Assembly: GCF_000182565.1 (NCBI RefSeq) | Contig: NW_015971537.1 | Coordinates: forward strand, 310,001-374,000 | Reading direction: 5' to 3' | Origin: Spizellomyces punctatus DAOM BR117 | Taxonomy: Eukaryota; Chytridiomycota; Chytridiomycetes; Spizellomycetales; Spizellomycetaceae | DNA: 64,000 bases | In this document: one piece after another, positions 1 to 64,000 of the stretch | Layout of the letters: the number at the start of each line of letters is the position of its first letter | How positions within the stretch are numbered: the stretch's first letter is position 1 | Translations under genes and position numbers: made by a program | The notes under the pieces: generated by a model | Database searches by the model: none | Told to the model about the DNA's origin: nothing | What the model saw: only the letters and a program-made list of their open reading frames with translations

Positions 1-2081
1 TCATATACCATCAATCTCTTCTTGTTCGGTTGATGGCCATACTGGATGTGATTAGGGTACGACCTTACGACAAACCCAATTGAACAACAGCGAAATGGAA
101 AATGGTCCTTACTTCACGTATTTGAGAAGAAGAACATATCAAATGCTATGGAACAATGTCAGCAGATCGACTACAAATCAAACTCTATTCTGAATTGAAA
201 TGGTCCGGGGGGTTTTTTTCCTCATCTAAATGGACAATAGAAAGGAGTGGAAGGCAACTGCTGACATCACTGGCAATGGTATCGTCGCCTGCATCGGAGA
301 TTGATCTCGTTTTCAATTTTGCTGTGACGTACCATGGGCAGCAAGAAGGAAACCTTACAAAAGGTAATAGCGACGAGTATCCTGAGAATTGTTGCACGTT
401 ATTGGGGCAAGGTTTGGTCTTCAGATGGAGGAAAATGATTCTGAACCGCAAAGCGCAAGTACGAAATCGATCATCTTGTGCCAGCAGTTATTCGCGATAT
501 CAGATCCCTCTTCATCATCTATTGCACACATTTGAAATTCGTGTCGTTGCGAGAAAGCATCCGGCGGCCAACGTGGGATTACGACACACGCAATAGCATT
601 TTCGATAGCTCCCGAACAGACGACTTTGGCAAAAACGTCCCTCAGGTGGCGTGGCGTGGCATCGATGTGGCGCGGTTCACTTAACACTGTGCCACATGCG
701 CGTTTCTCCGGTCGCCGCGAGATCAGGTTGCACCTCTGGGCATCTAATGGTTAAGAAAGAGCAGTAAGTGTCATATAGCGCGCTGGTAAAGTGTGCCCCT
801 CCGCGGCAAATGAATCGCCGTCTTTTAGCTGTTGGTCGCATGTTTCCATCCTAAAGATAAAATATTAAATAGCAGTGGATGTATCGCCGGTCACCATTGT
901 AGTGTGCTCGATCTTAGATTGCAACTGCATACGACTGGTTGTTTATCTTGGCATTGCGTCAACGCCCCAACTCTACATGGAAATAACTCATACGTGCTGA
1001 ACTTCCGGTTGTTCATATTCCAATCAACGGCCACAACTAAAAAGGGGCCAGCTTTCCCCCTCTTAGCTACTCGGTACCTACGAAATGTACTTGTTCTCCG
1101 CAGCACACTTCTCGCCCTATCAATGACAAGATATCTCTACTTTGCTGTTTGTCCCGTCCCTGATGCTTTCTCCCAACCTTCGCATTGATCTTTCTACGAA
1201 GCGTCGTCATGGGTCTTAGCATTTCAGTCGAATGTCGGACGGTAAAGGACATAATAAGTGGTTAAGCAACGACTCAAGTCGTTTTCAGAATGTGGATATG
1301 GCAGAGGTTTTTAGAACGACCCGTGGCTGCAATCGACACTACCTCCTGTAGACTGCTGTTCTCACCACAGCGATGGCACTGAGGCACGTGCTCTGGATTC
1401 CCTTACTGACACTGTTTACGAATTTGAAGCATATTCAGGTATCGAACTTTTCCACACAAATATGCGCTATAGCCAAAATAGTAGGAATGCCAAAATCCAC
1501 CACCTGTTGAGAGATCAGATGAGATTTCTTATTCGCGACATTCTCCTTTAGCACACCGCCATCTTCTTTATTACGAAACATCATCCAGGTGAGGCAGTAT
1601 CGTGCAAATGTACTCGGCGGCCACCATTCACCTGCTAGTCGAGTTCGCATATCAATTTAAAATCAGCGAATGGGAGAATATTTGCAAAAACTTGCTCCAG
1701 CTGAAGAAAAATGTGAACCGGTACACATTTGAAAGAAGGCAGTAGCAATTCCATTAAATACTATGGTATAATGGAAGGAGTGGTGTTATTGTTCCCGCCA
1801 ATGTCGATCTGCTACCAGATCAGATCCCACTTACCTTCTATCTGGAGACCGCTTGCTGGCTTCTCTTTGGGATAGTGTAGGACACAATGACAGGTATGAC
1901 AGCAATGTAGCGGTTCTAAAGGACTAGGTGACCTAGCTAAAGACATGTAGTGGACTGTCGTCGCTCGTTGTAGTTGATCGATTACGTAATGATCGTAGGC
2001 TCTGAAATTTTTTTGACGAGAAAAGCAGGTCCATTAGGCTTGTCTGATCTCTTTTGCAAAAGCACATTAACGCTCTGGACG
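1..2081. other. Left-edge stretch with no recognisable gene
   Basis: Only short, mutually overlapping reading frames are present and none matches a family I know. A short in-frame string resembling an FG-GAP-like repeat near 256-300 is too brief to call. The right end presumably holds the promoter and 5' leader of NOB1. No tRNA, repeat or transposon signature was seen. Confidence 0.5.
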
Positions 2082-3873
2082 ATGCCTCCAATACCAGAAG
2101 AGACAATGTCATCACAAAGCTTGCACTTCACAGCTTCGGCTCCTGCTGCCACCGCCAAGTCCGTCTCAAAAGGTCGTGATACGGTGCTAACACTAGTCGT
2201 CGATGCAGCCCCGCTTATTAAAGGCACCCCATTGGGCCACTTGGCTGAGGGCTTCATCACAATTCCCGAAGTCTTAAAAGAAATACGGGATCGCCAAGCT
2301 CGGCAGGCACTTGCACAGTTGCATTTTGATTTGGAAACACGGGTCCCGTCAGAAGAAGCTATGGCGGCTGTGATTTCATTTTCCAAAAAAACTGGAGACT
2401 TTGCGTCTCTCTCGGCGACTGACCTTAAGGTGTTGGCGCTGACTTGGATGATTGAAAAGGAAGTTAGAGGAGTGGAGCATTTGAGGACTGAACCCGTGAA
2501 CCCGCATGCGCGGAAGGGTGGAAAGTCAAATTCTAAAACAAATCAGCAACCAGCAGCACAAAAGAGTGAGGAGGGCGCAGCGTCTATCAATAACGCTGAG
2601 GTAACAACACGCACTATAGAACAGAAGGATCCTGGTTTGAATGGCGAGCAAGATGAAAAGCGGGAACTGGAGCAGAAGCGAGAATTGGAGGAAAGCAGTG
2701 CGGAAAAGGCAGTGAACGAACACGAGGAACCCACGCATGATGCTGATGAGGAAGTAGAGGTGATAGAGTCGGATGAGGATGAGGAGGTGGAAGGGAATGA
2801 GGATGACCGAGAAGAGAGTGAAGAGGATGATGAAGATGAGGTAGTGGACGAAGAGGGCGATGCACCAACAGACGCGGAGATACAAGCAGCACAACAGAGA
2901 CTAGAAGCTTTGTCGTTAAGTCGTAAAGAGAACGAGTCAATCCCAACTCCTACTATGGATGAACATGAAGACGCGGATGATCAGGGAGAATGGATATCGA
3001 CATCCAGAAATGGGCGAAAGTCCAAATCCAAAGGACGGAATCTAGGAGACGAAGAGGGTTGGATCACACCCGCCAATGTGCAAAAACACAAAGCGCGGCA
3101 TTTGTTTGGAACCCCACAAAGCAAACAACAAAAGGCACCCGAGGTCATTCCGGTTGCTTGTATTACCTCGGATTTTGCTATGCAGGTAATGGCTTTTTTG
3201 TGCATGTCTTTGTTGCGACTCTTCGTCCTTCTCACACAATCATCTACCATGTTTTCATTAGAATGTACTATTACAAATGGGTCTACGACTTCTTTCTGTT
3301 GACGGAGTCACTATCACACGTGTGAAAAACTTTGTCCTTCGTTGTCATGCTTGTTACAAGTAAGCCCTCATTTGAGCAATTCCTCCCATCATCTCATGCT
3401 AATCACCGGATATGTACCATTAGAGTCACGAAAGATATGGAAAAGAAGTTTTGCCCGTCCTGCGGCAACAGTACTCTCATCCGCACGACTGTTGGCGTCG
3501 ATTCAGATGGGAAGGTTACATACTACTTGAAGAAGAACTTCCAGTATAATACCCGAGGGACAAAGGTAACATTCGAATGTATTTATATTTGAGTGTCCTC
3601 TTTATTTATATATACCTCCATATTCTCTAGTACAACATTCCACTCCCAAAAGGCGGTCGACAGAACGATGACTTACTTCTTCGTGAGGATCAACGAGAAT
3701 ATCAGCGTGCATTGAATTACCAACGACGGGCGAAAACCTCTGTGGATCCTTTTGATCTTGATTTCGTTCCATTGGATGGGAAAACTGGTTCTCATAGGGG
3801 GGGAATGCCCACTATTGGGCACGGAAGGAAGAATGTAAATGTGGCCAAGAAGAGTCGTCAGAAGCGAAGATGA
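2082..3873 (+). CDS. NOB1: NOB1, 20S pre-rRNA D-site endonuclease
   Basis: Nob1 is the PIN-domain endonuclease that cuts 20S pre-rRNA at site D to make the mature 3' end of 18S rRNA in late cytoplasmic pre-40S particles. Four exons (2082-3185, 3262-3359, 3424-3565, 3631-3873) sum to 528 codons. The N-terminus has the PIN start VVDAAPLIKGTPL with its metal-binding Asp, and LSATDLKVLALTW. A long Asp/Glu-rich linker covers about 2700-2880. The conserved block VACITSDFAMQ, then NVLLQMGLRLLSVDG, leads into the zinc ribbon with Cys pairs CHAC and CPSC. The tail is basic (KKSRQKRR). The start at 2082 was chosen as the first ATG before the PIN fold; an alternative ATG lies at 2106. Length is close to the fungal norm apart from the long acidic linker. 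Confidence 0.93.
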
Positions 3874-4054
3874 GAATCTGTAGCATTGGTTGTTAATTAG
3901 CTGTTAGATATCTCGAGAAGTGTAGACAGCGTATATATAGAGATGTTGAGTGGTCTATTACTGCTTTATCATGTTGATTTTCTTTCTTTCAATCATCATA
4001 CTATGTGAATAGTCTCCTTATCCAAGCTTTCAATCTTACGTACGCAGATTTAAA

Positions 4055-5577
<1,523 letters not shown>

Positions 5578-5846
5578 CTTTGCAAAAAACAGATGGACGG
5601 CAGACGAGTTGCTCCTGGGTTCGTTTTTAAGCACCGAATCTCCAAACTGAGAGATCATGACTCATGAATAGTGCACTCGAATGTATCTTAATGCAATCCA
5701 TCCATGCACATGACATACGCGACGGTGCGTTGCTTTGCGCTTTCGTTGACGGTTGGGCAAGATTGCAAGGCAATTCACAACGACTTTGCTTCTTGGAGGA
5801 GAGTGAAGCCTCTTTTAAATCATGCGGTCTGGTCAGGAATTATGGT

Positions 5847-8800
5847 ATGCGGTTAATACTGGTCAATACTGGTGCCAACGCACAGCTTACACCCTACGCC
5901 CATAGCGTTGGCTGGAACAACGTATTCTCTGATCCGATGCTGTCGATGGACCGATTGAAGGAGAGAGGGATAGCAGGAGACATTGGGGATGATGACCTCA
6001 GAAGTCTTTACTGGAAGGTTAGCAAGAGATTATATGAAAATGCCCTCCCGGGAAGCATTAAAGAATAACGCACTCGACAAAACCTAGATTTTTCTCGAGT
6101 ACCTTCCTAGTTTGAGCAAAGATGCATGGCCTCTGATTTTATCCAAGGAGAGGCAGGGATATACTGATCTGAAGACCAAATTCATGTTTGATCCGAACAA
6201 AGCAGCGGAACAAGCGAATGACTGGTCTCTTAACAATCCACTAAGTTTAGCGGACGAGGTAGGGACGCGGGAAGACACTCTGAACGCAAGGCATCGGGCT
6301 TGTCTCTGTGGATTGATCGCACTAACAATCTGCTTAGAGTCCGTGGACTCAATATTTTAAGGACGTGGATTTACAGAAAGTGATACGACAGGACGTTGAA
6401 CGAACGTACGTACCGACTATACTGAGAGCTCAGCGCAAACGTAGGATCGTGATCTTACAGTTTTTTTTTCATTCATAGGTTTCCGGATCAGCCCATCTTT
6501 CGCACTCAGCAAATACAAGACATTATGACTGCCATTTTATTTATATGGTGCAAACTGAACCCAGATGTATCCTATCGACAAGGAATGCATGAGCTATTGG
6601 CTCCGATTCTCTTAGTCGTGGACCACGATAAACTAGATCCTCAAAATGATACCTCAGCGTACGAAAGATTTTGCATCGTTTAAGATGTTAAAGCTCATTC
6701 ACTCACGACATCGGTGATACCGAATGTTCCAGATTAGATCCTGTTCTTGTGACGACATTTGACGCCAAATATGTGGAGCACGACGCCGCGGTGCTCTTTT
6801 ATCGCCTTATGCGAGCTACAAAGCCATGGTTCGAAGTTGGCCCCGATTTAGGTCCTTCTCGGCCTTCGCGCGTGATTCAAAAGTCGAATTATGCAGAGCA
6901 CCGACGAGGACAAGAGGTGCATAGTGCAAGCTTATTACCCAAACATTCTAGATATTGAATATGAAACTTAGGATGCTGGTAAACAAGTTCCGATTGTCGC
7001 GTTTTGTCGGCGAGTCCAACACGATCTCCTTCGAGTTCTGGACTTTGACCTGTATCAGCATCTGGAGAAGCAAGGAATCGAGCCACAACTGTATGGAATG
7101 TACGTATCTCATCGTGACGCCCTTGCATATATCCTTGAATCCTTTCTCAGACGCTCTTTTTAGACGTTGGCTACGCTTGCTGTTTGGCAGGGAGTTCCCT
7201 ATCCCCGAACTCTTCGTGCTCTGGGATGGTATCTTTGCAGATGATCCTAACCTAGGATTGGTCGAATGGCTGTGCATCGCACTACTCTTGTACTTGAGGA
7301 AAGACTGTGAGTTTTCATGTCCCTGCTTTAGTATGCGTTTCTGTGCTGATACCTCACATGCCCCAGTGGTGGGTCAAGAATATGCAATTACCATGCATCG
7401 CTTGATGAAGTTCCCATCACCAGACAAATTGACCACTACGGTTTCGGAATTCATTCGAAGCGCTCGCGGCCTGCGCGATCGGTACAATCACCATGCTCTG
7501 TTCCTTAGTTCCAACTCTAGCCGTCCAAATTCCACCCCTTCTTCTCCTACCCGCGCTCAATACGCCGAGCCAAATATACGACCCCCATCCAAAAAGCGTA
7601 CCACAGTCCCATGGTCAAATCACACAGCCAATCCAATACCTGAGAAACCTGTCCGAAGCCCCTCTGCGTCACAGTTTTCGGGATCCGTTACAACTTCCTA
7701 TCCTCCAATGCGCAAAGGAAGCTACACGGAGACAGTGCCTGCATCGCCGACTCAAGTTCCGTCCTCGCCTGGTGCGGACGGCAAGCAGCAGCAGCTACAA
7801 TTGCAGCTTGCCCATCTCACACGGCAGGTACAGCAATTCCGAGAGCGGGACCGGGAGTTTGCCCGAAAGATTTCACGGTGGATCGACACAGTGTCTGACG
7901 TGCTGGATGATGAGACTGATGCTCGATTGGGGACAAGGGCTGAGCAGCTACGAGGGATTGTCGACGAAATGCAAGTGATTGCGAATGAGCTGCACCCTGG
8001 AAGACCAGAGTCCGCTCGACGTGCACCAAAAGAGGACAAGGACACCGCTCAACGAGAAGCAGGTGACGATGAAAAACATATGCCATCACCTATTCAGGAA
8101 TCCACACCAAGTGTTGAGCAAGCAAAAGCCGAAGGACCTGCAGCTGTTCATGTAGAGCAGGCCACTGTGCCCACGACCGGAACACCAGACTTGAGTGGTC
8201 CAGCGCAGTCTGCAGTCGAGGACTCAGTTGATAATGAGACTACAGGTGTCAATCCATCACGTGCACCTCCTTCAAATTTGCAGAATATTCGTTGGGGAAG
8301 CTCGACTGATATACGCAATGCCCCAGCCAAGCCCTTGACTTCGCATGCTGCACCTCCCGAACCGCTGAACAAGCAGCAATCTCAAAGCAGCATCCAAGGC
8401 TACACGAGCGCGCCATCCCCTATACCCTCTCCCTCACGAGTAGCAGCCAGTACAGATCCGTGGGCTTCTGAAACCACCGATATGATCGTCGGGACAGTAA
8501 AGGCTGGCGTCACAGGGATCAATAAGGTTCTTATGGGCCTTTTTGAAGACCCATGGGCTGATCACGGTGTTCTCGCTGGCAGAGGTGGAGGAGCGGGGCG
8601 TCGTCGGGGTAGTTCTAGAGATATAAGGGAAGGTCGAGAGCTCGGACCTGTAAACTACCCTAGCAATGTTGAGGATAAAGTTGACAACGAGGAAGAAGGT
8701 GGTAATGTTGTAAAGGAAGCCTCCTCAGTGGGGACAGCATCTGGTGGGCGACCAACTACAGCTCCAAAGGCTGCTTCGACGCTGGATGCTACGAGAGTTC

Positions 8801-8916
8801 AATCTCCGGCCCGAGATCCACTGGGAGCAGGCTTTGCTCGTGGCACTGCTGGCAGTACGACAGTTACACGGCGCCGAACAGAGTCTGCAGAGGTGGACCC
8901 TCTAGGTCTTCCATAA
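5847..8916 (+). CDS. TBC1D5: TBC1D5-like Rab GTPase-activating protein
   Basis: TBC-domain RabGAP of the TBC1D5 subfamily, which in animals acts on Rab7 at retromer endosomes and autophagosomes. Exons: 5847-6017, 6088-6258, 6338-6405, 6479-6658, 6733-6916, 6972-7099, 7164-7306, 7367-8916. Seen in the sequence: LRSLYWKIFLEYLPSL, NPLSLADESPWTQYFKD, DVERTFPD, SYRQGMHELLAPI (the Gln-finger motif), YGIRWLRLLFGREF and LVLWD-type FVLWDGIFAD. The C-terminal half is a low-complexity Ser/Pro/Thr region with a short coiled coil rich in Gln near 7780-7860. The 5' end is uncertain: 5847 is the first plausible ATG, another in-frame ATG is at 5664, and an unseen first exon is possible. At the second intron a GC donor at 6286 would also keep frame, but the GT donor at 6259 fits homologues better. 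Confidence 0.85.
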
Positions 8917-9246
8917 TATAACAGCATAGTCACCGCTGATGGCCGCACGCTTTTGAGCCAAATCTGCTATTGATGCTATTTCCAATGTTATTGATCAAAA
9001 GTGCAACTTATAAACACCAAAGCCCCTTAGAGTGATTGTTTAATGCAAAGTTTCTGCTTTTGAGTAGTAGACTCTTGGAAATAGATTATTATCCTGCAGT
9101 GTAATCTTGATACTGGTGTATAACGCTCTGATTGATGGCTCACAAAAGATTAAGGTTGCTGTGTTTCAAATATACAATGAGGGGCACTCCACAACACGTA
9201 TACACACACCCTGCCTATTCCCATCCTTTTCTACTTGTAAAAATGT
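8917..9246. other. Convergent intergenic region
   Basis: Space between the 3' ends of the RabGAP gene and the PacC gene. It presumably holds both 3' UTRs and poly(A) sites; nothing else is recognisable. Confidence 0.5.
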
Positions 9247-11441
9247 TCAATGTGGACTATGCAAGTCACCAGTCTTTGGATCTGGATCTAGCAACTGCGC
9301 TAGATCTTCCTGTAGCACCTGCAGGTCATCAAATCTGAGATTCTCTAATGACGTTATTACGCCTGTGCTCCCGCTGTCAAAATACTCCGTTTCATACTGC
9401 TCTAGATATTTGGCTGTTGACCCACCGTAAGGTTCCGTATCTGGAGGTTCCCCCGAGATACTTGCAAAATCCGCGTTCAGGTCTGGATACGTATAATGCG
9501 TTTCGAATTGTGTGTCTTCTTCCTGTAAGACGTCCCCATGATTTTCCAGTTGGTCAAATAACGATGGTCTTCTGGTTGTCCCGTCCTCGGGCCAGGCTAC
9601 CATGTCTGGGTGAATAGAGGGCACAGTCGAAAATAAGGATGGAGGTCTTGATGAGTCACACGGGCGAACAGTAGCGTGACAATCCGTCATTCTTGCGAAT
9701 GCTCGCTCTAGGTTGAAGGAGCTTATTGTGGAGATGTCCACGGCTGACAGTTGTGAATCTACACCAGTGGCATCACTAAAGAGAGGTGTGGAGGGGATCG
9801 ACTGGCTTGATATCGGACGCACGGTAGCCTCATTATCCAAAATAGAACCTAGTCCTTCTGCAGGATCGAACGGTGTGGGAGGGGGAGGGGACGGTGTTTC
9901 GTCGAAAGGCGAGGATCCCGGCGCAAAAGATGATAATGACATAGGTGGTGCACTACTTGGCCGTACTGTCATTTCATTGTCCGCAACATTCGCCAACGCT
10001 CTTACAGTCATCTCATTGTCAGTAACGTGTGCCAACGCCTGCATGGCTCGCATCGCCAGGTCGTTTTCGACTGTATCTGGTAAATAGTTTTGGTCCGGAT
10101 GGGGTGGAAAGAGGAGGGTCTGGTCGTCAAATGCCACAGGACCAGATACAGATATCCGTGGAACATCCGCATCAGGCCATACAAACGGTGATTGTTCCCC
10201 GCTCGCACTCCCCGCAAGGCCGTCCACATCACCGAGTCCTCCAGAGAAAGTTGCCTCTCCAAAAGGACTTGAAAGCTGAGGGCTGAGAAGGCTTTCATAG
10301 TCACCATTTCCGTCAGGCATTGACGATGGAAGAGATATATCGGCCAAATATCGACTGAGTAGATGGACATCGACAGGATTGTACTCTTCGGGGACGCCGA
10401 CGAAATGAGAGCCCCGCTCGTCCCATTGCCCTTCGGACCAATCTGAATGATCGTCTCCTACAGAGGAGCCCGAGTAGACAGATCCATAAGACTATCATCG
10501 CATGCAGATATGTAAGTCAAAGGCCCACAAGGAAAATCTTCTCAAAATAAACTACACAAACCGCGGAATGAAACAGTCCAAGATCGTCCGATTCAATGTG
10601 CGGACTGCTTGCAGTATGCACGTCAGGTACAGGTTGGAGAGCCGGTGACGCCGATAGGTCGACTGACTGTGGCAGGTTGATACTTGAATGGGACGACCGA
10701 ATAGAACGCCGTCTGCTGATGGAACCTTTTCTGCTGACAGAACTCTTCCTAGAGGCACTACGGCTCAAGCTGGAAGTGTCTGACGACGCTCTGTCTCCTA
10801 CTGGACCATGCCCGGTCTTCATGTAATGTTTCCGTAGATCATGCTACAGGCGCACCTGTTGTCAGAGTTGCACCTTTGGCAAAGACGATCAGGGAAACGT
10901 GAATACATACTGGCCACTTGAATGATTTTGTGCATGTCTAGGCAGCAGAGAACGCAACCTTGTCAAAAAAAATTGCGCATTGCAAGACTACTTGTGCAAA
11001 ACACAGTGGTACCTCACAAGGATTTGCCTTGAGCGGCACATGAGAGCGCAAACTAAACGAATAAAGAGTTGATACAGAAGCTTGGTAGTAGGCTAACCAA
11101 GGTTATGCGCAACAGAAAAATACATACTGTGAAGTAATGTGATCCCTCTTTGAGAATGCCGTGGAACCCTGTGGACAGCCGTGGACCCTGCAATACAAGC
11201 ATAAGTTCCCAGTGGTCTTGCGCCCAACATGTTCTTCTGTAAGGTGAGTGTAGAGAGCTTCAGGATCCGTAAAGGGCCGACCGCATAACGTTGAGTCGAG
11301 TAACGTCCAAGCACAGCGGTGAACCGTTACTCGCGGGTAAGGACTGGAGCGCACACTAGAGTGTTCAGACCCAACGTCCGAGACGAAAGAAGGTTCGATG
11401 GTAAGTAGAGAGTGGTCGACGTTATCAGCAGGGGTCTCCAT
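9247..11441 (-). CDS. RIM101: PacC/Rim101-type zinc-finger transcription factor
   Basis: PacC/Rim101 proteins are the fungal ambient-pH transcription factors. Five exons (11441-11128, 11052-11013, 10937-10911, 10843-10562, 10491-9247) encode 635 residues. Three adjacent C2H2 fingers are reconstructed across the first four exons: the long first finger with CAWTLLDSTLCGRPF and LYTHLTEEHVGRKTTGNL, the second with KRDHITSHLRSHVPLK, and the third with CETCTKSFKWPHDLRKH. GRKTTGNL and KRDHITSH are characteristic of the family. After the fingers comes a Ser/Arg-rich stretch (likely nuclear localisation and phosphosites), then a long acidic, Pro/Ser-rich tail with four degenerate copies of D-N-E-x-T-V-R. 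The family is normally activated by C-terminal proteolysis. No processing site was identified here. It is divergently transcribed from the synaptojanin gene. Confidence 0.9.
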
Positions 11442-11941
11442 TGTCTCGGAGACGGGCTGCCACCCGTGAAAACAACGACGCCGAATGCAAGTGTCAAAGA
11501 AACAAAACGACAACGAAAGGGCCAAAAAGCGGCAGTTGAAATGCCTTGTTTCGTTCCAAAACTGTGCCACAATATGTCATGTGACCAAATATCGGTGAGG
11601 CCCACGAATAACAATTATAGATATTTAATAACGAGGCTTTGTTTTGGGATATCTACTTGGATGCTACTAGCAGGCTACGAGCAGATATCAATGTCGACTT
11701 TGGGATAGCTATCGTCGTATTTCTGATAGTGCAGCATTGTAAAAAGAGCTAGAGAACTCGGAACGAAAGCTGCAAGTAGAGGATATAATTTCGGTAAATC
11801 TGAGTTGGGCTTTTTGGTGACGAAATCACGAACGATCCCATTTGGAATGCCAAATTCACCAACTCCAAACACTTGCAAATAAGACCAACGACTCGATAGA
11901 TTTTGGTACATGAACCGCTTTCTCCTTCTCCAAGATTCAAC
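11442..11941. promoter_or_regulatory. Divergent promoter region PacC / synaptojanin
   Basis: A 500-bp interval between the PacC start codon and the synaptojanin start codon. It must hold both promoters and 5' leaders. No specific element, including the PacC consensus GCCARG, could be assigned with confidence. Confidence 0.4.
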
Positions 11942-14900
11942 ATGAGCGATAGACAATCAATCGTCTTTGTGCGCTCCAATCCCCGGACTGTTGTTCTCCG
12001 CCCGGCTGTAAATGTATCACAGACAGCATTGGTATTCGAATGCATAGAAGGTGGCGTTAGAACAAGGTCGACTGCCCGTTTCCAGCCGTCGGATACTCTT
12101 GATTTTTCAACCTTTGAGCTGCTCCAAGCGCGGCCCGTCTTTGGCTGCCTTGGTTTGGTACAAGTCGGCAACGGTAAGCACTTAGTTTGCAAGTCCTTGT
12201 TGTTTAAAGGCAGATACTCAACTGCGAATGTATCATTTTCCTTGCAAACAGACCTTTTTATTGGAATTGTTACAGAAGCTACCAAGGTGGGAGCGCCCTC
12301 TTGTTGGTTTATGGACGGCGATTCTCATTGATGCTTGGGCATGTAACAGGTCGGAGACCTTGAGAGTGCACCGATATATCGCATTCAGAGAGTTGCCTTC
12401 TACTCTCTCCTCTCCGATAGATATGACCTTTCGGCTCAAACTTTACCCATTGACGGAAATCCAGACGAAACATCTGTTGCGACGATACATCCATGCCAAC
12501 CTCTTATCAAGCTGCTGTCTACCGGTTCGTTCTACTTTAGCCCAACATTAGATCTGACCCGATCGGCACAGAAGCGTTCCGTGGATGTTCAGCAGGGGGG
12601 ATCGGCTGTGAATATTTTTGACAATGCCGATGCTCACTTTGTCTGGAACAAGCACTTGTTGAGTGGATTGCTGCAGATAAGGGAGCAGGAACTGTCAGCT
12701 CCGGAGAGAGAAGACCTTCTTGCGGGAGGTTTACTAGTATTGGCCATTCAGGGTTACGTTGGGATGGTTGACTTCACAATCGGGAGTTTACCTTGTCGAA
12801 TGGCTGTGATATCGCGGCTTAGCTGCAAAAGAGCTGGAACTCGTTTACTTTCGAGAGGGGTGAATGATGACGGGCATGTATCGAACTTTGTCGAGGTACG
12901 AGGCAGAATTACCTCCATGATGGTCGCGCTGAAGATCTCACACAGCCCATATTGTCTCTTTTCCCGTTAAGACGGAGTTCCTTCTGTATGGCGCGCATTC
13001 AACCTTTTCCTTCCTTCAGATTCGTGGAAGTGGTACGGGATGTCGTGTTGAGTAGATACCTTTTACATAATTGCAAATAATCTCACACGCTTCTTATCCC
13101 AGTGCCAGGTAGAGTGGCGGCTGTACATAACTGACTGAAACTTTCGTTGACCGCAGTTATATCCTATTTACATGTGCATGCAGTGTTTTGGGAGCAAACG
13201 GGGATTCAGGTTTGTGGAGTAAAAGAAATGTGGACTGTGTGCGTTTTTAACGATTATCCTGTAGATGACGCATAAAGTAACCATATCGAGAGGGGCCGAG
13301 TCTTCTGCTCCGGCGACAAGAAAACACTTTGAGGTACTACCTTTCCGTTACCAACACGATGTTGACGTTGACAACAGGACATGCTCTCACCGTATGCGAT
13401 TAGGAACTGATATCGCGATATAACAAAATCCATGTGATCAACCTGTTAGGACAAAAAGATGGCTCGAGTGAGCAGATGCTCAGTGAGCTGTTCCGCCAGA
13501 GCATATCCAAGATGATTGATCTTAGCGATGCTCTTGCATATACGGAATTTGATTTTCACGCCATTATAAAACGAGAGGGCTATGAACGGGTAAGTTTCCG
13601 CTTAGTCAAAGGACCCTTACAGTATCCTAATGGCGCTCTGGAATAGTTGAGCGAGCTAGTGGCTTTGCTCCGACGGCCGTTAGAGGACTATTCGTACTTC
13701 CTGGCAGATGCAGATGCGGGTAGTACGATCTTCAATCAGCAAGGCGTTGTGCGCACAAACTGCCTTGATTGCCTTGACAGGACGAATGTTGTGCAAACGT
13801 ATGCTTTTGATAAGAGTACGTAAAGTCAAACGGCTCTCTTACCTGTCCTTCTTCCGTAGGCGATTGGCACGACATGCTTTGGAAGGGTATTTGAGGCAGG
13901 TTGATCGCCGCTTTACACCGATTGAAGAGGACAACTTTGCAATACTTTTCAATGGGCTTTGGGCTGATGTACAGTGAAGTGCATACTAGATGTAACCATT
14001 CACACTTCCGTCGACTAATCCATTTCGTAATAGAATGGAGATTGGCTGAGCAAGATATACGGTGAGATCATTCAGATAGCTGGTCTTCATTTTGTCTGGG
14101 ATCGCAGTTTTAACATTATATTTAGCGGGCACCGGTGCACTAAAGTCATCTTACACCCGCAAGGGCAAATCGACCGTGTTAGGTAAGTCAGCTTCCTTGG
14201 ACTACAAGAGGCAGTGCGACCATGCAAATGAACATAATGTACAGGCTTTCTTGACGACGCTGCCAAATCGGTCAATCGGTTTTACATTAACAACTTCCAA
14301 GACAAAACAAGGTACGTTAGGCCACTACAGCGATACTCGCACGAATAACTCAATTTGCGGCCACATCAGACAAGAAGCGATCGATCTACTCCTTGGAAAG
14401 CTCGCAAATGCTGACACTGTCCTTCTGCGGAATCCATTGCACGATGCGGTGGCGAAGGAGATGCACAAGCGGTATGCTATAAGATTGAGAGTATCCGTAG
14501 GATGAGGGCGTTAACCCTTTATTTTTGGTTCGTCGCATCTTACAGCCTGCCAGAGGTACGTCCTGTTGTCTGCCTTTGGTTTTATGAGTAATACTCAAAT
14601 ACATCTGTTTATAGTATTCGTCTTCCGCTCGCGTCACGATGTTCCTAGGGACGTGGAATGTTAATGGGAAGCACGGTCGTGGGGAGAACATGGATTCGTG
14701 GTTAAAATCAGATAAAGGTGACTTGATACTCGTTCCAAACCATCTCGGAGGTTCAACTAAATGGTAACGCGTGAACTGTAGTCGAGTTTCCACATTTGTA
14801 CGCGATAGGCATTCAGGAGCTTATTGAGCTTACACCTGGTCAGGTATGACGTGTTTGAAATGGAGCGATGTCATTACACCAGAGCAATTAACGTCAGTTT

Positions 14901-16498
14901 AGTATATATCGGCTGATACAAATAAGCTACGACTCGACTGGGAGGCCACGTTGATGCGAGCCATAAACGGACGACCTGGAGCAAACTATGTTCTCCTGCG
15001 ATCCTTGCACTTGGTAGCGCTGGGCATTTTTGTTTTTGTCCGCGCAGATTCGGTGAACATGATTCGGCATGTAGAAAGCTCTACCAAAAAGACCGGTCTG
15101 GGAGGCATGGCCGCCAATAAAGGTGGCATCGGTATCAGTTTTAGCATCAATGACACCAGCGTCGCTCTGGTTACTGCCCATTTGGCGGCTGGTCAGAGTA
15201 ATGTGGATGAACGAAATCGAGATTACTGGACAATCCATGATGGACTGAATTTCCGTGGAAGGAGATTAGCAGAACATGATATGACGTTCTGGTTCGGTGA
15301 CTTCAACTACCGGATCAGTGCTCCAAACGAAGAAGTTCGCAGACGGGTCGGCCACAAAGAGCTCGACTACTTGTACCTCAATGACCAACTCAATGAGCAA
15401 CGAGCCTCTGGTGGCGCATTTGAAGGATACCAGGAGGGTGCTATAACCTTTGATCCGACCTACAAGTATGATAACGGTACGACCATCTATGACACGAGCG
15501 AAAAGGCTCGTGCACCGGCATGGACGGACCGGATACTTTTCAAAGGTCGCCATATACTATTGCGAGAGTATGCCAGGGGAGAAAGTCTCATATCCGATCA
15601 CAGACCCGTTCGAGCGGTGTTTGAACTAGACAGTGTCATTATTGACCGAGATCGAAAGGATGTACTTCAAAAGGAGATATACAAGGAGAAAATGGCCAGC
15701 AAAGATCTCCCACCACCTTTGCCCGTCCGGCCACAAGGTCCACCGCCAAAGATCCAGCGGCCTCCATCCACAGGACTCCTTATTGACCTCGCGGAGGATA
15801 CAAATCCACAACCGCAACAAACATCCATCTTTCCAAGCGAGACAACACGTAAGCCTTTCAGGTGATTAACGTTAATGGCACGCTGCATGCTAACATAATA
15901 GTTCCGTAAAGCCGCATCCACAAGCATCGGTGCTGCTCTCGGTTTCCGCGACTCTTTCCCACCAGCACGACCCGATTCCTTCCCACCAACCAAAAGCCTC
16001 GATTCCTCATTACCTCCTCCATCATCTGATACTTACAAATGGTGGGAACGGCAAATTGATGATGCATGGATACCTAGGGAAGGCGATGGCAAGGTTCGTG
16101 TTGGTATATCGCTCATGACCCGTGAGAGCATTAGATTAATCGGCTGCTCAATGCAGAACCCATTTTACACATTCCCATCCCAGTCTACGTCATCCATTAA
16201 CTCTCAGCAACCTCTGGCCCCCCAACTGCCTCCGGCTGGCCGCTCCTTCACCGTCCCTTCAAACACCTTCAACCGACCCCCACAGACAGCGTCTGCAACT
16301 CCACGATCATATACTGTGTCTTCATCCGTGTCGGCAAGTAAACATAACCCTTTCTTGGATCCACCCAGGAATACCAACCCTTCGATGGATGTGGCGACTG
16401 GCGGATTCCCCGACTCCACAGAAAATAGTTCACGGCAGGGAACGGGGCGTGGGAAGTTGAATCCTGAGCTCATACAGTTGTTTGGACAAGGTGCATAG
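11942..16498 (+). CDS. SYNJ: Synaptojanin (Sac1 plus inositol 5-phosphatase)
   Basis: Phosphoinositide phosphatase of the synaptojanin/Inp51-53 family, which clears PI(4,5)P2 from endocytic membranes. Eighteen exons, running from 11942-12173 to 15912-16498, sum to 1132 residues. The N-terminal SAC domain has LISRLSCKRAGTR-like text, TEFDFHAIIK and the catalytic CLDCLDRTN (C-x5-R-T, residues about 424-431). The second half is an Exo-Endo-Phos domain with FLGTWNVNGK, KGGIGISFSI, FWFGDFNYRI, APAWTDRILFK and SDHRPVRAVF. The C-terminus is Pro-rich and contains two Asn-Pro-Phe tripeptides, the known ligand of EH domains. Exon 14 (14546-14555) is a 10-nt micro-exon needed to keep frame into LPEYSSSARVT. 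The last join uses an acceptor at 15910-15911; the nearer TAG acceptor would create a stop. Confidence 0.92.
14546..14555 (+). other. 10-nt micro-exon in the synaptojanin gene
   Basis: Ten coding bases flanked by an upstream TTACAG acceptor and a downstream GTACGT donor. They complete an Arg codon from the previous exon and add Leu-Pro-Glu. Skipping them would break the frame between the SAC and 5-phosphatase halves. Confidence 0.75.
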
Positions 16499-16597
16499 GA
16501 CGATGAAAGATTAGGGTTACCAGTTTTGGCAGTTTTAAACTATTATTTATCTGATACAAGCATCTGATAATCTCCTGTCCACAAATAGTTACCATCT

Positions 16598-16613
16598 AAA
16601 AAAAAAAAAAAAA
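16598..16613. repeat. Homopolymer A16 (T16 on the GAA1 strand)
   Basis: Sixteen consecutive adenines directly abut the GAA1 stop codon at 16614-16616. On the GAA1 strand the stop is followed at once by a T-run. The exact length is prone to sequencing error but lies outside the coding sequence. Confidence 0.9.
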
Positions 16614-19442
16614 TCACTGTTCCATTCCAATAATTACATTGGCCACCATATTCATAGGCCAGTACACATAGCAGATGAACGGCAACAACCAAGCGCCATA
16701 CAATGTCCACCCATCTACAACTTTGCCAGCAACACCTTGCGCAACGTCCAATCCCTCCCATAGTGACATAATACCTAGCAAACCAAGCGGGGAAGCCAAG
16801 GTAACAGCGGCCACGTTCAACAGAAATCGGTAATGACTTTCAGTTGGTCTCGCGAGGAGAAATGCTGGTACGCTGGGAATGGCGAGAAATACCGAGAGAC
16901 TTGGATTTAACGTTGATAATGCAATTAATGCGGCGCCCAGTTCCGCACACCCCAAGCACTTCAAGATCAGCCAAGCGGGTGCGGTGGTTCTCGTGCTTGC
17001 ACCTGAACCCTCCATCATTCGCTGCAGTGTTGGGATCATAAAGCTGTAGATTGTCGCTGTAACGACTACAACGGCTGCTGCCATATTAAATGGCTACAAA
17101 AAATGATGACTGAATGAGAATTTGCAATAACCTATTTCAGGCAAAACATCCATACGTACATTGACCTCCCCAATAAGCGCCATAAACCGCACAGTAGGTG
17201 CTAGGTAAAACGCAATCGCTCCCGCCGCATGACACAGGACTAGAGTCACAACCGGTAAAAACAAAGGGCGGATACGGATATTAAATGCCGATATATCGGC
17301 CGGATGATTCGCAACTTCTGTTCCTTCGATCAAGTTTGGTCGCGCCGGTGGACTTTGATGGAGGTCGCCAGACGCCCACCACATCACCAATGACTGTCCA
17401 TGAGATTACCATCAATTGCTGCGCATTCACGAATCGTCACTTTGTCTTCATACCTCAATAACCAACGTCACAGAGAGTAGAATTACAGGCGGTATGTAGA
17501 CCGATAATGGAATGAAAGACTGTGCAGTGGGCATGATATAGAACCAATACGCATGATGGAGTCTTTCAAGCAAGTTATTCAAGCTTCTCAAAGCTGATTC
17601 AATTGCTCTAAACAAGAATGAATAAGTACATGCAAATAAAAAGTAGATATCTCAGCCTTACCGTCCAATCTGATGCCCAGTGATCGGGTATTGGGTCCCT
17701 TTCACATCATGAAGACCCCTTACTGTCATGGCTTCAATGTGGTATCTAGTACTACATTAGGATCATACGCGGACTCTTGCAATATCCAGATGCAATACCT
17801 CGCATATAACGCATGGCTTGCAGTAGGAACACCAAGAGCCTGGCTCTTCATGTATTCAAGAATGATGTCCGCCTTATGGAAGTAGCTGGACCAGTTATCG
17901 TCAAACTTATTCGGTGAGACAACATTGTGAATTCCAACAGGGAGTCCCTCATATTGCGCGCATCGGACGACGGTGGTGACCAGATCGGCATTTGGCAGTA
18001 GGCCATTCAAACCATCTGAGATAAAAAGATAATTTTAATACCTATGGACGACTTTGATCGGCAAAACATTCCTAGAGTTTTTACCTACAAGGATTCCCAC
18101 CGCTGAATATGCTCCGTTACCATCAAATTCCAAATTAATAGCTTCATGAATGACACCCCCGTGTCTGTCAAGCGGATCGTATTGCAACCCTGAAACAATC
18201 GTCCTTTAGCCGATCAACCGATGGAAATCATCTACCAAGTTAGAGGAGCTTACATGATGAAAGGTCGCTCTGGACGCCATGGTAGGCTTCGAGCCATGCT
18301 TGAGTTCCAATCGGACTGGGGTGTGTGACCAAAAATATAAAGTCCTTGGCCCAATGCGAAAATCCTAGGGGTTTGCGTTAGGTAAAGTTATTTGCGTATA
18401 CAAGAACGGGATGTCTGATGCTTACTTGTCACGAATTTTGCAAACGCCAATACATAGCTAACCCCCTCGGCATTTACTAAAAGACGATTGGTAAAATCCA
18501 TACGAGCATTACGAATATGCATGGAGAGAAAGTGCTTACCGGCGCCATTTTCCAATAGCCACGGTGCCGATATGACAATCGCCTCTGTCCCATCGCCTCG
18601 GGGAGCGCGGAAAACCGCGTAAGAATTTGCTCCGGAAACTATTTCATCATGGCGCGCATGCAGAAAGTTCTGAGTTGACGCATCCAATCCAAAGCTGCGA
18701 AATTCCTGCTCAAGAAATTCTGCGTGCCTAGTTGAAAGATCTTTATATAAGCTCAACAGTTTCCATATGCGAATGAGATGCACAAAGTTCTAAGATCACG
18801 TTGACCAGAACAAAGCACCGCATTATCTCTTTCCGAAAAGGAGAGTCATTAATAGCAAGATCTCATACATACCCGGACACATTCTTGGAGGGATCCCCCA
18901 TTGTTCGTATCTGATCTCGATAGCTAGTGGCCACCCATAAGTCAAGATCGCCAAAATACTTTGAAGTCTGCCAACACACATCACTTGATTACTGCCGACG
19001 CTATGCAATGGACAGCACGCTCATAGAATAGCGCACTCACCTGCCCTGGTAGCAACGCATTTTCGTCGACCTTCGCGACGTGATGGAATTCGTCTCGGGG
19101 CAAGAGAAGCAACCACAAGAGTCCAACAACGTAAAATATCCAACTATTCATTGCAACCCATTAGTACTATTCCTGTTATCCCTGACAGACGGAAACAATC
19201 ATCCATAGTTCTTTAGGAGCCCACACTTGAACATGCAGTAAGACCCACCTCGAAGAAGAAATGACTTTCTGCAGGTAATACCCGACAACTCTGCGAAAAT
19301 GAATCCTCCTCAGCTCCTTTGCGAGCTTGGGCGGCGAAGGAGCCGCTGCCGTCGCGGACCGCTTGAAACGCAGCATTTCAGTTCCTTTAGCAGGTCCACC
19401 TCTAGCCTGGCTGGAAAGTTGACTCCATGTTGAGTGAGTCAT
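16614..19442 (-). CDS. GAA1: GAA1, GPI transamidase subunit
   Basis: Gaa1/GPAA1 is the ER membrane subunit of GPI transamidase, with a luminal peptidase-M28-like domain. The N-terminal exon ends after [13 protein letters not shown], and the next begins [20 protein letters not shown], the first membrane anchor, followed by [10 protein letters not shown]. Later exons give [37 protein letters not shown] and [11 protein letters not shown], then QAWLEAYHG, a strong family marker. Several hydrophobic helices follow between about 17500 and 16620. The start at 19442 gives the longest frame; an in-frame ATG at 19376 is equally possible. Not every exon boundary was fixed, so the span is firmer than the internal structure. 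The 3' end converges on synaptojanin with only 115 bp between stop codons. Confidence 0.88.
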
Positions 19443-19637
19443 GCTTATGTAAGCAGTCGGAGCAGAGGAGAAACAGCACTTGGTTTGCCCCTAAGCGATA
19501 CCATGGAATTGAGGGTATAGGCGACCCTTTTGAAAAATGCTATGTAGCCCGCTCTTCACCGTTTAATAGTGTACAGCAGACTCTTTTTCGAATAGTACGC
19601 AGCTCGGGACTACGTTTCCGATAGTGACTATTGGAAG

Positions 19638-21791
19638 ATGTCGTCCAGGAACGAACTCACCCCGAGCATAAGCTTATCGCCTGATTCGGCCATGAATCTT
19701 CCTGGACGATTTTCACGAAGCAAGCGGCCGAGCAAGTCAAAGAAAGAAGATCTACCTCCAAAGGAAACTCACCAGAAGATCGAAAGGCTCACGAAACGGA
19801 GTTTGTACGAACGGCTAACCTATGCTCTGGACATTCTTGTGCCGGAAGATGAGCCGGAGACTATGGTGGTCCCTGCTGGACATTTTTTGCAACAGGTCCA
19901 CTATGGAAAGATACATCGGTGGAGGGTGGCCCAGAATGAATTTGCGAATTTGCCGGAATATCTCATTGACCATCGAGAGAAAGAGCCCCACTACAATGTC
20001 TTTGTAAAGAGCGAAGGATGGTTCCCAATCTTTGACCTAACGTCAGCCTTTTTGAAGAGATGGGATATGCTATCCTTAATCTTGCTTATCTTCACAGCAT
20101 CGGTTACACCCTTCGAGACTGCGTAAGTAGGACGGGACATTGGATCTCTTGATTATGAGACAGGCTGGCTGTTTATCTTGCTTTCGCTACAAATCAAAAC
20201 TTATCAGCCCGCTTTTTGCAATAGATTCATCGCGAGCGACAACTCTATCAATATCATGTTCTTGATCAACCGCGTGGTTGACCTCGTCTTCTTCGTTGAT
20301 ATGTTCGTCCAAATTCGAACTCCCTATCGCGATCCTCAAACCGGGAGACTCGTCCGAGATGGCAAATCAATTCTGCTTCGGTACCTGAAATCGTGGTTTC
20401 TTATTGACTTGGTATCTGTAATACCTTTCGAGCTTGTGAACATGGGTCAAGGAGGGGGAAAGAAGAACTTGAATCAACTGAGACTTTTACGGTTTTTACG
20501 ACTTGCGCGTCTGTTGAAACTGCTTCGAGTCCTTCGAGCTAGCCGCAAGTTGAAACAATGGCAAGTGCATATAAACTTGCGTTACGCGACATTGAAGGTC
20601 CTCCAGGTAAGTCAAATAGAGTGTTTCGGAAATTTCAACAAGTTGACTGATTGAACGCATGTAGTATTGCATCATCATCATGTTCGTCATTCACTGGCTT
20701 GCATGCGGATACCGGTTGGCGGACGAGCAAAACGCTCCAACGGATCCTCCAGGATGGCTAGCAAACTACGCGACTTACGCCAACGTATCTCTTTCCTCTA
20801 TCTCACCCTGGGAAGCTTACGTCTTGGCAGTCTATTGGAGTTCGTCTACGTTCAGCTTGGTTGGGCCCCAATGGGAAGTCATCGCACCAACGACAGTTAG
20901 AGAAACCGGCTATGCGTTCTTTGCTACGTTTGTATCTTATATAACTGCGCTGTATTTGATTGGCTCCCTGGTCAACATATTGGGTATCGCCAATCGAGTG
21001 CAGAGGGAACATGATCTACGAGTCGATAACTATCTCGAGATGTTCGACCGTCTCAAGTTAGACCAGCGACTGAAGATCAAGGTGCACGAATATCTCTCGG
21101 ATCATTTTGCTGCTGCAACCACTCAGGCGTACACAAATCTTCTGAAAGACCTTCCTACCCAATTACATGGGTTTATTACAATGGAGATCTTTGTTGATTT
21201 TATTGGTCAAATACCCTACCTCGAACCATTTATCGATCGAGAGCCGTCCATGACGCAGGAACTCTGTCGCGGAATTGAGATTCGGACCATCCCAGCGAAT
21301 GCGCACATTTTCACTGAAGGGTATGAGGGAATCTACTACTTGGAACATGGAATTGTGGCAATCGAAGGAAGGGTGTATCCCAGGTAAAAAAAGAAAGTTT
21401 CTTATCGCGACATGCTCTCTCTCTCTCATTCCTCCTCTCACTGATATATTTCTGCAGCGGAAGCGTCTTTGGGCGAACTTCTCTACGTGAAAATATCAAG
21501 CAAAGCGAGTGCAGGGCATTAACCAACGTGACAATCCACGTCTTGCCCCTAACGATCTTGAAGAGCACTTTGGAAAGGAACCCAAAGATTCGATACTACG
21601 CCAAGCGATGGATAGCATGGCAGCTATTGAGGCGATACATATTCACGTATACGACTTTATACTACACTGCCGCGAAGAGGGGTGCAAGAATGATCCCGCC
21701 GCTCATGTCGATGAGGCCGAACTTGAAGGAAGGCGAATTCGACGATATTGACCTCGCGGTTCTTGAGCATATCAATGAATTCAATTATTAG
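19638..21791 (+). CDS. HCN/CNG-like channel with a non-GYG pore
   Basis: Six-transmembrane cation-channel architecture with a C-linker and a C-terminal cyclic-nucleotide-binding-like domain. Four exons (19638-20122, 20225-20606, 20665-21383, 21458-21791) encode 639 residues. S1 is near residue 140. S4 is textbook, with Arg/Lys at every third position (LLRFLRLARLLKLLRVLR). S5 begins IIIMFVIHWLACGY. The pore segment reads YWSSSTFSLVGPQWEVIAP, so the usual GYG is replaced by G-P-Q; S6 follows with ALYLIGSLVNILG. The C-terminal beta-roll has HIFTEGYEGIYYLEHGIV and SGSVFGRTSL, but its phosphate-binding cassette is eroded. Closest class is HCN/CNG/EAG; ion selectivity cannot be predicted. Exon joins are unambiguous by frame. 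Confidence 0.87.
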
Positions 21792-22367
21792 TTGTATCTT
21801 AATGATGGACCGATCGTTCATAATTGAACATGTGGCATTAGTGTAAAACATGGCCCTTCTAGAGGGAAAAAGCTTCAATGAATTGTGCTTTTATAAACAT
21901 GCTCGTTTGTAAGCAACATTTAGATGGAGATGAGGAGTCCTTTCACGATTGGCATCCGAAGCAAAGACTACAAAATCTAAAACGGTGACCCGCTAGTAGT
22001 GTGAAGCTTGGCCTTTTTTGAACGAGATAAACAGTAATATTAAAGGTGCGATATGTTGTTAGTCAAACAATAGGACAACGGGCGCACTGCTAATGAACAA
22101 TGGCAGCTGTATTGATGAATAATGGGCACTTAAGCACAGGTTGAGTTAAACTACTGTCAACAAAGAAAAGGAACCCGCATGTTTCTTGGAAATGGGGCTC
22201 ATGAACCTGGAGATTTCCAAAGTTGGTGGACTCTCCGATAGTCGAGATGGATGACGTGAGCTCACGGTATCGCACGATCTTGATCATGGCTTACGAAAAT
22301 CACCCTGCCGGTCTTCCCCACAGTTCATGGCATTGCACTTGGCATTCCAGTTTATACAAGAGCAAAT
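21792..22367. other. Intergenic region
   Basis: Space between the channel stop codon and the GFA-protein start. It presumably contains the channel 3' UTR and the next promoter. No other feature was recognised. Confidence 0.45.
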
Positions 22368-22887
22368 ATGATAAACGGCAGCTGTTTATGCGGCGATGTT
22401 CAATATGAATACACTGGGGAACTGGGAAGCATGACCGTTTGTCACTGCGGGTCTTGTCGCAAAGGTATAGGGCTGTAGTTTTTGGATTCGCATCTGCATT
22501 AGCCTCATATCAATAATTTTAGCGCAAGGACATAGTTGCGTTGCTGTAGTAGTAGATGCTACGCTTTTTAAATGGACGCATGGGCAGAAATGCATTAGAG
22601 AGTTTGAGTCTACGATCGGGAAGAAAAGAGCGTTCTGTGAACGCTGCGGAACTCCTTTGTATTCGCGTAGAGATGATCTTCCGACTGTCTTGAGGTATGT
22701 AATTCGTGGTTCTATAGTCGCATTTGTGGGTAGCTGACTCAATACTCGCAGACTACGGATGGGAACAGTGGATACACCCACTGACGCAACACCCGTTGCG
22801 CACATTTATGCCACAGACGTGCCAGCTTGGGCAGCACTGGACGATGACATTCCGCGGTACTCGGAACTAGAGCCAAGCCGAATGTAG
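22368..22887 (+). CDS. GFA/CENP-V-fold zinc protein
   Basis: Small protein of the Gfa-like/CENP-V fold (Mss4-like zinc fold). The family is named after bacterial glutathione-dependent formaldehyde-activating enzyme, but most members have no proven substrate. Three exons (22368-22464, 22523-22694, 22752-22887) give 134 residues. Zinc ligands are visible as C-L-C in GSCLCGDVQYEY, C-H-C-x2-C in VCHCGSCRK, and CERCGTPLYSRR. The order and spacing match the family. The start ATG sits directly before the first Cys motif, giving a minimal single-domain protein. No neighbour suggests a pathway. Confidence 0.82.
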
Positions 22888-23014
22888 TTGTCGCAAGGGA
22901 GTTAACTTCTGGCTTGCACATCAAGTGCAGTCTATTGCGATGCACTCTAATTCGCACTGCTATTTACATGCATTACAGACTAAGATATAACTAGAAACAT
23001 CGCCAACATACAAT

Positions 23015-24205
23015 CTAGATGATTTGCAAGTAATTTGACGGAGCAATTCCAACTGCTCCTGATGGTGTGCGAACCTGCCACCATTTGCCCTGACTGCTCA
23101 ACACCTCCAGCACGTCGCCTTTAGCGAATGAGACTTCGGTCGGGTCTTCAGGATTGGCTTCNNNNNNNNNNNNNNNNNNNNNNNNNNNNNNNNNNNNNNN
23201 NNNNNNNNNNNNNNNNNNNNNNNNNNNNNNNNNNNNNNNNNNNNNNNNNNNNNNNNNNNNNGCATATGCATTAGTATCGGCAGTAGATCTTTACGATTAA
23301 AGCATGATATGCTTACATGGGAAGAGTGCGTTGGCTTTTGTCACATTGGGCTTAGGACCAGTGTCCACAGCATATGGAGCGGTTTCAGAAGCTACAGGTG
23401 GGATCGCCGAGTCGCGGGGACCGGTGTAATCCTGGGGAGGAACGGCAGGAGCGATGCCGGGAGCGGGACCGTTGCGGGCACCGAAACGGGGTGTTGAGGC
23501 GAGGCATGGTGAAAGACAAAGCTATTGTCACCGTTCATGTTGTTCACGAAGGCTTTCTCGCTGGGAGCCAAAGAAGAATATCCAAGGAAAGCTACATCCG
23601 GGGACATTTCGGTTAAAATGTGATACCAGCAACTGTGAATGCATTAAGAGCATTAAGACACTTACATAGGCAAATGAGAGGAAGAATAGGCCCAGCAGCA
23701 AAGAGACCTCCACCGGATTTGGTACGACTAGGGACTCCAGGAATTGAAATATCTCCCAAGATGGAGTCCAAATCACTGGTGATAAAGACAAATCCAATCG
23801 CCAAAATGGCTACGAGCTACAGAGAAAAGGCTGTCAGTACCAGCTTCCATTGGTACCACAAAAAAGTATAGACTCACCGCGGTGCGGTAGTGTTCCATAG
23901 TAGCGGTGACAAGAAGCGCGGCTACACCGAGGAGAGTGAAAAGGTAGAAGAAGAGATGGAACCACGCGGCAGAGAGAGGGTTCTTTCCGCGACCGCGGAG
24001 GCCATCCTTGATATCGTCATACTGGCTTTGAAGGATGCATATACCGATGAAGGCAAAAAACCACCCCAGCTGATGAATAGAACAGCAATATTAGTTTTCC
24101 TCCCCAACTGTTTAACGCAAAAATGTCAAAGTCACCCACCACAGCCAAGATCAAGGTACCGAGGTATTTGTAATTCGACGTAATATTTTGCATAGCGTAA
24201 GGCAT
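23015..24205 (-). CDS. SHO1: SHO1-like osmosensor, interrupted by assembly gap
   Basis: Sho1 is a four-helix plasma-membrane adaptor with a cytoplasmic SH3 domain that recruits Pbs2 in the HOG pathway. The N-terminal exons encode hydrophobic helices, for example LGWFFAFIGICI and AAWFHLFFYLFTLLGVAALL, then LVAILAIGFVFI. The last exon gives a clean SH3 C-terminus, FAKGDVLEVLSSQGKWW and GIAPSNYLQII, ending at the stop codon. The start at 24205 precedes an Asn-containing short N-tail and helix 1. A 100-N gap at 23162-23261 removes the first SH3 strand and an intron boundary. The linker between helix 4 and the SH3 is hard to resolve: one candidate intron (donor GTGCCC, acceptor CCCCAG, near 23440-23490) keeps frame but is weak. 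Expect errors here. Confidence 0.8.
23162..23261. other. Assembly gap of 100 N
   Basis: Exactly 100 consecutive N, the common placeholder for a gap of unknown length. It falls within the SHO1 gene between the linker exon and the SH3 exon. Confidence 0.98.
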
Positions 24206-25516
24206 AGTCTGTGGTGTTTCCCGCGAAAAGCTTTGTAAAGTTCAGACAACTTGTTTGTAAGGAGGGGAGGCTCAAAAGGCGGATTCCGTTTTATACCAAA
24301 AGGTGTGAAGATCAGATGATGGTACGTACAGCCCGGGCAAAGGCTCTGAATACGTTCCCAGTTTGAAAAAGTCAAGGGCCGTCAGGCGTAACCCGCCAAC
24401 TTTCTTTAAATAGCAACTGATTTCGATTTCTATTTTAAGTTAAATGGCGTGAGGCCCAGTCACGAAAGTGCAGCGGCAAGGCTGTTGCCCATAAAAGGCA
24501 AAGTCACGTTCATTCATTTAAATAAGAAATGCTGACAGCTGAGCGGAGATCTCCGAAAGGAGGTTTTGATAAAAAGCAAGATCTTTTTGTCCATGCATGC
24601 AGGAATATAAACAAACACAGACACATGCAAACAGGGCTGAAAGTTACGCACGCTGTGTGGATTGCCACAAATGATAATCTTATTCATACTCTGCTTGCAT
24701 AGTTTAAAACATGTGCGTTGTTCATCTGATACAAGCATCAATGTTCTGCCCACGCGGAAGCAGATGCACAGAGCCTATGATTTCGTTTGAGCCACTGCTA
24801 TATGTGACATTTGTAGTGTTTCCGATTGAAATACATTTGCAAAACTAAGTCGTGTGGTCTACGAAATAGTAGCACATGGACATATTTTAAAAAGGATCGC
24901 AATTGCTCTCAGCAAAGTGCCTCTTATGGTGACTCCAAGGAACTGGGTGCGGGTATATATTTAATGTTTCCCGCTCCTTGGGTCAAGTCCAAAAGGAGTT
25001 GAGTACACATTTGAGAACAAATTAGTTTTGTAAAGTGCATGGCACTTCTTTGACAGCATTCTGCAAGCTGTATAACCGCAACCAAACATTCACCTTCATA
25101 AAAAATACCTTGACACTAGAATGAAATGAGAAGAATCACCAAACATGCATGGCACATTAAAGGATAATGCGCCTTCAGTATTCACAGTTGCACCCATCCG
25201 CGGGTGGTGAGCATGGCTAATGGAAAGTGACCATCGTCAAGAGAAAGAATACGACAGTCCAGAGCAATTGGCGCAGCGACTAATCCTCGAGCTATAGGTA
25301 TGGCAATCTTGCACAAAGTGGAACACCAGCCGAAACCAGTTACAAATGCCCATATTACTCTATATGACGCTCTCAAATGGCGCATGAGGTCGCGGAAGAA
25401 AATCAAAAACAACGGGAGATCCAAGACTCGTCAGCAACAGCTTGTATTTTTCCAAGAGAACCGACGCCCAAGCCCATCACAGATACACCTTAATACAATA
25501 AGAACTCCATCGTAAT
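24206..25516. other. Long intergenic region, nothing recognised
   Basis: About 1.3 kb between the SHO1 start and the RPS2 3' end. The only reading frames are under 85 codons and compositionally unremarkable. It should hold the SHO1 promoter and the RPS2 3' UTR. No tRNA, repeat or conserved protein fragment was seen. Confidence 0.5.
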
Positions 25517-26455
25517 CTACTGGCGCTTTCCAGTCTTGGCAAGCCAGTCAGACCTTGAAAAACAGAGGACTGTTGAGAACACGTTCCAAGCACGTCAATA
25601 GCAAGAAAACGAAAACTCACCATTCCTGGTAGGGACTCTTGGAGAACTTCGTCTCGGCCCAGAGATCGGGGGTGAGGAAACCGTAAGTGTTACCGATCGC
25701 CATGAAGGTAGCCTTCACGAAGTTACCGAGAGTCTTGGTGGAACCCCTGGCGGTGGTGTAACAGTCCTGGATACCAGCGAGCTGAAGAAGCTTCTTGGGC
25801 ACAGGAGCGGCAACAAGGCCGGTACCACGGGGGGCAGGAACAAGACGAGCAGTCACGGAACCGCACTTGCCGGTCACCTTGGCGGGGACGGTGTGAGGTT
25901 CACCGAGAATGGTACCCCAGTAACCACGGCGAACAGGAATGACGCTCAACTTGGCGAGGATGATGGCTCCACGGATGGCGGTGGCAACCTCCTTGGAACA
26001 CTTGACACCCAAACCGACGTGTCCATTGAAGTCTCCAATGACAACGAAAGCCTTGAAACGAGTACGCTGACCGGCACGAGTTTGCTTCTGCACCGGCATG
26101 ATCTTCATGACCTCATCCTTGAGCTTGGGGAGGAAGAAGTCTACGATCTGGTACTCCTTGATGGGCAAAGAGAAAAGGTAAATCTCCTCAATCGACTTGA
26201 TCTTGCCGTCCTTGACGAGACGTCCGAGTTTGGTGACGGGGACCCACTCCTTGGCCTGGTCGTCCTTGCGGCCTGCAGTCACCACGTCAACATTCAATGC
26301 CTGTAGGCCAGCGAAGAGTTGTCAAAAGACTTACCACCCCGTCTTCCCCTGCCACGGTCACCACGACGGCCACGCCTGTCGCCGCCACGTCCACCACGGT
26401 CACCGCGACCAAATCCACCACGTCCGCGACCTTCGGCCGATACTGCGTCAGCCAT
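25517..26455 (-). CDS. RPS2: 40S ribosomal protein uS5 (Rps2)
   Basis: Universal small-subunit protein uS5 near the mRNA entry channel. Three exons (26455-26335, 26272-25621, 25553-25517) encode 269 residues. The N-terminus is an RG-rich tail ([17 protein letters not shown]), a known arginine-methylation substrate in eukaryotic Rps2. The conserved body starts [18 protein letters not shown], then [20 protein letters not shown] and [20 protein letters not shown], ending [11 protein letters not shown]. The first intron must use the acceptor at 26274-26273: the nearer CAG at 26302-26301 would make a 33-bp intron and break frame. Its coding bases are GC-rich relative to neighbours, as expected for a highly expressed gene. 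It shares a 624-bp divergent promoter with the acidic protein at 27080. Confidence 0.96.
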
Positions 26456-27079
26456 TTGCTGTAAAACCAGAAAAGGTAATGTTAGTCTACAGTGTCCAGC
26501 CATCATGTCCGAAAGGATCCGTTCCCCAATCCATTCCATGTCCCATGCGCTGGTAGCCTTTGCACTTCCTGGTCAGACTGCGCAAATGATGCTACAATTA
26601 CCAGTTACCGCCCTGAAAGGCACGCACACGCTATAGAACCAAAGAATCATTTCATCTCATCGTGTGCTCCAATTGTCCCCATGGCCCACATGTTCCCCCC
26701 GTTCCATCGCCTCCCCTTCCATCTAAACCTCTTCCATCCTTCCCATCATTCCACAGATAAAACATTCAACGCACTGCCTGAAGGATGGATGGATGGATGC
26801 GTACGTACAAGGATTGGATTGAGAGAATTGAGACCTATGAAAGGCTTTTGACGTTAACTTAGTCCTTCTTCATGCAAGTTGAGCGATTTGAGACCGCGCC
26901 GATCTCCGTTTTTGACTGGTAGACACGTGACTTTATGACTGGTTTGCATGCCGCTCACGTGGACTGCTTTTGTTGCCATGACAGTGCTGTTGGTCGCATT
27001 GGCAGCGAGTCTTTTTGCTTTCGATTTCTTCCTCCTCCTTGTTCAACGCCCTTCCCACCCCATAAAGTTGTAAAAAAAC
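26456..27079. promoter_or_regulatory. Divergent promoter between RPS2 and the acidic protein gene
   Basis: A 624-bp bidirectional promoter region. It contains pyrimidine-rich stretches near 26690-26760 and 27010-27060 and two CACGTG palindromes at 26924-26929 and 26956-26961, 32 bp apart. Confidence 0.5.
26924..26961. promoter_or_regulatory. Paired CACGTG E-boxes
   Basis: Two CACGTG hexamers (26924-26929 and 26956-26961), the second 119 bp upstream of the 27080 start codon. CACGTG is the classic binding site of bHLH factors such as Cbf1. Function here is inferred. Confidence 0.4.
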
Positions 27080-27830
27080 ATGCCTGTCGACGAGAAGAAG
27101 CTCAAGAAGGTCATCAAGGAGGGTGGCAAGCGTGGTGTGGAGATTGAGGGAGCCGCCACCATGGGTAAGTCGTTTTGAATGGCACTTTTAAAAGGCGTAG
27201 CTAGCTCATTTGGACTATGTGAATATTTTAGGTGGTTTGGAGTTCTTTTGCACAAAGGTCGATGAGCCTGAGGGTGATGTGGATCTTTTGATCCAGTCCG
27301 TTGAGGCAATGAACGCTGAAGTCGACGAGAACGAAGAGGAGCGCAAGGGTGGATCTGGTGACATTGGCAAGATGATCTTTTCCACCAGCGATGAGCGCGT
27401 TGCCATCGTTGCCTACGTGCCCGAGAGCAAGAAGGACAAGGTGGGAAAAGTGTTGCTTATACCTTTCTTTGATGTTGTACATTACTCAATCTATACTTGT
27501 CTAGATCGACGCGAAGGCGTGGTTGGAGGCTGTCGTCAGCCAGTACGAAGGCAAGGTCCTTTCTGGAGACAACAAGTTGGCATCAGGAGGTGAGATCGGG
27601 GCTCGTTGTCTTTCTTTTTTTTTGGTTATACGCTAATGCTCATGTCCAAATGATCAGAAATCCGTGCCAACCCCGACAAGGGTATCTTCACCTTGAAGGT
27701 GCGTGATGAAGCCCTCACCAAGGGTGTCGAGTACCTTCGCAGCAAGGGATGCTTCCCCGAGGCTTCCAACGATGACTCGGATGATGATGTTGTGTTTGGT
27801 GACGACTTTGACTTTGACAATGCCGAATAA
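27080..27830 (+). CDS. Conserved acidic-tailed protein of unknown function
   Basis: I do not recognise a named family, although the sequence looks well conserved. Four exons (27080-27164, 27232-27440, 27505-27589, 27658-27830) encode 183 residues. After a basic N-terminus (KKLKKVIKEGGKRG) come two apparent modules. The first has GGLEFFCTKVDEPEGDVD and GDIGKMIFSTSDERVAIVAY. The second has GIFTLKVRDEALTKGVEYL. The C-terminus is strongly acidic (DDSDDDVVFGDDFDFD), like many ribosome- or chaperone-associated proteins. Codon use is GC-rich, similar to RPS2 and unlike most neighbours, suggesting high expression. It shares its promoter with RPS2. A translation- or chaperone-related role is only a guess from these two facts. 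Confidence 0.85.
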
Positions 27831-27988
27831 TCTTGTGGTCACTCAAATGATTTGGGGATATTAGTAACTGTACAGAAAATACAATGCATTCCATACTCGT
27901 AGAGACATGTTTTTGCCAGTCAACTTTTCTATATCTTGCTATCTATATCGTTCAATATCGACTGTTTGGTTTTTACCCCACAATGGGG

Positions 27989-27994
27989 CACGTG
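27989..27994. promoter_or_regulatory. CACGTG E-box upstream of phosphoglucomutase
   Basis: A CACGTG palindrome inside GGCACGTGCC, 123 bp upstream of the phosphoglucomutase start. It is one of several such motifs at similar distances from start codons in this window. Confidence 0.35.
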
Positions 27995-28116
27995 CCTTGC
28001 GTCATCTCGTAGCGCGCATCGATGGGCTTCCCAAAGGCTTTAAACAAGGCCTCAAAGCAACTTGCATCCCAACGTTTTTGCTGCAAAATATCCCAAACTT
28101 GCTATTCGGAAATTCA

Positions 28117-30445
<2,329 letters not shown>

Positions 30446-30746
30446 AAACGCCTAGAGGAGGACTTGTAGACAAGCTGCTAGCACCTTTTGGACTGCTTTT
30501 GCCCAATACATGTCTTGTTGTATCCCATTTTCGTCAAACCTCCCCCAAAGCTCATCAGAATCGTTCCGGCAGCCAAAATCTCTACCTATGGTCTCTATTT
30601 TAGTTATCTATTCTACTTTTCGTCGCTGTCATCAGCGATTGTACAGAAGCCTTCCAACTGGCCAAAACTTGCGTTGCAATAAAATCCCGGATTGTTACCC
30701 CCTATGCACAAGACAAATTGTCAGTTAAGGAATGGTGCACATGGTA
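30446..30746. other. Convergent intergenic region
   Basis: About 300 bp between the 3' ends of PGM and NAA25. It contains A/T-rich segments typical of 3' UTRs; nothing else was recognised. Confidence 0.5.
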
Positions 30747-33700
30747 CTATATTCTAATTACCTCATCTCCAAGAATATTCATCCATTCCGCTGGTTCAGA
30801 ACCAAACATGTCAGTCGCCAACAACTGTGGTTTGCAGTTTGATATCTCGCTGTTGCACCGAGCCAATTCCTTATGGAAGTCGGATAAAATGGATTGTAGA
30901 CCAGTTATGAAGGGAGCTAGTTTGGGGGAGGTGATAGGCTTTCCAGCTTTGCTTTTTTTGCCAGCTGAGCCAAGCGAGGGTACGAACGATGCCAATGCAA
31001 TGCCTGCATAACTGCAGCCCTGTTACCAAATCATCTGTTAGATATATTGAAAATCCGACAGGGAAGGATAACATGCCCACCTCTAACAAGAGAGTGTATC
31101 TCCGAAGCTTTTCATATGACAATTGCCATTTGTCGTCGGTCACTTTGGACAACAACGCTGGCAGATTCGAAGAAACGAAACTGATCATCAATGAAGACCT
31201 TAATGTCAAATTAGCCATGGAGACGTACCTCTCAAGTCTGATAAAACGCTATCTATCGGAGAAAGGTCCACCGTTTCTATACAATTGACACCAAGTTAAG
31301 GTCAAAAATGGGATTCAACATCAAACTAAGAACGCACTACCTCTTCGCGCGATATCCTCGGCAGCGCGGATCTGTAGGGCAACGCCAGACAGCTTAATGA
31401 GCACCTCCACTGGCGCGAGCTCTTCGCTGTCCTAGAATACCAAAGTCAGTTGAGCCAGAAGCCGGAGATGATCTTTGGGTCCATGAACTAACCAGATCTG
31501 CTGTACGGCATTGGTCTACGACTTCCTTCAAAGCCGCGTGCTGTAGCTCCCACCCCGAGGAATTCATTGTACACATCGCTTTCAGAACCAATGGTATGAT
31601 TGCGTGCAACTTTAGCCATTCGCCCTAGAGATGCAATGGCTTCAGTTGACCGGGTGCCTGACAGTTAACAATGACTGGTCGTAGCACATACTCGTTTCCG
31701 AGGAAACTTGCTTCCTCGTATTATGCTACCGATCGGTTGCGTAGATGGAAGCCAATTCGGCATCAGGCTAGTATCGCGATTATCAGATAAGGTCTCGATG
31801 TAATTATCTACGCAAAATATGGGATCAGCCACTCGCTTCGTATCCGCATATGTTTCAGGTGAATTGCTGTCCAAACCTGAGTATTGCAGGGCATCCTCGT
31901 CCAATATTTGCAGGTACGACGTCAAATTTTCTATATCTGGGAACCTTCGCAAGATTTCCACTCTGTAGAGCTGGCGTTTGAAAATGGAGTGCTGGAGCGA
32001 ACGTCTCACTCGATCCCGGAAGCGGATAAACTCTGGTATCTGCACCACGGCTGGACTAGTGAGCAGCAACTCGCACCCCCTTTGGGACAGTAGGCGAAAT
32101 GTTACCTTGGAGAAAGTCCCGTATTTGAACGCCTGGACAATCATTTCGGGGGTCTAGAACGGCAGAAGGTTAAGTTAAGATTTAGAGCAGATAGGTAACT
32201 TTGACCCGGTTAAGGTGTTCCTACCTCACGCTCATTTGAAGCGTATATGGTCATTGCTTTGATGAAGGATCTCAATGCTAGTTCAGGACAACCCAAGAGC
32301 TCCAAATCGTCTGTGAAGAGGAAACTAATCAAAATCTTCAGTTCACCCCACTTACGGTCGTAATGAGCAGTAAGTTCTTACGATACCTGAGAGTGTCATG
32401 CTGAATTTGTTTGACATCCAGGGACGCTGCTAGATCGAGCATCCTCTGAAAGACGCCTGGGAAGAGCAACAAGATTATGAATACGCTAAAGAACCAAGTT
32501 GCGCACGAGGCACCACTCACCTAACTCGAAATATAATCGAATAAGTAACAGCTTGATCTGGAAATTGAATTTACTGCGCTGCAATCCGTACTCAAGTACA
32601 GCAACCGCCTCAGCGAGATAATTCTTTCGGTCTTGAAGTCGCGTTGTGCCAGTAAGTAAAGAAAGGCCCATAGCGGTTTGAGCGCTGCTGCAATCACTCA
32701 CCGCGATCCCGCGAATACAGTTGAATCAATATATGGACGGCAAGTAACAGGTAGTCATCGCCAGGCTGAAGTTCTCGCTCATCAAATTGCTCTCCTGGAA
32801 ATGAGGGTTAAACAATCGCGTGGGAAGGATGAACCTCGCGACTGTACCTAGCGAAATTGTGTCCTTATATGCTTTAACGTAGGTGGAAACTGTGGCGTGC
32901 ATCTTTTCTTCAGATGGCAGAGGCATGCAGTAAGACCGGATTTTCTCAACATTCATGCTCCTCCTAACGTCAGCGACCGACGGCTTCTACAATATTATGA
33001 TTACTCGCAAGTTCAGCTAAGGCAGAGCAAAGGGTTGCAAGGCTCATACAGTAGGGCTCGGCTTCGCGGAAATCCTATTCAGTAAGGCCGCGGCGTCGGT
33101 CTCAGTCAATCGTTTCAAATAAGCGCATAGGTCGTCAAAGCACGAGATTGAACTGCCAAATTGTTCAAAATAGTTGGCAATCAGTTCAACCATTGTTTTG
33201 TAACCAACGGTTACTCCTGTCATATCATGAACGTAAGATCAGAATCTTCCGTCAAGTGCCGTAAAGGTGATTCATGCACGACAATGGCGGACCTTGCTCA
33301 GAGTTGAGTTGTCTACCTAATTCCAGTGCCGCCAAGAACGGACCGCGCTTTACATGTTTATCGCCCAACACCTTTGTCTGCTGCTCTTCAATAAATCTTT
33401 GGAACTGCAATATAAGATCATCTCTGGAGGATACGATTAGGTGCTGATAGCCAAATCCATACGAGGCTTGGCGTGATTTACCTTGAGGACAAGTTCTGCG
33501 TATCCAACTTCACCTTGAAGATTGCCTCAAGGTAGTTCGTATAGCTCAGCCAGTCATCTGGACTGTCAGGATCTCAGCATGTGCATCGAACGGACTGTTG
33601 GAAAGTTGCTCGTCACCTTACCTAGCCACAAGTAACTCTTTACTGATGCTGAGGACATCTTCCCATCGTCCTGCTGACTTTGACAGATCGACAATGATGC

Positions 33701-34798
33701 GTTTCCGCTCCGTCTCCACCTTACACAATCCTCCCAACTCTCCCTTCACCACGTCCAATGCCTCCTGGAATTTGCCTTGAGTTACAAGGATGTCCAAGTA
33801 GAGTTGCAAAGCTACATTTCACAAATCCAAAGGATCAGGCCTGCGGTTCGATTGCTGAAGTGACCTAGGTCCAGTACCTTCATACTCTTTCAGTCGGCCC
33901 TCCTGGGCGGCTTTGACGATCATCCTTTCGGCAAGTGTTGCCAGTATAGACTGACCTCCAGCGTTGTCGAGTTTGGCCTGTTGGAAAATGGACCATACTT
34001 TTACAATCTGACTGTTCCTAGGACATAGCTTTTTTGAAAGTACCTGAAGCCACACGGTCATAATCGTCCAAAAAAGGTAACGATTGTCCTTGAACTGCTT
34101 TTGCAGCTTCATTGCTCCCTGTGAAAATTATTGTGTAAGATCGATCATTGTCAACACCAGTGTGGAGGGACGCAGATGCTGCCAACCTGCTGCATACTCT
34201 TACGATCATCCGCCCGGGTCAGCGCCATGAACCAATGGTTTGCAAGCTCCTCGTTCTTTGGCGCCTGCATGTACGCACTTTCGTAAACGGCGATAATATC
34301 CGCATCTGTAAGGGATTGCGATTACGGAGGATCTGGTTCTGATCAATTCTCCACAACTACTTACGCTTCTGGTGCGCCCGATATACCATCATGATCGCTT
34401 GCAAGATCCCTTCATCCACAGGCTTGGCATTTTTAACCTCGTCGCATAGCTCGAAAGCCTCATCCTCCCGGCCCATACGATCTAGCGCTACGGCTTTCAG
34501 AGCCTGTTGCCTGTGTCAAACAACATACTTTGGGTTTCAGCCCCCAGCTTCAGCAATACAACTAACCTTCAAGATCAGTGCGTCCCCTTGCTTCTTCAAA
34601 CCTTTATTACATAACTGTATCGCCTGCTTGTAAGAATATGAATCGAGGGCGTCTGTGTATGGGAATCAGTAAGCATGAATGCTTTTATCGAGCAGAGTAA
34701 AAGTACTTGACCCAAATAGGCTCATTATTCATTCCAACAGAAAGCTTACCATAAATAGGCCTTAATCGCCGCTCTTGCACGTCCGTCAGACTAGCCAT
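30747..34798 (-). CDS. NAA25: NAA25, auxiliary subunit of NatB
   Basis: NAA25/Mdm20 is the TPR-repeat scaffold that anchors the NatB catalytic subunit to ribosomes for co-translational N-terminal acetylation of Met-Asp/Glu/Asn/Gln proteins. The first exon (34798-34750) reads MASLTDVQERRLRPIY, followed by TPR-like exons including NEELANHWFMAL-type text and MKLQKQFKDNRYLFWTIM. A diagnostic central block reads YGLQRSKFNFQIKLLLIRLY, then LDVKQIQHDTLRY. The C-terminal exon ends LGDEVIRI before the stop. The gene is broken by more than a dozen short introns; I confirmed the gene from family blocks but did not fix every boundary. The size fits a protein of roughly 900-1000 residues. It is divergent from UBXN7. 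Confidence 0.87.
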
Positions 34799-35098
34799 CG
34801 GTGCTAGATCTCTTTTTTATTCTCAAGCTGTCCACCTTTGAAGATCGCGTCCAAGTTGAATGAATCACGTGATTGACTTCCGCGTCATCTCCTTTGGGAC
34901 GTCCTCCTCGCAAGTAATTCTTCTGACGAGATCCCCAAAGGAACGACTTGACCGTTACAACTGGGGACTTTTATTTAACGCGACAAAAGTTATAGCTTCG
35001 TAATATCTGGTATATCATCTGGCGGTTTCTGCGAGAGCTATGCGTCATGTTAACCATAAATCCCGTCGCAGTGCTTTTCAGCACCTCAACCGAGTACT
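34799..35098. promoter_or_regulatory. Divergent promoter NAA25 / UBXN7
   Basis: A 300-bp shared promoter carrying a perfect 8-bp palindrome TCACGTGA at 34865-34872, 67 bp from the NAA25 start and 227 bp from the UBXN7 start. Confidence 0.5.
34865..34872. promoter_or_regulatory. TCACGTGA palindrome
   Basis: Perfect 8-bp palindrome with a CACGTG core in the NAA25/UBXN7 shared promoter. The same 8-mer occurs in the NDUFAF8/PRP28 promoter. Confidence 0.45.
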
Positions 35099-37178
35099 AT
35101 GAGTGATTTTGTGGACGACGAAGCTATACTGAACTTTGTCGAGGTGACGGGGGCTGACCCTGATGTGGCAAAGAGCTATCTGACTGTTAGTTCGTCTTTA
35201 TCCTCTTCTTGATGGCATCCGCGTAATCAACATTGTGACGTTGCAGGTCGCGGAGGGTAGGGTTGAGCAGGCCATTTCTCTGTTCATGGAAAATGGAGGT
35301 GCTCCGTTGACAAGCGAAATACCTGAGAGACCGCAAACGTCCTCCAGTGCGGCTTCTTCTACAAGCTCATTACCTCGCGAACCAGAGGAAGTTCGAGCTC
35401 CGATAGCAGTGAGTTATCAAAAGACACAGCACAAAATAGGGCAGAATAGTAACGTCTTCCCCGACAGCCCAAAAGGGAGGCTCTCTTCTCGAATGACGGA
35501 CCTTCCTTCCATAGAGGCGGAGGTGAGTGGAGATGTCCGCAGTTTGACCATGCATTCAAAGTTAAATGATTTTGGCGGTTCAGGCAGACGGGCACAACCT
35601 GTTTCCACCATACCTGGATTGCCTCCCAGCCCTTTCATGCAAGAACCCTTGGGGCCAATCATACCATGTAAGTATAAAAAAGCCTAGACAAATTTCGTCA
35701 AATGCTTAACGATTGGGTAGCCATCGCCAATGACAGGAACAGCAGACTAGCGGAACTGTTCAGGCCTCCAACCGATATCATACATGATGCAAACACACTA
35801 GAGCATGTATGTTTTTGTCGCTCCAGTTCCGAGGTAGGAAAGCTTATCAGCAGTATATCCAGGCTCGCGAGTATGCCAAGCACCATAACAAATGGGTAAT
35901 TGTGACGCTGAACGATCCATCTGAATTTGGCTGCCAAGTGATGAATCGAGATTTGTGGAAAGATTCTGGTGCGATTATTTTTTTTTATTGGCGATTTCCT
36001 ACTCAGCTTACCCATGTACCCTTTCAGCTGTGCAAGATCTGATTAAGGAAAACTTTATCTTTATATATGTAAGCGGCAGGAGACGAGCAGTGCAAGCGAT
36101 GAACTCGACTCAATGACATATTTTCTTCTAGTGGGGTGCCGACAGCCCTCCTGGTAGAAACCATCGAGCACTCTATCCAGTTGATAGCTACCCTTATGTC
36201 GCCATAATTGATCCCATAACTGGTAAGGGTAATATTATGCTCCGATAATCCTGATTGAAACTATACCTTACACCATTTGTTAGGAGAGCGAATGAAAACA
36301 TGGAGCACAACCATGACCCCGGCAGAATTCATGCAAGATGGTAATAGAATTTGCAAAATGCAGCCATGGAGACATCGTACTGAATTATGCACACAATTTG
36401 CTTCCTAGCTTCGGAATTTTTGGCGAGGCATAGTCTTCACCTACCAGCACCTGCAAGAAAGAAAAAGAAGACCGTCACTCCAGCTGGGCAACGAGTACGT
36501 ACTGATTGCAGCGCTGGTGTGGTTGACGAAAGAATTGGATGGACCAAATTTTGATGATGTTTCCAGCCGGTCACAGAATTATCGGAGGAGGAGCAACTTG
36601 AACTTGCCTTAGCTGCGTCAATGGGTCAGACGAAAGTTGCTCCTGCTGCGGACCAGGATGAAACGGCTGATGAAGTGGAGGCCATGGAAGATGTTGTCCC
36701 ATCGACGAATGGTGCATATGTTACTCCTCTAGATATGGGTAGCTTGGCATCCTCCTAACCCATGGTCATAGTTTTCGACACCATTGAGCCCATTCTGAAC
36801 GAAGAACCGACAGGAAGTGATGCTGTCCGAATTCAATTCCGTTTACCTGGTAATGAATTGTAATTGTTTCTTGCGTGCCACGTGCCAATGCTCCTGCTGA
36901 CTCATTCCATCAAAAAGACGGAACACGCAAAGTCCGACGATTTAGAAAAACAGATCCGGTTCGCACCCTCTTCCAATATGTGCGAGCCGATGTTCCTGAA
37001 GCAAGGGCCAAGCCGTTCGAGGTATGAGTGTTGGCTCATTTTTTTGATTATAGTAGTTTGCTCATGAATGCATGCCTTCAAGTTGATGAACTTCCGGGAT
37101 CCTTTATTGCCGAGGATAAATGATTCAGTGGAAGACGCGAAGTTGGCTGGAGCCTCTATAACAGTCGACTTCCAGTAA
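35099..37178 (+). CDS. UBXN7: UBX-domain Cdc48/p97 adaptor (UBXN7/Ubx5 type)
   Basis: UBXN7-type adaptors link ubiquitylated substrates and cullin ligases to the Cdc48/p97 ATPase. Fourteen exons sum to 434 residues. Domain order is the family's: an N-terminal UBA-like domain (FVEVTGADPDVAKSYL), a UAS thioredoxin-like domain (RLAELFRPPTDIIHD, HNKWVIVTLNDPSEFGC, YPYVAIIDPITGERM), a ubiquitin-interacting motif (EEEQLELALAASMG), and a C-terminal UBX domain (VRIQFRLPDGTRKVRRF, TLFQYVRADVP). A 59-nt intron at 35409-35467 is required to reach VRAPIAPKREALF, which matches the conserved block after the UBA. Reading through it stays open but loses that match. The length is close to animal UBXN7. Confidence 0.92.
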
Positions 37179-37712
37179 ATGGGAGTCCCTCGTCCCTGCT
37201 CTCACGGAGGTTGTTTCATAGGCCACAGTTGGTATTGCATAATAAATCAAGGTATATCTCTCAGTACCCGAACAAGCATTGGTAGATTGAAATTGCATTC
37301 CGTCGGTCAACGATAGCGGGAGAAAAAATTTCCGTGGTCCAACCATATATACACTGTTAGGCTTGCACAGCCGATTTCTGATGTTGTATGGGATGTTGGA
37401 TGTGCCTCGACGCCCCTTATGACAAGGATACTGTATCTTCTGCACATATTAAAAGTCGTTGGACGAGAGCTACAGAAACTGGCGTTTGAAACGCCGTTGC
37501 CGTCATTTTGTATTGTGGAGAAGATATCACACGAAGCCGATTCAGCCATCGCTAAGCAAATATCACCATATGGGTGGGACGTCCAGCCCCTTCCGTGCGC
37601 ATAGAATCGGGGGACAAGGGGGAGCGGGGTTTCCCAACCGGTTCAATGCTTTGGGCATAGCGTCACCAGGCGCTGAGGAGTTTTGATCAACATTTGTCTC
37701 AAGTGGTAGACA
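37179..37712. other. Convergent intergenic region
   Basis: About 530 bp between the UBXN7 stop codon and the NDUFAF8-like stop codon. Only short frames without family similarity are present; it presumably holds the two 3' UTRs. Confidence 0.45.
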
Positions 37713-38029
37713 TTATTTTTTCATCTAAGGAATTAAAGCGATTATTATGAGAAAAGTAATACACAATCGGGCATATTTCATGTTTATGTACCGCTTTGAC
37801 AAAGCACTCGCGGAAAGCTTTAAACTCCTTGGCACACGAGTCTTTTTGAATGTCCGCGAAATGGTGACTAACGCACTTGCCGTACACCGATGCCTAAGAA
37901 CAAATATGGGGAGGAAGGGCGTTCAGTAAATGACCAATATCATACTGCCAGATCTCTGCATGCCTGTGCACCACATGAGGCAAAGCTGCTTGACAGCGTT
38001 TTTACAGTTCGCCGTACCGAGTGGGTCAT
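37713..38029 (-). CDS. NDUFAF8: NDUFAF8-like twin CX9C protein
   Basis: A tiny three-exon gene (38029-37964, 37893-37792, 37724-37713) encoding about 59 residues. The protein has a twin CX9C hairpin: CGAQASVYGKC and CAKEFKAFREC, each with nine residues between cysteines. CAKEFKAFRECF closely resembles human NDUFAF8, an intermembrane-space partner of NDUFAF5 in complex I assembly. The last exon is 12 nt (Met-Lys-Lys-stop). The first intron appears to use a GC donor (CAG/GCATGC), because only that join gives the correct CX9C spacing. A GT donor 21 nt downstream also keeps frame but gives CX10C. It is divergent from PRP28 across about 195 bp. Confidence 0.72.
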
Positions 38030-38125
38030 TATCGCCCTTGAAGTCTAGAGTAGGAATAAATACAAGGAAATGCTAGAGTTGAAGCAAGCAGCTGGTGCTT
38101 TCATCTGAACAGAACAGTCATCTAG

Positions 38126-38133
38126 TCACGTGA
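38126..38133. promoter_or_regulatory. TCACGTGA palindrome in NDUFAF8/PRP28 promoter
   Basis: A perfect TCACGTGA palindrome almost at the midpoint of this divergent promoter, 97 bp from the NDUFAF8 start and 92 bp from the PRP28 start. Its position suits one factor serving both genes, but that is inferred. Confidence 0.45.
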
Positions 38134-38224
38134 TTACTTAACTGCGCACGTCCAGAACTGTCCGTTGTTAAAGTCTACCCTGATCTCACTCATCTCATTG
38201 GTTTGATTTGCTTTCATAGACTTC

Positions 38225-41112
38225 ATGGACAGAAGAAGGTATGTCTGACTACACTTGGTCGCACATTATGCCAACCAGAAGATATGCTTATACGATTGTC
38301 GAAAGCTATCGACAGGATGATCGGGGTCGTTATGATGGCCGTGACCGTGAGCGTGGCCATTCTGATATGAGAGACCGCCCTAATGAGCCGGACCGAGATC
38401 GTTATCGGGATAGGGATTATGATCGACGACGGGACTACGATGATCAGAGGCGGGCTGGCCACTATTATGACCGAAGGGACAACCGAGGAGATCGTCGAGG
38501 GGATGACAGAGGCCCACCTTCGTCGTACGACGATAGGAGGAGGGAGGATTCATATGGTCGCCCAAATGACCGAAGATGGGAAGAGAGGGACCAAAACAGA
38601 GACCGAGAGCAGGACGACAGGCATGATGAACCGCGAAAAGATCGGGATATGATGGATGTTGATGGCGAGCACAAACCAGTCTCAGACAGACCAGACGGTA
38701 CCAACGGAGAAAATGGTGTGACCAGCGCAGAAGAGAGTAAACCGCCACAGAAGAAAGTGCCAATCTCGCTGGAAGAGCTACTGAAAAATAGGACGGAAGA
38801 GAAGGCCGCTAACGATAAACCGGTTTTTTTATCAAAGGCAGAAAGAGCCAAGCTTGCATTAGAAAAACGTCAAAAGGAGGTGGAAGAGCAGCGAAAAAAA
38901 CAAGAAGAAGAGCGTCAAGCGCGCATGGCTTTCTTCTCAGAGTCTCAGAATGGCGATGGTAAGATTTTGCCCCTTCTTTCCGTGAATGATTCATTTGCTC
39001 ATCTTTCTTGAAAGCAGCTCGGATAAGGGAGGAGCAGCGGAATTGGCGGGACAATCGATATCACGATGACTTTGATAGAGGCGGGCGGAGAAATCGAGAT
39101 CGAGATTACGACCGAAGAGATAGAGATTGGGATCGTGGGTATGATCGAAATGATCGAAATAGGGATAGAAGGGAAAAGGATGTTCGTCGTGAGCGTGAAG
39201 AGAGCGTCACAAGCAATGGAATTGAAGAAGGTCTTGGGGAAAAGGAACTACAGGCCATCAGAGATCGGTATATGGGAACGGAGCGGAAGCGAAGAAAGAT
39301 CCGAAGGATGAATGATAAAAAGTTTGTCTTTGACTGGGACACGGGAGAAGATACATCTCAAGACATCAATCCCCTATATGCGAACCGACATGAACCTCAA
39401 TTTTTTGGTAGAGGGCACATTGCCGGAATCGACCTTAAGGAGCAGAAGAAGGCAAGGGCCGCCTTCTACGATCATATGCTGCATGAACGACGGACCACTG
39501 AGGAGGTGGACCGTGCCATCGCACTTGCGGAAATTGATCGTGCAAAGGAGCGCAAAACTGCGTGGGACGACCGTCATTGGTCGGAGAAACCTCTTACGGA
39601 AATGAAGGAGAGAGATTGGCGTATCTTCAAAGAGGATTTCAATATCTCGACGAAAGGAGGGAACATTCCCAACCCAATGCGCAGCTGGAGTGAATCTCCC
39701 CTACCACAAAAGCTTCTGGACGTTATCGCTAATATTGGTTACAAGGAACCAACTCCCATTCAACGGCAAGCTATTCCCATCGGACTGCAGAATCGAGACA
39801 TTATTGGAGTAGCTGAGACAGGTTCAGGAAAGACCGCGTCATTCGTCATTCCTATGCTGGTTTACATCAACGAGCTCCCACCTCTAACTGAAGAAAACCA
39901 GAGCCAGGGCCCTTATGCCCTCATTCTTGCACCAACGCGTGAATTGGCGCAGCAAATCGAGCAAGAAGCGAGCAAGTTTGCCAAAGGAATGGGATTCATT
40001 TGTGTCTCTATCGTCGGTGGACACACAATAGAAGAGCAGTCTTTTAACCTCCGTGATGGTGCCCATATTGTCATTGCAACGCCTGGTCGTCTCAAGGATT
40101 GTTTGGATCGGCGCATCTTGGTGCTTGGCCAGTGCGCGTACGTAGTCATGGATGAAGCGGATAGGATGATTGACATGGGTTTCGAGGCGGACGTTAATTA
40201 CATTTTGGATGCATTGCCCGTTTCAAATATTAAGCCGGACACGGATGAGGCGGAGAATCCAGAGGAGTTGCGGAAGGCGCTTGGAAAAGAAACTCGCTTC
40301 CGTCAGACTGTCATGTTTTCAGCTACTATGCCGGCGGCGGTTGAACGACTCGCCAAACGGTACCTTCGACGGCCTGCGGTAGTCACTATTGGTACTGCCG
40401 GTCAGGTTGTCGACACCATTGAACAAAGAGTCGAAAATATCAATGACGAAAATAAAAAGAAGCAACGATTACTTGAGTTGTTGCAACAAGGCTTTGAGCC
40501 GCCAATTATCATCTTTGTCAATCAAAAGAAAGGGGCCGATGTTTTGGCAAAAGCACTGGAGAAGCTCGGGGTACGTGGGATTTTAATGGTTCTCTTTGTT
40601 GATGCTGAAGAGCTAATGACAACCATTACCATTTTTCTAGTACAAATCCACTGTGTTGCATGGTGGAAAGTCCCAAGAACAGCGTGAAACTGCTCTTGCG
40701 GCTCTCAAGAACGGAACGAGGGACATCCTTGTCGCTACCGATGTTGCCGGTCGTGGTATTGATGTTAAGAACGTTTCGCTCGTCGTTAATTACGACATGG
40801 CCAAGAACATTGAAGATTACACACATCGTATTGGACGTACGGGTCGTGCTGGCAAGGCTGGAGTGGCCATCACATTCCTTAGTGAAAGCGATGCGGATGT
40901 CTTTTATGACCTTAAGCAGACGATTCAAAAGAGTTCAATATCAACGGTTCCCTCGTGGTTGGCGAGGCATGAGGTAAGCTGGTGATCTCTGGAATTGTTG
41001 CAAGTAACGTAGCTAACATGACATTCTTTGCCCAACTTAGGCTGCGCAAGCCAAAGCCGGGCAGTACAAGGCCAAGCGAAAGCATGAGGAGACGATTTAT
41101 AATCAACCTTGA
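38225..41112 (+). CDS. PRP28: PRP28 (DDX23), DEAD-box splicing helicase
   Basis: Prp28 displaces U1 from the 5' splice site so that U6 can pair there during spliceosome activation. Five exons (38225-38238, 38306-38958, 39018-40570, 40641-40973, 41041-41112) encode 874 residues. The N-terminus is an Arg/Asp/Tyr-rich RS-like region, as in human DDX23 and longer than yeast Prp28. Helicase motifs are complete: Q-motif [23 protein letters not shown], Ia [69 protein letters not shown] and the tail [12 protein letters not shown] are typical of Prp28. The 14-nt first coding exon is inferred; starting at the ATG at 38241 without that intron is an alternative. Confidence 0.94.
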
Positions 41113-41258
41113 GCGAATCAAGGTGCATGATGGTACCGCAAAAAGCACAAGGCAAAAAGAAGTTATGGGCAGCATGACTGAGGCACCCTGTTGGATCAGG
41201 CATGAAAGTACACAATATAGAATAACTGCAATCTTCATTCTCAACTGAACAACCAATA

Positions 41259-41978
41259 CTACAATGATCGAAAAATTGCCTTTCCCCGATGGTGCAGTGT
41301 CCGGAAGGATGGTCGCATGTCGATTGTATCCAGTGTCCTAATGACAGATTTGGTTAGTAAAAGGCCACGCCAAGCGGGGGTGAGTGTGAACGACTCACAT
41401 TCGGGAAAGTTGCTTTTCGAGTGAAATGGGTCGCAGATCTCCAGCGACTAGGACGACACCCAGTATGCACAACAAGACGCTAAGCAGACATTCCCCCACA
41501 ATCTGACGAGCCATCTGCCTGTTAGGAATGTATCCTATTTGCCGAGCCCACTGTGAAAAGAACCTACATCGATCGGTAGTTGAGCCTCGTGTTTGCCAAT
41601 CACTTTTATATATGCCAAGTCTGTGAATGCAAGCAAAATGGTTAAAGAGGAATCCCCATTCAACCTCCCAAATGCTTTTTTCAGCCCCCACTACAGAAGC
41701 AGACCCTGCACACATGAACCGTGGCGTCCCAACAGCATCATGGTCCAGTGCAAACACAGCATTTCAACTGACAGCACTTCGCCAATCCACCCAACCCATA
41801 GGTAAGGACCACTTACGTTCGAACGCCGAGTAACCAGAATGTACGAGGAGAATTGCTCCAATCTACAAGAAGGCCAGGATCTTCAGTTGAATGAAAACAA
41901 ACATAGAATGGTCTAGTTCTGCATGTACCGCCAAATCAAACCTACCGTATAAAATAGGCGGCCAATCCACGACGTCAT
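41259..41978 (-). CDS. EMC5: EMC5 (MMGT1), ER membrane complex subunit
   Basis: EMC5 is a two-helix core subunit of the ER membrane protein complex, the insertase for tail-anchored and multipass proteins. Five short exons (41978-41946, 41862-41817, 41620-41568, 41502-41399, 41337-41259) join in frame to 104 residues. Helix 1 is IGAILLVHSGYSAFE. A loop with KHEAQLPIDIVGECL follows. Helix 2 is LLSVLLCILGVVLVAGDLRPI. The C-terminus is DMRPSFRTLHHRGKAIF, matching the conserved tail of animal MMGT1. The protein is slightly short for the family. No single exon exceeds 35 codons, so simple reading-frame searches miss it. Confidence 0.88.
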
Positions 41979-43666
41979 GCCGATGCTGTAGTGAGTTTAT
42001 TGAGCACGCTTTGCCAAAATGTACATGCAGCAAGATCCTAGCATTCGTGGTGAGAGTAACAGTAGCACACCGCGAATGCATATGGTCACGTGCCATTGAA
42101 ATGGGACGTCCATTGCATGACTGCAAATCGACCTTCTTGATTTCATACCGCCAGGCGATTGCCTTGTAGGTCTATAAACGATTACAACTGAGTGAAAATG
42201 CAATTATGGGAGATCACAAGGTTGATATAAAGGCTCTGTCCCTCCTATCAAATTGGATTGGACAATGCCATCGCGCATGAACTGGTAACAATTATTATTA
42301 GGGCTGACGGGGACTGGCGTCATATTTGTCGCTCCAGAGAAGGGACCCGTACGGCTTATGAGCCAGGACAACGATGAAAATAACCATCCCCGTCATGATA
42401 TAACGGCCTCAGGAGTTTGACACTCGGAAGATATGTCGTTAGTGTCCAACGACATGGCCACCAATGCATATGACGGCAGAAGAGTATGTCAGGCCCAGCA
42501 ATGATAAAGGTCTTGATAGACCTGCAGTATAATGGAGAATGCGAAAAACATTGTCACAATATTTCTGGAGGATGCTGCGAACGACCAGAGAGAGGCGAAG
42601 CGCGTGAAACTGGCCACGGGAGAAAGCATGACATTGGCGAAGGAAACACAAAGGAAGCAGGAGGGCAACGTGATAGTCAGGAGTCGGGAATTCAGATTTC
42701 GAGGCTAGGCACTGCATACACCAAGAGCCGTCATGGTCTCTCTTACAAATGAGGCTCAACATTGTCGGTAAGGTATATGATGTTTATTGGATACGAGCGG
42801 AGCACGATATGTTCCTTTCGGCATGTTCAGCATAAACGGCTCGTAACAACTGACCGATACGGTACAACTATGTATTCAAGTAACTTTGAGATGGGAACAA
42901 AACGGTTCTTCTAAGCACCAATCGTGCGTCAGCTACTTGCTCAAGAGGCATAATTTTTTGGGCATGGTTGAAAGGTGTTTTATCCCAATTTCTGGCTCCT
43001 AGCGTGCTGGATATCTACTGCGGGTCTTGCTACAGTAGTTGCTCTGGTAGCCAAGCCTATTAGCTGGGTGTGTCCGGCTTGTCATTGGACATACCCTGCG
43101 GGAGCAACAAGACACTGTTTATTGATGATGCCCGACTTTCGCTAAACGGTGCAAATGCAGCAATCTGCAGCAATTCCACATCTAGTATATATATCCAATA
43201 TGATCATCTCAAACGCAGATTGTCCTTTCATCGTCTCTGGCTTTCGACCGTACAAGTAGATCCACCTTGACCTGGCGATTGGATGGGAGACAAGTGGATC
43301 GGAACCGTGGTAAGGTTGATTACGTCATCCAAATCCTACAAATTCAACTCTCCACTGCGACGAGATGTAATGATCGTGCAAGCCTTCATTAGAAACCCAG
43401 TACGTATGTAGAGGGAACGAGCCTTCATTGGAGATTAATATGTATGTCGAGGGAGCCGTCTCATTGTATTGAGTGCCCTTTCCGCATCACTTGCCTTACA
43501 CATTTCTGGTTCGGTGACCTTTTACAGTGTCGTCACCGAATTGCTTTGTTGCATTTATCACTTATATACATATCTACCGGACTTGCTCAATCAGCAAGTT
43601 TCCATCTGAGCTCCTTCCTTCTTTCTATCTATCTCTCAGACACCGCGGAGAATCTTAACCAAAGAC
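41979..43666. other. Long intergenic region
   Basis: About 1.7 kb between the EMC5 start and the PNGase start. It contains a TCACGTG motif at 42086-42092, 108 bp upstream of EMC5, and a TATA-like tract near 43189. Reading frames are short and unrecognised. A stretch near 43265-43320 faintly resembles the 3' part of 5S rRNA but lacks the rest. Confidence 0.45.
42086..42092. promoter_or_regulatory. TCACGTG motif upstream of EMC5
   Basis: CACGTG core with a 5' T, about 108 bp upstream of the EMC5 start codon; similar placement to the other CACGTG motifs listed. Confidence 0.35.
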
Positions 43667-46337
43667 ATGGACATTGCGGAAGCCCGGAGACTCGCAGACG
43701 CGGTGGCAGCAAAGTAAAAAATGAATGAACCTTTATCGTTCGTCCTGGTCACCACATTCGCTAAGTCATGTGAAACAGCTACCTCACCTGGCGGAGAGCA
43801 CGAGCAGCGAGAGGACAAGCGAATGCTGCTGCAGCAAGCACGGTACATCCGGCCAACTTTGTAGCCGGTCAACGTGACATGCTCGAACGGTAAGCGCATG
43901 ACTAGAGTGTCCGCTGTCCTGTTATCAACAGTTCATCACCATATCTAACAATATGACAGCCTGCAGTCTACAGCCAGACATGTCATGAAATATGATGATA
44001 TTGAACTCCAGGTTGATATACATATTAGCCAACCATGGCAACGTATATCCTTCAGTTGCTGACACTGGGCATTCACGTCTCAATAGGATATAGCTCGGAA
44101 TGAGATACCAATCGACCGATTACACGAGGAAGCACACAAATTGGTAGATGCAAATCCTGAAAGCGATTTCCATGATCATCTTGTGAAAGCACTCTTAAAA
44201 TGGTTCAAGAATGAGGTGGGTGCATCGGTCAGCTTAATCTGTGGCCAATTGGATATGCTATGGATTGACAAGCTCGATCCAGTATTTTGTTTGGGTGAAC
44301 GAACCACCGTGCGATTACTGCAAGGTAATGTTAATTGCTGAACGAGGTTCCTCTACATGCTCTAAATGTGTCTTATAGAGTCCTACAACGAGTGTCGGGG
44401 GAGCCGCGCCTACCGATGCAGAGCTCCGACATGGCGGAGGTCGGGTAGAACTTTATGTATGCACGTCTTGCCGCCGGCATACCCGCTTTCCACGCTACAA
44501 GTACGAATCTGGCAGTGTGCTCTTTATCGTGCTTCACACACTCTGACGTTTGTGAAGTGACCCAGTGAAGTTATGTGAGACCAGACGTGGCCGTTGTGGC
44601 GAGTGGGCGAATGTAAGGCATTTCGCACCGTATGTACAAGGCCCTGATAATGACTTGCATAACTAGGTGTTCTGTCTTTTTGCCAAAGCCATGGGATTTG
44701 AGACGCGGTACATTCTGGATTTTACGGATCATGTAAGTTCACGGTTTCAAGGTACCGTGTATTATGAACCTTATGCATTAATATCGGCCGCCAGGTCTGG
44801 ACAGAGATATATAATGAAAGGGAGAACCGCTGGAGTCGGTATTAGTATTGCTTAAGACTCAAGGGGGGATGACATTGCTCAAACTACTTTGCAGTAAACT
44901 GCGATTCATGTGAAGGAGAGCAATCCTATGATCAACCTTTGGTGTAAGTTACTCTTCTGTCGCGGCTATCTTGTGGTTTTTCATGATTAATGGTGTTGGC
45001 AGATATGAAGCGGGCTGGGGAAAGAAGCTGAACTACATCTTTGCCTTTGGCAGCCATGAAGTGGTGGATGTAATTCACAGATATACGCGCAACTTTGGGG
45101 AGGTGCAGACACGGCGAACTATGGTTAGCGAAGACTGGCTGGAGAAGGTAATCATGGGACGAGGAATTTCGGCGAGCCTTTTTGACCATCATATTTCGAA
45201 TTAGACGATTCGCGACATGACAGCCCGGAAAAGAGCCGATTTACCTCCAAGTGTTCGGGCAGAGCTGGAGGAACGTGATAAGACGGAACAAAGCCAGTTG
45301 AAAACCAATTTCCAACGATCAGCACATTCAGAGGAGCTGGTTCCGCGACAATCAGGTTCACTTGAATGGCGTGCGGCAAGAGGAGAATTAGGGAGTGGCG
45401 GAAATCAGAGCACTGTCAAACCACAGCAAGGTATCTTCAGATCTGTTGGAGACTTTATATATGATCATTTCTTAACAAATGACAATAGGGGAGAATGTTG
45501 TCTTCAAGCTGGGGGATACATCTGCTGATTTTGTATTGTCAGGTAAGGAAAAATCAACCTGTGTCGGCATGGTGCGACTCCTGATCGCCATTATGGCAAA
45601 CAGGAGCGGCGAAGAAAACAGGTCAATTGGTTGAGCTTACTCCAGCTCAGCCAGACAAGATTGGCAGTGTCTTTGCATCAAAGAAAATCGATCTCGGAGC
45701 GCCTTGCATCGTTGACTTTACCTTTCGCATTTCAAACAAGGATGGACGTTCGGCGGAGGGCTGTGGTGATGGGTTTGCTTTTGTCATTCAGTCGCATGCC
45801 TCGAGTGCTTGTGGCGCTTCCAATGTCGGCGGTTCTGGGTTGGGTTATGAAGGGATTCCTCATTCAGTTGCCGTTGAATTCGACACGTATGCCAATGGTA
45901 ATCGCGGCGACCCGAATGGGAATCACATCAGGTATGTTCGACATGCACAACGCTATATAGTGGATGCTTGCAATTCCTCATCGATTCAGTATAGTGTGCA
46001 AACACGAGGAAATTTACCGAACAGTGCACACCATGATTATTCCAAAGGTCTTGCTACCCGTCTACCGCCATTTAACAATGGGACCAACTACCATTGTCAG
46101 ATTATATGGATGCCATCTGAAAAGTCTTTACAGGTGCTTCTAACCGATAGGAGTGATGCAGCTGAGGATGTAGGAACAGATTTTGAGAGAATATTGACAG
46201 TAAAAGACATAGATTTGATTGAGATTTGCGGTAGTCCGTTGGCTTGGGTTGGTTTTACTGCTGCCACGGGTGGGCTCTGTCAACGGCATGAGATTTCTAG
46301 ATGGTGTGTTTGGCAAGGAGGCAAATCTGACCCCTGA
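43667..46337 (+). CDS. PNG1: Peptide:N-glycanase with C-terminal L-type-lectin-like domain
   Basis: Cytosolic PNGase removes N-glycans from misfolded glycoproteins exported by ERAD. Fifteen exons from 43667-43713 to 45995-46337 sum to 596 residues. The transglutaminase-like core is intact: zinc Cys pairs CDYC and CTSC, and a catalytic triad of Cys181 in GRCGEWANVF, His208 in TDHVWTEIY and Asp225 in NCDSCEGE. EAGWGKKLNYIFAFG and RYTRNFGEVQTRR are also family blocks. After a linker, residues about 365-596 read as a legume/L-type lectin fold: VELTPAQPDKIGSVF, CGDGFAFVIQ, GLGYEGIPHSVAVEFDTYAN, GNHISVQTRGNLPNSAHH and LAWVGFTAATGG. All joins keep frame, so the lectin part belongs to the same gene. 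The N-terminus has no recognisable PUB domain. Confidence 0.9.
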
Positions 46338-46515
46338 ATAAAGAGCACTTTCGGAGCATTTCATGTCTTTGTTAAGGATCCATACCCTGTGTTGATCCCC
46401 AAATTTAGATCCGCATGTGATTTTTGTCCTCTACGGTGAATAAGCATTCCAAGTCCAACGTTTTGTTGCGAGGTCGGAACGCTAACGTTCTCAGTTTGGC
46501 TGTGAGATAGCCAAG

Positions 46516-49500
46516 ATGGTAAGTGATCCATGGCTCCTTCGCTCTCTTTGTGAATCAAGCTGCTTTCCCTCGTCTCTGACACTCCCTGGTAATCTCACAA
46601 ATCACAACAGAGTCAGGTATCTGAAAAGACCCGGTAAGAGATCGAACGACATTGTTCATTGGAAAGTCTCCTCGCTGACAATGCTAGTATCTTAGACAAG
46701 TCATTGCAAAATACGACCGGGATGGAGATGGATACTGGACAGAGGATGACTTTAGAGAGGTTCGGAGTGAGCTTTCTACCACGAGGTCACTTGCGACACC
46801 GCGCTGACTTTTTTTGCTCCTCTCTCTTTTGAATGCGAATCACTAGTTTATGAGGGATATGGGGCATGGTGATATCGGCGCAAGTCGGATGCATGCCTCG
46901 TTCCAGTATCTCGATACGTCAAAGTTGGGAAAGATTGATGCTGTGATGTTTGAAAAGTATGTGTGTGTGTGCTTGCCTTTGGGAAGAGATTTCTTTGTTG
47001 CATTGGACAGGAAATGAAAAACTGCTACGAATACTGGACATTTGCTAATGATCCCATCAAATTAGGGGAATCAATCTCTTGTACGAACGAGACTTTTACT
47101 TTGGCAAACCTCGCAGTGATGACGATCTAAGTTCGGTTCGACTAACTGTTCGGTCTCGTCGGTATCCTGTTATCGTGAAACCTGAAGTATGGGTTCTTCT
47201 TCTGGTGTGTGCCCAACCTCGTTGGATGAGATCTGACTCTTATGGAAAAAGGTGTCGGATCCTATGCTCCTCTATACTTTGGTGGAGAAAGTGGGTGAAG
47301 GGTCATTTGGGGAGATTTACAAATCGTACGTTGGGATATCCAAAGCACCATTTTTTTTTAGGAAGCGAGGCTGATGATTCGTTTTTTATAGCGTCTCAAA
47401 GCAGGATCCGCAACGGTTCGTCGCCTTAAAGATAATCGATCTGGAACAAACACAGGATGACTTGGAGGATCTGCTGTAATATCTTTTGACACCACGATCT
47501 TTTAAGATAACCTGCTTTGCTCAACTATTGGATGTTGGGATATAGGTATGAAGTGGACTTTCAAGCCAAGTGCTTTTCGCCACATCTTGCGCGGTATTTC
47601 GGATCCTGGCTTTGGCATAGCAAGCTTTATATCGCAATGGTAGGTCCAGTTGTACTTGCCCTATTTCGCATTATCATAAAATTGACAAGATAGCTATTAG
47701 GAATACTTGGGCGGAGGAACCGCTGCAGAATTGGTAAGTGCCTTACAATACTTGCAATGGAACTGACAGATCATCTCATTGACGTTGTGTCAAACAGATC
47801 AAGTTTGCAAAGCTATCAGAGGAGCAATGTTCATACATTCTTCGTGAGGTTCTGAAAGGATTGGATTACATGCATTCAGAGAAACGGATACACCGAGATA
47901 TCAAAGGTCGTTTCAATGGCTCGCTTTGGCGATTTTCTGACAACGGCCACTTACAGCACTTATTTGATACAGCTGAAAATATACTATTTGACAATAGCGG
48001 CTCGTTAAAGCTCGCGGATTTTGGGGTTGCTGGGCAGATTGCGCCGAATAGTACGTCGAGGTCTACTTTCGTTGGAACTCCGGTGAGTTTTGTCAAATAG
48101 GCAATTTTTTTTATCATAGCATTATTTTTGATTTTGTATCGGTAGCTCTATATGGCGCCAGAGATTATCAGAGGCGAGGAATATGGAGTTAAGGTTGGTT
48201 CTGGCTGAAATCAGGTAATCGAACATGATACAAACCTCACAAATGTTTTCTCCAGGTCGACATATGGAGTGTAGGAATTCTGGCGATTGAACTAGCAACC
48301 GGCGCCCCACCTCGATCACATCTACATCCGATGGACGTAAGTTTGCGTATTGAAAGGTCCGTTTCCCATTCCATATGCAAACGTCGACTTTGTTGCAGGT
48401 GTTATATGCAACTGTTTCCGAGGATGCCCCCATACTGAAAGGATCACAGTTTTCTCCCGAGTTTCGTGACTTTGTTAGCAAATGCTTGACCAAACAGTCT
48501 GCAGAGGTAAGGTATCAATTGGTACCTTTTCTTATGGCCCGCGTGCTCAATAGCGAAATATGTGTAGCGCCCATCAGCCCGGGACCTTCTCTCCCACCCT
48601 TTCACACAGAAAGAACGAGATAAGGTCGTTTTGAGAGATAATCTTGAAAACTATTGGAGGAAACGGAAGGAACTTGCTGGAATTGCAGCCAAGACGGTCA
48701 CGTAAGACAGTATGCTGTGTCAAGTATGCGATGTTGGAGTGGTATGATAATAGCTTTTGTTGTTCTTTTTCCTTTGCGTCGGTTGGGTAGCCGTGGCGAT
48801 GATTGGTGGCAGCAGTATAACAAGGTAATTTATTGAAAGTATGCCAAAGTTCCCAGTCAAGTATACGGAACCAACTAATTCCGTTCACTTGACGCCTCAA
48901 GTTCCAGAGTCCAAAACCATCGTCACCAGTCGGTCCACAGGTCTCGGCAGCCGCTAGAGCGTCAATCCGCGCGGATCTCGCCCATATTGATCCAACCGCA
49001 ACGTACGGGAAGAGATCAGCGACGCGGGTATCGGACGGTGCAATGATGGGGAAGAACGTGCCGCTAGGACGAGCTATGGGCGTCAATATGCGAGGTGTCC
49101 CAGGGGTCTCTATGGCAGTCATTGAGGCTGCGCAACACCGATTACGCCCGGTAACTACGGACATGGGGAGACCAAGATCAGATACTGTAGATGCTGGACG
49201 GGGACGACCGATGACCCCGGGAGGTGGGGCCTCACGGTCCAATCTGAGGGAACCAGGTGGTGGTCCTCCGGGTGGAATAGCATTGCCGGTACCAATCCAG
49301 CCTCCAAAATTTCAGAAATCCTCAGCGTCTTCACTAGAACCCTCGGCACCTCCTCTGCCGCTTGAATACCAACCCCATCCGAGGCCGGTCCAGCCCGTAG
49401 GGTACGCACCCAACATGCCATTGCTTGTTGTCCCTCCTGGCCCTCCTGGCCCTCCAATGGTCTCACGGTCCCCAAGTCCATCACCACAAGACTCTGCGTT

Positions 49501-51349
49501 TGTTTATTACACGCCATCACCACCTTCCCCAGCACCATACATGAGCAGTGCCCCATCTCCTAGTGCCTCACCGAGAATATCGTATGCAGAGTCATCATAC
49601 CGGCCGGCTTCCACCTTTGTACCCATTGAACCCCCTGCACTGATTCAAAGGCCCTCGTCGGCAGGTCCCCGAATGCATCCATCGCCCCTTCAATCCACTG
49701 TAGCTCAAAATCGACGTATCTCTGCGCCCCCAGGTCCTGTCCAACCACAGGGAGGTCACCGGCTGGGACCTCAACCCGCTGTACGTGGACAACTACCCGA
49801 CGGTGGGGCGTCCGAAGGGGTCATGCCCGGCCGAGACCGCTCAGCATCTACTTCCTCGTTTAATGCTCCTATTCAACCACCTCGATTGAGCACCGAGCCT
49901 CCCAAATTGAAGCCAGGCGGTCGACCAATCTCTACCATATCCGATCTACGTGAAGTAGATTTGTCAGATACATTCAAAAAGATCGTTCCAACGTCTTTGC
50001 AACATGCGCTCTCGTTTGATTCACAAGAGCGCACTCTTGGATTCCTCGGAGTTCTCGATGAGTTGTATTGTACTGAATTGCGTTACATGGAGACTCTCCA
50101 ATCCATTATGGAGGTCTATGTGCGACCGTTGATTGCCCCACCAAAGGGCAAAAGTCAGGTCTTGAAGGAAGATCAGATAAAGACGATTTTTGCAAACTTG
50201 AGTCCACTGCATTTATTTAGTGTGCAGTGGCAGAATGAGGTGAAAGGGGCTATGGAGATGGCCAATGCGGGCAATGTGGTCGAGTATTTGATGAAAGCCC
50301 TGGATGCTTTGGTCAGTTCAATTTTGTGAATATCAGTAAAAAACGAGGGCACCTGGTTTAACCTTCTTCACCTGTGCTGTACAGACCCCAACGCTTCAAC
50401 AGCTGTACACGCAATACGCTGACAATTTCTGCGCTGCAATGTGGGAAATTCAAAAGTGCTTGCGTGAGAGCTCCAAATTCCGAGACTTTGCGACGCATGC
50501 ACAGCTCGATAAGCAATGCGGCGGACGGTCTCTGTACGAGTTGATGAAGGCACCTTTTGGACGGTTGACTCAATGCGTCATGCTATATGAAGGTTCACAT
50601 CCGATATGGCTAGCCGATATGGGTCTAATCGAGATTTTTACTGACTGTCAGCTTTGCAATAGAACTTGCGGAAGCAGGCCAAGTGCAAGAATTCTTGACG
50701 ACAGTTAGCTACATTTCAAAGTTGTCCGCTGACATGGCGGCAGCACAGGATAATTGGGAAAATCTGATCTCAATGTTGGTGCATATAGCCAACATCCCAC
50801 CTGCAGTATGTCTAGTGTCGCTTATTCGTTGTCAATATTTTTGTTAATTTTCATATGATGGCATTCCCCGTTCAAAGGTCATTCTCAAACGAGGTCAGCA
50901 TATCCTTATTGAGGAGACAGTTGACAAGGTCAAGATAAACTCCAACGGCTCCGTAACCTCCCGCAAACCCGTTCGACTATATCTCCTCAAAGATGTTTTC
51001 ATTGTGACAAAAGTTTTAAAGGACGCTCATGAACCTGTGGATTTGGCGTTCTTGTTAAATCCGAGCAAAAATGTGAAGCTTCCTAAACCCACATTGCAAT
51101 ATCGGACACTGCAGTTGAGGGATTTTGTCAAGGCGGATGTAATTGCTGGGAAAGATGGTTAGAAATGAGCGATGAGGACTTTGTCGTCGTTTGCTGTGCA
51201 TCTCATGCTATGCATTTCTAGGTGATCGCGGAACAAGCATGTTTAGTGTTACGGTGACGTTGAAGAAGGGCAAGACATATCACTTCTCCGCCTCGTCAGT
51301 AGCAGCAAGGGATCGATGGATTGAGTCTTTGAATCCTGAGCCAGTATGA
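46516..51349 (+). CDS. EF-hand / STE20-type kinase / DH-PH RhoGEF fusion protein
   Basis: Predicted multidomain signalling protein. Twenty-one exons join in frame to 1130 residues. Residues 16-27 form an EF-hand loop (DRDGDGYWTEDD), with a degenerate second hand after it. Residues about 108-370 are a GCKIII-like kinase: GEGSFGEIY, VALK (Lys145), HRDIK (Asp236), DFG (Asp254), FVGTPLYMAPE, DIWSVGILAIELATG. After a Pro/Ser-rich linker, residues about 787-970 form a DH RhoGEF domain (LDELYCTELRYMETLQ) and about 996-1130 a PH domain ending RWIESLNPEPV. The first coding exon is the ATG alone. The critical join is the intron 48702-48790: if unspliced, a stop at 48703-48705 ends the protein right after the kinase. 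Likely role: calcium-responsive kinase coupled to Rho/Cdc42 activation, by inference. Confidence 0.8.
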
Positions 51350-51528
51350 GATGGATGATGACCGTTGGAAAAAGACTCGAATTGGCGTGATGGGGGAATG
51401 GCCTTTTTTTTACGTACCGATAATTGCCCAATACACACATAGTTTGCTGTACATTGTTTCCTTTCCCCAATACGTTCCTCCTCGTGAAATAAGCAATCAG
51501 CAGCAAACGTATTCCGCATCACAGCAAC

Positions 51529-52092
51529 ATGAGCCGGCCTGACGAGAGTCCACTTGATGCCATGCTGGATCCCCAAAAAAATCCTGACGCTCCACTTCCA
51601 CCTCTGGATATCGTCGCACCCGTTTTGGGCGTCCCAGCTCCTTCGAGGGACAGACCTCCGCCGCTATCGGGCTCTCTCATCTATTTCGAGATCCCATGTC
51701 AACATGTTTCTCGAGCCAAAGCTTTTTACAAGTTGCTCTTTGATTGGTCGTACCAAAAGACGCCAGAGTATTCTGAATGGGACTACCTCTTGATCAACCG
51801 AGACAAGAAACACCTCCATCCTGTTTTTGGAGCATTCAAGAAGGTGGATGCACCCATTGCAGGGGCCGAAGGCACTGGCAAAGACGTGGAAGGGCCAATG
51901 CTTCACTTTTACGTGGATAATATTGAAAAGGCATGCGAGGAGGCGGTCAAGGTGGATGGGAGCGTTGTGAGGCCAAAGTTCAAGTTTGGGTGGGAGCAGG
52001 ATATCATTGGATATTGTGCCTGGTTGAGGGATACTGAAGGGAATAAGTTTGCTATATATGAGGTCGAGCCGCACGGCCCCGTCGAGGAGTAA
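51529..52092 (+). CDS. VOC (glyoxalase/bleomycin-resistance fold) protein
   Basis: Intronless 187-residue protein of the vicinal-oxygen-chelate superfamily. The VOC unit begins GSLIYFEIPCQHVSRAKAFY, with a later MLHFYVDNIEKACEEA and the final strand DTEGNKFAIYEVEPHG. That resembles the small stand-alone VOC proteins annotated as glyoxalase-like, whose substrates are mostly unknown. A Pro-rich N-terminal extension of about 45 residues precedes the domain. The end lies close to the family's minimal size for one module. No neighbour points to a pathway. Confidence 0.85.
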   Translation: MSRPDESPLDAMLDPQKNPDAPLPPLDIVAPVLGVPAPSRDRPPPLSGSLIYFEIPCQHVSRAKAFYKLLFDWSYQKTPEYSEWDYLLINRDKKHLHPVFGAFKKVDAPIAGAEGTGKDVEGPMLHFYVDNIEKACEEAVKVDGSVVRPKFKFGWEQDIIGYCAWLRDTEGNKFAIYEVEPHGPVEE

Positions 52093-52513
52093 CGTATGAT
52101 GGGTAGCAATCTTTAGATGAGGTCCTGTTTGGCATTTTGTAACATGGCATACATCACTTTAGTTTGTTCATGTCCATTTCCTGCCATTCTTGCTATTACC
52201 TAGAGCTCTTGTCTTTCACGACCGACCGGCGAGCTGTGATAAAGACCATATGGGACGATGACTACCTCGCAACAAGGAATCAAGTCTGTGGTCTGTGCGT
52301 ATTCACAATGAAATTCACACTCTTGCTACATGTTGCAATGTTTCCCATAACTACTGCCGTACTTTTGAGTACTGAAAGACCAGAACCAAAAATGAATTGC
52401 TTCCTCTCCTTCAAGAGCGACCTGAACAAAAAGACCACTCTTCCCCTCGTCCAAATAGACGCCGTAGAGGACTTGAGTACCAGACTCAATTATGTACAAT
52501 TTAGTGTTCTGCA
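52093..52513. other. Intergenic region downstream of VOC gene
   Basis: No family-matching frame on either strand. Contains the VOC 3' UTR and lies downstream of the HTH reading frame on the minus strand; no DDE transposase domain was found here. Confidence 0.45.
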
Positions 52514-52828
52514 TCATTTGTTTGAGCCTACACCTTCAACGTTTATTGCCTTCTCCACAAGCGCCGGGTCGACTGACGCTTCAGGAACAGAGCATGCCGA
52601 TTTCTTTGGGCGGCCAATTCGCTTTTTTGGAGCGGCAGTTCCTGTCTCTTTGTACCTCTGGATGGTTGCCAAGATGGTACTCTTGGAAATACCAAATTCC
52701 TGACTGATGCGACGAGAGCTAGCCCCCATCTTGTGAGCGCCGATAATCTGCCATCGTACACTGTTGGGTAGCTCGGAGCGAGTTTTCGAACGAGCCAAAG
52801 CAGATTTAGGCTCTTCAATGGTCTGCAT
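52514..52828 (-). CDS. Tc1/IS630-type HTH protein, no DDE domain
   Basis: A 104-residue ATG-initiated frame that looks like the N-terminal DNA-binding part of Tc1/mariner or IS630-type transposases: SVRWQIIGAHKMGASSRRIS, then EFGISKSTILATIQRYKETG, and the basic GRPKK hook. The catalytic DDE domain is absent downstream and no terminal inverted repeats were recognised. It could be a decayed transposon fragment or a small domesticated HTH protein. A 179-codon frame on the opposite strand overlaps it and has no known similarity. Confidence 0.55.
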   Translation of the reverse strand: MQTIEEPKSALARSKTRSELPNSVRWQIIGAHKMGASSRRISQEFGISKSTILATIQRYKETGTAAPKKRIGRPKKSACSVPEASVDPALVEKAINVEGVGSNK

Positions 52829-53631
52829 TTGGAATATCGACTGTCAAATCAATGGGTATCTACGCAAGAGCGTTTTGTCATGTTTTGTCTTGCAAGGAAG
52901 GAAGAGCCCTGGACGACGGGATGACCTGAAGAGTCTACTCGACGTAACCTTACAGCTGCGCGATACAGTCACGTTTATCAAAGGCACAGTCACACTGAGC
53001 ATTCTGCATGTACGTTGGTCACTTGCCAATCGTCGCATGCCTTACCATAAAACCAGCCGCAGCATCATCACCCCATGCAGTGCTCTCTGCTCCCACCCTG
53101 TTCAACCAAGCAAATGTTCGACAAGCATCATCCTGTGGTAAATCAACGCCATGCCATGGTCGAACATTCTTGAACAGGCAGATTGAAATTTATTCGTCAC
53201 ATCAACTTGTCCGAAATGTCCGACCCACGTGCTTATGGTTTGTTCCGGAGTGACTGTAAAGACAACAATTGGAATGCATTCCAATGCCATGTACAAATCA
53301 CATGCGAAACACAGATATGCGAAATACGTCATCGTTACCTCTGATGGATACATTTCCATGGGCGCAGTTGAACCAATCGCCCCGTTTTCACAAGTTTTTT
53401 TGTCCCATCCTCCTATCCTTTTTAATTTCTCCTTTTTGAGAGTAATTAACCATGGATCCACCCAAATGACTCATCCTTCGTTGAAATCATTTTGGGATTT
53501 TCCCACGCGCGAGATTTTAAACCCTTTTGGTTGAAGGGGAGGAGGAAGGGCAGCAAGCTTCCGTTGTCTTTCGTTTTCAACTTTTTTCTACAAGGACCTT
53601 CCCTCGTTGCGAACCTTTTGAAAATCCTGCG
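52829..53631. other. Intergenic region
   Basis: About 800 bp upstream of the Ser-rich gene and of the HTH frame. Only short unrecognised frames, including a 119-codon minus-strand frame at 53102-53461 with no family match. No inverted repeats were seen by eye. Confidence 0.4.
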
Positions 53632-55286
53632 ATGCAGAACGTCCGGGTGCTTGCAGGTCGTCACAGAATGTCACGTCCTGCGGATCTCCCCTTGCCTCCC
53701 GGTCCGAGCAGGAGAAAGAAGCGGGACAGGTACTTGCACGCTATGCTTGCTGCTTCCAAATCATGAGAAAACCGTTGATTAAATCGAAATGTCTTGTGTG
53801 TGTTGCAAGCAGGCCAAAGACCACGGGGAAACAATCTCAGCAAAACGCATCGAATTCCACGTTGTCTCGTACTCCCTCAACACTAAGCCGCCGATCTGCT
53901 TATGATCACCTTCATCGTTCCTCCTTTGCCGACTTGTGTCAGTTCCTCCGCGACTTCCTTGCCTATCCACGTCCATCGCGGAAATCATCACGTCGAGTGA
54001 GGCGGAAAAGATCTACGGCGAATGGACAAGCTCCTCTTTCTCAGCAGGACACGACCGCTACTGCCTCGGTGGTGGTAGTGTCCTCTGTTCCTTCTCGAAA
54101 GGATTTAGTCGATGACCAATGCACAGTCGCACGTAAACCGTCTACCGAGAGTAGATCTCGGGGCGGCAAGTCACTGTCAATACGAGCGCCGAGCATCAGC
54201 CTCCGTCGAAAACGCCCAACGACGACGAGCATTGACAATGGGAGAAACGGCAGTTCAGTAGATTTATCGCTTTCAACAAGCAGTTTACCCGAACAGGCTC
54301 AGACTGCAACACTTGAAGAGCAGTTGCGGGACTTGGCACTGAATCAACGAGATTCCTTTTCTTCAGCGACTACATCAGCGCCTTCCACAACAGCAGGCAG
54401 CATGTTGCTGAGCGGGTTGACATTATACGATGAACAAGTCCATGAAGACGAAACCAATACTGTAGTGAGTTTACCTCTTTCCCCTCCGCCCAAACCTCTT
54501 CCACGCTCCGTCACCCGCATGCAGTCATCACCATCAATGTCGGCCCTTGCTCAAATGCCGCCACGTCCTCGTGACAATGATGCTCTACCGAGTGCCGGAA
54601 GCAGGATGTTTTCACTAGACAGAGAGAGCATAGACACCATGGTTCCGCGACGTAGCACAGCCAGCTGCTCAATGCCGGTTCGTCATGCTACACCTAAAAA
54701 GAATGTTGTGGAAACCATGCGAAACATTCGACGCAGCATATCATCCTTTTCTCTCTTTCGTGCGCGAAATCAGCAGGGACAGTCGCTTAAAGGCAATTCA
54801 ATGGATTGGGAGACTCTGGATGCGACTCCTCCAAAGCTCAGAACGGGAGAACCGCGAACGTCAATGGTCATTAATGACATTTCACGGGATACCGCGGTTG
54901 TACCAGGGTCTTCATATGCCCAGTGCCTAGCGTCTCTTGCTGACGAGGATGCATCGGACTCTGATATCAGCGTGCTAGTCATTGATGATAGAGAAAGCGA
55001 CGATGATGATAGCTCCTCAGTGATTATTCACCAGCCATCCGAGGGATTAATTCGAAAATCTATTTCGGAGCCTCGTATGCGTGGACCCTGTTGTAGTCAT
55101 CAGAAGCCCACCAAGGATTCATCTTGGTCCTACGTGCAAGAATCTACGGACATGTCCTTTGATCGCAAGGGACACACATACTATTGCGGTGCGTGTGATG
55201 GTGCGCATAGTAAAGACAAGGACGTGCTTCCAAGGCCGCCACCCTGGAGAGTTCTTTGGAAGAGGCTCAATCGTGTAAATGAATGA
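53632..55286 (+). CDS. Ser-rich protein of unknown function
   Basis: Not recognised. Two exons (53632-53729, 53813-55286) join to 523 residues. The first exon is basic (GPSRRKKRDR). The long second exon is Ser/Thr/Arg-rich and looks disordered, with runs such as TLSRTPSTLSRRS, and an acidic patch DDRESDDDDSS. Near the C-terminus are two Cys clusters, CCSH and CGAC, about 40 residues apart, in RMRGPCCSHQKPTKD and HTYYCGACDGAH. They could bind a metal, but this is speculation. The last residues are Pro/Trp-rich and basic. The ATG at 53632 was chosen because the joined frame is continuous and the donor/acceptor pair is canonical. Likely a fungal lineage-specific regulatory or scaffold protein. 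Confidence 0.65.
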
Positions 55287-55434
55287 ATATTCTTACTAAC
55301 TAGTGTTAGATATTGTAGATCTAGATTAAAATCACAGTGTGTATGTACATAGAAGTTTGCACCTAAATAAATGGTGCTAGGTATCTTATATGCTTTTTCA
55401 TGTGGAGGTTGACCGTTGACGGTGGTTGGATGAA

Positions 55435-56475
55435 TCATTGAGCGTCCACAAGGACCACCGAGAGCGCACCTATGGACAATAGGAATGGCAAGAAGCGTCC
55501 ACGAAGTATGAAGCCGACATTTTGTTGTTGGGTTACAGGTGGACTCCACCCGTCGCCGGCAGAAGCTGAGCAGTTGCGAGCCTTTGGATCTGTCGATGTC
55601 ACTCGCATGACACTATCTGGGACGTACCCGCTCCCGCCCTGTCGTGTGCCAGCACTTTTTGGAGCGACAAGGTTCCCTTGTGAGGATGCTGAAATGGAAA
55701 TTCCAGTCTGCATGTGAAAGGATCAAAGCATTAGCCTTGCACTAGCAAGAGGAATATCTATAACTCCCACCTGTATGACACTCGAGCCATCTACAAAATC
55801 CACCTTGACATCCATCAGTTCTCCATCAATGTTCAGTCCCACTCCAACCCATCCGTTGGCTGCATTTCGCTGGAGGGCCTTGAACGAGTCCACAGTCCGC
55901 ACTGACAATCCTACGACGGGCAAGATGGGTTTCTCGACTCTAATCTCCAACCAATCCACCGTGCTTCCTTCAGTCACGAGGTACCGCATGTCGTTCAAGG
56001 AGGTTGCAGGACACGGCACGATTTGCCACGATATTTGGACTTTTCCAACATTTGGATCCGCGATCTGAGCAAATGTATCGGGGGATACATCTAAATCTCC
56101 TCTTGAGCAGCCTGGGCATTTATCTGTCATGCGAGCTGTGACGGTTGCGCCTGTCGGCCCTGTGATCTTTTAATAACAGTTGTTTTTAAAAAATGATCGT
56201 AGTTGTTAACTTTTTCCGCTGGAATGCCACACCTCGACGCAAGCCCCACACAATTCGCTCCCCATGTACTGCTCATGATTGACTGCAACAATATATCGCT
56301 GTGATTCTTCTTTAGGTGGTTCTATGGGGTATTGCAGGCCAGCTGCATCGAATCCGCACGCTCCCTGTCCGATCCACGGCGTGTAATGGGTCATGCATCC
56401 ATATTGGGCCTGTGTTGCGGAAACGATGCAAGGTAGTGATAGAATGAAAAAGATGAGGTTCTTGGACAAGGACAT
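55435..56475 (-). CDS. Secreted expansin-like protein, possibly GPI-anchored
   Basis: Expansin/loosenin-like protein with a double-psi beta-barrel. Three exons (56475-56233, 56166-55771, 55707-55435) give 303 residues. An N-terminal signal peptide (LIFFILSLPCIVSATQA) precedes the barrel: YGCMTHYTPWIGQGACGF, SELCGACVEI, TDKCPGCSRGDLDVSP. The catalytic-type Asp is in GDLDVSP and the fold ends IADPNVGKVQISWQIVPC. A second beta-sandwich-like domain follows (WLEIRVEKPILPVVGLSVR). The extreme C-terminus is a hydrophobic segment (LPFLLSIGALSVVLVDAQ) after a Ser/Asn-containing spacer, which fits a GPI attachment signal. Its gene is divergent from GCN1. Likely acts on cell-wall polysaccharide, its own or a host's or substrate's; no catalysis is proven for the family. 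Confidence 0.85.
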
Positions 56476-57161
56476 GAGTGATTAAGGATGAGTAGGATTG
56501 ACATGTCCTTTGTTGATCGTTGTCTTTTTGCACAGCAGCCCTTTGGACTTTAGTCAAAAAAGTTTTATAAATTTTGATGTCCCCAAAAGCCCATTTAGAA
56601 AAGCAACGCGGCTTTTGCGGACATGTTTGGCCGAGGATGCTTTTTAAACATTCTTGTTATTTGGAAATATCATCACAATGCATAACGTATTTGATTGACA
56701 AAGACTTTTCATCGTCGTCGTTGCAGGTTGTCATAAAGGGGACTTAATCCGATAATCATTCCGCCCATGACAAGGAACTTTTATGGCATGGAATCGCAAT
56801 GATACAGCAACGAGCCCCTCAGTCTGTCTGGAACTTGGACCTCTTAATATTTGAAATCTTGATATGTGATGACAACAAGAATGCTTTACCTACACTCTAC
56901 GCCCAAATGTTGGAATTGAGGTCGTCCTTGGCTTTTGGACATCCAATAGCAACTTTGCCGAATTATGCTTACGTAACACAGTGCTAAACCACTGCAAGTT
57001 GCCATGACAATAGTGGGTAAGTCCAAGAGCGAAACTTGGCCGATCGTACAGAGCTTCACAGCTACCTGCTGGCAAAAAGTTCAGCAAAGGGAGACCTACG
57101 GCTTGCTTTCTTTTGAACTCGCTGCCTCCATTCCCCAGTTGCTCATTGAACTGCGAGGTGG
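56476..57161. promoter_or_regulatory. Divergent promoter expansin-like / GCN1
   Basis: A 686-bp shared upstream region. It includes several short upstream ATG frames before the GCN1 start, for example near 57003, which could be upstream ORFs if within the leader. The transcription start is unknown. Confidence 0.4.
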
Positions 57162-60100
57162 ATGAATATGGGCAACCCGGCCGACATTCCTGACTATGTC
57201 GATATCGTGGGTGACGAAGACGAGGACCATGCACCGACAATGTTGACGGCTGCACAACTCGAGTTACCTTGGGAAGAGTTTGTTCCACATGTTTTTATTC
57301 CGGGCGTTGGCGCATCTAGTACGCGCAGGAGGGTATCTGTTCTTAAAGGACTCGCAAAGAAGATCAGTTCCGAGGGTGGGTTCGTTCTTGGCTGGTGTGC
57401 GGTATATTGTTAGATACCAACACCTTATCTTCCAATAGACTTTGCGGATGCACTCCTCCCTGCTATTGTACAGCACCTCCTCTTGACGGTGCCTCGGTTT
57501 GAGGACACGGCCTCGCGGAAAGCTGTTTACGCTGTTCTACAGGCCTTGTTTGAAAAGGCTCAGGCCAAAACTGGTCAGCCGCTAGATGCGCCGTTCATGA
57601 AAGGAACAGCAAAACTGTTGGAGAGAGAGTTGAAGGGCAACATGTGAGTTTTTATAAACTCATGATAGTGAAGGCAAGATCGCGTTTGACGTTCAATGTT
57701 TCGTTACAGCTCGACGATGGCCCCCTCGATACTGTACAATTACGCATCTTGGACTGCCCGCCTTATCCGATTCTTATTGTCATCGTCCTCAGCTTCCAAG
57801 CCAGATCTGTCGACCTATAGCGCGTCATATGTGTGGAAAACTTTGCTTGGGCTCCATGTGACATTACTTGATGCATCTGCGACTTCGGATGGATGCCGTA
57901 GCAAAGTCATGTTTGGCAGGACTGTTATTGCTACAGAAAAGGCTGTGCGGAGTGCTGGAGCGGAGGGTATCGATCTGATATTAGGAACGTTGTTAACGCC
58001 GTCGGTGGTGGATGGCAAGGAGGGCACAAAAGGTTGTGTGCTCCTTGGACATTGTCTAAAGGTTGCGATAGAGAGCAACTATTTGGATGTCGTCGATAAA
58101 TACAAGGTTGGTATACACTTGGTCCACTTTCAACTTAAGGAAACCTGACTTCTTACTGTTTTGCAGAGCGCCGTCATTACCTTCTACACCAAAGCTATCC
58201 TACCCTCCCGAGCAGCTGTCCCTGTACCGTATCTCACCAGCCTGTCTACATTCTTCCAGCACTACATCACACCGGACGTTTTTCAAGAGATCGTTGCGGC
58301 CGGTGAGCGCTTATTGCTCCGGTCTCCGGAAGTTGTTATTCGAGTTCTTGATCACACTGTCCGCCACGTGCAATTTGACCTCAGTAGTATTTTCCGCGCA
58401 AAGTTTGCTGATACGTTGCTCAACAACATGAAATCGACGAATGAGGTTGTTCGCTTTGATGCAGCGAATTTCTTCCAGACGCTCTGTTCCAAGAGTGCCG
58501 ACGAAGGAGAGCTTGCGAAGGTTGTAGATGTTGCTATAAAGGCTTTTGGGAGCAAGGCACCTTCTGCTGAACAGAGACAAATGTATTATACCGCATTATC
58601 CCAAATACCAACACTCCCTGCAGTTTCTCGGAAATTGATCGAGAGTGCACCTACCCTCTCCACTAAAGAGTCAAACGAGACTTCCTTACACGTGTTATTC
58701 CAAGCCTTAGCCCCGCATGTTCATGGATATTTAACATCACCGTCGCCCGATGCAAAGGTCGTCACCTCCCTCCTGCAGTATCTAACATCTGGAGTCAGCG
58801 ACGCGAAAAGTGGAACGCGGCGAGCATTTTTGGGATTATTGGCAAATGCTGTCAAGGGTGGTGCTCTAGTGGCGGTGCATGATGGGCTTTCGAAACTTGT
58901 TGATGCTGTCATCAAGATTGTTGGGAAAGTGCAGGCGGCTGGAGTAGCGTTGCTGGATCCGAAGAAGGAGACTCCCGCGCTCGTCGAAGGATACTATGGC
59001 GTGGGATGGCTACAAGAGGTGGTTCAATGGGAACGTGGGCAAAAGAAAGTTGTCGTTGGTGAGTGATGCGATGGATTGGCTGTAACAAATAGCGCGATTT
59101 GCCGATTCACCATGGGTTACAACTTTTTCTATCTAGGAGCTGATTTGGAGAAAACGTCCTTCTTCGCCAATCTCCTTACTTCCCCACCGCAAAAATCATT
59201 CTTACTAAACGACAAGTTTTACACTAAGCTGCTACCAACAGTCGATGAGCAGCGACAGTTTATGCGCGTTGTTATTGCAATCGTTGAGAACGACGAATGG
59301 TTCAATATGGCAGGCGCATCGGATAGTACGAAAAACCAGCTCTCCTTGGCAGCAGCTCTTACATGGGGGTTGGTCCAGTCTGCTCACCATCAAATCCGTC
59401 GGGAAACGTATGCGGCCGTGTCGCGGATGGTAAAGACAAACAACGTCGGGCTATTGCAGCGTTTGGTGAGATTAGTACGACTCGGCCTTGGCAATGTTAT
59501 TGCTGTTACGGGAGTCAAGGCACGGGATCCTCTCGGATGGAACGACAAACTTTCAAGAAGTTCTGAAAAGTTTGGGCATCGGGCTTTTGGTGCGCTTTGT
59601 GCAGTCTTGCCATCCGCCTCAGAAGAGGAAGACCATACTGTCGAATGGCGTCAGGCCGTGGAGAAGAGTCTAATGGACCTTGCTGTTTTGACTTGTCATT
59701 CGTCAATTACTGAGGTTATGGGGGAGGATATCTGGATCCGACTGTGTTTCCGCGCCGCTTTGGGACCTCACATCGTGGACGAATATGGCGGGATATACAT
59801 CAAGAAATGGTTGACCCAGGACCAATGTGATGATGTGGGCGAAGGAGGACTCGGAGAACTCGTCCCCGACACTATTCGACAGGCGACATTGTCCGCATTG
59901 GTTCTTTTCACTGACGTTGCAACGGAAGCCGTTGTTCGGGAAGCGATTCCGTGGTGCTTGGCGATTATGGATAATGACGATGTCAAACAGGTGACTCCGA
60001 CAGATGTAGACATATGGGCAACACCAGAGGGCACGCTCTTCCATGATCCGACAGCGAAAAAGGGCGCGGGACGAGCGGAAGATCGACCGAGAACAGCTGA

Positions 60101-63100
60101 AGAGAAATGGGAGCGGGAGCTGAGAAAAGAGCTGGAAAAGAAAGGGAAAGGGGGTGCGAAATCAGAAAAGCTGAGTAAGGCCGATCGTGAACTCCAGCAA
60201 CAGCAATTGGAGAAGGAGAGCCAAATCCGTCGGCGCGTTGGGATCATTCGTCGCAAGGTTTTGACCGGCCTGGACGTGCTTGATGCTGTAATCGACGGAG
60301 TGAGGAAAAGTGTCGGCGAAGAAGCACGAGAAGCGTTTGGCCAGTCGGTTGGCGATGTGGTACGTGTGCTTTTGGGTGAAGTGATCACGAGAGAGTTGGT
60401 TGTAGCCGGGAAGACATCAAATGGATCACTAGGCCCAGTATTAGCGGGGAAAAGGGCTATCGATACCTTTGCCAACTTGGGAGTTGTGGTGGGTAACAGA
60501 CTGGATGGATTGGTGGAGCCACCAACTCTTGCCATGGCAATCTTGAGAGCCATAGGAGTCATTGAAGGGAATGAAGGTGTAGAGCAGAGATTCTGCAAGC
60601 GGAGTGTTGCAGGTAACCTTGCGTGATGCGTGAGTGCTGTAAGACCAATTAGTTAACCGTTGGATTCGCACAGACTTTGCAGCCAATGTGCTGGGCAGCT
60701 TGAAGGAGCTTTACTCTGTTTCAGATCTTTTCGAGCCACCAACATTTGCCTACCTCTTTCCACTTCTCCGTGCGATCGTTCTCCGCCAAGGCCGAATCGG
60801 AACTTTGAACGAGCGAGCCGTCACTGACTTGGTCATGACCGCCTCTGATGTCCTTTTAGCCCATTGTGGTCTCGCGTCTACACCCGTTGTTCCTCGTCGT
60901 GAAATGCTGAGGTGCTTGTTAGAAATGCTGGGACGATACCCCCGGTTGCGCGGTGCCGGGCGGGAAGGCCTTTTGACTTTGGCTTTTGCGGTCGGTGCTG
61001 GTGACCATGATGAGGACGCCGACGAGAATGGTGAAACAACGAATGGTGATTCGGCTCAAACTGATGTGGAAGCTGTTGTTCGGGAACTTCTTGATGGTCT
61101 TTTGAGCTCAGAGGAAGCTGTACGCGAGAGTTGTCTTATGGCTCTATCGCATCTTCCAGTTCCTAGCGGCATTTCGGATCTGTTTGATGTCAGAGTATGG
61201 GTGGCCAAGTTTGATGAAATTGAGGACATCAGGAAACATGCGGACGCGCTGTGGGATGAATGGAATGGTGATTCGACCATTGAGTTTGAGGGTGTTCCGA
61301 GGCTGGTCGAGCTGGCTGGTGAGCCCCATGTTTTGTTCGTATCATAAGTCGATCATGTCTTTTAAAGTCCTGCAATAGTGTACAAGGTTGAAGCAGTACG
61401 CACAAGTGCCGGTCGCGCGCTATCGGGTGCCTTGAAAGAATACCCAGACGCAGTTACAGCAACGTTGGAGGATCTTTATCGCACTTATACGGAAAAGGTA
61501 AACACGTGCTCGTACTGACACGCAAGTGGGTTGTGAGATGCTGACAGAAAACCTTGCATTTTTCATAGGTTGCAATTCCCGAACCTGAATATGACGATTA
61601 CGGGATGGTAATACCAGAGTCGCTGAACAAACCTGATGAATGGGAGGCTCGAGCTGGCGTCGCTTATGCGTTGCAATCATGCGTTCCTGTCATCACGGAT
61701 CTGGAGCCCATTCAAAAGCTGTTCCATTTCTTGATTGAAGGCGAGGCTCTGGGGGACCGAAACGAAAGAGTGCAGCGGCTGATGCTGGACGCGGGGTTAG
61801 CGGCGGCGAATGCTGGCGGTAAAACCCATGTACGAGAGTTATTGGAGGTCATCGACAGTTATCTTTCGAAGCCCGCTATGGCGTCGGAAACGCACGATCG
61901 GATCCGAGAATCGTGTGTCATTCTTTTGGGCACATTAGCACAGCACTTGGAACCGACAGATCCATTGATTCCCGAGGTGATTGCCAAGTTAATGGACACT
62001 CTCAAAACGCCATCAGAGACTGTGCAAGTCGCGGTGTCGGAATGTTTACCTGCTCTCGTCAAAGTCAACAAGCAGGGCGCCCAAAAGCTGGTCGAGCAGT
62101 TATTACATCAACTATATACGTCGCAAAAGTACGGTGAACGACGAGGTGCAGCTTATGGTCTGGCGGGAGTTGTCAAAGGATGTGGAATATCATCTTTGAA
62201 AGATTACCAAATAATGTCAAGCTTGAAGGAGGCTGTGGAAGACAAGAAACGGGTCGAGAAGAGAGAGGGGGCACTTTTCGCCTTTGAGACGCTTTCGCAA
62301 ACCCTCGGGCGATTGTTCGAGCCGTACGTCATTCAGATCTTGCCGTTGTTGCTTGTTTGTTTCGGTGATAATAGCCGCGAGGTTCGGGAAGCGACTGAGG
62401 ACGCATGTCGTGTCATCATGTCAAAACTCTCAGCACATTGTGTCAAACTGGTTTTGCCCAGTCTTTTGAATGGACTGGAGGATAAGAATTGGCGGACAAA
62501 GACTGGAAGTATTGATGTGCTTGCCAGCATGGCCTTCTTGGCACCGAAGCAGCTCAGCGTAAGTCTGCCAACTGTGGTCCCCAGGCTTTGCGATGTCCTG
62601 GCGGATTCACATGCCAAGGTTCAAGAATCTGCAAAACAAGCTTTGAACCAATTCGGAAATGTGATCAAAAATCCTGAGATTCAAGCCCTCGTCCCTGTGC
62701 TGCTGGCGGCTCTTGTTGATCCAAACGGCAAGACCAGCGCAGCCTTATCAGCACTGCTAGATACGGCGTTTGTGCACTATATTGATGCACCTTCTCTAGC
62801 GCTGTTGGTGCCTATTTTGCATCGTGGTCTGAAAGAACGCGGCACCGATATCAAGAAGAAGGCGGCGCAGATCATGGGTAACATGGCGAGTTTGACTGAT
62901 CCCAAAGATCTGGTTCCCTATTTGCCGACACTGATGCCAGGATTGAAGGAGGTATTGGTCGATCCTGTGCCAGAGGCGCGCGCAACGGCGGCAAAGGCAT
63001 TCGGAAACATGGTCGCAAAGCTCGGGGAGGACAATTTCCCTGGGTTGGTGGGCGAACTTCTTGACACCTTGAAGAGCGATACTAGTGGGGTAGACCGTAG

Positions 63101-64000
63101 CGGTGCTGCACAAGGGCTTAGTGAAGTCATTTCTGGGCTTGGTCTGGAGAGGCTGGAAGGTCTTCTACCAGAGGTTGTTGCCAATGCGGACAGTCCAAAG
63201 GCGTACGTTAGGGAAGGATTCATGACACTGCTAGTCTACTTACCTGCCACACATGGCGAAAAGTTCCAGCCATATCTGGGTACTATTATTCCATCGGTGT
63301 TGCGGGGGTTGGCTGATGAAAGCGAACCTGTGCGAGATGCCTCTATGAAAACCGGTCAGATGATTGTTCGGAACTATGCTACAAGGGCCGTGGATCTTCT
63401 TCTTCCTGAGCTTGAGCGAGGCTTGTTTGACGAAAATTGGCGCATAAGGCAAAGTTCCGTTCAGCTTATGGGTGACCTCTTGTACCGTATTGCGGGTGTA
63501 TCTGGCAAGGTTGAGCTGGAGACGCCAGAAGATGAAGGTCTTGGTACGGAACATGGACGACAAGCTCTTGTCCACGCTTTGGGCAAGGAACGATTCGACA
63601 AGGTCCTTGCCAGTTTGTATGTTGCACGTGCGGATGCAAGTGCCATCGTCCGACAAGCATCTTTGCACGTCTGGAAGAGCATCGTGTCTAACACGCCCCG
63701 TACGCTCAAGGAGATCCTACCAATCATGATGGACATTCTTGTAGCGAGTCTCGCGAGTGAGAATGTAGACAAACGTGGATCTGCTGCACGGTGCCTGGGA
63801 GACCTTGTTCGCAAGTTGGGTGAGAGCATTCTGAGCGAGTTGCTCCCGATTTTGGAGAAAGGTTTGGATTCAGACCGTGAAGAAATTCGGCAAGGTGTCT
63901 GTGTTGCTATGACGGAGATCATGGCGTCTGCTGGAAAGACCCAGGTCGTGGAATTCGTTGGCGATTGTGTGGGACTGGTCAGGAAGGCGTTGGTGGACGA
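57162..64000 (+). CDS. GCN1: GCN1, activator of the eIF2-alpha kinase Gcn2 (3' truncated)
   Basis: Gcn1 is the giant HEAT-repeat protein that binds colliding or stalled ribosomes and relays uncharged-tRNA signals to Gcn2, triggering the general amino-acid control response. Eight exons in the window: 57162-57375, 57439-57643, 57710-58106, 58167-59058, 59137-60612, 60674-61318, 61379-61497, then 61569 to the edge. They give about 2126 residues; the family is about 2600-2700, so the C-terminal RWD-binding segment lies outside. HEAT repeats run throughout. The eEF3-like section shows RRGAAYGLAGVVKGCGI, REGALFAFETLSQTLGRLFE, VVPRLCDVLADSHAKVQ and DWRTK-like LEDKNWRTKTGSIDVL. A charged coiled coil (EEKWERELRKELEKKGKG) sits near 60100-60200, as in other Gcn1 proteins. 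Truncated only by the window edge. Confidence 0.95.

Follow-up and report, generated by a model that had tools for sequence, protein, structure and literature searches.

Does one chytrid gene encode a STE20-type kinase and a Rho-family exchange factor (GEF) in a single chain, and what would such a protein do? The question arises at a locus of Spizellomyces punctatus within a window of 64,000 nucleotides (bases 310001–374000 of contig C1; the searched genome comprises 24.0 Mb in 29 contigs). A preliminary description had joined exons by hand into 1130 codons of one frame, read them as a calcium-binding EF-hand, a complete GCKIII-like kinase, a disordered linker, a DH domain and a PH domain, and proposed a Ca2+-to-Rho-to-kinase relay in one chain, knowing of no protein with this domain order and a STE20-type kinase. 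Computation established a single frame, the domain folds and their conservation, the motifs of the kinase and the conserved CR1 glutamate of the DH domain. Our reading, held with about even confidence, is that the locus specifies a single signalling protein, conserved among chytrids, with a kinase tethered to a Dbl-type DH-PH unit.

Results

The hand-joined frame was confirmed, as 21 exons separated by 20 GT-AG introns of 61–109 bases each encode 1130 residues, consistent with tblastn using the Spizellomyces protein P0001 (Table 1). This length follows from starting exon 17 at 48908 (CAG acceptor, the same as in P0001), while the AAG acceptor 6 bases earlier gives 1132 residues. The whole protein is 96% identical to a Spizellomyces sp. 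'palustris' protein, and its predicted order is EF-hand-like module, GCKIII-like kinase, disordered linker of ~315 residues, DH and PH. Predicted disorder of the linker agrees with the earlier proposal, with pLDDT below 50 across nearly all of residues 438–764 of the P0001 model. Elsewhere in the genome, the best match to the DH-PH part had an E value of 0.023 and 24% identity, and a search with the first 107 residues returned this gene's own exons only (E up to 10). An artefact of chance or hand-joining was ruled out, as independent gene models yield the same protein.

Table 1 Features of the fusion gene, in positions of the window.
Feature	Position	Strand	Basis or remark
Whole gene, start codon to stop	46516..51349	+	21 exons, 1130 aa; tblastn with P0001
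Exons 1-7	46516-46518, 46611-46633, 46696-46759, 46847-46956, 47066-47186, 47252-47325, 47392-47475	+	
Exons 8-14	47546-47639, 47701-47733, 47798-47906, 47973-48082, 48146-48193, 48256-48336, 48399-48506	+	
Exons 15-21	48568-48701, 48791-48824, 48908-50311, 50385-50592, 50663-50805, 50878-51157, 51222-51349	+	
EF-hand-like module, residues 10-36, exons 3-4	46697..46864	+	Pfam EF-hand_6, 28.3 bits
EF loop 1, DRDGDGYWTEDD	46715-46750	+	Loop comparison
Degenerate second EF loop	46913-46948	+	Loop comparison
GCKIII-like protein kinase domain, residues 115-366, exons 6-15	47273..48603	+	Pfam, 220 bits
Intron 15	48702..48790	+	Unspliced, gives stop at 48703 and a 399-residue EF-kinase form
34-base micro-exon with conserved WWxxY (DDWWQQY, 48798-48818)	48791..48824	+	Family rows; tblastn
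Post-kinase motif IRxD...TYG, AAARASIRADLAHIDPTATYGK	48947..49012	+	Exon and frame of DH start; family rows
Pro/Ser-rich linker, predicted disordered	49013..49955 (approximate limits)	+	pLDDT
DH (RhoGEF), Pfam extent, residues 792-951 of the 1130-aa form, exons 17-19	50051..50673	+	Pfam, 80.8 bits
PH, about residues 1004-1128, exons 20-21	50902..51340	+	Weak Pfam; structure models; fold match

The preliminary description had also proposed looking for the same fused gene model in other sequenced chytrids, and it is found there. Three database searches, which scored word-sharing candidates only, gave 15 family proteins among the matches listed (120 of 3765 in one search). Kinase and DH lie on one chain in 11 of these 15, from nine chytrid genera: Spizellomyces (P0001), Geranomyces (P0002), Thoreauomyces (P0003), Rhizophlyctis (P0004 and P0005), Quaeritorhiza (P0006), Synchytrium (P0008 and P0009), Borealophlyctis (P0010), Lobulomyces (P0012) and Nowakowskiella (P0014). 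That the fusion arose from faulty joining is therefore very unlikely. Some of these models are incomplete: P0004 and P0006 begin within the kinase, P0010 ends within the DH (26.7 bits, slightly below the cut-off), and in P0014 some of the kinase is missing and the DH-PH is below Pfam detection but matches by hhalign (99.9% over 310 columns). The kinase part only is present in P0011 (Phlyctochytrium arcticum) and in the short models P0013 (Blyttiomyces) and P0015 (Gaertneriomyces), and the DH part only in P0007 (P. arcticum). The two P. arcticum proteins (401 aa for P0011, 620 aa for P0007) are each annotated on a contig of 1458904 bases; P0011 ends ~3 residues past the equivalent of the start of intron 15 in the window, and P0007 starts inside the linker.

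NCBI taxonomy places the fused proteins that were looked up in Rhizophlyctidales, Synchytriales, Lobulomycetales, Cladochytriales and Quaeritorhizaceae, and we take Geranomyces, Thoreauomyces and Spizellomyces to be Spizellomycetales. Batrachochytrium, Rhizoclosmatium, Chytriomyces, Gonapodya and Blastocladiomycota had no protein among the matches listed, which is not evidence of absence. Most family proteins are named 'STK24/25', 'serine/threonine kinase' or 'hypothetical' in the databases, and the DH-PH half is therefore invisible to those who read names.

The window's kinase retains intact catalytic motifs, and the closest solved kinases (PDB) were MST3/STK24, then STK25 and MST4 (286–300 bits, compared to ~237 for MST1). 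A tree of 24 kinases placed all 13 rows of the fusion family in one clade (support 100/100) on a long branch (1.19) adjoining canonical GCKIII kinases, whose rows were themselves unresolved as a clade. The fusion family and canonical GCKIII were split, with support of 89/90, from three other STE20-type kinases of the same genome, which were the only outgroups and whose PAK-, MST1/2- and OSR-like labels were assigned by eye. A separate canonical GCKIII kinase is encoded at C1:306–308 kb, ~48 kb upstream of the fusion gene, which rules out the fusion kinase as the canonical orthologue. This kinase is 73–76% identical to seven GCKIII database proteins and 48% identical to the fusion kinase, and carries the MO25-binding motif WxF, as WNF, 52 residues behind HPF. 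No WxF (site D) motif was found behind the kinase in the 16 family rows; it is absent from 12 of 12 that cover the place fully, coverage being incomplete in P0007, P0011, P0013 and P0015. Most family rows have WWxxY at this place, which in the window's protein lies ~40 residues behind HPF, and by its position WWxxY may be a changed counterpart of WxF. Fusion kinases also read GTPLYMAPE (GTPLYLAPE in Lobulomyces), compared to GTPFWMAPE in canonical GCKIII.

Because a separate canonical kinase with WNF exists and the fusion family is without WxF, we call the fusion kinase, on sequence grounds, GCKIII-derived with a clade of its own rather than canonical GCKIII. The complete GCKIII-like kinase proposed earlier thus stands with respect to its nearest relatives and intact motifs, and needs qualification with respect to its separate clade and the missing WxF. 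An MO25 gene is present in the genome. Passages of PMC3804511 state that Kic1–Hym1 binding requires WxF, and passages of PMC3725419 that WxF mutation in MST3 and MST4 reduces basal activity only 2- to 3-fold, with MO25 stimulation kept.

Both the WWxxY micro-exon and the IRxD...TYG motif lie downstream of the stop at 48703 but ahead of 49043, where the DH frame (ORF 48893–50329) has its first ATG, and both are kept as protein between orders. WWxxY occurs in 12 of the 16 family rows (DWW in ten, SWW in Geranomyces and Thoreauomyces), or 12 of the 13 covering the place, a count that omits P0011 and P0015, which end before it, and P0007, which starts behind it; the exception, P0010, has other sequence there. 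IRxD...TYG is present in all 12 rows covering its place, with a changed form in P0014. Since conservation at the protein level spans two introns, translation is expected to run through the junction.

One locus could also give two products, the full fusion and an EF-kinase-only form generated by intron 15 retention or early polyadenylation, such that the kinase would be free of the GEF in some stages. The stop right behind the exon 15 donor, the matching short P. arcticum model, and the kinase-only models in Blyttiomyces (ending a few residues behind WWxxY) and Gaertneriomyces are consistent with such a form. However, retention of a phase-2 intron beginning with GTAA always yields a stop, so that the stop itself is no sign of selection, and short models are common annotation faults. 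We consider a second product unlikely.

The proposed DH and PH domains were recovered. The DH scored 80.8 bits against a curated Pfam cut-off of 27.6, a scan of the genome contigs gave DH matches at C1:360051 and C1:360397, and in structure models the DH helices extend beyond the Pfam limits, with the PH directly C-terminal. Because the full-length P0001 model matched kinases only among the 50 fold matches listed, a second model was begun from P0006; its alignments mostly span P0006 residues 463–827, with few reaching back to 413, and show a divergent DH with 13–20% identity to solved DH-PHs. As modelled, the DH and PH folds are well supported. PF00621 was matched by all six members of alignment A4, and P0014, which is outside A4, was unmatched. 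The CR1 Glu, the glutamate that is catalytic in DH domains, is invariant in the six and aligns with the first Glu of intersectin TEENY; the CR3 Pro and Arg are likewise invariant, while at the position of an intersectin Arg in CR3 the family has Gln or Glu.

This raises the alternative of a pseudo-GEF, in which the DH-PH binds a membrane or GTPase as a scaffold and places the kinase without nucleotide exchange. The distance of the DH from solved DH domains (ECT2 is its best profile match, at 2.1e-18), the CR3 substitution and the Nowakowskiella DH below Pfam detection point in this direction, but the three invariant residues do not, and ECT2, which is an established GEF, has Ser at the changed CR3 position. 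We give a scaffold without exchange activity the same low credence as a second product.

At the N-terminus, EF-hand_6 was above the cut-off in the window's protein, P0002 and P0011, below it in Synchytrium P0008 and P0009 and Nowakowskiella P0014, and absent (Pfam) from the Lobulomyces P0012 model, whose start may be cut. Ca2+-binding EF loops have 12 residues with a bidentate Glu at position 12. Loop 1 opens with DxDxDG[YF]WT in all nine of the 16 rows that contain it, but none of the nine has Glu at position 12 (six have Asp, three Asn), and the second loop is degenerate. According to passages of a centrin review (PMC8622359), Asp or Asn at position 12 lowers or abolishes Ca2+ binding in several centrins, and prediction and measurement of centrin Ca2+ binding can disagree. 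Judged by its loops, the EF pair probably serves in regulation or docking and binds Ca2+ weakly or not at all, such that the earlier calcium sensor is retained as an EF-hand-like module only.

The proposed relay, in which Ca2+ would bind the EF-hand, the DH would be switched on and GTP-bound Rho or Cdc42 would activate the attached kinase, was not borne out. Although the EF-hand_6 match and the D-x-D-x-D-G opening agree with it, position 12 and the second loop do not, and neither CRIB nor another effector domain known to bind Rho was among the 13 Pfam families matched by the window's protein (E up to 1), making the relay highly unlikely. Its premise, which puts STE20 kinases downstream of Rho/Cdc42, is true of the PAK type with its CRIB domain and is not matched by the window's protein; GCKIII kinases are, to our knowledge, not known as CRIB effectors. 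The kinase, with no CRIB listed, therefore does not have to act as effector for the GTPase of its own DH, and a closed loop from GEF to GTPase to own kinase is not implied.

Discussion

If an EF-hand kinase gene that ends at 48703 and a neighbouring DH-PH gene had been misjoined here and in databases, this would fit the P. arcticum annotation and the immediate stop in unspliced intron 15, but such a pair of genes is barely credible given the joined proteins of nine genera, the two junction motifs kept as protein, unlike untranslated DNA, and the ends of P0011 and P0007, which are those expected of truncated models.

For the single tethered protein, we infer GEF and kinase activity, the GTPase, the membrane site, mutual regulation and a role in cell division or shape as follows. 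The DH-PH would load a Rho-family GTPase, more likely Cdc42 or Rac than Rho, at the membrane bound by the PH. The long flexible linker would keep the kinase at the site of exchange, where it would phosphorylate local substrates, perhaps the linker or the GEF itself, and the EF module would regulate or dock. A tentative extension, which we place on the unlikely side, is that the fusion is a covalent polarity or cytokinesis module of the early chytrid radiation, with GEF and kinase always co-recruited and regulating each other in cis, timing actin-based cellularization or zoospore shape change. If true, the natural fusion would lead one to expect that other fungi, too, couple GEF and kinase directly in their split modules of the Don1/Don3 type. 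PMC7213984 describes Spizellomyces as transformable, with actin-driven zoospore crawling and cellularization. A conserved natural GEF-kinase fusion would make the coupling directly testable, with single alleles removing kinase, GEF or linker. In the main text of a paper on chytrid cellularization (PMC11974727), Rho, Cdc42, calcium, kinase and Ect2 are absent as whole words.

What would be new is the EF-GCKIII-linker-DH-PH order kept across several chytrid orders, whereas kinase-RhoGEF chains are known already in animals and Dictyostelium; no paper on this order was among those listed from open-licence PMC text (judged by titles, term counts and abstract starts). Trio, Kalirin and obscurin, like the fusion, have a kinase and DH-PH in one polypeptide, but these are animal proteins without EF-hand, with a CaMK/MLCK-type kinase C-terminal to the DH-PH. 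The Dictyostelium kinome, in passages of PMC1420674, includes a unique STE-group kinase with RhoGEF, which resembles the fusion in having both on one protein, and a LISK kinase with IQ-RhoGEF. Compared by description, these belong to another lineage and are not called GCKIII in those passages, and 'EF-hand' is absent from the main text of that paper. The earlier statement that no such protein was known is thus upheld, among the papers listed, for the exact order and not for the pairing of an STE kinase with RhoGEF.

By sequence and tree, the nearest kinases are canonical GCKIII (MST3/STK24, STK25, MST4, Nak1 and Kic1), from which the fusion proteins differ in lacking WxF, in GTPLYMAPE and in their added EF-hand and DH-PH. 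Yeast Kic1 also resembles the fusion by description, as a germinal-centre-type kinase that has an EF-hand protein as its partner (the CDC31-KIC1p pairing of centrin and kinase in passages of PMC8622359), but there the EF-hands are on a separate protein, whereas the degenerate EF pair of the fusion is within the kinase chain.

The closest functional likeness is to Ustilago maydis Don1 and Don3, which form a module that drives actomyosin-ring-dependent septation; Don1 has a FYVE domain. Don1, a Cdc42 GEF, and Don3, a Ste20-like germinal centre kinase, act in one Cdc42 module (passages of PMC3098242). As in the fusion, a Rho-family GEF is combined with a germinal centre kinase, but as two separate proteins and without EF-hand. 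Since the likeness is known from the shared module and was drawn by description rather than sequence, it is an analogy, by which the fusion might be a covalent GEF-kinase polarity module, the one-chain counterpart of Don1/Don3, a view for which we see the balance as even. The contrast matters, with Ustilago having on two proteins the GEF and germinal centre kinase of one module that the chytrids would have on one.

Genomic surroundings of the fusion gene

The fusion gene has close neighbors on both sides, with a legume/L-type lectin domain open frame that stops ~180 bases upstream of its start codon and a glyoxalase-like open frame that begins ~180 bases downstream of its stop. The canonical GCKIII gene of the same genome, located on the same contig, appears to contain a 2-base micro-exon (AG; L030:3552-3553, in the stretch covering this gene) flanked by two GT-AG introns, since the frame over ...MAP-EVIKQ requires one.

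Positions of the canonical GCKIII gene and the neighbors of the fusion gene
Feature	Position	Strand	Remarks
Canonical GCKIII kinase gene	L030:2575-4735 (G000:C1:306.1-308.2 kb), outside window		~48 kb upstream of fusion
Legume/L-type lectin domain open frame	window 45585-46337	same as fusion	PF18483, 1.8e-24
Glyoxalase-like open frame, intronless	window 51529-52092		PF18029/PF00903; domain scan begun at 51538
Open frame, putative transposase-type helix-turn-helix (RWQIIGAHKMGASSRRISQEFGISKSTI)	window 52514-52843	minus	by eye

Related proteins in other species

Both Rhizophlyctis family proteins with kinase and DH in one chain, P0004 and P0005, carry the database label Rhizophlyctis rosea and are clearly different fusion proteins. 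They could come from strains that have diverged, the gene could be present in two copies, or one of the records could be mislabelled. Although NCBI taxonomy places Phlyctochytrium arcticum in Chytridiales, its kinase (P0011) and DH-PH (P0007) sequences cluster with those of Spizellomyces, Geranomyces and Thoreauomyces.
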